From the NCBI GenBank assembly GCA_943787295.1, contig CALSLW010000001.1:916001-980000 (forward strand): a DNA stretch of 64,000 bases, in the 5' to 3' direction. Source of the stretch: an uncultured Flavobacteriaceae bacterium (GTDB taxonomy: Bacteria; Bacteroidota; Bacteroidia; Flavobacteriales; Flavobacteriaceae). Positions 1-64,000 of this stretch are shown here, piece after piece. The first letter of the stretch is position 1. Every line of letters begins with the position of its first letter. The translations under genes were made by a program, and so were the position numbers. A model generated the notes under the pieces. That model was not told the origin of the DNA, did no database searches, and saw nothing but the letters and a program-made list of their open reading frames with translations.

Positions 1-157
1 CAATTTCAACGGCGGTATTATAATCGTTTTGCTCGATTAACCTTAAAAAGCGTCGTGAGCCAGTGACATTTGTTCGCTCTCCTACATTGACAAAGTTAGA
101 TTCAGGTGTTACCACCAAAGGCTCAAGACCAGAAAGTTTTAAATAACGCGCTTTCAT
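1..157 (-). CDS. metH: Methionine synthase, C-terminal part (MetH2), partial
   Basis: Only the first 52 or so codons are inside the window; the gene runs off the left edge. The N-terminal residues include [14 protein letters not shown], the signature that opens the methyltetrahydrofolate (pterin) binding domain of cobalamin-dependent methionine synthase. The full protein would be expected to carry the folate, cobalamin and reactivation domains. The start overlaps the stop of the upstream gene by one base (TAATG), so the two halves should be translationally coupled. In Bacteroidota methionine synthase is often split this way into a homocysteine half and a folate/B12 half. It is the last visible gene of the riboswitch-led methionine operon. 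Confidence 0.9.
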
Positions 158-1158
158 TATACGGTTGTTGAGACTTTACGAGGAGTATAATCTTGGGCCA
201 CCTCTGCAATCAATTGGATATGCTCTGGGGTTGAACCACAGCATCCGCCGATGATATTCACTAGGCTTTCGTCTAGGTACTTTTTAATCAAATCCCGCAT
301 TTCTTCTGGGGTTTGATCATAGGCTCCAAAGGCATTAGGCAATCCTGCATTAGGGTGAGCAGAGACTAATACATCTGTAGTATTTGATAAACGACGTAAA
401 TAAGGCAGTAATTGATCTGCTCCTAAAGCGCAATTGAACCCTACACTTAATAAAGGGATGTGGGAAACCGAAACAGCAAAAGCTTCTACTGTTTGTCCAG
501 AAAGGGTTCTTCCGCTGGCATCGGTAATGGTACCACTCACCATGACTGGAATATCCCAATTGTTTTCTTCTTTTAAAACATCTATGGCATAAAGGGCCGC
601 TTTTGCATTGAGTGTATCAAAAATCGTTTCTACTAATAAAACATCTGACCCCCCTTCAACTAATCCTTTTACTTGTTCGCTATAGGCTTCGACTAAATCG
701 TCAAAAGTCACTGCGCGAAACCCGGGGTCATTCACATCTGGAGACATGCTTGCTGTTCTGTTTGTCGGTCCAATTGACCCAGCTACAAAACGAGGCTTGT
801 GTGGATTTGCTTTTGTAAACTCATCTGCCACTTCTCTTGCAAGTCGAGCAGATTGAACATTGAGTTCATACACTAAATCTTCCATGGCATAGTCTGCCAT
901 CCCAATAGAGGTAGAAGAAAATGTATTGGTTTCGACTATGTCTGCTCCTACTTCAAAGTATTTACGATGTACCGCCTTGATTGCCTCTGGCTGAGTAATG
1001 GACAACAAATCATTGTTCCCTTTTAGAGGAGAAGGATGATCTTTAAATCGATCTCCACGAAAATCTTCTTCCTCGAATTTATAGGCTTGCAACATGGTTC
1101 CCATGGCGCCGTCAAGAACTAAGATTTTTTCCGCTAAAACTTTTTCAATCTCGGTCAT
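157..1158 (-). CDS. metH: Methionine synthase, homocysteine-binding half (MetH1)
   Basis: 333 residues, corresponding to the N-terminal homocysteine S-methyltransferase barrel of MetH. The barrel opens with DGAMGTMLQ near residue 16. The three zinc ligands that activate the homocysteine thiol are visible: Cys243 in GFNCALG and Cys306/Cys307 in GGCCGSTP. It should work together with the separate folate/cobalamin half encoded immediately downstream, to which it is joined by a TAATG overlap. Its start directly follows the metZ stop with no intergenic base, so it is part of the same operon. Standing alone it could be mistaken for a betaine- or S-methylmethionine-homocysteine methyltransferase; the neighbour makes the split MetH reading much more likely. 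Confidence 0.93.
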
Positions 1159-2328
1159 TTATATTTTTTCTAAGGCTTGCGCCAAATCGTTTTGAATATC
1201 TTCTGGGTGTTCTAGTCCAATAGACAAACGCACCATCCCGTCTGTAATCCCAACTGCTTCTCGGTCTTGAAGTGTCAGCTTACTGTGTGTAGTTGAGGCT
1301 GGATGCGTAACAATAGTTCGCGAATCCCCTAGATTAGAAGAAAGCGACAATAGCTTAATGTTATCAAAGAAATTTCTCCCGGCACTCAATCCTCCTTTTA
1401 CTTCAAAGGCTATAATGCTCCCTCCTTGACTCATTTGCTTTTTCGCTAATTCATATTGCGGATGAGATTTTAAAAAGGGATACTTTACCCAGTTGATTTT
1501 AGGGTGACTTTCTAAAAATTCTGCTACGGTTATAGCAGATTGACAATGGCGATCTACCCTAACTGGTAGGGTTTCCATACTTTTTGATAAAACCCATGCG
1601 TTAAAGGGAGATAATGCAGAACCCGTATTACGAGCAAAGAGATAAAGTTCTCGAATTAAGTCTTTTCTTCCCACAGTAACGCCACCTAAAACTCTTCCTT
1701 GACCATCGATCAATTTAGTTGCAGAATGTATCACTAGATCTGCGCCAAATTTGATGGGTTGCTGTAAATATGGGGTGGCAAAACAATTATCAATCACTAG
1801 GATCAAATTATGCTTTTTGGCAAGCTCCCCTAAAAAAGCGAGGTCTATAATGTCTACCCCAGGGTTAGTAGGAGTTTCTGCATAGATGATCTTTGTATTA
1901 GGCTGTATTAAAGCTTCGGCCTGTTCTGGTTTAGCAATATCAAAATAAGAGGTCTTGATGTTCCACTTTGGTAAAAACTTTGTAAAAGTACTGTGCGTTG
2001 ATCCAAATACAGAACGTGCAGAAACAATATGATCCCCGCTATCGAGTAAAGCGGCAAACGTCCCAAAGACTGCACCCATCCCTGTAGCATAAGAAACGCC
2101 ATCTTCGGCACCTTCCATATCGGCAACTTTTGCGACTAGCTCTGAAGTATTAGGATTAGTAAAACGACTGTAAATATTACGTTGTTTTTCTTCTGCGAAA
2201 GCGGCACGCATTTCTTCGGCATCTTCAAAAACAAAACTGGAGGTAAGGTGCATGGGAGTAGAGTGCTCTGAAAATTGAGAGCGCTCCATCTGGGTGCGAA
2301 TAGCCTTAGTTTCTAGTTTATGACTCAT
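1159..2328 (-). CDS. metZ: O-succinyl/O-acetylhomoserine sulfhydrylase-type PLP enzyme
   Basis: 389 residues from the ATG at 2328. That start is chosen over an upstream in-frame ATG because it overlaps the stop of the preceding gene as ATGA and because homology begins at SHKLETKAIRTQ. It belongs to the Cys/Met metabolism PLP family. The PLP lysine is Lys205 in HSATKLIDGQG, and the sequence DGQGRVLGG is typical of MetZ-type sulfhydrylases. It should combine an activated homoserine with sulfide to give homocysteine in the cytoplasm, feeding the MetH halves encoded next. Given the neighbouring acyltransferase, the substrate is probably O-acetyl- or O-succinylhomoserine; cystathionine gamma-synthase or lyase activity cannot be excluded by sequence alone. 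Confidence 0.85.
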   Translation of the reverse strand: MSHKLETKAIRTQMERSQFSEHSTPMHLTSSFVFEDAEEMRAAFAEEKQRNIYSRFTNPNTSELVAKVADMEGAEDGVSYATGMGAVFGTFAALLDSGDHIVSARSVFGSTHSTFTKFLPKWNIKTSYFDIAKPEQAEALIQPNTKIIYAETPTNPGVDIIDLAFLGELAKKHNLILVIDNCFATPYLQQPIKFGADLVIHSATKLIDGQGRVLGGVTVGRKDLIRELYLFARNTGSALSPFNAWVLSKSMETLPVRVDRHCQSAITVAEFLESHPKINWVKYPFLKSHPQYELAKKQMSQGGSIIAFEVKGGLSAGRNFFDNIKLLSLSSNLGDSRTIVTHPASTTHSKLTLQDREAVGITDGMVRLSIGLEHPEDIQNDLAQALEKI

Positions 2329-2753
2329 ACTGCTTTGCCGTTTAGAATAATTGAGAATTGAATATCGGCGACGGTATCGATCATTTTTGAAACAGAACAA
2401 TACTTCTCATAAGAAAGTTTTGCAGCGCGGTTTGCCTTTTCTGGCGTAATGTCTTTGCCTTCTAAATGAATGGTGATTTCTATGGTGTGAAACAAGGCAG
2501 GAACGGCTCCTTCTTCTCGTAAACCATGGACTTCCATTCGCAAACTATCTGGATTGATCTTTTGCTTTCCTAAAATGGCAACTATATCAATGCTACTACA
2601 GCCCGCAACTCCCATAAGGACTAATTCCATGGGGCTAATCCCAGCGACTACACCTTCATTTTTTGACTTGTTGTCTAAAATGACAGAGCGTCCCGCTTCG
2701 TTGCGAACTTCAAATAAATAATCTTTGTTAATTCTTTCTAAGCTAACTTTCAT
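2325..2753 (-). CDS. OsmC family protein
   Basis: 142 residues with the OsmC/Ohr fold pattern. The two family cysteines, usual for thiol-dependent hydroperoxide reduction, are present: Cys52 in VAGCSSIDIV and Cys119 in EKYCSVSKMI. The gene lies between metX and metZ, 10 bp after metX, and overlaps metZ by ATGA, so it is co-transcribed with methionine genes. The link to methionine synthesis is unexplained by the sequence; protection of reactive thiols, or a role in sulfur handling, would be guesses. The family call is firm, the substrate unknown. Confidence 0.85.
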   Translation of the reverse strand: MKVSLERINKDYLFEVRNEAGRSVILDNKSKNEGVVAGISPMELVLMGVAGCSSIDIVAILGKQKINPDSLRMEVHGLREEGAVPALFHTIEITIHLEGKDITPEKANRAAKLSYEKYCSVSKMIDTVADIQFSIILNGKAV

Positions 2754-2763
2754 GGGCTTGCTT

Positions 2764-3717
2764 TTATTGGTTCAAAATATTTTCTAAAATGACTTTTACT
2801 TTCTTTGGTTCCATCAAAAAGGCATCGTGACCAAATTCTGATTCAATCACATGGTGCTTTATTTTTACCCCTGCTTTTTGGGCTAATTCTACTGTTTCTA
2901 AGTCTTCGCTTAATGGAAAAAAGAGATCACTATCAATGGAAATAATGTGAATCTCAGACTGTATATTTTGAATATTTTCTTCAAAAGACTTTCCATTTCG
3001 AGTGATATCAATACTACCCAATAAATGATTCATGGTCTTGTATGCCTTAAGAGAGAAACGCTCTTTGAGTTTATCACCATGATACATCAACCAGGATTCA
3101 ACATTAAAGATCCCTAGCTCTTTATTGATCGTTCTGTTAAACCTTAATTTAAAGGACTGTGGCGTTCTGTAACACATCATGGCATGCATTCTGGCAATTT
3201 CGATCGGTCTGGGACTACTGGCTAAGATTTGTTCTTGTATGTAGGTATTGGCAATCATCCAATCAGAAGATTTCCAATCTCCCCCTATCGGAATCATTTT
3301 TTGAATAAAATTGGGACTTAAAGTGACCATTTCCCAGGCAATTCCTGCGCCAATGGATCCTCCAATAAGCGTATGTACTTTTTTAATTCCAATTTGGCGA
3401 AGTCCTGCGATAAAATAACCTGCTATTGTCCCAGTATGCCAATGTTTATGGTCTTCAATAAAATAACCGTCATAACCATTGCCTGGTATATTAAAACAAA
3501 TGACTGCGTAGACATTCGTGTCTATCGTTTTATTTTTTCCAATCAAGTCATTCCACCAGCCTTCTAGTCCAGTAACACAAGAATTAGCGGTTAGCGGGTG
3601 ATTAATCACAATCACAGGTGCAGAGAGATAATCTTGCCCAAAATGCTGGTAACTCAACACCTGCCCGTTTGTTAAGCGAAGTTTTTGCAATTCGTTATGG
3701 ACAATGGTTTTTTGCAT
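2764..3717 (-). CDS. metX: Homoserine O-acyltransferase-like alpha/beta hydrolase (MetX type)
   Basis: 317 residues, alpha/beta-hydrolase fold. A plausible catalytic triad is visible: Ser121 in LIGGSIGAGIAW, Asp264 in IDSDLFFPL and His297 in EFGHDAFLME. The last motif is characteristic of homoserine O-acetyltransferases. The protein is shorter than classical MetX (about 350-380 residues), as is common in Bacteroidota. The expected role is acylation of homoserine to make the substrate for the MetZ-type enzyme encoded downstream. The start lies 3 bp after the metK stop, placing it second in the riboswitch-controlled operon. Acetyl versus succinyl donor cannot be decided here. Confidence 0.85.
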   Translation of the reverse strand: MQKTIVHNELQKLRLTNGQVLSYQHFGQDYLSAPVIVINHPLTANSCVTGLEGWWNDLIGKNKTIDTNVYAVICFNIPGNGYDGYFIEDHKHWHTGTIAGYFIAGLRQIGIKKVHTLIGGSIGAGIAWEMVTLSPNFIQKMIPIGGDWKSSDWMIANTYIQEQILASSPRPIEIARMHAMMCYRTPQSFKLRFNRTINKELGIFNVESWLMYHGDKLKERFSLKAYKTMNHLLGSIDITRNGKSFEENIQNIQSEIHIISIDSDLFFPLSEDLETVELAQKAGVKIKHHVIESEFGHDAFLMEPKKVKVILENILNQ

Positions 3718-3720
3718 TTT

Positions 3721-4977
3721 TTATAAATTAAATGCTGTTTTAACAGCTTCTACTTGATCTAATTTTTCCCAAGTGAACAACTCCACCTCAACTTCTTTTG
3801 TTCCACTATAAGGAGAGGTAAATGTTTTTGTTATGGTTTCTGGGGTTCTTCCCATGTGTCCATATGCCGCTGTTTCTGAATAAATAGGGGTTCTCAATTT
3901 TAATCTTTGCTCAATACCATAAGGTGTTAAGTCAAAAATACTTTTGATTTTTTCTGCAATCTCACCATCTGTTAAAGCAATATTTGATTTTCCATAAGTA
4001 TTTACAGCAATAGAAGTAGGCTCTGCTACACCAATCGCATAACTCAATTGCACTAACAATTCATCTGAAATTCCCGCAGCAACAAGATTTTTCGCAATAT
4101 GTCGTGCAGCATAGGCTGCACTGCGGTCAACTTTACTGGGATCTTTCCCGCTAAAGGCACCACCACCGTGCCCCCCTTTTCCACCATAAGTATCAACAAT
4201 AATTTTACGCCCTGTTAAACCTGTATCTCCGTGAGGCCCGCCAATTACAAACTTTCCGGTTGGATTGATATGATAAGTGATATTCTCGTCAAATAAAACT
4301 TGTGAGCGTTCTGGCAACTGTGCTTTTACGCGGGGGATTAATATGGAAATAATATCATGCTTAATCTTAGCAAGCATGCGCTCGTCGTTTTCATCAAAAG
4401 GGTCGTGCTGGGTAGAAATAACAATAGTGTCTATCCGTATAGGCGTATCATTATCATCATATTCAAGGGTAACTTGGGATTTAGCATCGGGACGCAAATA
4501 AGTAATTTCCTTATTTTCTCTTCTAATGGCTGCTAACTCTATTAATAGTTTATGAGATAAATCTAATGCTAGGGGCATATAGTTATCTGTCTCATTTGAG
4601 GCATAGCCAAACATGATGCCTTGATCTCCTGCTCCTTGTGATTTTTTATCTGCTTTATCCACCCCTTGATTGATATCTTGAGACTGCTCATGAATTAAGG
4701 AAATCACTCCACAAGAATCTCCAGAAAACTGATATTCTCCTTTGGTATACCCAATTTTATTGATGGTATCCCGTGCAATTTTTTGTACATCGAGATATGT
4801 AGCACTTTTAACTTCTCCCGCTAAGACGGTTTGTCCCGTAGTTACAAGTGTTTCACAAGCAACTTTACTATCTGGATCAAAAGCGAGAAAATTATCGATT
4901 AATGCATCGCTAATTTGATCTGCTACTTTATCTGGGTGTCCTTCACTTACAGATTCTGAGGTAAAAAAATAGGCCAT
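3721..4977 (-). CDS. metK: S-adenosylmethionine synthetase
   Basis: 418 residues, slightly longer than the usual 380-400. Family signatures are clear: [15 protein letters not shown] near the N-terminus, [12 protein letters not shown] in the middle, and [13 protein letters not shown] followed by the glycine-rich [16 protein letters not shown] segment. It makes SAM from methionine and ATP in the cytoplasm. It is the first gene of the methionine operon. It is preceded by a strong Bacteroidota-type promoter and a leader RNA resembling a SAM-II riboswitch, so its product should repress its own operon. Confidence 0.98.
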
Positions 4978-4983
4978 TTTAAT

Positions 4984-5030
4984 TTGCTTTCAGGAAGGAC
5001 TTTGAAGATTACTTCACTTAAGGAAAGCAA
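4984..5030 (-). promoter_or_regulatory. Leader hairpin between riboswitch aptamer and metK start
   Basis: Read on the minus strand, TTGCTTTC (5030-5023) can pair with GAAAGCAA (4991-4984), which ends seven bases before the metK ATG. A smaller GAAG/CTTC stem sits in the loop. There is no U-run, so this is not a simple terminator. It could be the expression platform that hides or exposes the start region, but this is inference. Confidence 0.4.
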
Positions 5031-5032
5031 TT

Positions 5033-5083
5033 CTGTTTTAGCATTTTTTTTTCGAGGTGTGCAATCAGTCAAATCCTTCCTCA
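5033..5083 (-). promoter_or_regulatory. SAM-II-like riboswitch aptamer
   Basis: On the minus strand a short stem (TGAGG at 5083-5079 with CCTCG at 5057-5053) encloses GATTTGACTGATTGCA. An A-rich linker and the motif GCTAAAA (5042-5036) follow. As I recall the SAM-II (SAM-alpha) consensus, it has the same order of parts: a short P1, a GAUUUG...UUGCA loop and a downstream GCUAAAA that makes the pseudoknot. The related SAM-V core is also similar. The element lies between a good promoter and metK, the first gene of a methionine operon, exactly where a SAM sensor is expected. No covariance search could be run. Confidence 0.72.
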
Positions 5084-5096
5084 TTTATTAATGATG

Positions 5097-5126
5097 CAAA
5101 TATATTTCTTTTTTTTATTACTCAAA
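5097..5126 (-). promoter_or_regulatory. Promoter of the metK operon
   Basis: On the minus strand, TTTG (5126-5123), 18 bases, then TATATTTG (5104-5097). This fits the Bacteroidota sigma-A consensus TTTG/TAnnTTTG with normal spacing. Transcription would start near 5090, just before the riboswitch aptamer. Confidence 0.75.
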
Positions 5127-5236
5127 AAAAAATAACCGCACATCTTTTATACTTGCAACGGTCAAAATACTTTTATCTTCCAAAAAAAGAGCCTATTTTT
5201 ATTAGCCGTAAAGTAGTAACCATAAAATCAACAAAC

Positions 5237-5851
5237 ATGCATATTGCCATAGCCGGTAACATTGGTGCCGGAAAAACAACCTTGACTAAACTACTTGCAA
5301 AACATTACCGCTGGGACGCTCATTATGAAGAGGTTCTCAAAAACCCCTATCTAGATGATTTTTATCACGAGATGGAGCGCTGGTCTTTCAACCTTCAGAT
5401 TTTCTTTCTCAATAGTCGTTTTGGGCAACTTTTAGAGATCAAAAAAGGTGGAAAAAAAATCATCCAAGACAGAACAATTTATGAGGACGCTCACATATTC
5501 GCGCCAAACCTTCATGCGATGGGACTTTTGACAAAACGTGATTTTGAAAATTATCAGGGCTTATTCAATCTGATGGAAGATTTAGTTACTGCTCCAGATT
5601 TAATGATTTATTTGCGCAGCAGTATCCCTAATTTAGTAGATCAAATTCATCGCCGTGGGAGAGAGTACGAAAACTCTATTAGTATTGATTACTTAAGCAG
5701 ATTAAACGAACGCTATGAGGCGTGGATACACAATTATGACAAGGGGAAATTACTCATCATCGATGTTGATGATCTCAACTTTGTCGATAAGCCAGAAGAT
5801 CTGGGAAAAATCATAGAGATGATAGACGCAGAAATAAACGGTCTATTTTAA
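5237..5851 (+). CDS. Deoxynucleoside kinase
   Basis: 204 residues from the ATG at 5237. An open frame extends 60 codons further upstream, but that part is low-complexity and crosses the metK promoter. It belongs to the deoxyadenosine/deoxyguanosine kinase family. The P-loop GNIGAGKT is at residues 7-14, there is an ERW motif in the first third, and QDRTIYEDAHIF corresponds to the family DRS-type motif. The role is salvage phosphorylation of deoxynucleosides with ATP; which nucleoside is preferred cannot be read here. It is transcribed divergently from metK and ends at a bidirectional terminator shared with hppA. Confidence 0.9.
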   Translation: MHIAIAGNIGAGKTTLTKLLAKHYRWDAHYEEVLKNPYLDDFYHEMERWSFNLQIFFLNSRFGQLLEIKKGGKKIIQDRTIYEDAHIFAPNLHAMGLLTKRDFENYQGLFNLMEDLVTAPDLMIYLRSSIPNLVDQIHRRGREYENSISIDYLSRLNERYEAWIHNYDKGKLLIIDVDDLNFVDKPEDLGKIIEMIDAEINGLF

Positions 5852-5855
5852 ACAT

Positions 5856-5887
5856 AAAAAAAGCGGATCAAATGATCGGCTTTTTTT
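5856..5887. terminator. Bidirectional terminator between dNK and hppA
   Basis: AAAAAAGC and GATCA pair with TGATC and GCTTTTTTT around a two-base loop, with A-runs on one side and T-runs on the other. It therefore works for the kinase gene on the plus strand and hppA on the minus strand. Confidence 0.75.
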
Positions 5888-5906
5888 ATTGTAGTAAGAG
5901 CAATTT

Positions 5907-8282
5907 TTACTCCTCTTCTTTATTGATATTAATCTTAACATCTTTCAATTCTTCAACAGCAGCTATGATCTCTTCCTCTGTTCCAGAGATTACTTTTTCT
6001 TCAACAACAGTTTCTCCATTTTCAGTTGTAGAGGTTTTAACGATAGCTTCCATTTGACCTTGATCATCTGCATTGACTTCAACGCGAATTTCTTTGCGAA
6101 CTTTTTCTTTAACAATCTCTGTCTGTGGCGCTGCATGTGACCCTAACAATGGAGCAATCACAAGGCCTACAAGACAGGTTAATTTAATCAAAATATTCAT
6201 AGAAGGTCCAGAAGTATCCTTGAAAGGATCTCCCACAGTATCTCCAGTAACGGCTGCTTTATGCGCTTCTGACCCTTTAAAGGTCATTTCACCGTTGATT
6301 TCAACTCCAGCTTCAAAAGATTTCTTAGCGTTGTCCCATGCACCACCAGCGTTGTTTTGGAAGATCGCCCACATTACACCGCTAACACATACTCCGGCCA
6401 TATAGCCTCCTAAAGGTTCTGCACCAAATACAAGACCAATGAAAATTGGCGTGATAATCGTGATTAAACCAGGTAGTAACATCTCTTTTAAAGCCGCTTT
6501 TGTAGAAATATCTACACATTTAGCATACTCTGGAGTTGCTTTCCCTTCCATAATTCCGGGGATCTCTCTAAACTGGCGACGAACCTCTTCCACCATTTCC
6601 ATGGCTGCTTTACCAACTGATTCCATTGCTAAGGCAGAAAAGACCACTGGGATCATCCCTCCTATAAACAACATGGCTAAAACATCTGCCTTAAATATAT
6701 TGATACCATCAATACCTGTAAAGGTTACATAGGCTGCAAATAATGCTAATGCTGTCAAGGCGGCAGAGGCAATGGCAAAACCTTTTCCTACTGCTGCAGT
6801 TGTATTTCCTACTGAATCTAATATATCTGTTCTTTCACGTACCTCTGGATCTAATTCACTCATTTCTGCTACACCTCCTGCATTATCTGCAATAGGACCA
6901 AATGCATCTATCGCTAATTGCATTGCCGTAGTGGCCATCATAGCAGAGGCTGCAAGAGCAACACCATAAAATCCAGCTAATTCGTAAGAACCAAAGATAG
7001 CTGCTGCAAATAAAATTACAGACATTAGAGTAGACTTCATCCCAACAGCTAATCCTGCAATAATGTTTGTTGCTGCTCCCGTTGAACTATTTTGTACAAT
7101 ATCTAATACTGGTTTTTTACCTAAACTTGTGTAGTAAGCAGTCACCATAGAAATTAATGCTCCTACCGCAAGACCGATACAGGCTGCCCAAAAAACATTT
7201 AATGACGGAATTGCTTTATTTCCCTCTCCAAAGAAATTCATGGTCAATGTCTCTGGTAACATCCAATCAATTAAGAAATAACTGGCAATTAAAGTGATAA
7301 TAATCGATGCCCAGTTACCTAGATCGAGTGCTGCTTGCACTTTTGCTTCTTTAGCGTTGTTATCTGATATTTTTACGAATAGAGTTCCAATAATCGACGC
7401 CAAGATTCCAACACCTGCAGTTACTACAGGAAGTAAAATAGGCCCCATATTGTTGAACGCATCTGTATATTGACCATTAGCAGACATATCGCGAATGACA
7501 TAGTTTCCTAACACCATTGCAGCAAGAACGGTAGCGACATAAGATCCAAATAAATCTGCTCCCATACCAGCGACATCTCCTACATTATCGCCTACATTAT
7601 CAGCAATAGTTGCTGGGTTTCTAGGGTCATCTTCTGGAATTCCTGCTTCAACTTTCCCTACAAGATCCGCTCCTACATCGGCAGCTTTAGTGTAAATACC
7701 ACCACCTACACGTGCGAATAATGCAATTGACTCTGCTCCTAGAGAGAAACCAGCTAAGGTTTCAAGAACAATAGTCATATTGTCATAGAAAGAACCCTCT
7801 TGCCCCATAAACTGCCCATCAAAGAACATAAATAATAAGGTAAGACCTAAAACAGCTAATCCTGCCACACCTAAGCCCATAACGGTTCCACCGCCAAAAG
7901 ATACTTGAAGTGCTTTAGGTAAACTCGTCTTTGCTGCTTCAGCAGTTCTAGCATTAGCTTCTGTAGCAATTCTCATTCCGATATTTCCTGCGAAAGCAGA
8001 AAAAACTGCTCCTAAGATAAAAGCAGGCACTATCATCCAGCTTGTTGTATCAACTAAGATGGATACTCCATATAACGCAATTGATGCAATGACAACAAAA
8101 ACAAACAGTAATCTGTATTCAGCATTCAAAAAAGCTAATGCTCCTTCTTTGATTGCGGTAGAAATTTCTACCATTCGTTCACTTCCTGCATTTTGTTTTC
8201 TTACCCAACTAGCACGAACCAGCATATAAGCAAGGCCTACAACTGACATTAACAGTGGGATATAAATAATATTTGCTTCCAT
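5907..8282 (-). CDS. hppA: Membrane-bound cation-translocating pyrophosphatase
   Basis: 791 residues, with about 16 hydrophobic segments. It hydrolyses pyrophosphate and pumps H+ and/or Na+ across the inner membrane. The catalytic signature [11 protein letters not shown] and the acidic [14 protein letters not shown] segment are present. At the position that decides potassium dependence the sequence reads [10 protein letters not shown] rather than GNTTKA, so this should be a K+-dependent enzyme. An unusual feature is a charged, non-membrane C-terminal tail of roughly 75 residues (from about residue 715) rich in Glu and Val, after the last membrane segment. H+ versus Na+ specificity is not decided. 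Confidence 0.96.
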
Positions 8283-8358
8283 AAATAAATTTTGTCTTTT
8301 AAAAAACTACGCGAAACTAACGAAAAAGTTTCGAAAAGTTGAAAATCTCAATGATTTC

Positions 8359-9336
8359 TTATTTGTACATCACTTTTTTTACAGCTTTAATGACATCTTC
8401 ACTATTAGGAAGCCATTCTTCTAAAAGAACTGGTGAGAATGGAGCAGGTGTATCTGCAGTATTGATTTTCTCAATTGGCGCGTCTAAATAATCAAAAAGT
8501 TGACTTTGTACTTGGTAGGTTATCTCTGTGGCCACGTTACCAAATGGCCAAGCTTCTTCAAGAATCACTAAACGGTTTGTTTTCTTTACCGACTCCATAA
8601 TGGCATCGTGATCCATAGGACGCACTGTACGTAAATCAATCACTTCACACTCAATTCCTTCTTTAGCTAGTATATCTGCAGCTTTGTAAGCTTCTTTGAT
8701 GATTTTACCAAATGAAACAATAGTTACGTCAGTTCCTTTTCGTTTGATGTCTGCTACACCAATGGGTAAGATATATTCATCTTCTGGCACTTCTCCCTTA
8801 TCGCCATACATTTGTTCAGACTCCATAAAGATTACAGGATCTTCGTCACGAATGGCTGCTTTTAACAAGCCTTTGGCATCATAAGGATTAGAAGGCACTA
8901 TAACTTTAAGTCCAGGACAGTTTGCATACCAGCTCTCAAAAGCTTGAGAGTGGGTAGCGGCTAATTGGCCTGCAGAAGCTGTAGGGCCTCTAAAAACAAT
9001 TGGACATGGGAATTGCCCTCCAGACATCTGTCTTATCTTTGCAGCATTGTTGATGATTTGATCAATCCCTACTAAAGCAAAGTTAAAGGTCATAAACTCG
9101 ATAATAGGTCGATTTCCTGTCATAGTAGAACCCACACCGATACCGGCAAATCCTAACTCTGAAATAGGCGTATCGATCACTCGCTTTTCACCAAATTCGT
9201 CTAACATCCCTTTTGATGCTTTGTAAGCACCATTGTATTCTGCAACTTCTTCTCCCATGAGATAGATACTTTCGTCTCTTCTCATTTCTTCTGTCATTGC
9301 TTGAGCAATTGCTTCTCTAAACTGTATTGTTTTCAT
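8359..9336 (-). CDS. pdhB: Pyruvate dehydrogenase E1 component, beta subunit
   Basis: 325 residues, the usual length. The N-terminal transketolase pyrimidine-binding domain includes MGEEVAEYNGAYK and GVGSTMTGNRPIIEFMTFNF; a C-terminal transketolase domain follows with DLRTVRPMDHDAI and EEAWPFGNVATEI. It pairs with an E1 alpha subunit (not in this window) to decarboxylate pyruvate to acetyl groups on lipoyl-E2. It is monocistronic here, separated from hppA by 76 bp. The TAAATTTG element just upstream fits a Bacteroidota -7 box with a very short leader. lipA, which makes the lipoyl cofactor, is elsewhere in the window. Confidence 0.94.
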   Translation of the reverse strand: MKTIQFREAIAQAMTEEMRRDESIYLMGEEVAEYNGAYKASKGMLDEFGEKRVIDTPISELGFAGIGVGSTMTGNRPIIEFMTFNFALVGIDQIINNAAKIRQMSGGQFPCPIVFRGPTASAGQLAATHSQAFESWYANCPGLKVIVPSNPYDAKGLLKAAIRDEDPVIFMESEQMYGDKGEVPEDEYILPIGVADIKRKGTDVTIVSFGKIIKEAYKAADILAKEGIECEVIDLRTVRPMDHDAIMESVKKTNRLVILEEAWPFGNVATEITYQVQSQLFDYLDAPIEKINTADTPAPFSPVLLEEWLPNSEDVIKAVKKVMYK

Positions 9337-9355
9337 GCAAATTCTAATATGTTCG

Positions 9356-9363
9356 CAAATTTA
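9356..9363 (-). promoter_or_regulatory. Putative -7 element of pdhB
   Basis: TAAATTTG on the minus strand, 20 bases before the pdhB ATG, matches TAnnTTTG exactly. No convincing TTTG -33 element was seen at normal distance. Confidence 0.45.
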
Positions 9364-9481
9364 AGATTTTAGAAGCATATGAGTTTAATTTATATCATAT
9401 AATTCGCTGGGTTTTTTAGGAAGAAAAAGAAAGTCTTTCTGCGAAATTCGTTTTCTTTGCAAATAGAATGTCAAGCTAACT

Positions 9482-10108
9482 ATGGTTCTAGTTGAATTAG
9501 TAATTAAAGGAATATCTTATAGTCAAGCACAAAGTGGTGCTTATGCCCTAATTTTAAAAGAGGTGGAAGGAAATAGAAACCTCCCGGTTATCATAGGCGC
9601 ATTTGAAGCCCAATCCATCGCTATAGGTCTTGAAAAAGAAATTAATCCTCCCCGCCCTATCACCCATGATTTAATGGCACAGTGCTTTGAGCGCTATAAA
9701 ATTGTGGTCAAGCAAATCATCATTCACAAATTAGTAGATGGTGTGTTTTATTCTAGCCTAATTTGCGAAAGAGATGAAATAGAAGAAATAATTGACGCCC
9801 GAACCTCTGACGCTGTATCACTTGCAATTCGCTTTCATGCGCCCATTTTTACTTATGAAAACATCCTAGCAAAAGCAGGCTATACAGAAGGAAAGGGAGA
9901 GAATAAGGGAACTGGAAAAACAGATGAAGATTGGATCAAAAACTTTATCCAAGAGCAGAATCCTCAAAAAAGTATGATCAATGATTTGCCTAAGGTCGAA
10001 ACAAATGAGTTAAAGAAACTACTGGCCTCTTTAGTGAAAAAAGAAGATTATGAAGCTGCCGCTAAAGTAAGAGATGAACTCAGTAAACGCGGTGAACTAG
10101 ACGAATAA
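9482..10108 (+). CDS. Bifunctional nuclease family protein with UVR domain
   Basis: 208 residues. Residues 1-130 form the BFN (DUF151) domain, recognisable by VELVIKGISYS, GAYALILKE and LPVIIGAFEAQSIAIGLE. Residues about 165-205 form a UvrB/UvrC-type UVR motif (LKKLLASLVKKEDYEAAAKVRDEL), a coiled-coil pairing module. The link between is charged and probably flexible. This two-domain layout is standard in Bacteroidota. The plant homologue has RNase and DNase activity; the bacterial role is not established. Monocistronic and divergent from pdhB. Confidence 0.9.
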   Translation: MVLVELVIKGISYSQAQSGAYALILKEVEGNRNLPVIIGAFEAQSIAIGLEKEINPPRPITHDLMAQCFERYKIVVKQIIIHKLVDGVFYSSLICERDEIEEIIDARTSDAVSLAIRFHAPIFTYENILAKAGYTEGKGENKGTGKTDEDWIKNFIQEQNPQKSMINDLPKVETNELKKLLASLVKKEDYEAAAKVRDELSKRGELDE

Positions 10109-10176
10109 TAGAGTTTATTAACCACATTTTTGAATAACTATTTTGTTTTGCTTTCTTTTTGGAAAGCGGAAGTAAT

Positions 10177-10184
10177 TATTTTTG
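10177..10184 (+). promoter_or_regulatory. Putative -7 element of thyA
   Basis: TATTTTTG matches TAnnTTTG and lies 16 bases before the thyA ATG. The nearest TTTG upstream (10158-10161) is 15 bases away, slightly short of normal spacing. Confidence 0.45.
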
Positions 10185-10200
10185 AAACAAACAGTCCACA

Positions 10201-11025
10201 ATGCAACAGTATCTCGACCTTATTCGACACATAAAAGCGAACGGTATTACAAAAACAGATCGCACGGGTACAGGTACCCAAAGTGTCTTTGGTTACCAAA
10301 TGCGCTTTGATTTATCAAAGGGATTTCCCATGGTGACAACTAAAAAACTGCACCTAAAATCTATCATTCACGAGCTATTATGGTTTTTAAAAGGAGATAC
10401 TAATATTGCTTACTTAAAAGAAAATGGGGTAAGAATCTGGAACGAATGGGCAGATGAAGAAGGCAACTTGGGACCAGTTTATGGACACCAGTGGCGCAAC
10501 TGGAATAGTGAAGGTTTAGATCAAATCAAAGAAGTGATCGATACCATTAAAACAAATCCCGACAGTCGTCGTATGCTTGTTTCTGCATGGAACCCTAGTG
10601 TTTTACCAGATACCAGTGTAAGCTTTGCCGAAAATGTTGCGAATAACAAGGCGGCACTCCCCCCCTGCCATGCTTTCTTTCAATTTTATGTGGCAGATGG
10701 TAAATTATCCTGCCAACTCTATCAACGCAGTGCAGATGTGTTTTTAGGCGTGCCTTTCAATATTGCCTCTTATGCTTTATTGACGATTATGATGGCACAA
10801 GTTTGTGATTTAGAAGCGGGAGATTTCGTTCATACCCTTGGCGACGCACATATTTATTCTAATCACAAAGAGCAGATTGAATTACAATTAAGCCGAACCC
10901 CAAAATCACTGCCTACCATGAAAATGAATCCGGAGATTAAAGATCTTTTTGCTTTCACTTATGATGATTTTGAACTAATCGATTATGATCCGCACCCTCT
11001 TATTAAGGGAAGTGTTGCTATTTAA
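10201..11025 (+). CDS. thyA: Thymidylate synthase
   Basis: 274 residues. It methylates dUMP to dTMP using methylene-tetrahydrofolate. Visible signatures are [14 protein letters not shown] at the N-terminus, the active-site cysteine in [12 protein letters not shown], and [18 protein letters not shown] roughly ten-residue insertion precedes the catalytic Cys (after [10 protein letters not shown]) relative to the 264-residue E. coli enzyme, as is common in Bacteroidota. folA, which regenerates tetrahydrofolate, lies about 1.2 kb downstream on the same strand with one opposite-strand gene between. The stop codon overlaps that convergent gene by four bases. Confidence 0.97.
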
Positions 11026-12056
11026 AGCAGTGCATCGATTATTTTAAAGAAAGTAGTGATATCCTCTTGAGTGTTGTAATGATGTACAGCAACCCTCACT
11101 CCTTCACCTCTTTTAATGCAACGCACATTTTTTTCAAGTAAACCACGATAAACAAACTCATTTATTTGAAGATTGTAGATAGAAGAATGCAAAGATCTTT
11201 GGGCAATTTCTTCAGATAAAAGTCCCCGGTTTTTTAATTCCTCAAACATCCTTGTTGACAGCTGCTTTTTATACTGGATTAACTTTGGAAAATCTGCCGC
11301 TATAATTTGCTTTAAAGAAAAGACTAAACTCCCTACAGATTTGACAGAAAGCTGTCCCCGGTCATAGGTCGCGGCAAGTTTTTCTTCTGAAATATTTAAA
11401 TGGGAAAGCAAACTGGGTTTTAACATTGCATAGCCAGTTCCATGACCTGCAAGAAGCCATTTATAGGTACTCCCAAAGATAGCATCGACAGGGCTTTCGC
11501 GAAGCGAAAAAACCTCAGCACCAAGAAATTGCGTCCCATCAATCAAGATAATAAGTGACGGAAAAGCTTTTTTTATTCTCGATAAAGCATCAAAATCAAA
11601 ATACAAGCCAGAGGTATATTGAACCGCACTTAAGGTCAAAACAGCGTAAGAATTATTATGTAGCTCTTCCCAAACCGCCTCTTCAACAGATGCAGAAACA
11701 GGAAGTTTTTTTGAGGTAAAACCTAAATCATCAACAATCCCAGTAAGCGAAGGATATTCATCCTCTAACACTAGAAAATGATGGTCCCGCGGGAGATGTA
11801 TCAAGAAGTTTTGAAAAGCCGAAGAAAAATTTGCCGTAATAAATGTCGTTGCCTTTTCTGCCCCAGCAAACTGCGCTAAAGTAGTTTCTGCCTCTTCAAA
11901 ATACTTTTTTTCTGTGATGGTTTTATACGTATCACCGTTTTCTAAATAGGTAAGATCGTCCTTAGCGCGCCACTTTGATAATGAGGAAGAAAGTGGTGCA
12001 GTATAAGCCGTATTGAAATACAGACAACTTTCTAAAACGGGAAAATGATCGCGCAT
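11022..12056 (-). CDS. Aminotransferase class V / cysteine desulfurase-like protein
   Basis: 344 residues, PLP-dependent fold type I. The PLP lysine should be in [19 protein letters not shown], preceded by [11 protein letters not shown], where the Asp binds the pyridine nitrogen. No conserved desulfurase active-site Cys loop was seen, so a true cysteine desulfurase role is doubtful; a kynureninase- or isopenicillin-epimerase-like enzyme is an alternative. It lies between thyA and folA on the opposite strand and shares four bases with the end of thyA. The substrate is unknown. Confidence 0.75.
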
Positions 12057-12115
12057 ATTTTGTTTTAACTAAATGTACATGTTTTTCATTAAAATAAGTT
12101 TTTAGAAAAAGTGTT

Positions 12116-12143
12116 TTTGATAGAATAATTACCTTTATTTTTG
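12116..12143 (+). promoter_or_regulatory. Promoter of folA-fabD
   Basis: TTTG (12116-12119), 16 bases, TATTTTTG (12136-12143). Transcription would start near 12150. This excludes an in-frame ATG at 12141 as the folA start and leaves a leader of about 100 bases. Confidence 0.55.
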
Positions 12144-12248
12144 CCCTTACATAACGATATTTATACCTTGACTCCGCAGATTATAAAACAAAAAAATGAA
12201 GGGCTTCTTTATGAAAAAGAAGAAGAAATTCTACAAGAAACGATACCC

Positions 12249-12746
12249 ATGGCAAAAACCCCTTTACTCACAATGATCGCTGCTGCTGCAGAAAACAATG
12301 CCTTAGGGAAAGACAATGATTTAATCTGGCATATTTCTGATGACCTAAAGCGCTTTAAGCGATTGACTTCTGGACATGCTATTATCATGGGGCGAAAAAC
12401 TTTTGAGTCAATGCCTAAAGCATTGCCCAATCGCACCAACATTGTTTTGACCAATAAAAGAGACTATCAACCAGAGGGAGCTACAGTGGTACACAGCATA
12501 GAAGATGCTCTGGCCTTAGTGAAAGAAGACCCTCAACCCTTTATCATTGGAGGAGGAGAAATTTATCGCCTTTTTATGCCCTACTGTGACCGTATCGAGT
12601 TAACAAGGGTCCACCACAATTTTGAGGCAGATGTGTTTTTTCCAGAGATTGATCTAAATCAATGGAAAGAAATCGCTCGTGAAGAAATCAAAGCTAGCGA
12701 AGAACAAGCCTACAACTATTCTTACATAACATTCGAAAAAAAATAA
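12249..12746 (+). CDS. folA: Dihydrofolate reductase
   Basis: 165 residues from the ATG at 12249, the normal family length. The 36-codon open extension upstream has no homology and begins inside the promoter. Signatures are NALGKDNDLIWHISDDLKRF with the catalytic acidic residue, then GRKTFESMPKALPNR for NADPH binding, and FIIGGGEIYRLFMP. It reduces dihydrofolate made by thymidylate synthase. fabD follows after 2 bp, so the two are probably co-transcribed. Confidence 0.95.
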   Translation: MAKTPLLTMIAAAAENNALGKDNDLIWHISDDLKRFKRLTSGHAIIMGRKTFESMPKALPNRTNIVLTNKRDYQPEGATVVHSIEDALALVKEDPQPFIIGGGEIYRLFMPYCDRIELTRVHHNFEADVFFPEIDLNQWKEIAREEIKASEEQAYNYSYITFEKK

Positions 12747-12748
12747 GC

Positions 12749-13633
12749 ATGCAAGTTTATATATTTCCAGGACAAGGCGCTCAATTTCCAGGGATGGGGA
12801 AAGAGCTTTACGAGGCATCAGATGTTGCCAAAGAACGTTTTGAACAAGCGAACAAAATCCTAGGCTTTAACATCAAAGATATCATGTTTGGCGAGGATGC
12901 CGAAGCCTTAAAACAAACACAAGTTACCCAACCCGCTATTTTCTTACACTCTGTTATTCTTAGTGAATTGATGGGCGATGGCTTTCAGCCAAAAGCTGTT
13001 GCGGGGCACTCTTTAGGAGAATTTTCGGCCTTAGTAGCTGCAAAAGCCTTATCCTTTGAAGACGGCTTGAAATTAGTTCATCAACGTGCACTTGCGATGC
13101 AAGAAGCCTGTGACGAAATCCCTGGAACAATGGCAGCTGTACTAGGTTTAGAAGATCAAGTCATTGAAGATATTTGTGCAAAAACCGAAGGAATTGTCGT
13201 GGCAGCAAACTACAACTGCCCTGGACAATTGGTTATCTCTGGAGAAAAAAGCGCCATTGAAAGTGCTTGTGAAGCACTAAAAGAAGCTGGTGCAAGACGC
13301 GCTTTACCTCTACCCGTTGGGGGAGCATTCCACTCTCCATTAATGGAACCTGCAAAAACTAAATTAGCCGCTGCAATCGAAGCAACAAACATTGTTTCGC
13401 CTATTTGCCCTGTCTATCAAAATGTTGTTGCAAAAGGAATAACAGACGCCACAGAAATCAAAACTAATTTAATCGCACAGCTAACTGCTCCCGTTAAATG
13501 GACACAAAGTGTTCAACAACTTTTAGCAGATGGAGCAACTCACTTTACAGAAGTTGGCCCAGGAAAGGTACTACAGGGGCTGGTTAAAAAAATCGACCGT
13601 TCTGCAGAAACAAATTCTGGAACGATCGATTAA
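12749..13633 (+). CDS. fabD: Malonyl-CoA:ACP transacylase
   Basis: 294 residues. It moves malonyl groups from CoA to acyl-carrier protein for fatty acid synthesis. The motifs FPGQGAQFPGMGKEL, the nucleophile Ser in AGHSLGEFSALVAA, QRALAMQEA (substrate carboxylate Arg) and GGAFHSPLMEPA (catalytic His) are all present. It begins two bases after folA, an odd functional pairing but a clear operon. No other fab genes are adjacent. Confidence 0.95.
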   Translation: MQVYIFPGQGAQFPGMGKELYEASDVAKERFEQANKILGFNIKDIMFGEDAEALKQTQVTQPAIFLHSVILSELMGDGFQPKAVAGHSLGEFSALVAAKALSFEDGLKLVHQRALAMQEACDEIPGTMAAVLGLEDQVIEDICAKTEGIVVAANYNCPGQLVISGEKSAIESACEALKEAGARRALPLPVGGAFHSPLMEPAKTKLAAAIEATNIVSPICPVYQNVVAKGITDATEIKTNLIAQLTAPVKWTQSVQQLLADGATHFTEVGPGKVLQGLVKKIDRSAETNSGTID

Positions 13634-13652
13634 TTTACTTGTAGTGCTATAA

Positions 13653-14927
13653 TTACTGCTTGTAAATTTTCCCGTTTTTCATCACAAAAGTGATGTTTTC
13701 AAGTGTGGAAATCTCTTCTAATGCATTTTCGTTAGAAGCGACAATATCTGCATAAAATCCAACTGCAATTTGACCTAGTGTCTCTTCTTCGTCTAAAAGC
13801 ATCGCATTGACAATTGTTGCAGCTTGTAATGCTTCGCTAGCTGGCATACCGACTTCTGTCATAAAGCCAAATTCTTTTGCATTATCACCATGTGGCGACA
13901 CCCCAGAATCTGTCCCAAAAGCGATGGGCACTCCCATCTTATAGGCATTTGCAAATGTTTTCTGGATTTGAGCTCCAATCGCAATCGCTTTAGGAACTAT
14001 AATCGCTGGATAAAAACCCGGTATTTTTGCTTTCTCTGCGACATATTTCCCAGCGCTTATGGTAGGAACCAAATAAGCTTGTTTTTCTATCATTAACTTC
14101 ATGGTGGGTGCTTTAATCAAAGTCCCATGCTCGATTGTTTTCACACCATTGGCTACCGCGCGATACATGCCTTCATCTCCATGTGCATGAGCGGCTACTT
14201 TCATGCCATAATCTTTTGCTGTACTGGTTATCGCACGAATTTCTTCTTCGGTGAATTGAGGGTTTTGTCCGCTTTTTGCAACGCTTAGCACTCCTCCTGT
14301 TGCGGTTATTTTAATCCAATCTGCCCCATTTTTATAGCGCTGTCTCACTGCTTTTCTTGCATCTGCAGGAGAATTAACTACGCCTTCTTTAGGCCCAGGG
14401 TCCCCTTGAAGCGCCGCACTATTCCCGTTTGTAGGATCGCCATGTCCCCCAGTAGAAGAGATGGTTTTCCCAGCGGTGTAAACGCGGGGCCCAGGAACTT
14501 TGCCAGCAGCAATCGCATTGCGCAAAGCGATATTCACACCAGATCCTCCTAAATCGCGAACAGCAGTAAATCCTGCCTGTAAAGTTCGGTGTGCAAATCT
14601 AGCGGCGTCAAAGGCAACATCGGCGTCGTTTAGTCGATAGCGATCTAGATAACGAGACGGACTGCTTTCACTTTCAATATGAACGTGCATGTCAATAAAC
14701 CCAGGATAGACTGTTTTATCTTTTAGGTCAACAGCTACTGCCCCTTCTTCTGGGGTTATATAGCCATTGAGTATTTTATTGATTTTTTCACCTTCAACGA
14801 CAATCGTCAATTCTTTTTTGATTTTCCCTGACTTACTGTCAAACACACTTCCGCAGTGTAAATAGGTTTTCTGTGCAATTAATCCAGTCGAAAAAAGGAC
14901 GCAACAAAGGACTAATATTTTTTTCAT
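13653..14927 (-). CDS. Secreted amidohydrolase (prolidase / imidazolonepropionase-like)
   Basis: 424 residues with a Sec signal peptide (MKKILVLCCVLFSTGLIAQ). Amidohydrolase superfamily metal site: HVH in FIDMHVHIES, a candidate carbamylated lysine in ADWIKITATGGVLS, His residues in AAHAHGDEG and TIEHGT, and the catalytic Asp in IAFGTDSGVSPHG. The closest characterised relatives are Xaa-Pro and Xaa-Arg dipeptidases of the binuclear metal type, so a periplasmic dipeptidase is the best guess. Convergent with fabD; monocistronic. Confidence 0.85.
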   Translation of the reverse strand: MKKILVLCCVLFSTGLIAQKTYLHCGSVFDSKSGKIKKELTIVVEGEKINKILNGYITPEEGAVAVDLKDKTVYPGFIDMHVHIESESSPSRYLDRYRLNDADVAFDAARFAHRTLQAGFTAVRDLGGSGVNIALRNAIAAGKVPGPRVYTAGKTISSTGGHGDPTNGNSAALQGDPGPKEGVVNSPADARKAVRQRYKNGADWIKITATGGVLSVAKSGQNPQFTEEEIRAITSTAKDYGMKVAAHAHGDEGMYRAVANGVKTIEHGTLIKAPTMKLMIEKQAYLVPTISAGKYVAEKAKIPGFYPAIIVPKAIAIGAQIQKTFANAYKMGVPIAFGTDSGVSPHGDNAKEFGFMTEVGMPASEALQAATIVNAMLLDEEETLGQIAVGFYADIVASNENALEEISTLENITFVMKNGKIYKQ

Positions 14928-14995
14928 AATTGTAAAATTTTTGAGTCAAGGTAGTGTTTTTCTAATGTACTTTTACGCGCAAAATAAAAACAGTC

Positions 14996-15811
14996 TTGAA
15001 ACGAAAAATCATTTGGCTTTTTGCCTACATATTTCCTAATTTCTTTGTGGATAAAGCATTTGCTTATTTAGTCAGTCCAATGCAATTCAAAATAAGACCC
15101 CATGAAAAAGATATTTTAAGTAAGGCCGAAAAAAGTCGATTGATGTTTAATGACTTTGAAATCCAAATGTATCAATGGGGAAAGGGTAAAAAAAAGATTT
15201 TACTGGTACATGGATGGGAAGGAAATGCAGGGAATTTTGCCTATATCATAGAACGGTTACTTCAAGAGGACTACACCATTATTGCCTTTGATGGTCCCTC
15301 GCATGGAGCGAGTAGCAAAGGAAAAACAAGTTCATTTGAATTTACAGAATTAGTCGCTACTTTGATTCAAAAACATGAGCCCTCTCAATTAATAAGTCAC
15401 TCTTTTGGAAGCGTAGCTTCTATCATCGCGCTGGGGAAAAATCCCGCCTTAAAAATTGAACGCTACGTCGGTATTACAGTGCCCAATAAATTTAGAGAGC
15501 GCTTAGAAGAAATTGCCAACTATCTAGGACTACCTTATATCGTTGTTAGTCGTTTAATCACAAAGATTGAGTCTGAACACGATATTAAAGTGGATGAAAT
15601 TAATGTCGAGGATTACGCACAAAAATCTTCAGTAGAGAAAGCGCTTCTATTACACGATGTCAACGACCGTGTCCTTCCGGTAGAAAAATCCCGAGAAGTG
15701 GCAAATAAATGGCCTGCCGCTAGACTTGTTGAAATCACTGGAACTGGACACTATAAAATATTAGGTACCCAAAAGGTACTAAATGAGATTGTGACTTTTC
15801 TTTGCCACTAG
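14996..15811 (+). CDS. Alpha/beta hydrolase
   Basis: 271 residues starting at TTG; the next ATG is 27 codons in and would remove a hydrophobic N-terminal stretch. Signatures: oxyanion-hole HGWEGNAGNF, nucleophile Ser in LISHSFGSVAS (GxSxG variant beginning with Ser), Asp in HDVNDRVLPVEKS and His in GTGHYKILG. Substrate unknown. Its TAG stop overlaps the stop of the convergent DegT-type gene by four bases (CTAG). Confidence 0.8.
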   Translation: MKRKIIWLFAYIFPNFFVDKAFAYLVSPMQFKIRPHEKDILSKAEKSRLMFNDFEIQMYQWGKGKKKILLVHGWEGNAGNFAYIIERLLQEDYTIIAFDGPSHGASSKGKTSSFEFTELVATLIQKHEPSQLISHSFGSVASIIALGKNPALKIERYVGITVPNKFRERLEEIANYLGLPYIVVSRLITKIESEHDIKVDEINVEDYAQKSSVEKALLLHDVNDRVLPVEKSREVANKWPAARLVEITGTGHYKILGTQKVLNEIVTFLCH

Positions 15812-16938
15812 CCTAAATAAGCTAATATCTTACTAGCGACATGTTCAATTTGATCCACACTTAACTCTGAGTGCATAGGCAAAGAAATCACTTCTTTCAC
15901 CAACTGATTTGTTACAGGGAAGTCTTCTTCAGAGACCGCAGGATCTATATAGGCTTTTTGACGGTGTAAAGGCACAGGGTAGTACACTCCGCAAGGAATA
16001 TCATTTTCGTTAAGGTATTTAACTAATCCGTCGCGATCGTGATTGATAATGCGTAAAGTATATTGATGAAAAACATGCGAAGAACACGCTGCTTCTCTAT
16101 AAGGTGTAATAATATTAGGATGATCTTGAAGTAAAGCGGTGTAGCGAATCGCTGCTTCTTTTCTTCTTTCGTTGTAATAGTCAAGGTACTTCAATTTGAC
16201 ATTTAAGATTGCCGCTTGCATGGCATCTAAACGCGAGTTTACCCCTACAACATCGTGGTAATAACGCTCGTACATACCGTGATTTACAATTCCTCTAATG
16301 TAGTGAGCGAGGTCATCATCATTTGTGAAAATGGCCCCTCCATCACCATAAGCCCCTAAGTTTTTTGATGGAAAAAAAGAAGTTGCTGCAACATGGCTCA
16401 ATCCACCTGTTTTTACTTTTCGACCATCTTTATAGGTGTAGGTTGCACCTATTCCTTGCGCATTGTCTTCGACCACAAAAAGGTTGTGCTTTTCTGCAAT
16501 GGTGTTTATGGTTTCCATATCTGCTGTTTGCCCAAATAAATGGACCGGAATAATGGCTTTTGTCTTTGGTGTGATGGCCGCTTCTACAGCTTTGGGATCA
16601 ATATTAAAGGTCTTTGGATCCACATCAACTAAAACGGGCTTTAAGCGCAATAGAGAGATTACCTCAACAGTTGCTGCAAAAGTAAAATCTGTGGTAATAA
16701 TTTCGTCCCCCGGTTCAAGTTTTAACCCCATCAAGGCAATTTGAAGAGCATCTGTTCCATTGGCACAAGGAATCACGTGTTTAACGCCGAGATATTCTTC
16801 TAGATTTGCTTGAAATTCTTTTACAGCTGGACCGTTAATAAAGGCTGTGCTTTCAATTACTTCATCCAAAGCAGCTTTTACTTCAGCTGCAATGAATGTA
16901 TACTGACCTTTAAGGTCAACCATACGGATGGGTTCCAT
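15808..16938 (-). CDS. DegT/DnrJ/EryC1-type sugar aminotransferase
   Basis: 376 residues from the ATG at 16938; the open frame extends 25 codons further but family homology starts at MVDLKGQY. A PLP enzyme of the nucleotide-sugar aminotransferase family: PCANGTDALQIAL (phosphate loop), FVVEDNAQGIGATY (Asp for PLP) and TSFFPSKNLGAYGDGGAIFT (PLP lysine). Such enzymes make amino sugars for surface polysaccharides. The neighbouring Stealth-type genes support a role in surface glycan synthesis, but no other sugar-nucleotide genes are nearby. Confidence 0.9.
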   Translation of the reverse strand: MEPIRMVDLKGQYTFIAAEVKAALDEVIESTAFINGPAVKEFQANLEEYLGVKHVIPCANGTDALQIALMGLKLEPGDEIITTDFTFAATVEVISLLRLKPVLVDVDPKTFNIDPKAVEAAITPKTKAIIPVHLFGQTADMETINTIAEKHNLFVVEDNAQGIGATYTYKDGRKVKTGGLSHVAATSFFPSKNLGAYGDGGAIFTNDDDLAHYIRGIVNHGMYERYYHDVVGVNSRLDAMQAAILNVKLKYLDYYNERRKEAAIRYTALLQDHPNIITPYREAACSSHVFHQYTLRIINHDRDGLVKYLNENDIPCGVYYPVPLHRQKAYIDPAVSEEDFPVTNQLVKEVISLPMHSELSVDQIEHVASKILAYLG

Positions 16939-17267
16939 GAATACATTTTTGACAAAGTTAAAAAAAGAGAATTGCTTTTGAACTATCTTAAGTTGATGTA
17001 TTTTGATCAACAATTAAATGTGAAGTGCTTTTATTTTAGCAAGAAAAATTTAGAAGAAAGTGACTTAGCGATTGCTTAAATCTAAACAGTCATCTATCCC
17101 GCAGGCCAAATTATTACAGCAGAAAAAAACTAAAATTTAAAATCGCTTGAAAGCAATTTTATAAATTTGTCAACCTAAGCAGGAAAATCAAACTTGTTAA
17201 CAGACATCTCCATCTGTGAATATTTGATTATGATAAAAAACAAATGAAGAAATAAAAATGTTAGCAC
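16939..17267. other. Intergenic region between DegT aminotransferase and Stealth gene
   Basis: 329 bases without a gene. It contains TAACTTTG (minus strand, 16960-16953), a good -7 box 14 bases before the aminotransferase start, and TAAATTTG (plus strand, 17162-17169), a possible -7 box for the Stealth gene with a leader of about 90 bases. No -33 element sits at normal distance for either. Nothing else recognised. Confidence 0.5.
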
Positions 17268-18261
17268 ATGGAAATTGATTTCGTAGTAACATGGGTTGAC
17301 ATGGATGACCCAAAATGGAAAGAGGAATTTTATAAGTATTCAGATAAAATTGACAATTCAGTAAATGAAAAATCTGAAGCTCGTTTTAGAGACTATGGCT
17401 TTTTAAAATACTGGTTCCGTGGTGTAGATTTATTTGCTCCTTGGGTAAGAAAAGTTCATTTTGTAACCTCTGGTCAAAAACCAGAATGGCTTAATATCGA
17501 CCATCCAAAGTTAAATATGGTGAGTCATAAAGATTATATCCCTGAAGAATACTTGCCTGTTTTTAATTCTAATTTAATTGAAATATACATGCACAAAATT
17601 CCTGATTTATCAGAGCAGTTTGTGTATTTCAACGATGATTTTTTTATCACAAATCACCTTAGCCCAACACGTTTTTTTGAGAATGGACTACCTAAAGACA
17701 TCGCAGCTTTTCGTAAAAACACAGGCATATCCCAATTCGAAAAAATGCTTAAAAACAACATCAGACTAATCAATAAACACTTTGATAAAAGAGAAGTTTT
17801 TAAGCGAGATGCATGGAAATGGTACGAGCCTTCTTATGGAAGTCGAGGCAGATTAAATTATTTATTAAAGTTTTACAATAAGTTTATCACCTTAAGAACA
17901 CCTCATAATGCTCAACCCTATTTAAAAAGCACTTTTGAAGATGTTTGGGCAAATTGCGAAGCAGAACTCACAGAAATGTCTCATCATCGATTTCGCAGCA
18001 ATGAAGATTACACACCAGAATTATTTAGAACCTGGCAAATCTGTAGCTCAAACTTTGTCCCTTTCAACACCTATGAAGGATGCTAAAATGTTTCCGCTAA
18101 TGATCAAGTCTAGAAAAGCCATAAAAGCTGTTCGAGAACAAACCTATTCTCTAGTTTGCTTAAACGATAATGTGCACATAAGAAACTATGAACAAACTAT
18201 GGAGAAAATAAAAAGTTCCTTTGAAGCAATTCTTCCAGAAAAATCCTCTTTTGAAATCTAA
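17268..18261 (+). pseudogene. Stealth-family sugar-phosphate transferase, frameshifted near C-terminus
   Basis: The first frame (17268-18086, 272 residues) has the Stealth N-terminal signature DFVVTWVDMDDPKW, then RFRDYGFLKYWFRGVDLFAPWVRKVHFVT and YFNDDFF, then stops abruptly. A second frame, shifted by one base, continues from about 18082 to 18261 with the family C-terminal block (VCLND...FEAILPEKSSFE). This block is also at the end of the paralogue at 18284-19219 (FCLND...VFPVKSKFEK). Joined, the product would be about 330 residues, a normal length. Either a one-base indel near 18075-18085 inactivated the gene, it is a sequencing error, or (least likely) there is frameshifting. Family members transfer hexose-1-phosphate in capsule synthesis. 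Confidence 0.8.
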
Positions 18262-18283
18262 TCCAAAGGATCTATTTTCATTC

Positions 18284-19219
18284 CTATTTTTCAAATTTAG
18301 ATTTCACAGGAAAGACCTTTTTTAAGAAAGGTTCAATCTGTGCCCTGTGACCATCATTTGCGTGTTCAGAGTCGTTCAAGCAGAATAATTGTGGCTTATA
18401 CTTGTCTATGAATGCTTGATAATTTGTTTTGTGAACTTTGATACGACTGGATTCTTTTCGCTTAACATATTTTAAAATCCCAGTCTTATTGGCAATGCCA
18501 TAATAATTAATCAACATCCTTTGGATGTCTGTTTTATCCCTAAAACGATTAATATGAGTAGCTTGAATTTCTTCTTTAAATAAATCTTCAACAACAGCTT
18601 TGTAATCACTTTTCAAGTAAGCGCTAATGTTATGGTGATCTTTTATGGGATAAATAACATCAAACTTTTTATAAAATAGCTTGTAAGCGTTTTCGATGGC
18701 TAACCGATATGGGTTAATCTTTATATTAAGAGCTCTTTTAAGATTGTTTTTATACCTGGTAAAGGGATCATACATCACTCTCATGATGGGTTTCCCTTCC
18801 TTAAAGAAAAAAGAGGGATCCAAATCTGCATTAACAAACATATCATCGTTAGCATAAATAAAATGCTCTGATAAGCCTGGAATTTTGTACAAAAATTGCT
18901 CTATTATATTTGAATTAAATGAAGGGAGAATATCCTTTGGCATTATCTCAGTATGATCAACTATTTGGATTTTTTGCTGATCAGTATTTAAAAATAAGGG
19001 GGTTTGCTCGTCTGTAACAATAAATATTTTTCGAATCCATGGAAGGTGTTTTTCAACCGAACGCAAAGAATACTTTAGCTCTTGATTATCTACATAGCGA
19101 CCTACAGTATTTATTTTCTTATCCATAAATCGCTGCTTCTTTTCCAACCATTTAGGATCATTCCCATCTACCCATAAATAAACTAAATCAATACTTATAT
19201 TCTCATCACTCATATACAA
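18284..19219 (-). CDS. Stealth-family capsular polysaccharide phosphotransferase
   Basis: 311 residues (an ATG two codons in, at 19213, is an alternative start). The conserved regions of the Stealth family are all visible: DLVYLWVDGNDPKW, ELKYSLRSVEKHLPWIRKIFIVTDEQ, FIYANDDMFVNADLDPSFFF, THINRFRD and the C-terminal FCLNDSEHAND. Bacterial Stealth proteins are hexose-1-phosphate transferases making phosphate-linked capsule or related glycans. Convergent with its frameshifted paralogue, 22 bp apart; the two are diverged rather than a recent duplication. Confidence 0.88.
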   Translation of the reverse strand: MYMSDENISIDLVYLWVDGNDPKWLEKKQRFMDKKINTVGRYVDNQELKYSLRSVEKHLPWIRKIFIVTDEQTPLFLNTDQQKIQIVDHTEIMPKDILPSFNSNIIEQFLYKIPGLSEHFIYANDDMFVNADLDPSFFFKEGKPIMRVMYDPFTRYKNNLKRALNIKINPYRLAIENAYKLFYKKFDVIYPIKDHHNISAYLKSDYKAVVEDLFKEEIQATHINRFRDKTDIQRMLINYYGIANKTGILKYVKRKESSRIKVHKTNYQAFIDKYKPQLFCLNDSEHANDGHRAQIEPFLKKVFPVKSKFEK

Positions 19220-19553
19220 TATTTTTGATAAGCCAAGATTGACTTATTCCTCTATTTTATTCAAAAAGTTATCCCAGAAAAAACCTATTTAGCCGCTTTG
19301 ATTGATCTTAAATAATGACTAGCAAACTTACAAAAATCATTTCTAACCCATTCAAGTATTGAAACAATACAATGAAGCCAAAGCCAAAGTACAGCTCCAT
19401 ATTTTTCGAGGATTAAAAGCTTTTACTTTATTTTAAGTGATAAGCACTGTTGTCAAACAAGATGATTCATGTATAAAGCAACATAGAATTTCTTCTATTA
19501 AACAAATGCATTGTTAAGCATTAAATTGTAATTTTAGACACAAACTAAATTTT
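19220..19553. other. Intergenic region with possible gene remnant
   Basis: 334 bases between the Stealth gene and the alkaline phosphatase. From 19315 a short plus-strand frame reads MTSKLTKIISNPFKY then stop, with a further 17 codons after the stop. The first part resembles the N-terminal basic segment of some capsule-locus proteins, so it may be a relic. No clear promoter for the phosphatase gene was found. Confidence 0.3.
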
Positions 19554-20606
19554 ATGCGATTACACTTACTTTCGCTTGTTTTCCTTGGAGGGCTTTTATT
19601 CGGTAAAGCCCAAGAGAATTCACCAAATATTATTTTAATGATTGGTGATGGTACTGGTCTTGCTCAAATAACAGCAGGCATGTATGCAAATGGTAATAAA
19701 ACTCATCTTGAGTCATTCGAAGTAATAGGTTTAGCTAAAACCCACTCTTCAAACTCGCTTGTAACGGATTCTGCCGCAAGTGGAACTGCAATGGCTTGTG
19801 GTGTAAAAACCTATAATGGAGTAATTGGGATTGGTGCCGATAACAAAAACAAAGCATCTATCTTGACTTTAAGCAAGAAGAAAGGCTATAAAACAGGTTT
19901 AATTGCAACCTCAAGTATAGTTCATGCTACCCCAGCATCTTTCTATGCTAATGTCGTTTCAAGAAGACAGTATGAGGACATCGCTTTTCAAATGAGTAAT
20001 AGTGACGTTGACTTTTTTATAGGCGGTGGAAAAAAACACTTTGACCGACGTAAAGATGGACGTAACCTCTTAAAGGAAATGGAGGGTTGGAAATTTACCA
20101 CAAGCCTAAATGCATTTAATAAATCAACTAGCGCTAAGGTAGGTTATTTCACAAACGATGACGAACCAGTAAGAATCGTTGAAGGAAGAACACCTGAATT
20201 AAAAGACGGCATAAGTAGTATGTTTAATAAACTTACCGAAAAAGAAAGTCCGTTTTTCTTAATGGTAGAAGGTTCACAGATTGATTGGGGAGGTCATGCC
20301 AATGATTTGCGTTATATCATTACAGAATATAAAGATTTTGATGATGCAATAGGGAAAGCAGTCGCTTTTGTAAAAGAAAACCCCAATACTTTATTGATCG
20401 TAACTGCAGATCATGAAACTGGAGGATTAGGTATTTCATCTGGAAATATAAAGAACTTTAATCCAAAAGGAGGTTTTGTTACCGGTGGTCATACGGCTAG
20501 TATGGTTCCTGTTTTTGCCATGGGAGTAGGTGAAGAAACTTTCGGGGGTATCTATGAAAACACCGCTATATTTGATAAAATGCTAGCGGTGCTCTCTAAG
20601 AAATAA
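19554..20606 (+). CDS. Alkaline phosphatase (PhoA family)
   Basis: 350 residues, shorter than the 450-550 of typical PhoA, with a signal peptide ending near residue 20 (FGKAQ). The metal and catalytic motifs are intact: IILMIGDGTGLAQ, the phosphorylated Ser in VTDSAASGTAMACG, GSQIDWGGHAND, TADHETGG and GGHTASMVPVFAMG. It should release phosphate from monoesters in the periplasm. The lack of insertions suggests a compact form. Convergent with the CotH-like gene. Confidence 0.92.
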   Translation: MRLHLLSLVFLGGLLFGKAQENSPNIILMIGDGTGLAQITAGMYANGNKTHLESFEVIGLAKTHSSNSLVTDSAASGTAMACGVKTYNGVIGIGADNKNKASILTLSKKKGYKTGLIATSSIVHATPASFYANVVSRRQYEDIAFQMSNSDVDFFIGGGKKHFDRRKDGRNLLKEMEGWKFTTSLNAFNKSTSAKVGYFTNDDEPVRIVEGRTPELKDGISSMFNKLTEKESPFFLMVEGSQIDWGGHANDLRYIITEYKDFDDAIGKAVAFVKENPNTLLIVTADHETGGLGISSGNIKNFNPKGGFVTGGHTASMVPVFAMGVGEETFGGIYENTAIFDKMLAVLSKK

Positions 20607-20623
20607 TCTGGATAGAAGGAAAA

Positions 20624-21637
20624 CTATTTTGTTCTCGCAGCGTCTAATACGTTTTTCTTAAATTCATTATCATCTTCGATAATGTCAAAGAAGCTTTCAA
20701 CATAAGCAAAAGCCTCATTAAATTCTTCTGAACTATCAAAATCTACTTCATATGATTTCATTAGATCATACATGGCTTGCTTTTGAGCAATAAAATCTTC
20801 TCTCACTTCCTGGAAGTCGTCTTCATCTCTTTTGAAACCACGGTATTTTCTTTCGCGAATATTACTAATTCCTAGTGTTTGATTTACCACAGCATAACTG
20901 GGATTAATAAACCCTGACATATCAAAATCATATGGAAGTGGCACTATTTTTTTTCCCACAAAAAGCAATTTACCATTGTGCTGGTATGCGGTAGAAAAGT
21001 CTGTATTCCCTATCATATACTGGAATAAAGCATTGCGAATAGAAGCATCACTATCCATTGCCAAAGGGTGGATATAACGCTCAAAAACTTTTCCTTCTAC
21101 ACGTTTTGCTACTTTCTTGTCATCTTCAATAAAGAAACCATTAATGGTTTCGACTGCCTTATTTTTCTTCCCTTGATCTGTAAACTCAATCGTCAATCTT
21201 TTTGTTTTGAAATGATAAGGTGTAACCAATTCAAATAACTTGTAGACCAATAATTCTTTAAGGATATTGTCATTTTTATCACTCTGCTTTAAACAAGGCA
21301 ATACTAACTTTAGCTTCTTTTGTCCTTCAAAGATGGTTTCTTTTGCTTTCTTTTTCTTTAAATCAACTTTAATGGGTGGATAGTAACAAGTTGAACGTCT
21401 AAAATTTCCACGCGCACGAATACCTATTTCCATTTCTTTCCACTCTCCAGCTGTTTTGAACATCAAGGGAGTATCGAAATAAATCGTATCGTTATTACTT
21501 TTTCGAATCATTTTTGGTGAAAAAGCAATTTTTGTTTCTAAGATATCTTTGGTGGAAAAAAGAGCATTCTCTGTTTCCTGTGCAAACATTATAGAGGCAC
21601 AAAAGAATAGGATTGTGAATTGTTTCATATATTGCAA
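20624..21637 (-). CDS. Secreted CotH-kinase-like protein
   Basis: 337 residues with a signal peptide (cleavage probably after MFA, before QETENA). A second in-frame ATG at 21628 is also possible. Weak but ordered resemblance to CotH-type kinases: RARGNFRRSTCYYPPIKVDL, then YMIGNTDFSTAYQHNGKL and LPYDFDMSGFINPSY, matching the family's RGN, N-x-D-x(n)-H-N and W/Y-D-F-D patterns. CotH proteins are atypical secreted kinases. If the reading holds, this would be a periplasmic or surface member; otherwise it is a hypothetical secreted protein. Confidence 0.5.
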   Translation of the reverse strand: MQYMKQFTILFFCASIMFAQETENALFSTKDILETKIAFSPKMIRKSNNDTIYFDTPLMFKTAGEWKEMEIGIRARGNFRRSTCYYPPIKVDLKKKKAKETIFEGQKKLKLVLPCLKQSDKNDNILKELLVYKLFELVTPYHFKTKRLTIEFTDQGKKNKAVETINGFFIEDDKKVAKRVEGKVFERYIHPLAMDSDASIRNALFQYMIGNTDFSTAYQHNGKLLFVGKKIVPLPYDFDMSGFINPSYAVVNQTLGISNIRERKYRGFKRDEDDFQEVREDFIAQKQAMYDLMKSYEVDFDSSEEFNEAFAYVESFFDIIEDDNEFKKNVLDAARTK

Positions 21638-21682
21638 TATATATAGTTAATAATATCTATAAAGGTAAAAATAATATCCAAA

Positions 21683-22414
21683 GTGAATCAGTATTTCTCA
21701 ATAATCAACCAACGTACACTCTACACTGTAATCATTTCAATCATTGTTCCTTACGTCTGTTACAATTTTGAAATCACCTATAACATTGACTTAACTTTAA
21801 TTAGTATTGCTATCATTTTTCCCTTAGTATTTGCTATTCGTGGCGCCTTTAGAAGAAGAGAAAAAGCCCTTGAACATCTTAGCAAAGTAAAAAGTGCATT
21901 AATCGGGATTCGTTATACTTTTCTGGGAAGTGCTAAAATGTCACAAGAAGAAAAAAAAGAAGGAATCCAATTAAGCAAAAAAATCGCTGATCGTTTAATT
22001 GATCACCTAGATGGAACTGACATAGAACAAAACAAGCTCAATGAAGCTTATAGTCAAATAATTGATTTTATGGAAGCTCACCCAGAAACTATTTCAAACA
22101 GCACAAAAGGTAAAGTCTTTGGGTTTTTACAAAAAGTACAGGAAGGCGCTACCAATTGTATGGCAATCCACACCCATAGAACTCCGATTAGTCTAAAAGC
22201 CTATTGTAAGGTCTTTATTTACATCTTCCCCATGATTTACACCCCAACAATCATCAATAAAATTGGATTAGAAAACCCAGAGTGGTTAACTTATTTTGTT
22301 GTTTTACTAAGTGAGTTTATCTTAATTTCTTTGTACAACATACAAGACGATATGGAATATCCTTTTGATCGCCATGGATTAGATGACATTAAATTAGAAG
22401 AATTTAGGGTCTAA
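21683..22414 (+). CDS. Bestrophin-like membrane protein
   Basis: 243 residues from a GTG start. There are two hydrophobic segments at residues 15-50 (TLYTVIISIIVPYVC, LTLISIAIIFPLVFAIRGAF), a hydrophilic helical middle, and two more near residues 180-230 ending with YNIQDDMEYPFDRHGLDDIKLEEF. The last motif matches the acidic calcium-clasp-like end of the bestrophin/UPF0187 family. A small anion channel is the likely role; the protein is shorter than classical bacterial bestrophins (about 300 residues). Confidence 0.65.
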   Translation: MNQYFSIINQRTLYTVIISIIVPYVCYNFEITYNIDLTLISIAIIFPLVFAIRGAFRRREKALEHLSKVKSALIGIRYTFLGSAKMSQEEKKEGIQLSKKIADRLIDHLDGTDIEQNKLNEAYSQIIDFMEAHPETISNSTKGKVFGFLQKVQEGATNCMAIHTHRTPISLKAYCKVFIYIFPMIYTPTIINKIGLENPEWLTYFVVLLSEFILISLYNIQDDMEYPFDRHGLDDIKLEEFRV

Positions 22415-22533
22415 AAAATCATATCCCTAAAGACAAAAATTACCAAAAGTATTGTTCCTATAAAGAAACATGCACAGCCGGTAAACAAGCAACCGCCAAA
22501 AGCTTCTTTCCCACGAATCATCTCTTCTCTCAT
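22411..22533 (-). CDS. Possible 40-residue single-span membrane peptide
   Basis: A short frame starting MREEMIRGKEAFGGCLF and then one hydrophobic span to the end (residues about 18-37). It begins three bases after the stop of the small frame upstream and overlaps the end of the bestrophin-like gene by four bases. Not recognised. It is supported only by composition and arrangement, so it may be non-coding. Confidence 0.35.
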   Translation of the reverse strand: MREEMIRGKEAFGGCLFTGCACFFIGTILLVIFVFRDMIF

Positions 22534-22535
22534 AT

Positions 22536-22655
22536 CTAAGGAGTAAATAAATTTGTATACAACACTTTTATTGTCTCCCAAGAGCGAAGAACCATACCGC
22601 CCACTGCAATGGAGATGATAAAGAAACGAATGTATTGACGTTTTGAATAAGCCAT
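22536..22655 (-). CDS. Possible 39-residue small protein
   Basis: A short frame starting MAYSKRQYIRFFIISIAVGG, basic then hydrophobic like a membrane-inserted peptide. It starts about ten bases after the T-run of the tRNA-Leu terminator, so expression would need read-through. The paired arrangement with the following 40-residue frame (stop and start three bases apart) is suggestive of a real two-gene unit. Not recognised. Confidence 0.35.
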   Translation of the reverse strand: MAYSKRQYIRFFIISIAVGGMVLRSWETIKVLYTNLFTP

Positions 22656-22666
22656 GAATCAATTTA

Positions 22667-22702
22667 AAAAAAACCTCTATAACTAAAGCTATAGAGGTTT
22701 TA
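22667..22702 (-). terminator. Terminator after tRNA-Leu
   Basis: On the minus strand AAAACCTCTATA pairs with TATAGAGGTTTT around an eight-base loop, followed by a run of eight T. Correctly placed just after the tRNA. Confidence 0.8.
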
Positions 22703-22704
22703 AG

Positions 22705-22786
22705 TGCGGGTGAAGGGACTCGAACCCCCACGCCGTGAAGCACTAGATCCTAAATCTAGCGTGTCTACCAATTTCACCACACCCGC
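22705..22786 (-). tRNA. tRNA-Leu (anticodon UAG)
   Basis: 82 bases. Acceptor GCGGGTG pairs with CACCCGC and the discriminator is A. The anticodon stem CTAGA/TCTAG encloses the loop TTTAGGA, giving anticodon TAG. A variable arm (class II) and GGTTCGAGTCC T-arm are visible. CCA is not encoded. Confidence 0.95.
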
Positions 22787-22802
22787 GTGGTTTAGACGGG
22801 CA

Positions 22803-22810
22803 CAAATATA
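22803..22810 (-). promoter_or_regulatory. -7 element of tRNA-Leu
   Basis: TATATTTG on the minus strand, 16 bases before the tRNA 5' end, an exact TAnnTTTG match. No TTTG at -33 was seen. Confidence 0.55.
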
Positions 22811-22889
22811 GGTAAGTTTTTATAAATTTTATTTTTTAGTTCCATAAAAACATAAATCTTTGTGAAAATAAAACAACAGCAACGATAAC

Positions 22890-24269
22890 ATGGTAAAACT
22901 CACCGCATCAGAAAAAGAACAGTACCTTAATGAACTTATCGAATTTCTAAAAATTCCATCAATTAGTGCCGACTCTGCTTATGCAGATCAAGTCAATCAA
23001 GCCGCGCAGTGGGTGGCAGATGCATTGACAAAAGCTGGGGCAGAAGAGATTAAGATTGTTCCTACTGCGGGTTACCCTATCGTTTACGGAGAAAAAATGA
23101 TCGACCCTAATCTCCCTACTATTCTTGTTTATGGACACTATGATGTACAACCACCAGATCCATTAGATTTATGGGATAGTCCTGCTTTTGAACCAGTAAT
23201 AAAAACAACACCCATTCACCCCGAAGGGGCTATTTTTGCACGTGGAGCCTGTGACGATAAAGGGCAAATGTACATGCACATTAAAGCCTTTGAATGGATG
23301 ATGCAAAACGATGAATTGACCTGTAATGTTAAGTTTATGATTGAAGGGGAAGAAGAAGTAGGTAGCGATAACCTAGAAGCTTTTGTACGGGAACATAAAG
23401 AACAATTAAAATGTGATGTCATTTTAATTTCTGATACAGGCATGATTAGCAACAGTCAACCTTCTATTACCACAGGATTAAGAGGATTAAGTTATATGGA
23501 AGTAAAGGTTACAGGGCCTAACCGTGACTTACACTCTGGACTATATGGTGGTGCGGTTGCGAATCCCATCAATATTTTAACTCAAATGATCGCACAATTA
23601 CAAGACGATCAAAACAAAATCACCATCCCTGGTTTCTATGACAAAGTCGTTACCGTAAATGAAGAGGAACGCATGGAAATGGCCAAAGCCCCTTTTGACC
23701 TAAAAGAATATATCGCTTCAATTGATTTAGCCGATATCCACGGAGAAGAAGGCTACACCACCAGTGAAAGACAGTCCATTCGCCCTACCCTTGATGTCAA
23801 TGGTATCTGGGGAGGGTACACCGGTGAGGGAGCTAAAACAGTCATCCCTAGCGCTGCTCATGCAAAAATCTCCATGCGCTTAGTCCCAAATCAAGACTGG
23901 GAGGAGATAGGCCAATTATTTGAACATCATTTTCGCGCTATCGCGCCAAAGAGTGTAAAGGTAGAGGTAATCACACACCACGGCGGCGAACCCTATGTAA
24001 CCCCTATCGACAATATAGGCTATCAAGCTGCTCATAAGGCTTATGCTTCAACCTTTGGGGTCGAACCTTTCCCGCAAAGAGATGGTGGGAGCATTCCTAT
24101 TGTTCCCTTGTTTGAAAAAATATTAGGTGTAAAAAGTGTTTTAATGGGCTTTGGACTCGATTCAGATGCGATTCATTCTCCTAATGAGCACTTTGGTTTA
24201 TTTAACTTTTACAAAGGCATTGAAACCATCCCGCTATTTTACAGCAACTTTACCGCCTTGTCAAAATAG
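22890..24269 (+). CDS. M20-family dipeptidase
   Basis: 459 residues, cytosolic (no signal peptide). Metal-site motifs of the M20A/CNDP-like group: VYGHYDVQPPDPLDLW (His and catalytic Asp), ARGACDDKGQM (bridging Asp), IEGEEEVGSDN (general-base Glu and metal Glu) and HSPNEHFGLFNFYKG (C-terminal His). A dimerisation lid lies between. It should cleave dipeptides such as Xaa-His or other unblocked dipeptides. Divergent from tRNA-Leu. Confidence 0.93.
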   Translation: MVKLTASEKEQYLNELIEFLKIPSISADSAYADQVNQAAQWVADALTKAGAEEIKIVPTAGYPIVYGEKMIDPNLPTILVYGHYDVQPPDPLDLWDSPAFEPVIKTTPIHPEGAIFARGACDDKGQMYMHIKAFEWMMQNDELTCNVKFMIEGEEEVGSDNLEAFVREHKEQLKCDVILISDTGMISNSQPSITTGLRGLSYMEVKVTGPNRDLHSGLYGGAVANPINILTQMIAQLQDDQNKITIPGFYDKVVTVNEEERMEMAKAPFDLKEYIASIDLADIHGEEGYTTSERQSIRPTLDVNGIWGGYTGEGAKTVIPSAAHAKISMRLVPNQDWEEIGQLFEHHFRAIAPKSVKVEVITHHGGEPYVTPIDNIGYQAAHKAYASTFGVEPFPQRDGGSIPIVPLFEKILGVKSVLMGFGLDSDAIHSPNEHFGLFNFYKGIETIPLFYSNFTALSK

Positions 24270-24271
24270 GA

Positions 24272-25405
24272 CTATTCTAGGTTTAACAAAAATAGATCTG
24301 AAGCGATCCCATCAACTAAAAATTTTGCCTTTTGGGTTACCTTAACGGTATCCCCATCCCAAAAAAGATGCTGATGGGTTAAGTGCTTTTCGACTTGCTG
24401 CTCGAATAATTGGGCGAATTTCTCGCCAAATTTGATCTTAATATCCTGAAGCGCTACCCCTTTTTCGGTTCGTAAACCCGTCATGACAAACTCATTGTAT
24501 TGATCGATTGTAGACAATTCTTCTCTTTCGATCAAAGGCTGTTTTGCTTCAATCCCGTTGATGTATTTTTTATTATTGGCAACATTCCAACTGCGTTGAT
24601 TGGCATAAAAACTATGCGCCGATGGACCAATTCCTAAATAAGGTTTCCCTTGCCAATAGGCAGAATTGTTCACAGAGTGATAATGAGGCAAGCCAAAGTT
24701 AGACAGCTCATAGTGATCAAAACCAGCGTCTGTTAAACAGTCAACTAAGCGATCAAACTGCTGTGCGACAAGCTCTTCTGGTAAAAGTTCAACTTGATTT
24801 TTTTCTACCTGATAAGCTAAGGCTGTTTTTTCTTCTACCGTTAGTGCGTAACTAGAGATGTGTGGAGGAGAAAAAGAAAGGGCAATGTCGATATTTTTTT
24901 GCCAAGTTTCTAGACTACTTCCTGGCATCCCATAAATTAAATCAAGGGAGAAATTATCAAAATGCTTTTTTACCGCTTCAAGAACAACATATGCTTCTTG
25001 CGCATTGTGGGCGCGATTCATTTGTTTGAGTTCCTCCTCAAAAAAAGATTGAATCCCTACACTTAATCGATTGACCCCTTTGGCTTTAATAGCCTCAAAA
25101 TAGCCTTCAACATAATCATCTGGATTCATTTCTAAAGTGATTTCAATCGTGGGGGAAAAGCGAAAGACTTTTGCTGCTGCATCAATCAATTGAGCAATTT
25201 CTTCTGGCTGAAGTAAAGAAGGGGTTCCCCCTCCAAAATAAATACTGTCCAGAGGAGCGTCAGCTAATTCATTTTGACGCAAAGCCACTTCTTCTATCAT
25301 CGCTTTTAACATCGATGCTCGATATTTTAAAGAAGTAGAAAAATGAAAGTTGCAATAATGACAGGCTTGCTTACAGAAGGGGATATGGAAATATATCGCT
25401 GCCAT
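24272..25405 (-). CDS. hemW: Radical SAM heme chaperone HemW
   Basis: 377 residues. The 4Fe-4S motif CxxxCxxC is in HIPFCKQACHYCNFHFS; the following Cys found in HemN (oxygen-independent coproporphyrinogen oxidase) is absent, so HemW is the better call. GGGTPSLL and LEMNPDD (SAM-binding) and LGIGPSAHSF are typical. HemW handles heme delivery rather than coproporphyrinogen oxidation. It follows ruvC by one base and closes the lipoprotein-ruvC-hemW operon. Confidence 0.9.
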   Translation of the reverse strand: MAAIYFHIPFCKQACHYCNFHFSTSLKYRASMLKAMIEEVALRQNELADAPLDSIYFGGGTPSLLQPEEIAQLIDAAAKVFRFSPTIEITLEMNPDDYVEGYFEAIKAKGVNRLSVGIQSFFEEELKQMNRAHNAQEAYVVLEAVKKHFDNFSLDLIYGMPGSSLETWQKNIDIALSFSPPHISSYALTVEEKTALAYQVEKNQVELLPEELVAQQFDRLVDCLTDAGFDHYELSNFGLPHYHSVNNSAYWQGKPYLGIGPSAHSFYANQRSWNVANNKKYINGIEAKQPLIEREELSTIDQYNEFVMTGLRTEKGVALQDIKIKFGEKFAQLFEQQVEKHLTHQHLFWDGDTVKVTQKAKFLVDGIASDLFLLNLE

Positions 25406-25406
25406 T

Positions 25407-25955
25407 TTATTTTACCTTCCCAGGGTTTTGAGAGACAAAGGCTTTCCAGCCGGTATACTTTTTTTGATCTCCTCCTTTTCCTGCATTAAAAAAATGACAG
25501 ACTGCTGCGGCAAGACCATCTGTTGAGTCTAAATTTTTAGGGAGTTCTTTAAAGCGCAGTAAGCTTTGTAACATTTTTGCCACCTGTTCCTTACTCGCGT
25601 TCCCATTTCCTGTAATGGCCATTTTAATTTTTTTAGGGGAATATTCTGTTATGGGAATATCTCTTGAGAGTCCTGCCGCCATAGCAACCCCTTGTGCCCT
25701 ACCCAACTTTAACATCGACTGCACATTTTTACCAAAAAAGGGCGCTTCGATGGCAATCTCGTCTGGATGAAATGTTTCGATTAATTCGATGGTGCGATCA
25801 TAAATCAATTTTAACTTGACATAATGGTCGCTGTATTTAGACAGTTGCAACTCGTTAAGCTGAAGAAAATGCATTTGATTTTTCTCAACTTTAATTAGAC
25901 CAAATCCCATGATAGTGGTTCCAGGATCGATCCCGAGTATGATGCGTTCTGCCAT
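25407..25955 (-). CDS. ruvC: Holliday junction resolvase RuvC
   Basis: 182 residues. RNase H fold with the first catalytic Asp in [14 protein letters not shown], Glu in [11 protein letters not shown], and the C-terminal acidic pair in [15 protein letters not shown]. Cuts Holliday junctions made during recombination, normally with RuvAB (not here). It begins one base before the lipoprotein stop region and ends one base before hemW, a tight three-gene unit. Confidence 0.96.
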
Positions 25956-25956
25956 C

Positions 25957-26442
25957 TTATAGAACTGAGGCAGTAATGCGAATAGGTAATTTAATTTCTG
26001 TATCTACGGCCACCTCAACATTTGTTTTTGTTGCAGGTATCGCGCTAGGTAAACCGTCAATGGCTGTTTCTATAACGGCAGAAAGTTCTGGAAGAGCATC
26101 TAAGACTGTTGAACCATTGTCAATCTCTTTTAAAGAGATAACCCCTTCTTTATCGATTGCAATGATAAGCACAATTTCTTCGTCTAAGATTTGATTTGCA
26201 ATCAGTGTTTCTTCATTCAAAGCATCGTAAACTGCAGAGGAAATGGTATTTTTAAAACATAAAAAGCGATCTTCTTCAGGGGCATCTTGACAACTTTCAA
26301 AGCCAGGCAATTGATCTTTTTCTGACCATTCTGAAGCTTGCTTGATTTGTTTAGGTGTGTGGGTTGTGGTAGAAAAGTACTCGCAGCTAATAAATAGACT
26401 TGCAATTAAAAAAAGGGAAAGGGGTGCAAAAATTGATTTCAT
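25957..26442 (-). CDS. Lipoprotein with TonB C-terminal-like domain
   Basis: 161 residues. Lipoprotein signal peptide with lipobox LFISC (lipidated Cys about residue 20). The core [29 protein letters not shown] is reminiscent of the xxPGCE...CF...I...V pattern found in TonB C-terminal/energy-transducer-like domains of flavobacteria, followed by [11 protein letters not shown] and LPIRITA strands. The membrane-spanning and proline-rich parts of TonB are missing, so it is a lipid-anchored relative of unknown role. First gene of the operon with ruvC and hemW. Confidence 0.65.
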
Positions 26443-26536
26443 CAGAATTGGTGTTAAGTTTGTTTAAAATAACAATGCTTAAAATTACGATTTTTTTTAC
26501 TTTCCATTAAAATTAAACATTTGCTAATACTTCGAT

Positions 26537-27025
26537 ATGACATTATTTTTTGAAATCGCTGGTCTTTTTTTTGCCCTACTAGGGATCGCAGGGAGTTTTT
26601 TACCTGTTCTACCGGGGCCATTAACAGGCTGGTTGGGACTTTTTTTATTACATCAAAGTGATCGAATAGCAGAAAACAACACTTTCTTAATTACAACTTT
26701 TTGTGTTGCACTAGGCGTATTCTTATTAGACTACATCATTCCAGCCATAGGAACAAAAAAATTTGGAGGATCAAAAAAAGGAGTCATGGGATCTACTATT
26801 GGCCTTGTTATTGGGTTAATCCTTATGGGACCTATAGGAATTATTTTAGGTTCTTTTATTGGCGCTTTTTCTGGAGAGCTTCTCAATAAAACAACTAAAC
26901 GTCAAGCCCTAAAAGCGGCTTTTGGTTCTTTAATTGGATTTTTAACTGGCGTATTTTTAAAATTTTCGGTTGCCTTGATCTTTTTCTTTTACTTTTTGAA
27001 AATCTATTCTTCGGCGATCTTTTAA
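26537..27025 (+). CDS. DUF456 family membrane protein
   Basis: 162 residues and about four membrane segments with many Gly residues: LPGPLTGWLGLFLL, a central FGGSKKGVMGSTIGLVIGLILMGPIGIILGSFIGAF, GELL and a C-terminal hydrophobic helix. This is the DUF456 pattern; function unknown. It marks the conserved left border of the Cas9 locus, which starts at its stop codon. Confidence 0.8.
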   Translation: MTLFFEIAGLFFALLGIAGSFLPVLPGPLTGWLGLFLLHQSDRIAENNTFLITTFCVALGVFLLDYIIPAIGTKKFGGSKKGVMGSTIGLVIGLILMGPIGIILGSFIGAFSGELLNKTTKRQALKAAFGSLIGFLTGVFLKFSVALIFFFYFLKIYSSAIF

Positions 27026-27046
27026 AAATAAAAGAAGCTTTCTTTT
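27024..27046 (-). terminator. Terminator of the cas9-crRNA unit
   Basis: On the minus strand AAAAGAA (27046-27040), loop AGC, TTCTTTT (27036-27030), then ATTTTT. It lies directly at the 3' end of the CRISPR repeat and shares its last bases, so a transcript carrying the repeat would end here. Read on the plus strand it could also weakly terminate the DUF456 gene. Confidence 0.65.
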
Positions 27047-27100
27047 CATTACCTTCAATCAAACCACAACACTATATTTATTTATGAAATTGTAATGGGT
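27042..27100 (-). CRISPR. Single CRISPR repeat-spacer unit (candidate fixed crRNA)
   Basis: On the minus strand the repeat begins GTTGTGGTTTGATTGAAGG at 27070 and runs to 27042, typical of the start of Bacteroidota type II-C repeats. It pairs with the tracrRNA anti-repeat at 30580-30597: GTTGTG with CACAAT (one G-U), a 4/4 internal loop (GTTT opposite TTAT), then GATTGAAG with CTTCAATC. In type II systems the spacer lies 5' of the repeat, which here is 27071 upward; the 20 bases next to the repeat are very AT-rich and end in AAATATAGT. There is no second good repeat, only GTTGT at 27128-27124, 58 bases upstream. No promoter is clear; co-transcription from cas9 is possible. Confidence 0.75.
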
Positions 27101-27145
27101 TAGGAATGCGATTGCTTATCAAGACAACAGCATTATTTTTTACAC

Positions 27146-27164
27146 GAAAAGAAAGTCTTCTTTT
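27146..27164 (-). repeat. Quasi-palindrome repeated on the far side of the crRNA unit
   Basis: The minus strand at 27164-27146 reads AAAAGAAGACTTTCTTTTC, which differs by a single inserted base from the plus strand at 27030-27047. The two copies, about 100 bases apart and inverted, bracket the repeat-spacer unit. Each is itself nearly palindromic. They may be duplicated terminators or relics of a small mobile unit. Confidence 0.5.
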
Positions 27165-27172
27165 TAAATCAT

Positions 27173-30100
27173 TTATACATTCATTAAAGAGATATCTCCG
27201 GTTAAACTTATTTTTACTTTGACTGGATTATAGGTGAGCCAACCTGTTTTTTTACTTCCAAAATTGTTTATTCTAATATACTCTGGATAGTCAAAACTGG
27301 GATTAATATATTTATTCGCTTGTCTAAATTCATAGTATTTACTCGATAGTTTTTGAACGCGATAGAGGTGTTTTCTCAAAATATATTTAGGAATTAAATG
27401 AAGGTTTTCTACCACATTATCAATCCCTAATAAATACATATCATTGATGTGTAAATAAGTCACTACCTCTTCCTCGCCAGCTTCTAATGCTCTGTAAATA
27501 GGCAGGTTTTTTCTGTATCTTTGTATGGCTTGCCAAAAAGTCACTACTTCTTCTTTAAATTCTCCTTCTCCATCGATCAATATCATGATATGATGATTAT
27601 TTCTAGGGATGGCAAATCGATTTTCATTTTCTTTTAATTGAATTGAATTCGAAAATCCTTCTCTCATTCTCACTTTGAAAATAGGGACTGGGTCACCGCC
27701 CTTGTGATTGTCTAAATGAATTTTAGAAAGGGGGAAACCGTCTGGTCCCTCTTCAACAAATAATCCCACAGGAAGCACTCCTTTATTATTTTTAAGATTT
27801 ACAATACTTTCTTGTGCCTTCTTGCGAATTACTGGATCTACTATTTTTTCTATTTGAGAAACTACTCTAAGAGAAGTTAAAGGTCGCCTAATGTGCATTG
27901 ATTCTGTTAGCATAGGAGGTGTTCGCTTACCGTATAAAGAATCTTTGTGTAGCATTCCTCTGACAGAAACTGCCTTTACTTTGACTTTATTGTTGATGTC
28001 TTTGTGCCAAAAAGAACGTTTTGAAATGGCTTTAGAAGATTTTCTATGAGAAACTAATACTCCCATCAATTTCTCTTCGATTTGAGATAAATATTGTTCG
28101 TTTGGTACAGGAATCTTGGTCTTTTTTAGCTGTCGTTTATATTTATTTCGCTGGGACAAAAAACTGATGTGCCCCTTTTCACAATAGGCATTTACATAGG
28201 CTTTTAAAATGTTTAAACGATAATCATTTACACATTTACGATCTGGAAAAATACTCATCAATAAGCATTCATCGATTAAATGTTGTGTGACATTACCTGG
28301 AATCATTTTCACCTTTGGTGTGACAAAACCTATTAATTCTCCAAGGCTACGGCTTAATTGATGCTGGTCGTTAAACTGCTTTTTGATGACATCGCGATAG
28401 TTATATTTTTTAATAAATCGCTTAAATTTTTTATAACTAGTGGGATGGTGATGAGTATTTGAAAATATTTTCGCTGCCCTGGTTTTAACCTTTTCCCACT
28501 CTTCACTTTTCTCTTCATCAAAATATTCAAAAGGAGTTCTTTCGTTCAATTGTTCAGCAAGTGAGGTAAAACATAGGGTTTTATTAAGACTGTTGTCATT
28601 TAATGATCTGGACCATGGATGGATATAAACTATTTGAACATGAGAAGTAAATAACATTTCTAATGGAATCTCATTTCCAGTGTAAGGACAGGTGTGTTTG
28701 CACTCTTCCCATAAACTGTATTTTAAAACGTGCATTGGAATAAGGTCTACTCCTAGGGGCTTCAATTTTTCTATATATCGCTTGTTGTTTTCAGTTATTC
28801 TTCTTCGATCTAATCTAAAAATATAGCGCTGCATTCGATTTACCTTTAAATCGACTGAAAGTTCGCAAGCGACCTCATCAAAAGTGCCGTATTTGTCAAT
28901 TAATGCATTAATTACTTTTCTCAATTCAAAAGTACTTTGAATCAAGGTTGAGTTTTTTAATTGTTGAATTTGGTTGTTTACCTCTCTGGTCAAGGGTATT
29001 TTATTTGCTTTTGGTTTTTGAGTTAAGTTGGGCGAGAAACCATAAAGTTTTTTTGGATCGAATCCTTCTAATCTAAACATACTTTGAAAAACTTCAATTA
29101 GTTTAGAGATCAACTCTTGCTGAGAAGAATCTCGATGAAGATTTAAGGACACCTGAATGATTTCGCTTCGCTGTACATCACTTAAATCGTCCCACTTTGT
29201 TTTAAGTGCGTTTCTTATACCGGCTAAATAAACAGCAATCTTATAAGGATAGCCTTGTTTTAAAAAGTAAAGTATCTTACTTGAGGCCATTTTTGAAATT
29301 GGGGCATAACTTTTATCAATACTAATCTTTGAAAACTTTTGCGCAGCATAAGAGTTTAAACCAAATTTTTGCTCGGCAGTATCTTGTAATCTTAAACTAC
29401 TATTAAAAAAGTACAAAGCGTGAAAAATATCCTCTTTTGTCTTTTGATCAAAATCAAACCATTCTTTCCCAAAGTATTTCTCCCTTGACAATTCGGCATT
29501 AATAAAAGATCCTTTAAAGGCATCATCTGCCTTGTAATTAAAGTTTTCAGAATGGTTGAGTTGCAATAGAGATTTGATTTCATCAAATTTAAATCGGTAA
29601 TGTGTCAAGAAATAATGAACAACTTTACGGGTATCTTTGAGATTGAGGGGAGCATTATTGAGCTTGATAGAATTCGCCCATTTCCAGGCTTCCACTTCCT
29701 GATATATGAGAGAAGAGACACAACAACGGGTCTTTTTGGGTTCATATAAACAATTGCCTACCCTGTGCTTTTGAGATTTTAAAGGCCGCTGATAAAACAA
29801 AGCTCCTTGAGGATCTACATCTTGAGGATCTCCTATTAATTGATTGCGCAACTCTTCGGTCAAAGAATGATAAAACTGCGATTGCATTTTCCACAAAAGA
29901 TGAATTTCTTCAAAATACATTTCGAGTGTGCAAATGCGATTTCGAATTCTAGTCTTTGTTGCTTTATAAGAATTATTATGGGCTGGATAAATAGAACTTA
30001 AGTGTTCCCCAAGGGTTCCTTTTCCTATTTCCTTCTGAGTTTGTAAATACCCAATCTTTCTTTCAGCAGGATTTCCTCTACTAAGCACACTCTCGGTTAA

Positions 30101-30553
30101 CTTTAAATTCCTTTCTCCGAAACGATAGCCGCGATGACAAGCGATTTGATAAAATATTCGACCGAATTCTTCTAAACTCAGTTTCTCATGCAAGCCTTGT
30201 TCTCTTAAATGATATGGATTTAGTGCGAACCAATTGTCCATGGATTTAGAAACAAACTTTTTTGTTTTCTTCCATTGATCTAGTTCCTTCAAAGTCATGG
30301 GGCACATTTGATTTTGAATCAAAATACGCAAAAGATAAATTTTTCGGGTTCTAATTCTGGCATATCGAATGCGACGTAATCGAACTAAACGTCTTCCGTG
30401 TTTTTTTGACAGCTCCCTTTTGCCAGAGCCAAAATTTTCACATCCAGCAGGAAAAACCCTAACGCCCACGTCAATTAAATCGAATGTTGAAAGATCAACA
30501 ATAGACCAATTGATAGAAGTCGTATCAACAAATAATCCTAACTTTTTTGACAT
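27173..30553 (-). CDS. cas9: Type II-C-like Cas9, predicted nuclease-dead
   Basis: 1126 residues in one frame. Order seen: RuvC-I (residues 1-20), Arg-rich bridge helix (about 45-80), recognition lobe, RuvC-II (VACELSVDLK, Glu564 kept), HNH region (CPYTGNEI to RTPFEYF, about 620-680), RuvC-III (about 775-790), and a C-terminal PAM-interacting part ending with DMYLLGID and LYRVQKLSSKYYEFR. Catalytic positions are lost: Phe8 for the RuvC-I Asp (LGLFVDTTSINW against the usual LGLDxGTxSIGW), Asn781 and Lys784 in RLNILKA against RHHAxDA, and Val642, Tyr643, Ala666 in the HNH site. Tyr643 to Ala666 is 23 residues, the same distance as His840 to Asn863 in S. pyogenes Cas9. No cas1, cas2 or csn2 is nearby. 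RNA-guided DNA binding without cutting is the inference. Confidence 0.93.
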   Translation of the reverse strand: MSKKLGLFVDTTSINWSIVDLSTFDLIDVGVRVFPAGCENFGSGKRELSKKHGRRLVRLRRIRYARIRTRKIYLLRILIQNQMCPMTLKELDQWKKTKKFVSKSMDNWFALNPYHLREQGLHEKLSLEEFGRIFYQIACHRGYRFGERNLKLTESVLSRGNPAERKIGYLQTQKEIGKGTLGEHLSSIYPAHNNSYKATKTRIRNRICTLEMYFEEIHLLWKMQSQFYHSLTEELRNQLIGDPQDVDPQGALFYQRPLKSQKHRVGNCLYEPKKTRCCVSSLIYQEVEAWKWANSIKLNNAPLNLKDTRKVVHYFLTHYRFKFDEIKSLLQLNHSENFNYKADDAFKGSFINAELSREKYFGKEWFDFDQKTKEDIFHALYFFNSSLRLQDTAEQKFGLNSYAAQKFSKISIDKSYAPISKMASSKILYFLKQGYPYKIAVYLAGIRNALKTKWDDLSDVQRSEIIQVSLNLHRDSSQQELISKLIEVFQSMFRLEGFDPKKLYGFSPNLTQKPKANKIPLTREVNNQIQQLKNSTLIQSTFELRKVINALIDKYGTFDEVACELSVDLKVNRMQRYIFRLDRRRITENNKRYIEKLKPLGVDLIPMHVLKYSLWEECKHTCPYTGNEIPLEMLFTSHVQIVYIHPWSRSLNDNSLNKTLCFTSLAEQLNERTPFEYFDEEKSEEWEKVKTRAAKIFSNTHHHPTSYKKFKRFIKKYNYRDVIKKQFNDQHQLSRSLGELIGFVTPKVKMIPGNVTQHLIDECLLMSIFPDRKCVNDYRLNILKAYVNAYCEKGHISFLSQRNKYKRQLKKTKIPVPNEQYLSQIEEKLMGVLVSHRKSSKAISKRSFWHKDINNKVKVKAVSVRGMLHKDSLYGKRTPPMLTESMHIRRPLTSLRVVSQIEKIVDPVIRKKAQESIVNLKNNKGVLPVGLFVEEGPDGFPLSKIHLDNHKGGDPVPIFKVRMREGFSNSIQLKENENRFAIPRNNHHIMILIDGEGEFKEEVVTFWQAIQRYRKNLPIYRALEAGEEEVVTYLHINDMYLLGIDNVVENLHLIPKYILRKHLYRVQKLSSKYYEFRQANKYINPSFDYPEYIRINNFGSKKTGWLTYNPVKVKISLTGDISLMNV

Positions 30554-30577
30554 TTAAACTTATTTTCTTTTAGTTTG
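30546..30577 (+). promoter_or_regulatory. Promoter of the tracrRNA
   Basis: TTTG (30546-30549), 20 bases, TTAGTTTG (30570-30577), one mismatch to TAnnTTTG and correct spacing. It reads away from cas9 and starts inside the first codons of that gene. The start would fall near 30582-30584, right at the 5' end of the anti-repeat. Confidence 0.6.
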
Positions 30578-30585
30578 TGCTTCAA
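30555..30585 (-). promoter_or_regulatory. Possible cas9 promoter overlapping the tracrRNA 5' end
   Basis: On the minus strand TTG (30585-30583), 20 bases, TAAGTTTA (30562-30555), one mismatch to the -7 consensus, ending one base before the cas9 ATG. This would give a leaderless cas9 mRNA and a promoter directly facing the tracrRNA promoter. Tentative. Confidence 0.35.
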
Positions 30586-30654
30586 TCTTATCACAATAAG
30601 GCTTTATGCCGTAGATTTAAAAATCTTTAATCCCGCTTCGGTGGGATTTTTTTT
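30580..30654 (+). ncRNA. tracrRNA
   Basis: Read 5' to 3' on the plus strand: anti-repeat CTTCAATCTTATCACAAT (30580-30597); the AAGG start of the nexus with stem GGC/GCC (30600-30610); a second stem AGATTT/AAATCT (30613-30626); and a terminator ATCCCGC-TTCG-GTGGGAT (30630-30647) with eight T. The anti-repeat pairs with the repeat at 27042-27070 through two helices separated by a 4/4 bulge, the normal form of type II crRNA:tracrRNA duplexes. CACAATAAGG after the anti-repeat is typical of type II-C. It lies between cas9 and the HTH gene, antisense to both. Confidence 0.85.
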
Positions 30655-31048
30655 ATTCCTTTTCATAGCGCTCTAAAAAACTGTAATATTTTAACAGGAA
30701 GTGATAATACATCCACTTGTCTTCTTCGCTTTTTGACGATTCTAAGGGAAATTGATCACGGTGGAGATTAATAAAATCTAAGGTAGATGTCTTTACGGTT
30801 TCTGGGAGGTAGTTGTCTACTTCTATCAAACCTAATTGAATTATTTTCCGAATTAATACATAGCTGTTATTTCGCTCATACTTTTTAAACAATTGAATCC
30901 AGATACTTTTGATTTCAAATTGATCTATCTGTAATAATTGCATTAAAGTTTGATCGCTTAAGCCTAACATATAAGGGCGAATTACAGCGTATTCTTTGGG
31001 TAAAAGTTGAGTGGAGGGAGGGGTGGTGAAAATGGGTTTAGAATTCAT
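30653..31048 (-). CDS. Small protein with LuxR/GerE-like helix-turn-helix
   Basis: 131 residues, upstream of cas9 on the same strand with 99 bp between, that gap being filled by the tracrRNA. Residues about 17-75 (LPKEYAVIRPYMLGLSDQ, MQLLQIDQFEIKSIWIQLFKK, VLIRKIIQLGLIE) follow the pattern of the LuxR/NarL C-terminal DNA-binding domain: LTxREyeVlxlxxxGLSnkeIA, then xxTVKxHxxxIxxKL, then LIxkAiqlGLI. Residues 85-131 are helical and acidic, with aromatic residues (WMYYHFLLKYYSFLERYE). There is no receiver domain. It may be the transcriptional partner or local regulator of the Cas9; that role is inference. The HTH match is by eye. Confidence 0.6.
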   Translation of the reverse strand: MNSKPIFTTPPSTQLLPKEYAVIRPYMLGLSDQTLMQLLQIDQFEIKSIWIQLFKKYERNNSYVLIRKIIQLGLIEVDNYLPETVKTSTLDFINLHRDQFPLESSKSEEDKWMYYHFLLKYYSFLERYEKE

Positions 31049-31102
31049 AAACAGATTTTATATAGTAGATGAAAGCTTAAAATTCGTTAAATCTTTAATC
31101 AA

Positions 31103-31171
31103 CACCTTTTAAGATGTAAAAGGTGGTTAGGCTTGATGGTAAAAGTGGTTATACCATGTAATAAGTGGTTA
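31103..31171. repeat. Inverted repeat and three GTGGTTA direct repeats upstream of the HTH-cas9 unit
   Basis: CACCTTTT (31103-31110) and AAAAGGTG (31118-31125) form an inverted repeat with a seven-base centre. GTGGTTA occurs at 31123, 31145 and 31165, spaced 22 and 20 bases, about two helical turns. The cluster sits between the divergent HTH-cas9 genes and the small secreted protein gene, where an operator would be expected. Confidence 0.55.
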
Positions 31172-31216
31172 TCTTAACGAAATCAAATATTCTTAGGGAG
31201 TATAAACAGAAAATCT

Positions 31217-31224
31217 TATTTTTG
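31217..31224 (+). promoter_or_regulatory. Putative -7 element of the secreted protein/sigma/Nramp genes
   Basis: TATTTTTG, an exact TAnnTTTG match, only five bases before the ATG at 31229, so the mRNA would be nearly leaderless. No good -33 element seen. Confidence 0.4.
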
Positions 31225-31228
31225 TCAC

Positions 31229-31435
31229 ATGAAATTAGCACTCATAAGTATCGTCTTGTTAGGTTTAGCATTCGCTGGTATAGCGATTAAAATCATTGTA
31301 AAAAAAGACGGGAAATTTGCAGGTACATGCGCCAGTCAAAGCCCCTTTTTAAACAAAGAAGGTGAAGCCTGTGGTTTCTGCGGAAAACTTCCCGAAGAAC
31401 AAGAGTGTAAGAACCCTGATTTACAACAATCTTAA
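31229..31435 (+). CDS. Small membrane-anchored or secreted Cys-rich protein
   Basis: 68 residues. One N-terminal hydrophobic helix (residues 2-24), then a short soluble part with four cysteines (CASQSPF, ACGFCGK, EQECK). I believe similar small proteins commonly sit next to a sigma factor and lipA in Flavobacteriia, so this is probably a conserved core gene with no known function. The cysteines could form disulfides or bind metal in the periplasm. Together with the following genes it marks the right border of the Cas9 locus. Confidence 0.7.
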   Translation: MKLALISIVLLGLAFAGIAIKIIVKKDGKFAGTCASQSPFLNKEGEACGFCGKLPEEQECKNPDLQQS

Positions 31436-31473
31436 TATTTTAAGGCTACAATTTTTTGAGTATCTTCGTTTCG

Positions 31474-32031
31474 ATGGATACCAAAGAAATTGAGCAGGCT
31501 ATTGAGTTAGCGAAACAAAACAACCAAAAAGCTTTTGCTGTCTTATTCGATGCACACTGGGAGTATGTCTATGGGTATTTATTAAAACAATTACAAGACG
31601 ATGCACTCGCAGAAGAGCTCGCATTAAAAACTCTTGCAAAGGCTTTTGATAAAATTGCCACTTTTAAAAAGGAATACACCTTTAAAACCTGGCTTATTAG
31701 CATTTCAAAAAACTTGCAAATTGATCATCATAGGAGCACTAATATCAAAGGAAAGTTAGCGCTTACTTCTATCGATAAAAAACACATCAAAAGCCTTTCT
31801 GACGACAACCCGTCTCCAGAAGATTTATTGATTATCAATCAAAATCTCAAAGCACTTATTGAAAAAATAAAAGTACTAAAACCCTTATATGCAAGGATTC
31901 TAAGATTGCGCTATTTTGAGGAACAGTCTTATAAAGAAATTGCTAAAAAAACAGCACTTCCTATCAATACCGTTAAAGTAACTCTCCTTAGAGCAAAAAA
32001 AGTTTTAGCCGAAAAATTAAGCGAACAATGA
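31474..32031 (+). CDS. RNA polymerase sigma-70 factor, ECF type
   Basis: 185 residues from ATG 31474; a TTG six codons upstream opens the frame but adds no homology. Region 2 is visible in FAVLFDAHWEYVYGYLLKQL and EYTFKTWLISISKNLQIDHHR, and region 4 in LRLRYFEEQSYKEIAKKTALPINTVKVTLLRAKKVL. It directs RNA polymerase to a small regulon. No anti-sigma factor is next to it. It overlaps the following Nramp-like gene as ATGA, so the two are coupled. The closeness to the Cas9 locus is probably coincidental because this neighbourhood looks like core genome. Confidence 0.9.
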   Translation: MDTKEIEQAIELAKQNNQKAFAVLFDAHWEYVYGYLLKQLQDDALAEELALKTLAKAFDKIATFKKEYTFKTWLISISKNLQIDHHRSTNIKGKLALTSIDKKHIKSLSDDNPSPEDLLIINQNLKALIEKIKVLKPLYARILRLRYFEEQSYKEIAKKTALPINTVKVTLLRAKKVLAEKLSEQ

Positions 32032-33239
32032 TTGAATCATTAAAAAAGTTAGGTCCTGGATTATTATTCGCCGGGGCAGCAATTGGGGTTTCGCATCTAG
32101 TACAATCAACACGTGCAGGAGCAGATTTTGGGTGGGGACTTTTATGGGCTTTAGTTTTATCAAATCTATTTAAATACCCCTTTTTTCAATTTGGCTCGCG
32201 TTATGCTTTAGCTACCAATAAAAGCTTGTTAGATGGTTATGCTCATCTGGGAAAAACCTATTTATGGATTTACTTTTTTCTTAGTTTAGGGACGATGTTT
32301 ACCATTCAGACTGCAGTGACTATAGTGACTGCCTCTCTAGCCTCCATTTTATTTGGCTTTACACCAGATTTAGTGGTCTGGACCATTTTAATCACCATGA
32401 TCTGCCTACTTATTTTATGGAGAGGAAATTTTACTATTCTGGATAAAATCATCAAATGGATTATTGTCATTTTGACTTTTAGCACGGTGATTGCTGTTTT
32501 TTTGGCCGCAGGCCAAAATGAAAACAACATCTCCTTATCACAACACCTACCACAAGGATCCTCCATTCTATTTCTCGCTGCCTTTATGGGCTGGATGCCT
32601 GCCCCCTTAGATATTTCTATCTGGCAATCATTGTGGACAATAGAAAAAAATAAAGCCGATAAAATCAGTGTTAAAGAAGGACTTCTTGATTATAATATTG
32701 GCTATGTGATTACTGTCTTACTAGGAGTTTGCTTTATGGGTCTAGGCACATTTGTGATGTATGGTTCTGGAACAAGTTTTTCGAATTCTGGGGGTGTTTT
32801 CGCAAAACAATTGATTGATTTATATACGCTTACTCTGGGAGATTCTGTTTATATCTTTATCGCCATTGCGGCCTTTACCGCTATGTTTAGCACAACTTTG
32901 ACCACGCTTGATGCCTCTCCTAGAGCGATGGAAAAGACCAGTAGACACTTGTTTTCTAGGGCAAATTATTTGAATTACAAGTTTTGGATAACGGTATTGG
33001 CACTTGGTACCATTGGTATTTTCAGCTTCCTTTTAAGTGAAATGGGAACCCTTGTAGAAATTGCCACCATTCTGTCTTTTATCACAGCCCCCTTTTATGC
33101 TTATCTCAATTTAAAATTAGTGAATAGTGACCATATGCCTGTGGAACATCGTCCAGGCAAAGGATTGATTTTATTGAGTATAATCGGATTGATTTTCTTG
33201 ATCCTTTTTGCGATTAGCTTTCTATTTCTTGCCGTTTAG
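32028..33239 (+). CDS. Nramp-related transporter lacking the DPGN metal motif
   Basis: 403 residues, 11 hydrophobic segments, Nramp fold by the opening LGPGLLFAGAAIGVSHLVQS and by helix patterns. In manganese/iron Nramps the first helix holds DPGN, whose Asp and Asn bind the metal; here residues 18-24 read AIGVSHL, with no Asp or Asn. The second metal helix also differs (LDISIWQSLW). Substrate is therefore open: magnesium-type relatives or a non-transporting homologue are possible. Translationally coupled to the upstream sigma factor through ATGA. Confidence 0.75.
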   Translation: MIESLKKLGPGLLFAGAAIGVSHLVQSTRAGADFGWGLLWALVLSNLFKYPFFQFGSRYALATNKSLLDGYAHLGKTYLWIYFFLSLGTMFTIQTAVTIVTASLASILFGFTPDLVVWTILITMICLLILWRGNFTILDKIIKWIIVILTFSTVIAVFLAAGQNENNISLSQHLPQGSSILFLAAFMGWMPAPLDISIWQSLWTIEKNKADKISVKEGLLDYNIGYVITVLLGVCFMGLGTFVMYGSGTSFSNSGGVFAKQLIDLYTLTLGDSVYIFIAIAAFTAMFSTTLTTLDASPRAMEKTSRHLFSRANYLNYKFWITVLALGTIGIFSFLLSEMGTLVEIATILSFITAPFYAYLNLKLVNSDHMPVEHRPGKGLILLSIIGLIFLILFAISFLFLAV

Positions 33240-33243
33240 GTTG

Positions 33244-33251
33244 TATATTTG
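33244..33251 (+). promoter_or_regulatory. Putative -7 element of lipA
   Basis: TATATTTG, exact consensus, 17 bases before the lipA ATG and just after the Nramp-like stop. No -33 element at normal distance. Confidence 0.5.
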
Positions 33252-33268
33252 TACCGTAAGAATGTATT

Positions 33269-34138
33269 ATGTCGACTGAAACTAAAACACAACCGATTAC
33301 CAAAAAACCTAAATGGTTAAGGGTAAAACTTCCAACGGGAAAGAAATACACTGAATTACGTGGATTAGTTGATAAATACGACTTGCATACTATTTGCACC
33401 TCTGGAAGCTGCCCTAATATGGGCGAATGTTGGGGAGAGGGCACAGCAACTTTTATGATCTTAGGGAATGTTTGCACCCGTTCTTGTGGTTTTTGTGGTG
33501 TTAAAACAGGAAGACCAGATACAGTAGACTGGGAAGAACCCGAAAAAGTTGCCCGTTCGATCAAACTTATGCAAATCAAACATGCAGTGATCACCTCTGT
33601 AGATAGAGATGATTTAAAAGACGGCGGCTCGATTATATGGGGAGAAACCGTCAATGCAATTAGACGTATGAACCCTACCACTACACTAGAAACCCTTATT
33701 CCAGATTTTCAAGGAAACGAACGCAATCTAGACCGTATTATAGCGGTTCACCCTGAAGTCGTTTCGCACAATATTGAAACTGTAAGAAGACTGACCAGAG
33801 AGGTTCGTATACAAGCAAAATACGACCAGAGTATGGCAGTGTTGAAATACCTCAAAGATCAAGGGATTAATCGAACTAAATCTGGGATCATGTTAGGTCT
33901 GGGCGAAAAAGAAGAAGAAGTGATTCAAACGCTTCACGATCTACGCGCTGCAGCAGTTGATGTGGTTACTATTGGACAATACCTTCAACCCAGTAAAAAA
34001 CATCTAGGCGTAAAAGAATTTATTACGCCAGATCAATTTGGTAAATATGAAGCCATCGGGAAAGACCTAGGATTTAGACATGTAGAAAGTGGTGCACTTG
34101 TTCGCTCTTCTTACAAAGCGCACAAGCATATTCACTAA
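33269..34138 (+). CDS. lipA: Lipoyl synthase
   Basis: 289 residues. Radical SAM enzyme that inserts two sulfurs into octanoyl groups on lipoyl domains. Both clusters are visible: the auxiliary 4Fe-4S Cys set in [14 protein letters not shown], the radical SAM CxxxCxxC in [11 protein letters not shown], and the C-terminal serine ligand in VRSSYKA. It supports pyruvate dehydrogenase, whose E1 beta gene is at 8359-9336. Its stop overlaps that of the convergent lpxK by four bases (CTAA). Confidence 0.97.
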
Positions 34139-35163
34139 TTTATCCCTAGCTTTTCTTCCACTAAGGCATTTAAAGCTTCATGTTGCCCATCTAGTATTTC
34201 CATTTTTATAGGTAAGTAAAAAAGTAAATCTGAATTAAACTTTTGGTACAAGCGCATATAATCCTTCTGGGTAGTTAAAACCATACGCCCATTACTTTTT
34301 ACTTTGATATTTTCGATATCTCTATCGCTAAAAATATGATGATCTCCATACTTTAAATGCTCATAGTTTAAGAATTTACTTTTCAAAAAATCTAATAGTT
34401 GTTTGGGATCGGCAATCCCCGTTACCACGACAAAAGAAATTTTTTCTAAGATGCCTAGTGACATCCTGCGTTCGCTATTAACAATATATTCAGCATAACG
34501 AATCTTAGAAAAAAACAAACTTTGATGACGTTTTAATTGTATGCGCTCTTTAAAGGCATTTTTCTGTGCTTGAGTAATGTCTTTAGGACATTTAGTAACA
34601 ATGATGGCATCTGCACGTGAAATGCCCTCAGATAGTTCTCTCAAGTTGCCGACTGGCAAAATATAATCTTTGGTAAAGGGTTTGTCAAAGCTGGTCAATA
34701 ACAACATACAAGAAGGTTTGACCCATCTGTGTTGAAAACAATCATCCCATAGATAAACAGGCGGCTTGTCTAACAAGGGTAATTCGAGTAAGTTTTTCAT
34801 CCCTATCCTTCTACTATTACTCACTCCAACCCTTATTTCTGGATACTGCTTTAAAAACATTAATGGCTCATCGCCCAGCTGATTAGCGGTTGATTCTACC
34901 TCCCCTATTTGAAATCCTTTTGAAGTACGACCATAGCCTCTACTTAAAACATTCACTGTAAATCTAGATTTAAAATGTGCAATAAAATAGTTAATAGCAA
35001 CAGATTTACCTGTACCTCCTGTAGAGAGATTACCTATTCCTAAAACGGGAACATCGTATTTTCTCTCTTTAAAAATACCCAAAGAAAAAAATACGTTCCT
35101 AAGGCTTGTTAAGAACATATAAATGATCGCAAAAGGAAAGAGTAGGAACCGAAAAATATTCAT
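34135..35163 (-). CDS. lpxK: Tetraacyldisaccharide 4'-kinase (lipid A)
   Basis: 342 residues from ATG 35163; the open frame begins 11 codons earlier, but homology starts at [11 protein letters not shown]. One N-terminal membrane helix (residues about 5-25), then the P-loop [13 protein letters not shown], then the conserved DDCFQHR motif with the catalytic Asp-His region. It phosphorylates the lipid A disaccharide at the inner membrane, which shows a Gram-negative outer membrane with LPS. Divergent from the Nif3-like gene. Confidence 0.95.
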
Positions 35164-35235
35164 TGTGATTATATGCTTATCTTCGTAAAGATACACTTAT
35201 GTAAAGAAATTTTTGACTACTAGAAAAAGAACTTA

Positions 35236-36330
35236 ATGAAAATAGAACACATCATTCAAACCCTTGAAGAATGGACCCCTCTTAGCTATGCAGAGGATTT
35301 TGATAATGTTGGCCTTTTAGTAGGGGACAAAAACAGAATTTGCAGTGGGGCGCTCATCACCCACGATGTTACCGTCGCAGTAGTAGAAGAAGCCATTGCT
35401 TCAAATTGCAATCTGATCATTTGCTTTCACCCTATCATCTTTAAAGGTTTAACCTCAATTACTGGAAAAAACTATGTTGAGAAGACCGTACTTAAAGCCA
35501 TAGAAAACAAGATTGCTATCTATGCACTACATACCGCTTTAGACAACCATAAAAAGGGCATAAGTTATCGTTTAGGGGAATTACTAGACCTCCAACAACA
35601 ATATATTTTAATCCCTCAAAAGAACAGTCTCTTTCATCTCACCACTTATGTTCCTTTAAATGAAAAAGAAAATGTACTAGCAGCCTTACATGAAGCAGGC
35701 GCTGGAAGTATCGGCGACTACAGCCAATGCAGTTTTTATATTCACGGGGAAGGACAATTTTTACCCAACGAGGAAAGTACTCCAGCCATAGGAGATCAAA
35801 ATATTTTGACTAAGCTAAAAGAAACACAATTAAGTGTCATCGTTCCAAAACACACCAAAAACAAAGTGCTCAAAGCCTTGATTAACACCCACCCATATGA
35901 GACGGTTGCCTATGAATTAGTCGCCATTGAAAATCAACATCCCGATGTTGGTCTAGGGAGTATCGGTCAACTTAAAAAACCCCTTCCATTAAATGACTTT
36001 TTAATTCATGTTAAACAAGCCCTTAGTGTTGCCTATATACGCCATAGTGAAACCCATCTCAAAGAAATTAAAACTGTCGCTGTTTTAGGAGGCTCTGGTA
36101 GTTTTTCTATCGATGCTGCCAAAGCCCAAGGAGCAGACGCTCTAATAACAGCAGACTTAAAATACCATGACTTTTTTAGAGGAGAAAACACGCTCTTGTT
36201 GGTTGATGCAGGACACTATGAAACAGAGCAGTTCACAAAAAGGATAATCCTCGAGTATCTTACAAAAAAAATCCCTAATTTTGCCTTCACTTTATCAGAA
36301 GTGAATACCAACCCTGTTAAGTATTTCTAA
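35236..36330 (+). CDS. Nif3-like dinuclear metal centre protein (YbgI/YqfO family)
   Basis: 364 residues. The N-terminal metal half has DNVGLLVGD, FHPIIFKGL (His ligand) and LHTALDNHKKGI. A PII-like inserted domain lies at about residues 130-230 (ending HPYETVAYELV). The C-terminal metal half has LGGSGSFSIDAAKAQGADALITADLKYHDF and DAGHYETEQ. Long three-part architecture as in YqfO. Often annotated as GTP cyclohydrolase I type 2, which is not established. It is followed after 3 bp by the coiled-coil gene, a pairing common in bacteria. Confidence 0.92.
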   Translation: MKIEHIIQTLEEWTPLSYAEDFDNVGLLVGDKNRICSGALITHDVTVAVVEEAIASNCNLIICFHPIIFKGLTSITGKNYVEKTVLKAIENKIAIYALHTALDNHKKGISYRLGELLDLQQQYILIPQKNSLFHLTTYVPLNEKENVLAALHEAGAGSIGDYSQCSFYIHGEGQFLPNEESTPAIGDQNILTKLKETQLSVIVPKHTKNKVLKALINTHPYETVAYELVAIENQHPDVGLGSIGQLKKPLPLNDFLIHVKQALSVAYIRHSETHLKEIKTVAVLGGSGSFSIDAAKAQGADALITADLKYHDFFRGENTLLLVDAGHYETEQFTKRIILEYLTKKIPNFAFTLSEVNTNPVKYF

Positions 36331-36333
36331 ATT

Positions 36334-37113
36334 ATGGCCAAAAAAAAAGAAATCTCCGTAGAAGAAAAGCTAAGAGCGCTTTTTGATTTACAAATAATTG
36401 ATTCTAGAATCGACGAAATCAGAAATGTTCGTGGAGAACTTCCCTTAGAAGTTGAAGACCTTGAAAGCGAAATTCAAGGCATGACCGTGAAATTAGAAAA
36501 ACTCAACAGTGACCTGGCTGAGTTTGACACTTCTATCAAAGAATTTAAAAACGGTATCGAAGAGGCGAAAGAGTTAATCACTAAATACGCAGATAAACTC
36601 AATAATGTTCGTAACAACAGAGAGTACAATTCTATCGTAAAAGAAGAGGAATTTCAAAAACTCGAAATTGAATTAGCTGAAAAGAAGATTAAAGAACTAA
36701 AAGTTAAAACAGAACTCAAAAAAGAAACCATCGAGACGCTTAATGCGCAAATCGCAGATAAGCAAAAGCACCTTGATGCAAAGAAGAGTGAATTAGATGA
36801 GATCATGAAAGAGACTGAAAAAGAAGAAACTCTTTTAATGGAGCAATCAGGAAAATTCGAAGCTAAAATAGAAGAGCGCTTGATCAAAGCATATAAAAGG
36901 ATTCGTTCAAATGTAAAGAATGGATTAGCAGTTGTAGCGGTAGAACGTGGCGCTTCTGGAGGATCTTTCTTCACCATTCCACCTCAAGTGCAAATGGAAA
37001 TTGCTTCTCGTCAAAAAATCATTACTGATGAGTACAGTGGACGTATCTTAGTAGACGCAGAATTAGCAAAAGAAGAAAAAACTAAAATCACTAAAATGAT
37101 CAAAGCTTTATAA
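36334..37113 (+). CDS. Coiled-coil protein of the C4-type zinc-ribbon family, cysteines lost
   Basis: 259 residues. A long antiparallel coiled coil occupies residues about 10-190, followed by the family C-terminal domain (GLAVVAVERG, TIPPQVQMEI, SGRILVDAEL). Relatives of this family (partner of Nif3-like proteins) usually have two CxxC knuckles there; here all four positions are replaced by Ser208, Ser211, Asp232 and Ser235, so zinc cannot be bound this way. The fold may persist without metal. Operon with the Nif3-like gene; ends at a strong terminator. Confidence 0.85.
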   Translation: MAKKKEISVEEKLRALFDLQIIDSRIDEIRNVRGELPLEVEDLESEIQGMTVKLEKLNSDLAEFDTSIKEFKNGIEEAKELITKYADKLNNVRNNREYNSIVKEEEFQKLEIELAEKKIKELKVKTELKKETIETLNAQIADKQKHLDAKKSELDEIMKETEKEETLLMEQSGKFEAKIEERLIKAYKRIRSNVKNGLAVVAVERGASGGSFFTIPPQVQMEIASRQKIITDEYSGRILVDAELAKEEKTKITKMIKAL

Positions 37114-37134
37114 GCTTCTTTCTATCCCAATACA

Positions 37135-37159
37135 GGCGCGTTTTACGCGCCTTTTTTTT
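37135..37159 (+). terminator. Terminator after the Nif3-like/coiled-coil operon
   Basis: GGCGCG pairs with CGCGCC around TTTTA, followed by eight T. Very stable GC stem in an AT-rich region. Confidence 0.9.
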
Positions 37160-37191
37160 GCACTAAATCTTATAAAAAAAGTAGCATTAAA

Positions 37192-38895
37192 TTAGTGAGA
37201 GGCATCTCCTGCCCCACTTGGGATTCGAATGTTCTCAACGATTTCTTGCACCTCTTCTGGTACTGGCGCAGTAAAGCTGTTAACGATCAAAGCCACCACA
37301 AAGTTGACGAGCATTGCAACACTCCCAAAACCCTCTGGAGAAATCCCAAACCACCATTGTGCTTTAAGACCGGCAATAGCTGCCTTGCCCCCGTCAAAAA
37401 CACCAAACTTAAACTTGAGCATATAAAACAGCATCAAACAAATCCCTACAATCATTCCTGTAATTGCACCTTCTTTATTCATCTTTTTATAAAAAATTCC
37501 CATGATGATCGCAGGAAAGATAGATGCTGCTGCTAGGCCAAAGGCCAAAGCCACAACCGCAGCGACAAAACCTGGAGGATTGATCCCAAAATAACCCGCA
37601 ACACTCACCGCTCCCACGGCAGATAGACGTGCAGCGATTAACTCTTGCTTTTCGGTAATCTTTGGATTGAATACATTTTTAATTAAATCGTGTGAGACAG
37701 AAGCAGAAATCACCAGTAGTAAACCTGCAGCAGTCGACAACGCAGCCGCTAAACTTCCTGCAGCGACAAGGGCGATTACCCATGCTGGCAAATTCGCTAT
37801 CTCAGGATTGGCCAAAACCATAATATCGCGATCAACGGTCAATTCATTTATTTCAGGAGGAGCAACATATTGAATCAAACCATCATCATTTTTATCCTCA
37901 AACTTTAACAAACCTGTTTTCTCCCAATTCGAAAACCATGCTGGCATATTCGAATAAGGCTTGTTACTCACCGTATTGATTAGATTTGTTCTGGCAAAAA
38001 CCGCTATCGCAGGAGCAGTAGTGTATAAAATGGCAATAAACAACAAGGCTAAACCAGCAGATTTCCTTGCATCACGCACACGCTTTACGGTAAAAAAACG
38101 AACGATTACATGCGGCAGTCCAGCTGTACCAACCATCAATGCAGCAGTAATCGCAAAAACATCTAAGGTAGATTTTGTCCCTTTGGTATATTCTGCGAAA
38201 CCTAGCTGAGTAGACAAGCCATTTAATTTTTCAAGCAAGTACAGCCCGTCTGTCCCCTTTGATCCCATTCCCAACTGTGGGATAGGGTTCCCTGTCATTT
38301 GGATCGAAATAAAAATTGCGGGCACCATAAAGGCAAAAATCAAGACACAATATTGGGCAACTTGGGTATAAGTAATCCCCTTCATCCCGCCTAAAACAGC
38401 ATAAAACAAAACAATGATCATCCCGATAATTACACCAGTATTGATGTCTACCTCTAGAAATCTAGAAAAAACCACACCTACTCCCCTCATTTGTCCTGCG
38501 ACATAGGTAAAAGAGACTAACAACGCGCAAAACACAGCGACGATTCTTGCGGTCTTTGAATAGTAACGTTCTCCGATAAAATCAGGGACAGTAAACTTGC
38601 CAAATTTTCTAAGATAGGGGGCTAATAAAAGCGCCAAAAGCACATAGCCTCCCGTCCATCCCATTAGATAAACAGAGCCATCAAACCCCATAAAAGAGAT
38701 CAAACCCGCCATGGAGATAAACGAGGCCGCAGACATCCAATCGGCGGCAGTTGCCATCCCGTTTGCTAGTGGAGAAACACCCCCACCGGCAACATAAAAC
38801 TCTTTGGTCGAGCCGGCGCGAGACCATATGGCTATTCCTATATAAACTGCGAAAGTTATCCCCACCAAAAGATAGGTCCATGTTTGTACTGTCAT
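37192..38895 (-). CDS. Sodium/solute symporter (acetate-type, VC_2705/ActP-like)
   Basis: 567 residues, about 13 membrane segments, SSS family. Recognisable parts: AGGGVSPLANGMATAADWMSAASF, FGKFTVPDFIGERYYSKTARI and the central AAGSLAAALSTAAGLLLVISASVSHDL. Its partner is the small DUF4212 membrane protein encoded 16 bp upstream; this two-gene layout is typical of the sodium:solute symporter pairs in the acetate/short-chain-acid group. Substrate is likely a small carboxylate, not proven. Confidence 0.9.
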   Translation of the reverse strand: MTVQTWTYLLVGITFAVYIGIAIWSRAGSTKEFYVAGGGVSPLANGMATAADWMSAASFISMAGLISFMGFDGSVYLMGWTGGYVLLALLLAPYLRKFGKFTVPDFIGERYYSKTARIVAVFCALLVSFTYVAGQMRGVGVVFSRFLEVDINTGVIIGMIIVLFYAVLGGMKGITYTQVAQYCVLIFAFMVPAIFISIQMTGNPIPQLGMGSKGTDGLYLLEKLNGLSTQLGFAEYTKGTKSTLDVFAITAALMVGTAGLPHVIVRFFTVKRVRDARKSAGLALLFIAILYTTAPAIAVFARTNLINTVSNKPYSNMPAWFSNWEKTGLLKFEDKNDDGLIQYVAPPEINELTVDRDIMVLANPEIANLPAWVIALVAAGSLAAALSTAAGLLLVISASVSHDLIKNVFNPKITEKQELIAARLSAVGAVSVAGYFGINPPGFVAAVVALAFGLAAASIFPAIIMGIFYKKMNKEGAITGMIVGICLMLFYMLKFKFGVFDGGKAAIAGLKAQWWFGISPEGFGSVAMLVNFVVALIVNSFTAPVPEEVQEIVENIRIPSGAGDASH

Positions 38896-38911
38896 AAATT
38901 ATAGTGCTTGA

Positions 38912-39178
38912 TTATTCTCTCTCATCATAACCGTATTTCTTGTCGAGTTGATTCATCCAATAAACATAGACAAAGATTAAGAGGACAAAGACATAAATAG
39001 ACCCTTGTTGTGCAAACCAAAACCCTAAAGGGAAACCGGCGATTTGAATTTCATCTAATAGCTCTCGAAATAAAATCCCCGCTCCATAGGATACTAAAAA
39101 CCAAATGGACAATAATAACAGTAAACATCTAAGGTTTTCCCGCCAGTAGTCACGCGCATTTTTCACGTTATCATTCAT
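38912..39178 (-). CDS. DUF4212 small subunit of the symporter
   Basis: 88 residues from the ATG at 39178 (a TTG two codons upstream is possible but unlikely). Starts NDNVKNARDYWRENLRCLLLLLSIWFLVSYGAG, then GFPLGFWFAQQGSIYVFVLLIFVYVYWMNQLDKKYG: two membrane helices and the family motif FPLGFWFAQQG. It is found with SSS symporters and presumably needed for their assembly or activity. First gene of the pair with the large symporter. Confidence 0.9.
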   Translation of the reverse strand: MNDNVKNARDYWRENLRCLLLLLSIWFLVSYGAGILFRELLDEIQIAGFPLGFWFAQQGSIYVFVLLIFVYVYWMNQLDKKYGYDERE

Positions 39179-39287
39179 GAGCAATAGGTTGAGTGGTTAT
39201 AAACATTAGTAGAGGCAGAAATATAGAAAAAAATTATGGGAATAAAAAAAACTGCTTCCTATCTCCCAACTGTACTTTTTTAAAATA

Positions 39288-39330
39288 AATGTAACTTTTA
39301 GGTTACATTCGGGAAATTATGGTAAGTTTG
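39288..39330 (+). promoter_or_regulatory. Palindromic operator and -7 element of the DUF/XRE pair
   Basis: AATGTAAC (39288-39295), six bases, GTTACATT (39302-39309) form a perfect 8-bp inverted repeat. TAAGTTTG (39323-39330), an exact -7 match, follows 13 bases later. The palindrome covers the -33 region, the natural place for a repressor; the XRE-type protein encoded at 39752 is the obvious candidate to bind it. Confidence 0.65.
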
Positions 39331-39353
39331 TGTTATATTAAATTAATTAAACA

Positions 39354-39749
39354 ATGGATCAACAACTTATTATCCCAATCTTAGGCATGTTAACAGGACT
39401 TATTATCCCAATTGCCGTCTTTGTCTGGCTTTATTTTGAAGGAAAAGGCAAAAGAGAAACTGTATTAGAAATTTCAAAAAACTTAGATGACCCAGCTAAA
39501 TTAGAAGAGTTATTGAATATTTTTGAAGAAAGAAAAAAAGCTCCAATCGATTACCGCCGGAATGGAGTGATTACAATTTTTGTCGGTATTGGCCTTTACC
39601 TCTTTGGTTACATCGTCATTGGCTTTATTCTTGAGGGAGTAGGACTTTTAATCGGCACAATAGGAATTGGCACTTTAATCGCTGGATACCTCTACCCAAA
39701 TACCGGAAAGGAATTAACAGATGCGGTGGAGAAATACGAAAAAAAATAG
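39354..39749 (+). CDS. Small membrane protein (DUF6249-like)
   Basis: 131 residues: one membrane helix at residues 5-28, a charged stretch with LDDPAKLEELLNIFEERKK, then two close helices (VITIFVGIGLYLFGYIVIGF, GVGLLIGTIGIGTLIAGYL). Similar short proteins in Bacteroidota sit next to ECF sigma or XRE regulators. Function unknown. Two bases separate it from the XRE regulator gene, so they form an operon. Confidence 0.7.
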   Translation: MDQQLIIPILGMLTGLIIPIAVFVWLYFEGKGKRETVLEISKNLDDPAKLEELLNIFEERKKAPIDYRRNGVITIFVGIGLYLFGYIVIGFILEGVGLLIGTIGIGTLIAGYLYPNTGKELTDAVEKYEKK

Positions 39750-39751
39750 TT

Positions 39752-39970
39752 TTGGGGAAACATCATAAGAAGCTATTAAATAATCTTGAAGAACGTAGAA
39801 AATCTTCTGGTCTAACCCAGCAAGAATTATCGCTTCACGCTGAAGTATCAAGAAAAAGCATCAATGCAATTGAAAACGGAATTTATATCCCCTCGACCGT
39901 TTTAGCCTTGAAAATTGCAAAAAACCTGAAATGTAAGGTTGAAGACCTCTTTACTTTACCGCAAGATTAG
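39752..39970 (+). CDS. XRE-family transcriptional regulator
   Basis: 72 residues, starting at TTG two bases after the preceding stop. The helix-turn-helix reads LEERRKSSGLTQQELSLHAEVSRKSINAIENGIYIPSTVLALKIAKNLKCKVEDLF, the complete Cro/XRE single-domain form. Such stand-alone regulators (YozG/YgzD-like) usually control their own operon; the palindrome at 39288-39309 is a likely site. Ends before the bidirectional terminator shared with tRNA-Val. Confidence 0.85.
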   Translation: MGKHHKKLLNNLEERRKSSGLTQQELSLHAEVSRKSINAIENGIYIPSTVLALKIAKNLKCKVEDLFTLPQD

Positions 39971-40024
39971 CCCTATTATGAACGAACTTTAAAATGAGAT
40001 GGAATCTTATACAACAGACTTCAA

Positions 40025-40058
40025 TAAAAAAACCTCACTAAAAAGTGAGGTTTTTTTT
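40025..40058. terminator. Bidirectional terminator between XRE gene and tRNA-Val
   Basis: AACCTCACT pairs with AGTGAGGTT around AAAA, with seven A on the left and eight T on the right, so it can end transcription from both sides. Confidence 0.85.
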
Positions 40059-40062
40059 GTGG

Positions 40063-40137
40063 TGGGCGCTGAGGGATTCGAACCCCCGACCCCCTCGGTG
40101 TAAACGAGGTGCTCTGAACCAACTGAGCTAAGCGCCC
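40063..40137 (-). tRNA. tRNA-Val (anticodon UAC)
   Basis: 75 bases. Acceptor GGGCGCT pairs with AGCGCCC, discriminator A. Anticodon stem CCTCG/CGAGG encloses TTTACAC, giving anticodon TAC. The three bases after the discriminator are CCA (40062-40060), so CCA may be encoded. Confidence 0.95.
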
Positions 40138-40146
40138 TTGCGGGTG

Positions 40147-40176
40147 CAAATATAATGGACTTTTTTTGAATACAAA
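40147..40176 (-). promoter_or_regulatory. Promoter of tRNA-Val
   Basis: On the minus strand TTTG (40176-40173), 18 bases, TATATTTG (40154-40147). Same -7 sequence and spacing as the metK promoter; ten bases before the tRNA. Confidence 0.75.
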
Positions 40177-40356
40177 GCCTTCAATGGAAATTTAAGCGAA
40201 AAATCAACTTGATTGAAAATTGAAAATAAAATTATTATTGTCCATTGATTAATTGTGCAATTATTTAAAAAAATAATTAAAATGATTTTCAATAAGAAAC
40301 ACTTGATTTTTATTAAAATAATGTTAAATTTATTACTTAACTATATATACAAAAAT

Positions 40357-43300
40357 ATGAAAAACAAACTAACATTTTACTTGACATCATTAATGCTGAT
40401 GGTGTTAAATTTGAGTTTAGGGCAGTTATCAATTTCTGGTACAGTCACTGATGATGAGGGAGTCCCTCTTCCTGGAGCAACAGTAATTATAGAAAACAGT
40501 TCTAACGGAGTTTCAACAGATTTTGACGGCATATATACTATAACAGCTAACACAGGTGATGTTTTAGTTTTTAGCTATGTTGGATATGCAGATCAATTTA
40601 TCACAGTTGGAAATGAAGACCAAATCGATGTTTTACTTAGTTCAGATGGAGCTCTAGACGAAGTGATCGTAACTTCTTTTGGTATTACAACACGAGAATC
40701 ATTTACAGGTTCTGCAGATGTTGTTTCTGCGCAAGACATCGAGTTGAGGTCTGTGACTTCTCCCATTGCTGCACTCGAAGGTTCAACTTCTGGAATTCAA
40801 ACAATTGCAGCATCAGGTCAGCCGGGGTCTTCTCCTGGTATTGTTATACGTGGTGTAGGTTCCTTGAATGGATCCACTCGACCGTTATACATACTTGACG
40901 GAATTCAATTTGAAGGAGATTTAGCAAGTTTAAACCAAGATGACATTAAATCTATTACAGTTTTAAAGGATGCTGCTTCAACTGCTTTATATGGTTCGAG
41001 AGCTGCAAATGGTGTTGTAATGATTACTACAAAACAAGGTTTTAAAGATACCCCAATGAAAGTTAGTGTATCTGTGCAATCTGGGGTAATCAACAATGCA
41101 TTTGACCAGTATAGCGCTGCAAATCCAAAACAATATTATGAACTTTTCTGGGAGGCATACAGAAACACCTTAAGTGGTACCCCCGCTGAAACGGCAACAG
41201 AAGCATCTGCTACTATTTTTAATCGCCTTGGATATAATCCTTTTGATGTTGCAAATGACCAAATTGTTGATACAAATGGTAGAATTAATCCAAACGCAAA
41301 TATTATTTATCAGGGGTTAGATTGGTTTGATGCTTTGGAGCGACAAGGTATTCGCAACAACTACAGCGTCAATGTTACATCAGGAACAGAAAAAAGTCAA
41401 ATTTTCTTTTCAGCTTCATACTTAGACGAAAAGGGTTACGTAATTGAAAGTGATTACAACAGATTAACCACTCGACTTAATGCTACACTAACACCAAAAT
41501 CGTGGTTAACATTAGGAGCTAATGTAAACTTAACCCTAGCTGAAACTAATGGCCCAACTGGAGCTGGTTCTTCAAGTATTGTTAATCCTTTTGGTTTTGC
41601 TAAAAACATAGGATCTATCTACCCTATTGCTTTAGTTAATGCAGAAGGAAGTTCAATTAGAGATGCTGCTGGAAACTTAATCTATGACGACGGTGAAGGG
41701 AATCCAGCATTTGGAATTCAGGCTAGACCTTATAGCTTAGGAAGAAATGCACTTGCAGAAGCTATCTATAATGACGAATTAGACAGAAACAACAACGTCG
41801 GGGCACGTCTATTTGCAGAATTTACCATTATGCCTGATTTAAATCTGAAATTAACTTATGGTCAAGATATTCAAGACGGTATTAATAAAAGTTATGAAAA
41901 TGAAAGAATAGGTGATGGTGCACCTACAGGTAGATACGGAGAAAGAAGATTTCGCAGAGTTGTTGAAAACTTTAGTCAAGTCTTAAACTATACGAAGTCA
42001 TTCAACGATGTTCACAACTTTGACATCACGCTAGGACATGAAAGTTTTGATAGAAACTACTCTCAAAACAATGGATTGGCAAATACCCAAACTGCTACAG
42101 GTATTTATGAGTTTGCTAACTTTTCTGTAGTGTCTTCTCTAGGAGGATATACTTCAGATAAAAGAACTGAAGGGTATTTTGGGAGACTTAACTACAACTT
42201 TAACGAAAAGTATTTCATCAGTGCATCTGCACGTCGCGATGGATCCTCTGTATTTGATGAAGATGTAAGATGGGGTGATTTTTATTCTGTGGGAGCTTCT
42301 TGGCTGATCCATAAAGAAGCCTTTATGGATTCTGTTTCTTTTGTAGACAACTTAAAACTAAGAGCATCTTATGGTGAAGTTGGAAATGATAATCTAGGAA
42401 ACTTCTATGTTTCTAAACCATTATATGCTGTTTACTCTAATGCAGGTGCACCTGCTTTGTACTGGGATACACTTGGAAATAACGCCCTTACATGGGAAAA
42501 TATTGTAAGTTGGGATGCTGCCATTGAATTCAGTATGTTTAATCGTTTTCTAGACGGTACTATAGAATATTATGAAAAAGTGTCTAATGACCTTTTATAT
42601 AATTTACCTATTGCACCTTCTAATGGTTTAGTTGAAAAACCTGATAACGTTGGAGCTTTAACTAACTCTGGGTTTGAATTTAGTTTGACTGGGCATATGA
42701 TCGATACTGTCGATTTCTCATGGGACTTAACACTTCAAGGTTCTACACTCAAAAATGAAATCACAGAACTTCCGACACCTTTTACCAGCGGAAGTAAAAG
42801 ATGGGATGTAGGTAAGTCAATTTATGATTATTATATTTTTCATTCTGCAGGGGTTGATCCAGCAAATGGTGATGCACTTTACTATATGTTCGAGGATAAC
42901 GATGATGGTACTGCACGAATTCCTGTATTAAACTCTGATGGATCTCAACAAACAACAAATGACTATCAAGATGCAGGTCGTGCTTACACAGGTACAAGTG
43001 CAGTACCTGATTTTATTGGTTCGGTTCAAAATAGTCTTAGATACAAAGATTTAAGTCTAAGTGTTATGATTACTTTTTCTCAAGGTGGAGAAATTCTTGA
43101 TTATGGATACTCTGCAATGATGCATCCAGGTACATATGGTAGATCAATACACACCGATCAATTAAAAGCATGGAGAACTCCTGGTCAAGTCACTGAATTC
43201 CCAAGACTTGAGAGTGGTAATCCCAATCAAACTGTAGGTCAATCGTCTAGATTTTTGACTGATGCTTCTTTTGTAGCACTAAGAAACCTAAGTTTATCAT

Positions 43301-43494
43301 ATGATCTGACTGACGTTATTGCTAGAGAAGGACTTCAAGTAGATAGATTACGTGTATTTGCTTCAGGTGAAAATCTTTTTGTAAGCTCTGCTAGGCAAGG
43401 TCTAAACCCTCAGTATAATTTAGGTGGTACTCCTAGCGGTAATGACTATAATCCAGGTAGAATATTCTCTGTTGGACTTAATTTAACATTTTAA
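40357..43494 (+). CDS. SusC/RagA-type TonB-dependent receptor
   Basis: 1045 residues from the ATG at 40357; the open frame starts 34 codons earlier with a low-complexity Lys/Ile/Asn stretch and lacks a signal peptide. Order: signal peptide (to about LSLGQ), carboxypeptidase-regulatory-like domain (ISGTVTDDEGVPLPGATVIIE), plug with DEVIVTSFG, and PLYILDGIQ and GSRAANGVVMITTKQG, then a 22-strand beta barrel ending in Phe (SVGLNLTF). Imports a glycan or other oligomer through the outer membrane with the SusD protein encoded next. The leader is about 100 bases. No glycosidase, SusR or ECF/anti-sigma gene is adjacent, so the substrate is unknown. Confidence 0.95.
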   Translation: MKNKLTFYLTSLMLMVLNLSLGQLSISGTVTDDEGVPLPGATVIIENSSNGVSTDFDGIYTITANTGDVLVFSYVGYADQFITVGNEDQIDVLLSSDGALDEVIVTSFGITTRESFTGSADVVSAQDIELRSVTSPIAALEGSTSGIQTIAASGQPGSSPGIVIRGVGSLNGSTRPLYILDGIQFEGDLASLNQDDIKSITVLKDAASTALYGSRAANGVVMITTKQGFKDTPMKVSVSVQSGVINNAFDQYSAANPKQYYELFWEAYRNTLSGTPAETATEASATIFNRLGYNPFDVANDQIVDTNGRINPNANIIYQGLDWFDALERQGIRNNYSVNVTSGTEKSQIFFSASYLDEKGYVIESDYNRLTTRLNATLTPKSWLTLGANVNLTLAETNGPTGAGSSSIVNPFGFAKNIGSIYPIALVNAEGSSIRDAAGNLIYDDGEGNPAFGIQARPYSLGRNALAEAIYNDELDRNNNVGARLFAEFTIMPDLNLKLTYGQDIQDGINKSYENERIGDGAPTGRYGERRFRRVVENFSQVLNYTKSFNDVHNFDITLGHESFDRNYSQNNGLANTQTATGIYEFANFSVVSSLGGYTSDKRTEGYFGRLNYNFNEKYFISASARRDGSSVFDEDVRWGDFYSVGASWLIHKEAFMDSVSFVDNLKLRASYGEVGNDNLGNFYVSKPLYAVYSNAGAPALYWDTLGNNALTWENIVSWDAAIEFSMFNRFLDGTIEYYEKVSNDLLYNLPIAPSNGLVEKPDNVGALTNSGFEFSLTGHMIDTVDFSWDLTLQGSTLKNEITELPTPFTSGSKRWDVGKSIYDYYIFHSAGVDPANGDALYYMFEDNDDGTARIPVLNSDGSQQTTNDYQDAGRAYTGTSAVPDFIGSVQNSLRYKDLSLSVMITFSQGGEILDYGYSAMMHPGTYGRSIHTDQLKAWRTPGQVTEFPRLESGNPNQTVGQSSRFLTDASFVALRNLSLSYDLTDVIAREGLQVDRLRVFASGENLFVSSARQGLNPQYNLGGTPSGNDYNPGRIFSVGLNLTF

Positions 43495-43499
43495 TAAAC

Positions 43500-45134
43500 A
43501 TGAAAAATAATTATAAAATTATGTTAAGAAAAATAAACTCAATGGTATTGTTAATAAGCATATTGACAGTAGCTGCATGTTCAAAAGAATTCTTGGACAC
43601 GAAACCTACAGATTCTATTTCGTCTGCTGATGCACTCGCATCCGCATCGAACTTAAATCTTGTATTAAATGGACTTCACAGGCAAATGTATGCACAATCT
43701 CCGTTAACTGGAGGATCTTCATCAAGAGCGGGTGAACACTATTGGATCCCATTAGATGATGTTATTACTGGAGCATTAATCCATAGTGCAAGAGCAAATG
43801 GATGGATGAGATCTGATTTACAATGGTTAAATCATACTGATGCTAATTCATTGACAGTAGATCAATTATGGTATCAAAGGTATCACTTTATTGCAAGTTC
43901 TAATGCCATCATAAACCAGGTAGAAGAACTTGGTTTAGCGATTAGTCCAGAAATAAGTAATGTGTTGGGACAAGCATATGCGTACAGAGCATGGGCATAC
44001 CATAAATTAATAACACATTATGCTAAGGGATATATTATAGGTAATCCTTCAACCGACCCAGGTGTGCCATTACTAACTTCTACTGAAGCTCCATACACAA
44101 GTGCACCTAGATCTACTGTAGAAGAGATTTATAATCAAATAGAGGCAGATATTAATCAAGCAATTTCCTTTTTTCAAAATGCTTCTGCACCAGATAATAA
44201 ATCGCATTTATCAATTAATGCAGCTTATGGTATTAAATCTAGAGTTGCCCTTTCTAAGGGAGATTGGTCTACTGCTGCCTCTGCAGCTGCACTAGCTCGT
44301 GACGGATTTAACTTATTAAATGAATCGCAATGGCTTAGTGGATTTAATACTACTGATTTACCTGAAGTAATTTGGGGTGGTAGGGTAATTGATACTGAAA
44401 CAACTTATTACAGATCTTACTTTTATTTGATTTGTCCAACCTTTAACGGAAGTCAAAATAGAGGTAATCCAAAGCTTGTGAATAAATTGATTTATAACCA
44501 AATTCCTGCGACAGATTTCAGAAGACATATGGCTCTTCCAGACGCACCGAACACAAACTCATCTGCTTCGAATGATACAGGTGGAAGTGCTGCATCTGAC
44601 CCTAATTATGATAGTCAAGAAGAATTTACAGCTGCAAAAGCGGCAATCATTGCCCAGTATGGAATGACAAGTAGACACAACACGCATCCTTATATGCATG
44701 TGAAGTTTCTTCAGGCAAATCCAGGAACAATAGATCCAGATGATGTAATCTATATGCGTTCTTCTGAAATGTATCTAAATGAAATTGAAGCGAAAATTAT
44801 GCTAAATGATTTAGGTGGAGCAAGAACTCTATTACAACAATTTGGTGAATCTCGCGATACAGCATATAACGCAGCTAGCTTTACTACAAAAGAGCAGTTG
44901 CTTGAACAATTAAAATTTCAACGTTATGTTGAATTATTTGGAGAAGGATTCAGTTATACTGACCACATCCGCTGGGATCAAGCGATTGACCTTACAGGTA
45001 CTGGTGCTTCTCTAGTACTGTATCAAGACGGATTTACACAGGCTAAACCTTCTGTAAACGAGGATTGGATCTGGAAAATCCCACAAGCTGAAATTGATGC
45101 TAATCCAAACATCAACGAAGCAGATCAGAATTAG
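43500..45134 (+). CDS. SusD/RagB-type surface glycan-binding lipoprotein
   Basis: 544 residues. Signal peptide with lipobox VAACSKEF (lipidated Cys about residue 27). SusD features: FLDTKPTDSIS after the Cys, YAYRAWAYHKLITHYAKG (TPR-like core), and SSEMYLNEIEAKIMLNDLGGARTLLQQ then QRYVELFGEGFSYTDHIRWDQAIDL near the C-terminus. It caps the SusC barrel outside the cell. Begins 5 bp after susC; ends in a strong terminator, so the pair is a two-gene unit. Confidence 0.94.
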   Translation: MKNNYKIMLRKINSMVLLISILTVAACSKEFLDTKPTDSISSADALASASNLNLVLNGLHRQMYAQSPLTGGSSSRAGEHYWIPLDDVITGALIHSARANGWMRSDLQWLNHTDANSLTVDQLWYQRYHFIASSNAIINQVEELGLAISPEISNVLGQAYAYRAWAYHKLITHYAKGYIIGNPSTDPGVPLLTSTEAPYTSAPRSTVEEIYNQIEADINQAISFFQNASAPDNKSHLSINAAYGIKSRVALSKGDWSTAASAAALARDGFNLLNESQWLSGFNTTDLPEVIWGGRVIDTETTYYRSYFYLICPTFNGSQNRGNPKLVNKLIYNQIPATDFRRHMALPDAPNTNSSASNDTGGSAASDPNYDSQEEFTAAKAAIIAQYGMTSRHNTHPYMHVKFLQANPGTIDPDDVIYMRSSEMYLNEIEAKIMLNDLGGARTLLQQFGESRDTAYNAASFTTKEQLLEQLKFQRYVELFGEGFSYTDHIRWDQAIDLTGTGASLVLYQDGFTQAKPSVNEDWIWKIPQAEIDANPNINEADQN

Positions 45135-45168
45135 ATTTTCAACTAAGTGAAAATTGATTAAATTCAAA

Positions 45169-45206
45169 AGAGCCATAAGTCATCCTGACTTATGGCTCTT
45201 TTTTTT
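45169..45206 (+). terminator. Terminator after susCD
   Basis: AGAGCCATAAGTCA pairs perfectly with TGACTTATGGCTCT around TCC, followed by eight T. Confidence 0.92.
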
Positions 45207-45266
45207 ATGGAAAAGTAAAACTTATTAAAGACTATTTAATCTATTGATAAATTATAAAATAAAAAA

Positions 45267-46487
45267 CTAGGAGAGAATTTCTGCAACAACAAATGTACTT
45301 CCTCCTACATAAATTAAATCCATAGATGTTGCCGATCGCTTAGCGGCTTGAAGGGCCTGTTCAGGGGTAGTAAAAATCCTTGTATTAAGCTTGTATTTTT
45401 CTGCGACTTCAATCACTTCACTCACAGCTAATGCACGCTCTATTGAGGGAGCACAAAAATAATACTGCGCGTTTATAGGAAGCATAGAAAAAATGGTGTC
45501 CAACTGTTTTCCCTTTACAAAACCTAAAACGAAATGTAATTCACTATCAAGTTTTTTCTTCTTTAACTGATGAACAACGGTTCTAAATCCTTCTGCATTA
45601 TGGCTGACATCAGCGACGATCTCTGGTTGCTGATCAATGATTTCCCATCGACCTCTTAAGCCGGTGTTTTTTGTCACTTTGGCAAAGCCATCTAAGGCAT
45701 TTTTAGGTAATTGATCTACTTCTAACAGCACTTTGAGTGCCTTGTAAGCAGTGCGTTTATTCTTCTTTTGATAGCTACCCAAAAGATCTAGTAGAATCTT
45801 TGGGACTAGGGTTTCTTCTGCGAAATGTATAGGAGCATTCATTTCCTTCGCTTGTGCCTTAAAAACCGGAAGGGTTTCTGCTATAGTTTCGCCAATCACC
45901 ACTGGAATATCTGTTTTAATGATCCCCGCTTTCTCATAAGCGATTTGCGCTAGAGAAGTGCCCAAAAATTCTGTGTGATCAAACCCTATATTGGTAATGA
46001 CAGACAGCAGCGGTTGAATCACATTTGTGGCATCTAGTCGCCCGCCTAAACCTACTTCAATCACGGCATAGTCGACCTCTTGATGGGCAAAATAGGCAAA
46101 GGCCATCCCGACTGTGATCTCAAAAAAAGACAATTGTTTTGCTAAAAAATAAGTCTTGTGTTGTTGCACAAAATCGATCACAAACTCTTGTGAAATCACT
46201 TGTCCATTCACGCGAATACGTTCTGAAAAATCCAAAAGATGTGGCGAAGTATAGAGTCCCACTTTATAGCCCATTTCTTGTAAAACAGCGGCGATAATAT
46301 GCGAGGTAGATCCTTTCCCATTTGTACCAGCAACATGTACAGTAGGCAACTCTTTTTCTGGGTGATTTAAATAAGCGACAAAGGCTTCCATTTTGGCCAA
46401 GCCTGGTTTATAGGCTGCCGCACCTTGATTTTGGAAAACGGGAGTTTGAGAAAAGAGCCACTGGGTGACCTCGTCATAGGTTTGCAC
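45267..46487 (-). CDS. folC: Folylpolyglutamate synthase / dihydrofolate synthase
   Basis: 406 residues from a GTG start that overlaps the stop of the upstream tonB-like gene by one base (TAGTG). Mur-ligase family: P-loop VHVAGTNGKGSTSHIIAA, YTSPHLLDFSERIRVNG, GLGGRLDATNV and the ITNIGFDHTEFLG motif; C-terminal ligase domain with VSHNAEGF. It adds glutamates to (dihydro)folate. Last gene of the exbB-exbD-tonB-folC unit; why it is coupled to energy transduction is not apparent. Confidence 0.93.
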   Translation of the reverse strand: MQTYDEVTQWLFSQTPVFQNQGAAAYKPGLAKMEAFVAYLNHPEKELPTVHVAGTNGKGSTSHIIAAVLQEMGYKVGLYTSPHLLDFSERIRVNGQVISQEFVIDFVQQHKTYFLAKQLSFFEITVGMAFAYFAHQEVDYAVIEVGLGGRLDATNVIQPLLSVITNIGFDHTEFLGTSLAQIAYEKAGIIKTDIPVVIGETIAETLPVFKAQAKEMNAPIHFAEETLVPKILLDLLGSYQKKNKRTAYKALKVLLEVDQLPKNALDGFAKVTKNTGLRGRWEIIDQQPEIVADVSHNAEGFRTVVHQLKKKKLDSELHFVLGFVKGKQLDTIFSMLPINAQYYFCAPSIERALAVSEVIEVAEKYKLNTRIFTTPEQALQAAKRSATSMDLIYVGGSTFVVAEILS

Positions 46488-47344
46488 TATTCGCTTAATT
46501 TAAAGTTAATCACCACAAAACCAATTTGCGTATTAGGGGCATTCGTATCTGGAAACCATTTGTGTAAGAGAGCGGTTTTCTTTGCTGGGACTAATAAGCA
46601 CGGATGCACATTAGTAGATCCTTTAACCCCTGGCTCTGCAGCGATGACCTGTCCTTGTTGATTTACAGCAATACGCACGACCACTGTTCCCTCTTCATTA
46701 CACTCTTGGGTAACGGCTCCATTAGATTGTAAATTTCGACCGTTTAGACCATAGCCTTTTCCGTTGCCACCTAATCCCGCGGTATTGTAATAACTACTCG
46801 CATAGGGATTAGCTTTTAGTTTTCCTTTATCCCCTGGCGTATTGTCGTCTCCCTCTCCTTTTTGTTGCGTTCCTTCTACCTTTTTAGCGTTCAATACATT
46901 TGACAAGATGTTTTTAGTAGCATCGGATACTTTAGGTTTTGGGGGAGTTGGCGGAGTAGGTTCGACTTTTGGTTGCTCTACTTTTTTCTTCGGTGGCGTT
47001 TTTTTAGGAGTATTTTTCTTGGGGGTCGTTTTGGGTTGTTTTTTAACTACAGGAATAGAGGCTTCTTTTTGTGTCAACACTTTCGCCGTACTCTTTTCTG
47101 CAGGAGGAGGAACTTGTTTTGGGGTGGATTGCTGCACTTGTTTTGGCTGACTCGCAACAGTTTTAGTGGGTTGAACTTTTCCACTCCCTTGATTTGATGT
47201 GCCAAAATTAACTTCCATCCCATAGCTAATGGGTGGATCGAAATATTTTAAGCCCATCAAAGAAAAAAGCAATAGCAATAAAACCGCAATGATAGTGGTT
47301 AAAACTGCTGACTTCTTTTCGTGTGGTGTTTTCAAATATTTCAT
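46487..47344 (-). CDS. TonB-like energy transducer
   Basis: 285 residues from the ATG at 47344, one base after the exbD stop; an ATG four codons upstream overlaps exbD and is possible. One N-terminal membrane helix (LTTIIAVLLLLLFSLMGL), a long Lys/Pro/Thr linker (about residues 45-130), a Gly-rich segment, then a C-terminal TonB-type beta domain (VVVRIAVNQQGQVIAAEPGVKGSTNV, IGFVVINFKL). Links inner-membrane proton-motive force to outer-membrane receptors such as the SusC protein, or has a TolA-like role. Confidence 0.85.
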   Translation of the reverse strand: MKYLKTPHEKKSAVLTTIIAVLLLLLFSLMGLKYFDPPISYGMEVNFGTSNQGSGKVQPTKTVASQPKQVQQSTPKQVPPPAEKSTAKVLTQKEASIPVVKKQPKTTPKKNTPKKTPPKKKVEQPKVEPTPPTPPKPKVSDATKNILSNVLNAKKVEGTQQKGEGDDNTPGDKGKLKANPYASSYYNTAGLGGNGKGYGLNGRNLQSNGAVTQECNEEGTVVVRIAVNQQGQVIAAEPGVKGSTNVHPCLLVPAKKTALLHKWFPDTNAPNTQIGFVVINFKLSE

Positions 47345-47345
47345 G

Positions 47346-47741
47346 CTATTGAGCATCTACCGCCAAAACAACTTTAATGGCATTTTGATTCGCAATGTTC
47401 ATTACATAGACTACCTCGTCAATGGATACACTTTTTTGTGCCCTAAGCACAATCACTTTTTCGTCTTGAGCGCTTAGTGTTGCCAGTAGTTCTGCCTGTA
47501 TGGCCGTTTTAGCAGTTCGCTTTCCATCGATAAAAAAGCGATTGTTCTCGTTAATGGTTACCGCAACGGACTGTCTATTTTCTGTTTTTCCTTTTGCTTG
47601 AGGCAACTTAACTTCAATTGTATCTAATTGCTTTGCTAGAGTTGAGGCTATCATAAAAAAGATCAACAATAGAAAAACAACGTCTGTCATGGAAGACATG
47701 TTGAATTCTGGCGTAATTTTATTTCGACCGCGTAAATTCAT
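47346..47741 (-). CDS. exbD: ExbD/TolR-type biopolymer transporter
   Basis: 131 residues. N-terminal membrane helix with the key acidic residue in FNMSSMTDVVFLLLIFFMIAST, then a periplasmic domain with VAVTINENNRFFIDG and KVIVLRAQKSVSIDEVVYVMNIA. Forms the proton-driven stator with ExbB. Stop and start codons abut exbB and the tonB-like gene directly. Confidence 0.92.
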   Translation of the reverse strand: MNLRGRNKITPEFNMSSMTDVVFLLLIFFMIASTLAKQLDTIEVKLPQAKGKTENRQSVAVTINENNRFFIDGKRTAKTAIQAELLATLSAQDEKVIVLRAQKSVSIDEVVYVMNIANQNAIKVVLAVDAQ

Positions 47742-48431
47742 TTATACAGCTGGTTCGTTTAATAAATCTAAAAAGGCAAAAGAAGTTGCCTCCATTTGAT
47801 AGACCACTTTATTGGTCTTTACCACAAGGTGATTATAAGTGATATAACCTACAATTCCCACAATTAATCCAGCAACGGTTGTCGTCATAGCGGTATAAAG
47901 TCCGTCAGATAAAAGTTTCATATCGATGTTTCCACCTGCATTAGAGATTTCAAAGATGGATAAGATCATCCCTATTACTGTCCCTAAAAATCCAATCATA
48001 GGAGCTGCTCCTGCTATGGTCGCTAGTACGCTAACATTCTTCTCTAGCTTATAGACTTCTAATCGACCAGCATTTTCAATGGTGGTATTAATATCTTCTA
48101 ATGGTCGACCAATTCTTGAAATTCCTTTTCCAATTAAACGCGCTACCGGAAGATCTTCCTTTAGACAAAGGGCTTGTGCAGCTTCGATTTTTCCTTGACC
48201 GACATAAAGCTTGATTTGCTCCATAAAATTCTTGTCAATCTTACTGGCTGCACGAATAGCAAACCAACGTTCAAAATAAATGTAAATAGCAATAAGCAAC
48301 AAGAGAAAAAGTAGGCCAATGATAATTTGCCCCCCTAAACCTCCATCGCGAATTAATGCAACTAACGAAAGGGTTTTTTCTGTCCTTATTGGACTTTCTT
48401 GAAACAATGATATATAGTTTATCCAGGTCAT
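47742..48431 (-). CDS. exbB: ExbB/TolQ/MotA-type proton channel protein
   Basis: 229 residues with three membrane segments: one at residues about 35-52 (GQIIIGLLFLLLLIAIYIYF) and two after residue 130 (LATIAGAAPMIGFLGTVIGMILSIFEI and TAMTTTVAGLIVGIVGYITYNHL). GTVxGM and the Thr/Gly pattern are typical. First gene of the exbB-exbD-tonB-folC unit. Confidence 0.93.
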   Translation of the reverse strand: MTWINYISLFQESPIRTEKTLSLVALIRDGGLGGQIIIGLLFLLLLIAIYIYFERWFAIRAASKIDKNFMEQIKLYVGQGKIEAAQALCLKEDLPVARLIGKGISRIGRPLEDINTTIENAGRLEVYKLEKNVSVLATIAGAAPMIGFLGTVIGMILSIFEISNAGGNIDMKLLSDGLYTAMTTTVAGLIVGIVGYITYNHLVVKTNKVVYQMEATSFAFLDLLNEPAV

Positions 48432-48479
48432 ATGATTCTTTTTATAATGAACGCATGAAAACCGAATAAAGTATATACC

Positions 48480-49811
48480 CTAGGCGATATATCCGCGTAA
48501 TAACATAAAGGTAATTGAACCTGCAAAGAAACCTAGGAAAGCTAACCATGAAATCTTTTTGAGGTACCAGAAAAAGTCAATTTTTTCCATTCCCATTGCC
48601 ACTACTCCAGCAGCAGATCCTATGATTAACATACTTCCTCCTGTCCCAGCAGAAAAGGCGATAAAATGCCATAATGGATCATCTGTCACTTGAGAGAACA
48701 TTCCCATTGATGCCGCAACTAGAGGTACATTATCGATGACTGCAGAACCAATTCCTAACAACATGATCACGATATCAGTATTTGGAATAGCGGTATTTAA
48801 GCCTTCGGCAAATTGGAACAACATTCCTAATGACTCTAAAGCTGCAACAGCTAATAAAATCCCTAAAAAGAAAAGGATACTGGGCAACTCAATCTTAGAA
48901 AGAGATTTGTGTACTGGACTGTGGTGTGCTGCTTCGTCGTGATCATCATCGATCGAAGTAATATTAATTTTTGTAGCACTAAAGATTTCTGCAAAAGTCG
49001 CTACAATAGCTAAAGAGAACATCATCCCTACATAAGGTGGTAAATGCGTAATCGTTTTAAAAACTGGAACAAACACAATGGCAGAAAGTCCTAAATACAA
49101 CATCGCTGCACCTTTAGGGTGAGTAGGTTCTTCTTCTTTTTCATTTTCTACTGCGGGTATATTCCCTTTAAATGCCGGCAATAAAGAGGCAATAAAGACG
49201 GGTACAATAACGCAAACAATAGAAGGAATCAATAGATAAGCAATTAATTTTCCTGTGGTTACTTTGTTCCCAATCCACAACATCGTTGTGGTTACATCTC
49301 CGATGGGTGACCATGCACCCCCTGCATTTGCTGCTACAATAATTAGACCGGCAAACCAGATACGAACATCTCGATCTGTAATTACTTTTTGTAGAATCGT
49401 GATCAACACAATTGTTGCAGTAAGGTTATCAATTATAGCAGAAAGTATAAAGGCTAAAACAGCAAATATCCACAATAATGATTTTTTAGATTTTGTTTTG
49501 ATAAAGGATTTAATGGTCGCAAATCCATTGAAATAATCAATAATTTCAACAATTGTCATTGCCCCTAAAAGGAAGATGATAATCTCTGCTGTTTTTCCTA
49601 AATGGTGCAACAAAATTTCTGCAATATGAGAAGGAACCAATTGCTTTAAAGCTGTATCTACCTCAAAAACAGGTAAATGGGCAAGAGAAATAATCGCCCA
49701 CAACAAAGCCATCATGGCTAGTGCGGGGATGAGTTTATCTACTTTAAGATTATGCTCTAGGGTAATAGCTAGATAACCTAGCACGAAAATCGAAATTAAT
49801 AGTACTTCCAT
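48480..49811 (-). CDS. nhaD: NhaD-type sodium/proton antiporter
   Basis: 443 residues from ATG 49811; the longer frame adds 19 codons without homology. About 12 membrane segments of the arsenite/citrate-permease superfamily: EIIIFLLGAMTIVEIIDYFNGF, AIIDNLTATIVLITIL, ANAGGAWSPIGDVTTTMLWIGN and SAVIDNVPLVAASMGMF, the last being the conserved Asn-Val-Pro motif. It has a cytoplasmic His/Asp/Glu loop near residue 280-300 (DDDHDEAAHHSP). Exports Na+ in exchange for H+, as expected for a marine or salt-tolerant bacterium. Confidence 0.93.
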   Translation of the reverse strand: MEVLLISIFVLGYLAITLEHNLKVDKLIPALAMMALLWAIISLAHLPVFEVDTALKQLVPSHIAEILLHHLGKTAEIIIFLLGAMTIVEIIDYFNGFATIKSFIKTKSKKSLLWIFAVLAFILSAIIDNLTATIVLITILQKVITDRDVRIWFAGLIIVAANAGGAWSPIGDVTTTMLWIGNKVTTGKLIAYLLIPSIVCVIVPVFIASLLPAFKGNIPAVENEKEEEPTHPKGAAMLYLGLSAIVFVPVFKTITHLPPYVGMMFSLAIVATFAEIFSATKINITSIDDDHDEAAHHSPVHKSLSKIELPSILFFLGILLAVAALESLGMLFQFAEGLNTAIPNTDIVIMLLGIGSAVIDNVPLVAASMGMFSQVTDDPLWHFIAFSAGTGGSMLIIGSAAGVVAMGMEKIDFFWYLKKISWLAFLGFFAGSITFMLLRGYIA

Positions 49812-49889
49812 GTTTTGTTTTTCTTGTCCCCCTATCGGGACATCATTAAGCAAAACGAAAATAGACATTTCTTAAGAATATGACCTATA

Positions 49890-50948
49890 CTAGGGGGAAA
49901 ATATCTCCCCAGAAGCATGATCAAATTCAGCTCCAGTCACGCTTGCCAAACAATTGTTTAGGTTCAATTCTTTTAATACCCCTAAAAAACCAAAAATCAT
50001 TGCCTCCTTATATTCGATAAGTTCTTTTGAAGGTAGGACTATTTCTGCTTTGGCTTTGGCCTTTATTAAGCTAATCAAAAAAGTATTGTAGCAGCCACCA
50101 CCACTAAACAGCACAAGACCTTCGGAAGGGAGCTGTCTTGCAATTTGATCGGCAATATGATGACAAAAAGTATATAAAATATCGGCGAGAGAAGAGTCTT
50201 TAAACTCTATTAGCAAAGGATTGATTTGCGCTTTCACCCACTCAATGCCTAGAGACTTTGGAAAAGTAGATTGATAAAACTCTAATCGATTGAGTTTGTC
50301 CAATAATTTAAAAATCAATTGTCCGCTTTTAGCAAGATCCCCGTTGTTATCAAATGCTAATCCCAAAGGCTGAACTAATGCGTTCATCACGATATTAACG
50401 GGACAAATATCAAATGCGACAACTTGGTCGCTATTTAATAGAGTAATATTGGCAAAGCCTCCTAAATTAACACAAGCATTGTATTCGCTAAATAAATGCA
50501 CTTCACCTCCTGGTACTAAAGGGGCGCCTTGGCCTCCTAGCGCAACATCAGCTACCCTAAAGTCACATATAACCTTATGACCAGTAGTCTTTGCAAGCAA
50601 AGCCAAATTCCCTATCTGATAGGTAACACCATTCTCTGGTTGATGCAAAATCGTATGTCCATGAGAGCTTATAAATTCGGGAAGCTGGGTCTGTTCTGCT
50701 AGAAAATGGTCAATAATTTTAGCGAGATAAAGGGTGTACTCATGATCTAATGTAGCCAAATCTTTTTTGGACAAATCCACGCAATCTTTTAAACGTTCAA
50801 GCCATTCTTCTGGATAGGGAATTGTAGTAGCATTTAAAATGGAAAAATCCCATTCCCCATTGTATTTAAAGTGGATCATTGCCAGATCAACTCCATCAAG
50901 CGAAGTTCCCGACATTACCCCTAAAACAGTTTTTTCAAGCAAATCCAC
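49890..50948 (-). CDS. anmK: Anhydro-N-acetylmuramic acid kinase
   Basis: 352 residues from a GTG start. ASKHA fold: VMSGTSLDGVDLAMI (phosphate 1 loop), SSHGHTILHQPE, ADVALGGQGAPLVPGGE, the catalytic region NLGGFANITLL with FDICPVNIVMNALV, and GGGCYNTFLI. Recycles cell-wall anhydroMurNAc to MurNAc-6-phosphate. Monocistronic, with its own promoter at 50969-51001, divergent from gltB. Confidence 0.93.
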   Translation of the reverse strand: MDLLEKTVLGVMSGTSLDGVDLAMIHFKYNGEWDFSILNATTIPYPEEWLERLKDCVDLSKKDLATLDHEYTLYLAKIIDHFLAEQTQLPEFISSHGHTILHQPENGVTYQIGNLALLAKTTGHKVICDFRVADVALGGQGAPLVPGGEVHLFSEYNACVNLGGFANITLLNSDQVVAFDICPVNIVMNALVQPLGLAFDNNGDLAKSGQLIFKLLDKLNRLEFYQSTFPKSLGIEWVKAQINPLLIEFKDSSLADILYTFCHHIADQIARQLPSEGLVLFSGGGCYNTFLISLIKAKAKAEIVLPSKELIEYKEAMIFGFLGVLKELNLNNCLASVTGAEFDHASGEIFSP

Positions 50949-50968
50949 TTTTTGATACTATATTTCAA

Positions 50969-51001
50969 CAAAAATATACTGAAAATTACATTTATGTCAA
51001 A
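50969..51001 (-). promoter_or_regulatory. Promoter of anmK
   Basis: On the minus strand TTTG (51001-50998), 21 bases, TATTTTTG (50976-50969). Start near 50962, leaving a leader of about 14 bases to the GTG. Confidence 0.65.
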
Positions 51002-51111
51002 TGATATAAGCTGGAATTGAGAATTTTTAAAAAAACGATACATTTAACTCAAAAGTCTTAAAAATCACGAAATTTCACTTGATCTAAACTACTTCACCCG
51101 CGCTTAAATAT

Positions 51112-51119
51112 TAAATTTG
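51112..51119 (+). promoter_or_regulatory. Putative -7 element of gltBD
   Basis: TAAATTTG, exact consensus, 26 bases before the gltB ATG. No TTTG at the usual distance. Confidence 0.5.
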
Positions 51120-51145
51120 ATGCTCTTAAAAAAAACCTAGACAGT

Positions 51146-54100
51146 ATGTTACCAGAAAAACAAGGGCTTTATTCGCCTGATTTTGAGCATGATAATTGTG
51201 GAGCAGGGTTTATCTGTAGCCTAGAAGGAAAGAAGACCAATGACATCATTGGGAAAGCGCTTGATATTCTTGTCAAATTAGAACATCGTGGGGCAGTTAG
51301 TTCTGACGGAAAAACAGGAGATGGTGCCGGAATCTTGATTGAAATACCACACAACTTTCTGGTAAAAAATGTGAATTTCGAACTTCCTGAACTACATCAA
51401 TATGCCGTAGGGATGACCTTTTTACCGCAAAAAGACAACCAGCGCGCCTACTGCATCGAGGTTTTTGAAAATGCAATAAAAGAGCAAGGTCTTGCGATCT
51501 TAGGTTGGAGAAAGGTTCCAGTAAACAAAAGTGTTACTGGAAGAATTGCTTCTCAAACAGAACCTTATATCGCGCAAGTATTTGTCGGGAAAGGCGATGA
51601 TGCAATCAGCGACCACGAATTTAATGTAAAGCTTTTTATTGCCCGTAAAAAAGCAGAACACACCATTTATGAGTCAAAATTATCTGAAGCGAAATACTTC
51701 TACTTCCCTTCTCTTTCTACCCATACATTAATCTATAAAGGTTTACTTGTCCCAGAAGACATCGAACCTTATTATACCGATTTATCAGATCCATTAGTAG
51801 TAACACGTTTGGCATTAGTACACCAGCGTTTCTCTACTAACACCTTCCCTACTTGGGATTTAGCGCAGCCTTTTAGATATATGTGTCACAATGGGGAGAT
51901 CAACACCTTTAGAGGGAACTACAGCCGTATGCAAGCGCGAGAAGAGCTCTTCAAAAGTGACTTGATTGGTGATGATATCAAAGAAATTCTTCCTGTTATT
52001 CTAAAAGGAAAATCTGATTCTTCTTCTATGGATATGGTAGTTGAACTACTTCTCGCAACCGGTCGTTCTTTACCGGAAGTTATGATGATGATGGTGCCAG
52101 AAGCATGGGAAAAGCACAACTCAATGGATCCTGCTAAAAAAGCATTCTATCAATACAATGCTTGTATTATGGAGCCATGGGATGGTCCTGCATCGATTCC
52201 TTTTACCGACGGAAAATACATTGGAGCTTTACTCGATAGAAATGGATTAAGACCATCGCGTTATACCGTAACAAAAGATGGTTATGTTGTGATGTCTTCA
52301 GAAGCTGGAGTCCTTGATATCGATCCTGCTAATGTAGTAAAACACGGTCGCCTTGAACCAGGACGTATGTTCCTTGTAAACATGGACGAAGGTCGCATTA
52401 TTGAAGATCAAGAAATCAAATCTCAAGTAGTCAATGAACGTCCTTACCAAGAATGGTTAGACGAAAACTTGTTGCCACTAGCAAAAGTTCCTTACACAGG
52501 AAACCATTTAGAAGTAGAATCAGAAGATTACGAAACACGACTGCGTGTTTTTGGGTATACTCAAGAAGATTTTAAAACCATCATATTACCCATGAGTCTT
52601 CAAGGGAAAGAAGCGATTGGTTCTATGGGAACAGATACGCCATTAGCGGTATTATCTGAACGCCCACAGTTACTCTACAACTACTTCAAACAATTATTTG
52701 CACAGGTAACTAACCCACCATTAGATGGGATTAGAGAAGAGATCGTTACTGATACTTCTTTGAGCTTAGGAGGGGATTTAAATATTTTTGATATTACTTC
52801 GGCTCACGCCAAAAAGTTAAGCATTCAAAATCCTGTTATTTCAAACGAGGATTTAGACAAGATCAAACACATTGATCACCCCGACTTTAAAGCTATCGCA
52901 ATCCCTACTCTTTATGAGGTACACAAAGGGATGAATGGTCTTGAAGCCGCACTTGACCAAATGGTTAAAAGCATTGAAAAAGAAGTGGACAAGGGGGCGA
53001 ACATCGTAATCTTATCAGATAGAGGGGTGTCAAATTTCTTTGCGCCTATCCCTATGCTTTTGGCTTGTGCGCACACGCACAATGCCTTAAAAAGATTAAA
53101 GAAGCGTTCTAACTTTGGGATCGTTATCGAATCTGCAGAACCACGTGAACCACACCATTTCTCTTGTCTCTTTGGTTATGGAGCAAGTGCGATTAACCCA
53201 TATATGGTGAACGAGATTATCGAGCAACAAGCCGAGAGTGGTGAACTAAAAGGAATCGACGCACCAACTGCTATCGAGAATTTCAATAAGGCTATCGCTA
53301 AAGGGATTGTTAAAGTGATGAATAAAATTGGGATCTCAACTTTACACTCTTACCGCGGTGCACAAATCTTTGAAGCACTAGGGCTAAGTGAAAAATTAGT
53401 CGATCAATTCTTTTGTGATACCGCAACAAGAATTGAAGGAGTAGGACTATATGAGATCGAACGTGAAATTTCACGTCGTTACAACAAAGCATTTACCAAA
53501 GAAGGTCTAGCTGGTCTAAATCTAGAAATCGGAGGAGAATACCGCTGGAGAAGAGATGGAGAAGCCCATATGCTCAACCCAACTACTATTGCTAAACTGC
53601 AACAAGCCGTAAAGCAAAACAAATGGGAAAGCTATGAGGTTTACTCAAATATGATCAACGAGCAGTCAGAAAAACTCATGACCATTCGTGGCTTATTTGA
53701 ATTCTCAAGCTTCGATCCTATTCCGCTTGATGAAGTAGAACCATGGACAGAAATTGTCAAGCGTTTTAAAACGGGAGCCATGTCTTTAGGGTCGATCTCT
53801 GCAGAAGCGCACGAGAACTTGGCCATCGCCATGAACCGTATCGGTGGAAAGAGTAACTCTGGAGAAGGTGGAGAAGATCCACAACGTTTCCAGCCAGACA
53901 ACAATGGTAACTGGCGTAACTCTGCTATCAAGCAAGTTGCTTCTGGACGCTTTGGGGTGTCGAGTCACTACCTTTCTTCGGCTAAAGAAATACAAATTAA
54001 AATGGCACAAGGTGCCAAACCTGGAGAAGGAGGACAACTTCCTGGACCAAAGGTTAATCCTTATATCGCCTCAGTTAGAAATTCAACTCCTTATGTAGGC

Positions 54101-55654
54101 TTGATTTCTCCTCCACCTCACCACGATATTTATTCTATCGAGGATTTAGCACAGCTTATTTATGACTTGAAAAACGCCAATCGCGAAGCTCGAGTTAATG
54201 TAAAGTTAGTGTCAGAGGTAGGAGTAGGAACTATTGCTGCTGGTGTGGCTAAAGCCAAAGCAGATGTTGTACTAATTTCTGGATTTGACGGTGGTACAGG
54301 AGCATCTCCGCTTACTTCATTGAAGCACGCAGGATTACCTTGGGAATTAGGAATTGCCGAAGCACAACAAACCTTAGTCATGAATGACTTACGTAACCGT
54401 ATCGTCCTAGAATGTGATGGACAAATGAAAACGGGACGTGATGTTGCCATTGCTTGTTTATTAGGAGCAGAAGAATTTGGATTCTCTACTGCACCCCTAG
54501 TTGCTTCAGGATGTATTATGATGCGTGCTTGTCACTTGAACACCTGCCCAGTAGGGATCGCAACACAAGATCCAGAATTGCGCAAGAACTTTAAAGGAAA
54601 GCCAGAACACGTCATTAACTTTATGTATTTCGTAGCAGAAGAACTGCGTAAGATCATGGCAAGCTTAGGCTTTAGAACCGTTGAAGAAATGGTAGGTCAA
54701 TCGCAGAAAATCAATATGAAGAAAGCGGTCGATCACTTTAAAGCGCAAGGTATTGATGTTTCTAAGATTCTTTACAAGCCAGAAGTTGGACCTAAAGTAA
54801 AATTACACAACACCCAAAAACAAGATCACGGACTTGACAACGTACTTGATTTTGATATTGTCAAGGCAGCTCACCCAGCAATCTACCGCAAAGAAGAGCA
54901 ACACCTAGAATTCAACATCAAGAACACTGATCGTACTGTTGGTGCTATTCTATCAAATGAGATTTCAAAAATTCACGGGGCAAATGGTCTTCCAGAAGAC
55001 ACCCTAAGTTTGAAATTCACTGGAACGGCAGGACAAAGTTTTGGGGCATTTGCCGCTAAAGGACTTTATATGAAGGTCTCCGGGACTTGTAACGATTACT
55101 TTGGAAAAGGTTTATCTGGAGGGAAATTAATCGCAGAAGTACCTAAAACAGCTACCTTCAAAGCAGACGAAAACATCATTGTGGGGAATGTTGCCCTCTA
55201 TGGTGCGGTAACTGGAGAAGCTTACATCAACGGGATTGCTGGAGAGCGCTTCTGTGTAAGAAACTCTGGAGCAACTGCAGTAGTTGAAGGAATCGGAGAT
55301 CACGGTTGCGAATACATGACCGGTGGTATCGCAGTAATTTTAGGAGAAACTGGACGTAACTTTGCCGCTGGTATGAGTGGAGGTATTGCTTATCTCTTTA
55401 GCCCAGATGGCACTTTTGACGAAAAGAAATTCAACCTTGAAATGATTGAATTAGAAGACCTGACTGATCAAGATCGCGACACTGTCCACGGACTTTTAAA
55501 TAATCACAAAGATTATACATCAAGTAGTAAAGCTGCTTCAATATTAAAAGACTGGCCAGGTAGTTCAAAGAAATTTATCAAGGTAATGCCAACAGATTAT
55601 AAGAAAGCATTAGCTATGCTTGCTGCACAAAAAGAACAAGAACAAAACGCTTAA
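51146..55654 (+). CDS. gltB: Glutamate synthase, large subunit
   Basis: 1502 residues. An N-terminal class II glutamine amidotransferase: a 17-residue propeptide precedes the catalytic Cys18 in DNCGAGFICSL. A central domain follows, then the FMN/2-oxoglutarate synthase domain with NSGEGGEDPQRF, KPGEGGQLPGPKV and SGFDGGTGASPL. The 3Fe-4S ligands are in CIMMRACHLNTCPVGIATQ. A C-terminal beta-helix (GXXGXXXG repeats) ends it. Converts glutamine and 2-oxoglutarate to two glutamates with electrons from GltD, encoded next. Confidence 0.98.
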   Translation: MLPEKQGLYSPDFEHDNCGAGFICSLEGKKTNDIIGKALDILVKLEHRGAVSSDGKTGDGAGILIEIPHNFLVKNVNFELPELHQYAVGMTFLPQKDNQRAYCIEVFENAIKEQGLAILGWRKVPVNKSVTGRIASQTEPYIAQVFVGKGDDAISDHEFNVKLFIARKKAEHTIYESKLSEAKYFYFPSLSTHTLIYKGLLVPEDIEPYYTDLSDPLVVTRLALVHQRFSTNTFPTWDLAQPFRYMCHNGEINTFRGNYSRMQAREELFKSDLIGDDIKEILPVILKGKSDSSSMDMVVELLLATGRSLPEVMMMMVPEAWEKHNSMDPAKKAFYQYNACIMEPWDGPASIPFTDGKYIGALLDRNGLRPSRYTVTKDGYVVMSSEAGVLDIDPANVVKHGRLEPGRMFLVNMDEGRIIEDQEIKSQVVNERPYQEWLDENLLPLAKVPYTGNHLEVESEDYETRLRVFGYTQEDFKTIILPMSLQGKEAIGSMGTDTPLAVLSERPQLLYNYFKQLFAQVTNPPLDGIREEIVTDTSLSLGGDLNIFDITSAHAKKLSIQNPVISNEDLDKIKHIDHPDFKAIAIPTLYEVHKGMNGLEAALDQMVKSIEKEVDKGANIVILSDRGVSNFFAPIPMLLACAHTHNALKRLKKRSNFGIVIESAEPREPHHFSCLFGYGASAINPYMVNEIIEQQAESGELKGIDAPTAIENFNKAIAKGIVKVMNKIGISTLHSYRGAQIFEALGLSEKLVDQFFCDTATRIEGVGLYEIEREISRRYNKAFTKEGLAGLNLEIGGEYRWRRDGEAHMLNPTTIAKLQQAVKQNKWESYEVYSNMINEQSEKLMTIRGLFEFSSFDPIPLDEVEPWTEIVKRFKTGAMSLGSISAEAHENLAIAMNRIGGKSNSGEGGEDPQRFQPDNNGNWRNSAIKQVASGRFGVSSHYLSSAKEIQIKMAQGAKPGEGGQLPGPKVNPYIASVRNSTPYVGLISPPPHHDIYSIEDLAQLIYDLKNANREARVNVKLVSEVGVGTIAAGVAKAKADVVLISGFDGGTGASPLTSLKHAGLPWELGIAEAQQTLVMNDLRNRIVLECDGQMKTGRDVAIACLLGAEEFGFSTAPLVASGCIMMRACHLNTCPVGIATQDPELRKNFKGKPEHVINFMYFVAEELRKIMASLGFRTVEEMVGQSQKINMKKAVDHFKAQGIDVSKILYKPEVGPKVKLHNTQKQDHGLDNVLDFDIVKAAHPAIYRKEEQHLEFNIKNTDRTVGAILSNEISKIHGANGLPEDTLSLKFTGTAGQSFGAFAAKGLYMKVSGTCNDYFGKGLSGGKLIAEVPKTATFKADENIIVGNVALYGAVTGEAYINGIAGERFCVRNSGATAVVEGIGDHGCEYMTGGIAVILGETGRNFAAGMSGGIAYLFSPDGTFDEKKFNLEMIELEDLTDQDRDTVHGLLNNHKDYTSSSKAASILKDWPGSSKKFIKVMPTDYKKALAMLAAQKEQEQNA

Positions 55655-55658
55655 TCTC

Positions 55659-57125
55659 ATGGGAAAATTAAGAGGATTTATGGAGTATGATCGCATCAAA
55701 GAAGAAGCGATTGACCCAAAAAAACGTATCGAAAATTACAAGGAATTTACCCTTGCGCCTAAAACAGAACAATTACAAGAACAAGGTGGACGTTGCATGG
55801 ACTGTGGAGTTCCTTTTTGTCACAGTGGTTGTCCGTTAGGAAATTTAATTCCAGACTTTAATGATGCGGTATATAAGAACGAATGGGAGAAGGCATTAAA
55901 CATTCTTCATTCTACCAATAACTTCCCAGAATTCACAGGACGTTTGTGTCCTGCACCATGCGAAGAAGCTTGTGTATTGGGAATTGTCAATCCTCCTGTT
56001 TCGATTGAATTAATCGAAAAGTATATCGTTGAACGCGGTTTTTCTGAAGGCTGGATCAAAGCTCAACCCCCCGTGCAGCGCACCGGGAAATCTGTAGCAG
56101 TTGTAGGTTCTGGTCCTGCTGGACTAGCGGCAGCACAACAATTGAACCGTGCAGGTCACAAAGTGACGGTTTATGAAAGAGACAATAAAATCGGTGGATT
56201 GTTACGCTATGGCATTCCAGACTTTAAAATGGAAAAGGACGTCATCGATCGGCGATTAGCCATTCTTGAAGCAGAGGGTATCGAATTTGTGATTAACACA
56301 GAAATTGGGAAAGACATACAAGCAAGCCAATTAGAAGAGGACTTTGACGCTGTTGTACTTTGTATGGGGGCTACCGTTAGAAGACAACTCCCTATTCCTG
56401 GAGCAGATCTAAATGGCGTAGTTCAAGCCATGGATTTCTTACCGCACAACAACAAAGCAGTTGATGGGCAACACGAGAGAGCGGAAAAGTATTTAGCAAC
56501 AGACAAGAATGTTATTGTTATCGGAGGTGGAGATACAGGATCTGACTGTATTGGGACCTCAAATCGTCATGGTGCAAAAAGCGTTACGAACTTTGAAATC
56601 ATGCCTAAACCTGCGGATAGCAGAACAGATGAAAACCCTTGGCCATATTGGCCATTCAAACTCAAAACTTCTTCTTCTCACGAAGAGGGAAGTCACCGTG
56701 AGTGGTCGATCCTAACCAAAGAATTTATTGGCGACGGAAAAGGGAATCTCAAGGCGTTAAAAACAGTAGAAGTACAATGGAAAAAAATTCCAGGGGAACG
56801 TCCACAACTGATCGAAAGAGAAGGAAGTGAAAAAGAATGGCCGTGTGAATTAGCACTTTTAGCCCTTGGATTTACAGGACCAGAATTAACTGTACCAGAA
56901 CAATTTGGCCTTACCTATGATGCCCGTGGCAACGTAAAAGGAGAAAACAATTATCAAACAGTAAAGCCTAATATCTTTACTGCTGGGGATGTTAGAAGAG
57001 GACAGTCTTTAATCGTTTGGGCAATTTCTGAAGGCCGCGAAGCTGCGCATCAAATCGATAAGCATTTGATGGGTCACTCTACTTTACCACAGAAGAATAC
57101 TGCAGGAGACTTAGTCGCTGTATAG
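55659..57125 (+). CDS. gltD: Glutamate synthase, small subunit
   Basis: 488 residues from ATG 55659, 4 bp after gltB. N-terminal iron-sulfur part with GGRCMDCGVPFCHSGCPLGN and RLCPAPCEEACVLG, then a FAD site GSGPAGLAAAQQLNRAGH and an NADPH site IGGGDTGSDC, and TAGDVRRGQSLIVWAI at the end. Passes electrons from NADPH to GltB. The operon ends with a terminator at 57153. Confidence 0.97.
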   Translation: MGKLRGFMEYDRIKEEAIDPKKRIENYKEFTLAPKTEQLQEQGGRCMDCGVPFCHSGCPLGNLIPDFNDAVYKNEWEKALNILHSTNNFPEFTGRLCPAPCEEACVLGIVNPPVSIELIEKYIVERGFSEGWIKAQPPVQRTGKSVAVVGSGPAGLAAAQQLNRAGHKVTVYERDNKIGGLLRYGIPDFKMEKDVIDRRLAILEAEGIEFVINTEIGKDIQASQLEEDFDAVVLCMGATVRRQLPIPGADLNGVVQAMDFLPHNNKAVDGQHERAEKYLATDKNVIVIGGGDTGSDCIGTSNRHGAKSVTNFEIMPKPADSRTDENPWPYWPFKLKTSSSHEEGSHREWSILTKEFIGDGKGNLKALKTVEVQWKKIPGERPQLIEREGSEKEWPCELALLALGFTGPELTVPEQFGLTYDARGNVKGENNYQTVKPNIFTAGDVRRGQSLIVWAISEGREAAHQIDKHLMGHSTLPQKNTAGDLVAV

Positions 57126-57152
57126 AGGAATAACCATCCTTGAATTAAACTT

Positions 57153-57179
57153 CCCCTCTTTTTAAGAGGGGTTTTTTTT
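57153..57179 (+). terminator. Terminator after gltBD
   Basis: CCCCTCTT pairs with AAGAGGGG around TTT, followed by eight T. Confidence 0.9.
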
Positions 57180-57181
57180 GC

Positions 57182-57790
57182 TTAATTTTCTGGATTCAAG
57201 GCGCGATCAATTAGATCGGCGACATTAATGCGTGCCCCTTTTGAGATAGTATCTGTTACCGTAAATATTAACAAGTCTTTACCTGGGGTTTTAAGGTAGA
57301 TTTTTTGTCCTATGGGCAAATCAACTCCACTTTTTGAATAAGGACTCAGATTGGGGTTCATGATCCCAGGAATTTTTAAAGGAAGGGATTGCACTGTAGT
57401 ATTCACCAAATAAAAACCGCGTTGCGGGGTGGGGGGTCCCACTTTCTTTTTTCCGGGTTTTCCCTTAAAAACGATGTACTCTACTTTTAAGGGAGCTAGG
57501 AATCTGTTTTCAAACTGTAAATACATATCTTCTTCGATCGCTAAAGTAGCGTTAGCACCTTTGGCTAAGCCAAAACCCTTCTGCAAAGAGTCATTTTTCT
57601 CTAATCGAGCCGATACGCCCAAATCAAATTTACTCTTGTTCCATATTTTCACCACATAACCTTTAAAGTTGGGGTAATCTAATTGAACTACTTGTTTAGG
57701 CGACAAGAAAAGTATGGATCTTTCTTGGGCTTGCTTTTGTGCAAAACCAAAGAAGGCACAAAAAAAGAGAAGGATACTTAATTGTTTCAT
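57182..57790 (-). CDS. Secreted protein of unknown function
   Basis: 202 residues with a signal peptide (MKQLSILLFFCAFFGFAQ). The mature part is beta-rich, with two similar halves each containing Tyr-x-Val-Lys/Leu strands and a basic KGKPGKKKVGPPTPQRG linker at about residues 108-125. It lacks cysteines and a sorting domain. Not recognised. Convergent with gltD and divergent from the flavoprotein gene. Confidence 0.65.
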   Translation of the reverse strand: MKQLSILLFFCAFFGFAQKQAQERSILFLSPKQVVQLDYPNFKGYVVKIWNKSKFDLGVSARLEKNDSLQKGFGLAKGANATLAIEEDMYLQFENRFLAPLKVEYIVFKGKPGKKKVGPPTPQRGFYLVNTTVQSLPLKIPGIMNPNLSPYSKSGVDLPIGQKIYLKTPGKDLLIFTVTDTISKGARINVADLIDRALNPEN

Positions 57791-57815
57791 AGCCTAAAAA
57801 TACAACCTATCTTTG
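57782..57815 (+). promoter_or_regulatory. Promoter of the BaiN-like gene
   Basis: TTG (57782-57784), 23 bases, TATCTTTG (57808-57815), exact at -7. The start would fall at the ATG at 57822, giving a leaderless or nearly leaderless mRNA. Confidence 0.55.
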
Positions 57816-57821
57816 GATCTC

Positions 57822-59036
57822 ATGAAGGAGATCAAAAAAGTAGCCATTATTGGCGGTGGCGCCGCAGGATTTTTTGCCGCTTTATCGGTGGCCGAACATC
57901 ACCCTTCTGCGCAGATTACACTGTATGAAAAAAGCAGTAAAGTCCTTTCAAAAGTAAAGGTCTCTGGCGGGGGACGTTGCAATGTCACCCACGACTGCAC
58001 CGATATCGCCACTCTAATACAGGCCTATCCCCGGGGCGGAAAACAACTCAAGTCGATCTTTCACAGCTTCCAACCCAAAGACACCATCGCATGGTTTAAC
58101 GCAAGAGGCGTTACTTTAAAAACCGAAAAGGACGGCCGCATGTTTCCCATTACAGATGACTCCCAGACCATCATTGATTGTTTGGAATCTGCTTGCGATA
58201 ACATGGGGGTCGAACGACAACTCAATTCGGGGGTAGAAAAAATTAGTTGTGAAGAGGAACAATGGACCCTTCAATTTAAAAATGAGAGCACACAATGCGA
58301 TGCAGTGATTGTTACCACTGGAGGTAGCCCAAAAGCAAAAGGTTTTGATTGGTTAGCGAATTTAAACCACAGCATCATCCCCCCTGTCCCCTCTTTATTC
58401 ACCTTTAATATGCCAAAGGAAGACATTACCCAGCTTATGGGAGTAGTCGCAAAAAAGGCTAAAGTGCATATCACCGGAAGCAAGATCAAAACCGAAGGTC
58501 CTTTGTTAATCACTCATTGGGGCATGAGTGGTCCCGCAATTTTAAAAGCCTCTTCTATGGGAGCAAGAGTATTAGCAGAACGCGATTATCGTTTTAGTAT
58601 AAGGGTGCAATGGCTAGAAGCATCACCGCAAGAATTATTGCGTACCCTAGAACAAATCGCTAAGGCTAATCCACAGAAGCAGATTGGAAAACTAAATCCT
58701 TTTGACATCCCTAACCGCCTTTGGGTTTACCTCTTGCAAAAAATCAAACTCCCCCAAAACCGAAGATGGAACGAAGTAGGCCAAAAGAACTTCCATCGCT
58801 TGATTGACCTCTTGACCAATGATAGCTATGCGGTAGAAGGCAAAACTACCTTTAAAGAAGAATTTGTGACCTGCGGTGGTATTAGCCTTCAAGACATCAA
58901 CATGAAAACCATGGAAAGCAAAAAAGCCAAAGGCCTATATTTTGCTGGGGAAGTCTTAGATATCGATGCCATCACTGGAGGCTATAACTTTCAGGCAGCT
59001 TGGAGCGGAGGCTATGTCGCGGGAAAACTCCAATAA
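57822..59036 (+). CDS. FAD-dependent oxidoreductase, BaiN/HI0933 family
   Basis: 404 residues from ATG 57822; the TTG three codons earlier lies inside the -7 box. The dinucleotide fold KVAIIGGGAAGFFAALS opens it, followed by KSSKVLSKVKVSGGGRCNVTHD, a family hallmark, THWGMSGPAILK, and the C-terminal TCGGISLQDINMKTMESKKAKGLYFAGEVLDIDAITGGYNFQAAWSGG segment. Family members include a bile-acid-related flavoprotein and many of unknown substrate; most flavobacterial members have no known role. Confidence 0.88.
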   Translation: MKEIKKVAIIGGGAAGFFAALSVAEHHPSAQITLYEKSSKVLSKVKVSGGGRCNVTHDCTDIATLIQAYPRGGKQLKSIFHSFQPKDTIAWFNARGVTLKTEKDGRMFPITDDSQTIIDCLESACDNMGVERQLNSGVEKISCEEEQWTLQFKNESTQCDAVIVTTGGSPKAKGFDWLANLNHSIIPPVPSLFTFNMPKEDITQLMGVVAKKAKVHITGSKIKTEGPLLITHWGMSGPAILKASSMGARVLAERDYRFSIRVQWLEASPQELLRTLEQIAKANPQKQIGKLNPFDIPNRLWVYLLQKIKLPQNRRWNEVGQKNFHRLIDLLTNDSYAVEGKTTFKEEFVTCGGISLQDINMKTMESKKAKGLYFAGEVLDIDAITGGYNFQAAWSGGYVAGKLQ

Positions 59037-59112
59037 TTTCTTTCGCTTAAAAGAGGCAATTAAACGGAAATATTTAATTTAGAAGCTACAAAGCCAAACA
59101 ACATCAACCCAA

Positions 59113-59850
59113 GTGTCAAAATCGTCTTCTTTCCTTCCACTAAACAAAAAAAGCCTTGGGCTTATTATTCTTTTAGGTCTTATCGCCTTAGTTATTCATG
59201 AAGTCAAACACCGCATGAATGACCACAGCTATGAAACTTCTTTATTAACTGAATTTGAAGGGATGTATTTTGATCAACCCTTCCCCATGATGGTTTTTGA
59301 TGAATATTATATTCCAGAAGGAGTAACCCAAAATGCCTTGATCGTGGGCCCGGGGAAATCTGGGGCACAAGAAATCTTTCAGCAGTTAGAGAAGCAACAC
59401 GGCGCATTAAACGGGAAAAGTATCCGCTTAAAGGGTACCTTATATACGACAGACAACAAAACCTTGATTGAACTCTCTCAAGGGGTAGATGCACTACTCG
59501 CCATTGAAAGAGGCTATACTTATCCCATACAACGCACGGCTAAAAAAACCATGCAACTGCAAGGGGAAATCATCAATGCAAAGTGCTGGTACACTCAGCA
59601 AGAAATAAGAGACGGCTACTATCACAAACGCTGTTCAAAAGCTTGTATCGAAAATGGTATCCCCCCCGTACTCAAAGTAGAAAATGAAAGTGGTAATGCT
59701 TTTTATTTACTCGACGCCACCACAGCAGCTGGACAAGAGGCGATTATTGATCATATCGCCAAAACCGTTGAAGTTAATGGAGAAGTGAATTTCCAAAACG
59801 GTTGGAGTGTCTTGAGTTTAGACGAAAACAGTATTCGCACAATCGACTAA
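59113..59850 (+). CDS. Membrane-anchored protein of unknown function
   Basis: 245 residues from a GTG start. One N-terminal membrane helix (LGLIILLGLIALVIHEVKH), then two similar beta-rich parts. The second contains INAKCWYT...KRCSKACIENGIPPVL (about residues 150-187), a His/Cys pattern (C-x(n)-H-x2-C-x3-C-x4-GIPPVL) seen in small proteins near molybdenum or heme enzymes. This suggests an OB-like domain that may bind metal. Followed after 7 bp by a GNAT gene and then a peptidase gene, likely one operon. Confidence 0.6.
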   Translation: MSKSSSFLPLNKKSLGLIILLGLIALVIHEVKHRMNDHSYETSLLTEFEGMYFDQPFPMMVFDEYYIPEGVTQNALIVGPGKSGAQEIFQQLEKQHGALNGKSIRLKGTLYTTDNKTLIELSQGVDALLAIERGYTYPIQRTAKKTMQLQGEIINAKCWYTQQEIRDGYYHKRCSKACIENGIPPVLKVENESGNAFYLLDATTAAGQEAIIDHIAKTVEVNGEVNFQNGWSVLSLDENSIRTID

Positions 59851-59857
59851 ATTAAGC

Positions 59858-60382
59858 ATGCGTTATTTGCTCTCCCATCAAGAAAGTGACCGATTGCTTT
59901 TTAGGCCCATCGCCGAAACCGATTTTGAGACTTGGCTCCCCTTTTTTAAAAGTAAAGCAGCCATGCAACACTGGCCCATGGGAAATCTAACTGCCGAAGA
60001 ATATGCCCATCAATGGTATGAGAAGCAATGGCATCGCTATAAGCATAATTGGGGTGGGATGAACGCGCTGATCCTTAAAGATACCCAAACGCTAATTGGT
60101 CATGCAGGTTTACTCACCCAGCAAATCGACAATAAGATTGAACTGGAAGTGGCCTACTCTCTCCTACCCGACTACTGGCAAAAAGGCTATGCCACAGAAG
60201 CGGCATTAAAATGTAAAGCAGTCGCCTTTGAAGAAGGCTATTGCCAAAAGTTGGTCGCACTAATCGCCCCCAGTAACACCCCCTCAATTGCAGTGGCTAA
60301 ACGCCTGGGAATAAAAAAAGAAAAGCGGGTCCTTTTTCAAGAGGTCGTCGCAGATTTGTATTATATTGATCACCAAAATTAA
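59858..60382 (+). CDS. GNAT family N-acetyltransferase (RimJ/RimL type)
   Basis: 174 residues. Starts with the typical SDRLLFRPIAETDFETWLPFF; acetyl-CoA motif in ELEVAYSLLPDYWQKGYATEAALKCKAVAFEEG and the C-terminal ALIAPSNTPSIAVAKRLGIKKE. Probably acetylates a small molecule or protein N-terminus; substrate unknown. Sits between a membrane protein and the M28 peptidase. Confidence 0.85.
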   Translation: MRYLLSHQESDRLLFRPIAETDFETWLPFFKSKAAMQHWPMGNLTAEEYAHQWYEKQWHRYKHNWGGMNALILKDTQTLIGHAGLLTQQIDNKIELEVAYSLLPDYWQKGYATEAALKCKAVAFEEGYCQKLVALIAPSNTPSIAVAKRLGIKKEKRVLFQEVVADLYYIDHQN

Positions 60383-60392
60383 AAACGCACCC

Positions 60393-61340
60393 ATGAAAAA
60401 CGCACTCCTTCTTTTAAGCTGTTTCATTACTGTACAACTTATCGCCCAGCGTCAATTTGACCAAGCGAAAGTGCGCGAGCAAATTAGCCATAAAGAAACC
60501 AAAGCGATTTTATTCACCCTTGCTAGTGACGAAATGAAAGGAAGAGACACTAAAAGTGGAGGCTATTACAAAGCCGCTGATTTTGTCGCTAACTATTTTG
60601 AGCAACACAACATTCAGCCTTTTTATCCCGCTTATCGTGATTCTTTAGTGACCGATAGTCTAGTCTCTTATAATGTTGTGGGAAGCATAGGCAAATATGT
60701 TCCGGGGAAGAAAACGATCTTGATTGGGGCGCATTTGGATCATATCGGTATCCAAGAAAATGAAGGGGATAATCTCTACAATGGCGCTAATGACAATGCT
60801 ACCGGCTCCACCGCAGTTATACAAATCGCTGCTTTTTTAGCGAAACATCAATGGGAGCAAAATATCTTAGTAGCCCTTTTTGCAGATGAAGAAAAAGGAC
60901 TAAAAGGCGCCTATCATCTCGCCGAAAGATTAAAAGAAGAAAAGGTCAACCTGGCCTATATGGTGAATTTTGAAATGCTGGGTATCACTTTGACCACAGG
61001 AGCGAACCAAGTCTATATGACCGGCTTTAAATTATCCAATATGGAAAAAGAGATGAATCATATTTCCAACGACTTTGTACGCTTTCTTCCGCAGGCAAAA
61101 GAACTCAACCTTTTTAAACGTTCCGACAACTATGCCTTTTACAAGGCCTTTAAAGTCCCAGCACAAACCCTTTCTACTTTTGATTTCCAAAATTATGACT
61201 TCTATCACAAGGCGGGAGACGAAGCAGAAAAGATGGAGGTGGAGAATATGAATCAGATCATTGGTACAGCCGCCTATACTTTTGCAGAAATGTTGCGCAA
61301 GGATACTGCTGTCAAAATGTACCCCGCGGCAGTAGAATAA
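60393..61340 (+). CDS. Secreted M28-family zinc peptidase
   Basis: 315 residues from ATG 60393; the longer frame begins inside the GNAT gene and would break the signal peptide MKNALLLLSCFITVQLIAQ. Co-catalytic zinc site: His and Asp in LIGAHLDHIG, Asp in YNGANDNATGSTAV, the catalytic Glu pair in ALFADEEKGLKGAYH, and Glu in VNFEMLG. Aminopeptidase activity in the periplasm is expected. Ends next to the convergent DUF1338 gene with no gap. Confidence 0.9.
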   Translation: MKNALLLLSCFITVQLIAQRQFDQAKVREQISHKETKAILFTLASDEMKGRDTKSGGYYKAADFVANYFEQHNIQPFYPAYRDSLVTDSLVSYNVVGSIGKYVPGKKTILIGAHLDHIGIQENEGDNLYNGANDNATGSTAVIQIAAFLAKHQWEQNILVALFADEEKGLKGAYHLAERLKEEKVNLAYMVNFEMLGITLTTGANQVYMTGFKLSNMEKEMNHISNDFVRFLPQAKELNLFKRSDNYAFYKAFKVPAQTLSTFDFQNYDFYHKAGDEAEKMEVENMNQIIGTAAYTFAEMLRKDTAVKMYPAAVE

Positions 61341-62234
61341 TTAAGCGTTCTTCTGGGTCTGTTCTCTAAAGGTACTTTCAAAAATCTTATCGGCATTACC
61401 AGCTTCAAAGCCTTCGCGGCGGTGTTCGCGTTTTATTTCTGCTTTAGGTAAATGTTGGAATTTCGCCAGCGGGAGTCGCTCGGCAAATTCGACATAGCTC
61501 CCCGGGATTTCTTGGGTGGTGCCACAGGCAAAAGTAGCTGCTATCATTTTAGCGACAGAGCTGGACTGGCGCAATAAACCGTCTGGGCTTACTTTGATTT
61601 TTCCGCCAGCGGTGTTTAACACCACTCCTATTTCCTCTAAAAAAGTATTGAACTTTTCTAGGGTATTGTAGTTTGATAAAGCGTGAACGCTAATAGTATA
61701 ATGGTTGAGATAATAGCGGTTGTAAATCACCCAGGCGGCATATTCACTTTCGCTGGCAAGGGCTTCGTATTCTTTGGCCGTAGGCAAATCCCATAACGGC
61801 CGATGAAAGAACTCCCCCACCTGCGCGGCATTGTCTAGATCTAAGGCATCGACGGGGTCACTTGTAATGGACTGGGTGAATTTTCCGATGATCTTTTGGC
61901 TAGCCTCAGACAAATCTCGCACCCTTAACTCACTGATAAAAATACGGGGATACTTAGGGTGCGGAGGCGCATACCAATAGGCGTCTAGCTTTTTCTTAGC
62001 AAAAAAGTAAGGCTCCATTTTGGTGTAACCATAATGTAAAAAAATCTTTTCAAAAGAGGCTAAGCCTAAATGTGGGACGCCCAAGGTTCTAAAGGCGACA
62101 TGATCGTTTTCAATCTCGTTCTCCTGCGCGATCATCTCTTTGGCCTGCATGGCGTTGACAATCTTCCCTACATCTGGAACTCTTTCGCGATATGGGGTAA
62201 AGAGGGCTTCCATTATTTGATCTAAAGCTTCCAT
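61341..62234 (-). CDS. DUF1338 family protein (2-oxoadipate dioxygenase-like)
   Basis: 297 residues. Family features: the metal-binding His in NDHVAFRTLG, YHG-like GYTKMEPYFFAKKKLDAYWYAP, and a second ligand region FISELRV. The best-known member, HglS, is an iron enzyme converting 2-oxoadipate to 2-hydroxyglutarate in lysine breakdown. Whether this shorter member has the same substrate is uncertain; no other lysine catabolic genes are adjacent. Confidence 0.8.
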   Translation of the reverse strand: MEALDQIMEALFTPYRERVPDVGKIVNAMQAKEMIAQENEIENDHVAFRTLGVPHLGLASFEKIFLHYGYTKMEPYFFAKKKLDAYWYAPPHPKYPRIFISELRVRDLSEASQKIIGKFTQSITSDPVDALDLDNAAQVGEFFHRPLWDLPTAKEYEALASESEYAAWVIYNRYYLNHYTISVHALSNYNTLEKFNTFLEEIGVVLNTAGGKIKVSPDGLLRQSSSVAKMIAATFACGTTQEIPGSYVEFAERLPLAKFQHLPKAEIKREHRREGFEAGNADKIFESTFREQTQKNA

Positions 62235-62298
62235 TGGTGTTATTTTTGATTAAATTTAGCAAGATATTTGTAAATCCATCACCCAGAAGCATTTCTTC

Positions 62299-63441
62299 AT
62301 GTTAAAAAAATTAATTATTACAGCATTTATCGCTTTATTTTTCCTTACTGCTTGTAGCTCCTCTAAGCAACAATTTGAAAAAGGAAACTATGAAAAGGCC
62401 GTGGCCTTAAGCATTAAAAAGCTGAGAAAGAAGCCCGACAACAGCAAACAAAAAGCCATTCTTAAAGCGGCTTATGGGTATGCCGTACAAGTATCTGAAC
62501 AAAAAATCAAGCAGCAGCAGCAAAGCACAGACCGTTTTAAATGGGATGCTGTGATTGCGCAATACCGCAAAATGCAACAATTATACACCGATTTATTGCA
62601 GTGCCCCGGTTGTCTTGCCGTGGTGAGTCCGGTGGACTTTCAAAATGAATTAAACGAAGCCTTAACCGCAGGAGCACAAGTCTATGTCGAAGAAGGACAA
62701 AAAGCGCTCGCCACCAAAGAAAAAGAAGGGGGCCGTCTGGCCTACCGCCATTTTGCACAAGCAAAAGTCTACCAGAACAATTATGGCAATATCGACCTTA
62801 TGTTAAATGATGCCAGAACACAAGGAACCGAAGTGATTGGCGTGTCGCGTATTCCCGTAAGCAGTAAAGGCCTTGAACTCAACACTGCTTTTTTCTTGCA
62901 ACAACTTACCCAAGCGATGAATGACTTAAATTACTTCTTTGCGGTCTTTGCCCCAGTAGAGCAATTGGTCGAGCAACAGCAAGTGCCGGATCAAGTGGTC
63001 GATCTTTCTTTTGATGATTACTATATCGGGCAGACCTATGTCAAAGAGATCCGTGAAAGTCTGGTGCGCGATAGTGTCAAAGTAGGAGAAGTCACCGATA
63101 GCCTAGGGAAGAAATACGCAGTTTATGGCGAAGTAAAAGCCGACTTGCAACGCTATGAAAAAACCATTGAAAGCGGAGGGTTATTGAATATCGCCATCGT
63201 TGATCCCAACACCCAAAGCATCCTTTTCCAACAAAAATTCCCCAGCACAACCGTCTGGAAAAACGACTGGGCGACCTATCAAGGAGACAAAAGAGCCTTG
63301 ACTAAAGAGGAGCTTGTCTTAACCCAAGAAAAAGAACTATTACCACCACCCCCACAGGACTTGTTCTATTCGTTTACGCGTCCGTTATTTGATCAAACTG
63401 CCAATTTATTGCGCAGACGTTATCGCTATCTAAGACAATAA
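62299..63441 (+). CDS. Lipoprotein with TPR-like N-terminal half
   Basis: 380 residues. Lipobox FFLTACSSS (Cys about residue 19). Residues 25-160 are helical and TPR-like (FEKGNYEKAVALSIKKLRKKPDNSKQ); the second half is beta-rich and ends LLRRRYRYLRQ. It probably sits at the outer membrane facing the periplasm. Role unknown. Followed after 4 bp by the M20 peptidase gene, so probably an operon. Confidence 0.75.
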   Translation: MLKKLIITAFIALFFLTACSSSKQQFEKGNYEKAVALSIKKLRKKPDNSKQKAILKAAYGYAVQVSEQKIKQQQQSTDRFKWDAVIAQYRKMQQLYTDLLQCPGCLAVVSPVDFQNELNEALTAGAQVYVEEGQKALATKEKEGGRLAYRHFAQAKVYQNNYGNIDLMLNDARTQGTEVIGVSRIPVSSKGLELNTAFFLQQLTQAMNDLNYFFAVFAPVEQLVEQQQVPDQVVDLSFDDYYIGQTYVKEIRESLVRDSVKVGEVTDSLGKKYAVYGEVKADLQRYEKTIESGGLLNIAIVDPNTQSILFQQKFPSTTVWKNDWATYQGDKRALTKEELVLTQEKELLPPPPQDLFYSFTRPLFDQTANLLRRRYRYLRQ

Positions 63442-63445
63442 AAGC

Positions 63446-64000
63446 ATGAAAAGAATCCTTCAAACGCTCCTTTTAGGGCTCGTCCTCTTAGGCCTCTTTA
63501 TGGGCTACAAAACCCTGCAGTTTAAATCCCAGCAAATCAAGGTGGCTGCAGTCGCCTTAAACCCGGTGGGAGAACAAGTGGTGGGTCGCTTCGCGAAAGC
63601 TGTGACCCTGCAAACCATTTCCCCAGAAAAGGAGCGTGATTTTGATTCTTTGGCCTTTTTTCAATTCAATGATTTTTTAAAAACCAGCTTCCCTCTGGCC
63701 GATTCTCTCCTAGAGAAAAAGCGCTTTAACCACTTTAGCCATTTGTACAAATGGACCGGAAGCGACCCCAGTTTAAAACCGGTGATCTTGATGGCGCATC
63801 TCGATGTGGTGCCCGTGATTGCAGAAAATTTAACCGACTGGAAACAACCTCCTTTTGAAGGAAAAATCGTGAACGACACCCTGTGGGGAAGAGGAACGAT
63901 CGACAATAAAATAGGTGTAATAGGTATACTCGAAGCGACAGAGACTTTGTTATCTAATGGCTTTCAGCCAAAGCGAACGCTCTACCTCTCCTTTGGTCAC
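63446..64000 (+). CDS. M20-family peptidase, partial (right edge)
   Basis: The first 185 codons are in the window; the gene continues past the end. N-terminal membrane anchor or signal (RILQTLLLGLVLLGLFMG), then the M20 metal motif LMAHLDVVPV and the WGRGTIDNKIGVIG motif with the bridging Asp. The layout matches the larger PM20D1-like carboxypeptidase/amidase group. Extracytoplasmic. Its start is 4 bp after the lipoprotein gene. Confidence 0.88.
   Translation, partial: MKRILQTLLLGLVLLGLFMGYKTLQFKSQQIKVAAVALNPVGEQVVGRFAKAVTLQTISPEKERDFDSLAFFQFNDFLKTSFPLADSLLEKKRFNHFSHLYKWTGSDPSLKPVILMAHLDVVPVIAENLTDWKQPPFEGKIVNDTLWGRGTIDNKIGVIGILEATETLLSNGFQPKRTLYLSFGH

Follow-up and report, generated by a model that had tools for sequence, protein, structure and literature searches.

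A Cas9 clade lacking both nuclease centers, conserved with a predicted fixed guide in Flavobacteriaceae

A full-length Cas9 gene without catalytic centers

The window analyzed here, a 64,000-nucleotide stretch from the genome of an uncultured Flavobacteriaceae bacterium, harbors a cas9 gene together with a predicted tracrRNA, a single CRISPR repeat and a predicted guide (Table 1). The 1126-codon cas9 frame is uninterrupted in the list of open reading frames, as an earlier sequence-only reading had reported. The encoded protein belongs to the Cas9 family (NCBIfam TIGR01865, 349.3 bits against a cut-off of 100), is also matched by Pfam HNH_4, and is predicted by a structure model (pLDDT 87.0) to adopt the bilobed Cas9 fold.

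Table 1 Features at and around the dead cas9 locus (positions in the window)
Feature	Position	Strand	Remarks
ruvC	25407..25955	-	In 21/25 dead records; ordinary gene
DUF456 gene, convergent neighbor	26537..27025	+	In 23/25 dead records
3' arm of predicted stem around guide and repeat	27030..27047	-	RNAfold
Single remnant CRISPR repeat, GTTGTGGTTTGATTGAA	27054..27070	-	Just downstream of cas9
Predicted guide of solo crRNA, ACAATTTCATAAATAAATATAGT	27071..27093	-	12 repeat-proximal bases conserved
5' arm of predicted stem around guide and repeat	27146..27164	-	RNAfold
Nuclease-dead type II-C cas9 gene	27173..30553	-	1126 aa; open reading frame, family, alignment and tree
Predicted tracrRNA	30581..30654	+	Upstream of cas9, opposite strand
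Anti-repeat of predicted tracrRNA	30581-30597	+	Sequence and pairing
Nexus-like hairpin of predicted tracrRNA	30598-30610	+	Sequence
Terminator-like hairpin with T run, predicted tracrRNA	30630-30654	+	Sequence
LuxR/GerE-type helix-turn-helix gene	30653..31048	-	131 aa; directly upstream of cas9
Three TAACCAC-TTACAT-like repeats, ~21-nt spacing	31114..31171	-	Upstream of the helix-turn-helix gene; possible operators

A working Cas9 carries D/E/H/D in RuvC and D(E)/H/N in HNH. At these positions the window's protein has Phe8, Glu564 and Asn781/Lys784 (within Leu780-Asn781-Ile-Leu-Lys784), and Val642, Tyr643 and Ala666, respectively, leaving Glu564 as the one catalytic residue kept; the alignment with 109 homologues reproduced the residue assignments of the sequence-only reading throughout. 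The RuvC-I alignment (KLGLFVDTTSINW against ILGLDLGTNSIGW) is gap-free, so that Asp10, which replaces Gly in 56 sequences and is common in the dead clade described below, occupies the Gly10 column rather than that of Asp8. A rescue of RuvC-I by Asp10, which that reading had considered as a way in which it might be wrong, was rejected on this alignment together with the loss of Asp784.

A search of 5.8 billion proteins, scoring the 7994 candidates that shared most words, returned 585 relatives, among the best 120 of which are many full-length homologues at 40-97% identity. The alignment holds 109 of these 120, with 11 short or very divergent rows omitted (P0009, P0052, P0105, P0108, P0113-P0115, P0117-P0120); adding 20 proteins from fetched loci and the window's own gave a tree of 130 sequences, interrupted loci being excluded both here and from the dN/dS estimates. 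Sequences were classed as active or dead by Asp8, Glu/Asp642-His643 and Asp784, and all 55 active sequences of the tree set also carry Glu564, Asn666 and His781, residues outside this definition. At least 73 dead Cas9s, including the window's, form a single clade (support 1.0), outside which P0094 and L055 are also altered at catalytic positions.

Within these 73 sequences, canonical residues are rare at most catalytic positions: Asp8 is left in 4 of 69 (four further sequences have no letter there), Asp/Glu642 in none, His643 in two, Asn666 in none, His780 in none, His781 in 13 and Asp784 in three, position 784 being mostly Lys, Leu or Arg. Glu564 persists in 61 of 73 but is lost in the sequences seen of the second subclade. 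The HNH triad and the D8-E564-D784 set are each incomplete in every one of the 73. Tyr643 occurs in 70/73, and since the substitutions are common to the whole clade they are not due to chance.

Counting residues invariant in at least 95% of the active set as kept when present in 80% or more of the dead clade, the WED/PAM region fared best (29/33), ahead of HNH (16/25), the bridge helix (5/8) and REC (51/83), followed by RuvC-II (6/14), RuvC-I (8/19) and, worst, RuvC-III (11/36). The earlier suggestion that everything apart from the catalytic residues is retained thus holds for the PAM region and fairly well for the remainder, but not for RuvC-III, which has drifted overall.

Constraint and loss in the dead clade

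Intact dead pairs with finite dS gave rough dN/dS values of 0.10-0.39, which are only indicative because dS is near saturation, yet do not lie near 1, where a gene in free decay had been expected. Rather than a recently decaying copy, the other outcome that would have spoken against the sequence-only reading, the window's gene belongs to a monophyletic clade, old and made up of full-length dead Cas9s.

Losses are nonetheless frequent. Among 24 fetched dead loci, 12 are open at full length, three more are open to the contig end, and nine are interrupted by stops or frameshifts; assembly errors may account for some of the nine. The profile of the dead clade matches 4/19 genomes in the window's genus and 4/22 in a second genus (many of them incomplete), while seven loci of non-matching congeners contain only what remains of the cas9 3' end (one C-terminal piece, or parts of it) and others contain nothing. 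These frequent interruptions and the absence from congeners imply that the dead Cas9 module is dispensable.

Predicted tracrRNA and solo repeat

By sequence and pairing, a tracrRNA is predicted at the window's locus. The block, comprising an anti-repeat, a nexus-like hairpin, a second hairpin and a terminator, is near-identical to the tracrRNA of active relatives. The second hairpin varies by locus (AGAT/ATCT, AGAC/GTCT, GGAC/GTCC or GGAT/ATCC), and in the predicted structure these changes are compensatory.

Active relatives carry arrays of GTTGTGGTTTGATTAAAGATTAG... immediately downstream of cas9. At the same place, the window has a solo guide-repeat unit (27054-27093, minus strand), and the second subclade has two such units. 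The repeat GTTGTGGTTTGATTGAA is the sole exact copy in the window's 2.2-Mb genome, and this assembly (89% complete) contains no tandem series of the repeat start that would indicate a CRISPR array.

Pairing between repeat and anti-repeat is possible at positions 1-4, 6-8, 11 and 12 in all 30 dead units examined (eight in subclade A, to which the window belongs, and 22 in 11 subclade B loci), L058 being omitted from this count as its anti-repeat differs and was missed by the search pattern. The duplex shares its 2x2 bulge with 32 active loci and is shorter in dead units than in actives; position 15 is a G-C pair in subclade A versus A-U in actives.

A frozen guide within a predicted stem

Type II crRNAs carry their guide ahead of the repeat. 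In 13/13 subclade-A dead-Cas9 loci, the repeat is preceded by the same 12 bases (AATAAATATAGT), and position -13 is shared by 12/13 and position -14 by 13/13, whereas the flank 31-60 bases upstream has diverged (mean majority 5.7/13). Subclade B has frozen guide 3' ends of its own, AGTTAAAATTT and, except in L110, AAGTATAGT. The window's guide is almost pure A+T.

RNAfold predicts a stem of 17-29 pairs around guide and repeat in 13/13 subclade-A loci, each of them exceeding the average stability of 60 shuffled sequences, with arm sequences that differ among loci. Lying between convergent genes, the stem might serve as a two-way terminator.

Inspecting 27 DUF456 neighbor loci from two genera revealed the repeat to be present in 17 and changed or gone in ten. 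Since the 17 repeat-keeping loci are mostly without a dead Cas9 in reach, conservation of the guide may not depend on Cas9: the guide-repeat unit persists for at least some time after the protein is gone, implying either that the losses are recent or that the unit has its own function.

Chromosomal neighborhood

Neighborhood counts refer to 25 dead records, namely the 24 fetched loci and the window; records missing neighbor genes include contig ends and L055. Besides the DUF456 gene and ruvC, whose product we take from the name to be the Holliday junction nuclease, a lipoprotein gene and hemW are each present in 21/25. All four are common to both dead subclades, and this shared neighborhood leads us to infer that the dead Cas9 locus has been passed on mainly vertically. 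Neither cas1 nor cas2 was found near any of 24 dead loci (window included); cas1 is present in 30/33 active loci longer than 14 kb.

The helix-turn-helix gene upstream of cas9 occurs in 10/25 dead records, all in the window's subclade, and evolves fast. Seven of nine aligned members match GerE/LuxR, with a best E of 3.8e-8, but the member in the window does not, and the family profile matches response-regulator helix-turn-helix domains (E 8e-8). An Rfam scan of the window returned only SAM-II and tRNAs.

Search for targets of the guide

The 11-nt seed ATAAATATAGT is not enriched in the window's genome (seven hits versus eight for the reversed control). In seven other dead-Cas9 genomes, hits exceeded the control in most and fell below it in G430, and a 13-nt seed with one mismatch gave 95 hits versus 90 for the reversed control across six genomes. 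No conserved seed site that might mediate autoregulation was found upstream of the helix-turn-helix gene.

We compared 110 short stretches around seed hits for orthologous sites. Guide locus and shared coding sequence aside, the sole recurring intergenic site is the gap between the proline dehydrogenase gene and aroB, which matches the guide over 18 nt in the window's genome; by a rough reckoning (6 seed hits, 7 further bases), the chance of such a match is a few in a thousand. The site lies within an sRNA-like element, with a promoter-like TAnnTTTG and a hairpin of terminator type on the opposite strand; the element matches no Rfam family above the gathering score. An 8-base core of the site is kept in 3/4 carriers of the genus and lost in G412, 3/7 non-carriers also keep the core, and the element was not found upstream of aroB in other genera. 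On these three grounds, the aroB-side site, the best single one, is only a candidate. Dead Cas9 bound there would lie on the coding strand of the sRNA-like RNA and might act as a good roadblock.

Among the seed hits, we also spotted the motif TTRYTNACTATATTTAT, which contains the complement of the guide's core. Its occurrences number 100 in 40 genomes of three genera bearing this guide versus 5 in 40 others (reversed control, 1 and 3, respectively), and five of the counted genomes had in part supplied the motif. As proof of targeting the motif was rejected: 59 of the 100 occurrences fall in G778 and G771, two genomes without an intact dead Cas9, and G000 and G430, both with an intact copy, contain none. 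Several hits are moreover shared coding sequence, weakening it further.

A probable RNA-guided regulator

The sequence-only reading had suspected selection for RNA-guided binding without cutting, and the clade, the rough dN/dS values, the kept WED/PAM region, the predicted tracrRNA and the conserved guide-repeat unit together speak for such selection. With both cutting sites lost and a predicted tracrRNA and guide or guides beside the gene, the locus likely acts as a natural, RNA-guided switch of gene activity and not in immune defense. Dead Cas9, predicted tracrRNA and predicted fixed crRNA are conserved together in the absence of adaptation genes and array, and this points to an RNA-guided DNA-binding regulator of conserved chromosomal DNA, most likely a repressor; on the evidence assembled here, we think this probably correct, with appreciable room for doubt.

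Mechanistically, an ancestral Flavobacteriaceae type II-C locus would have shed its adaptation genes, kept a single spacer (two in the second subclade), lost both active sites and been passed on mainly by vertical descent. The crRNA, released from the 3' region of cas9 or made from its own promoter, would pair with the tracrRNA and load dead Cas9, which would park at a PAM plus a ~12-nt seed and block transcription as in engineered CRISPRi. In one subclade, the LuxR-type protein from the same operon may be a partner or may control expression. A bolder version, whose chances we consider evenly balanced, sees in the locus the first transcription factor of natural origin to derive from a Cas9: in the common ancestor of these marine Flavobacteriaceae, a II-C locus would have frozen a single spacer and shed its adaptation genes and both nuclease centers, and would since then have been handed down at a single chromosomal site as a dCas9-tracrRNA-crRNA regulator, with a LuxR-type partner in one branch.

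The losses described above raise the question of whether the gene is instead a slowly eroding relict whose kept features are inherited remnants. Stops or frameshifts in 9/24 fetched loci, C-terminal remnants alone in seven loci of non-matching congeners and nothing in others, and matches in only 4/19 and 4/22 genomes of two genera all suit such a relict. Yet 12/24 loci are open at full length and three more to the contig end, full-length homologues at 40-97% identity are numerous among the matches listed, and dN/dS of intact pairs (rough, with dS near saturation) is well below 1; tracrRNA pairing and the 12-nt guide are frozen while flanks diverge, and a clade-wide Tyr643 alongside a kept WED/PAM region is hard to reach by decay. 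We thus regard erosion as unlikely. Residual cleavage from a shifted RuvC site built on Asp10 and Glu564 would draw on Asp10 replacing Gly in 56 sequences and on Glu564 in 61/73, but is scarcely credible given Asp784 in only 3/73 (mostly Lys, Leu or Arg), no HNH Glu/Asp or Asn in any of the 73, and a second subclade without Glu564 in the sequences seen.

Other alternatives concern what is bound. Dead Cas9, or the crRNA alone, may act on RNA (mRNA starts or the aroB-side small RNA) rather than on DNA: the reverse complement of the guide, ACTATATTTATTTATGAAATT, resembles an A+T-rich leader containing a start codon, the guide runs antisense to the aroB-side element over the 18-nt match in the window's genome, repeat and guide outlast Cas9 in several congeners, and a Neisseria type II-C scaRNA is reported to act on mRNA (PMC13431127). 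What renders action on RNA rather improbable is that the WED/PAM-interacting region, needed for DNA and not for RNA, is the best kept (29/33), and that the aroB-side match is gone in one of four genus carriers and present in some non-carriers. The protein might also silence other mobile DNA or antagonize active type II-C systems by borrowing their crRNAs. Repeat and tracrRNA are near those of active relatives, such that foreign crRNAs could be loaded, and a phage-borne II-C2 Cas9 with a dead RuvC may act as an anti-CRISPR (PMC12669027). The locus, however, is chromosomal and syntenic and has its own frozen guide, and neither the surroundings of the loci nor the window's genome contains a cognate array, which makes this role very unlikely.

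Relation to known systems

Regulators built from dead TnpB or dead Cas12 have been described, and active Cas9 can double as a repressor. In Bacteroidota, dCas12f, an exapted dead class 2 effector, activates transcription via a dedicated sigma factor; the RNA-guided regulator proposed here resembles it as an exapted dead class 2 effector in the same phylum and differs in deriving from Cas9 instead of Cas12f. A sigma gene near the window's locus is part of the ordinary syntenic neighborhood. TldR proteins are not known to use a tracrRNA. TldRs are TnpB-derived, nuclease-dead repressors for which seeds down to 6 nt in length suffice (PMC13418256). TldRs and the proposed regulator share a lost nuclease, kept guide-RNA- and DNA-binding parts, a fixed guide (here predicted) joined to a dead effector, and a proposed role in chromosomal regulation; TldRs descend from TnpB and have known targets, whereas the window's protein is a Cas9 with a candidate site only.

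The nearest active proteins are the type II-C Cas9s of Flavobacteriaceae, such as that of F. psychrophilum (PMC10309648). They share with the dead clade the fold, length, tracrRNA, repeat start GTTGTGGTTTGATT and repeats just 3' of cas9; they have intact RuvC and HNH, an array and, in most long loci, cas1/cas2, whereas the dead clade lacks both active sites, carries one or two solo units and is without cas1/cas2 nearby. In regulation by scaRNA and by long-form tracrRNA, active Cas9 uses a solo RNA that bears a repeat, along with a short guide, to repress chromosomal genes without cutting (PMC8730458). A solo repeat that can pair with the tracrRNA beside a short guide is likewise found in 30/30 dead units; the scaRNA-using Cas9 is a working nuclease in a complete CRISPR system, while here both sites are gone and the array is missing.

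In the consulted part of the 2025 classification, one natural Cas9 with an inactivated domain appears, the II-C2 phage variant, with RuvC dead and HNH apparently active (PMC12669027). Likewise a natural Cas9 that has lost a nuclease center, it differs from the dead clade, in which HNH Glu/Asp and Asn are present in 0/73 and the neighbors are conserved and chromosomal. In line with the earlier remark that fully inactive stand-alone Cas9 proteins are little described, we found no fully inactive natural Cas9 in searches of a library of open-license papers without preprints.

Should the proposed regulator prove real, a Cas9 lineage without cutting and with one frozen guide would complete the parallel with dead TnpB and Cas12; dCas9-style control would have arisen naturally, and natural CRISPRi would predate its laboratory version. 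Why cells keep a non-cutting Cas9 becomes a testable question, for which the clade offers sister genome pairs with and without dead cas9, along with compact, evolution-tuned dCas9 proteins that have a very short repeat/anti-repeat duplex.

Noncoding elements around cas9

An extra conserved noncoding stretch, TTTTTTGCTTTGATTGTTATGCTAC, lies 5' of the predicted tracrRNA, upstream of cas9, in part of the second subclade of dead Cas9s (loci L064, L068, L079, L080, L085 and L087). The LuxR/GerE-type HTH gene is itself preceded by a set of repeats, and relatives carry looser ACC..TTAC motifs at the same place. The guide-repeat unit, comprising the predicted guide and a single remnant repeat, was found doubled in one genome, G412, a carrier from the window's genus (G412:C170, L155; copies at positions 104 and 289, spaced ~185 bases apart).

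Further noncoding features of the window
Feature	Position	Strand	Score	Location
SAM-II riboswitch	5028-5088	-	73 bits	
Three TAACCAC-TTACAT-like repeats	31114-31171	-		Upstream of HTH gene

A dispersed motif and an sRNA-like element

Two genomes without an intact dead Cas9, G778 and G771, harbor a dispersed motif of ~25 bases, TTRYT[AT]ACTATATTTAT[AT]RATGTTTG (stretches L344-L378), with 44 and 15 exact copies of its core, respectively. The motif, which contains the core of the guide as its complement, occurs both in intergenic positions and within coding sequence; coding copies, in miaA-, argG- and thioesterase-like genes, use a single reading frame to yield INIV[SN]K. It is reminiscent of DNA uptake sequences.

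Inspection of the gap between the proline dehydrogenase gene and aroB (L157-L167) revealed an sRNA-like element upstream of aroB in all 11 genomes examined from the window's genus. It comprises a hairpin and a putative terminator, with a promoter-like TAnnTTTG on the opposite strand, and no Rfam family exceeded its gathering score.

Altered Cas9s outside the main dead clade

Two more Cas9s with altered catalytic residues fell outside the main dead clade. The homologue P0094 has N at the RuvC-I residue and Y in place of the HNH His, and the protein encoded at 7937-11345 of locus L055 has Y at RuvC-I and Q/E at RuvC-III; these changes perhaps reflect independent losses.
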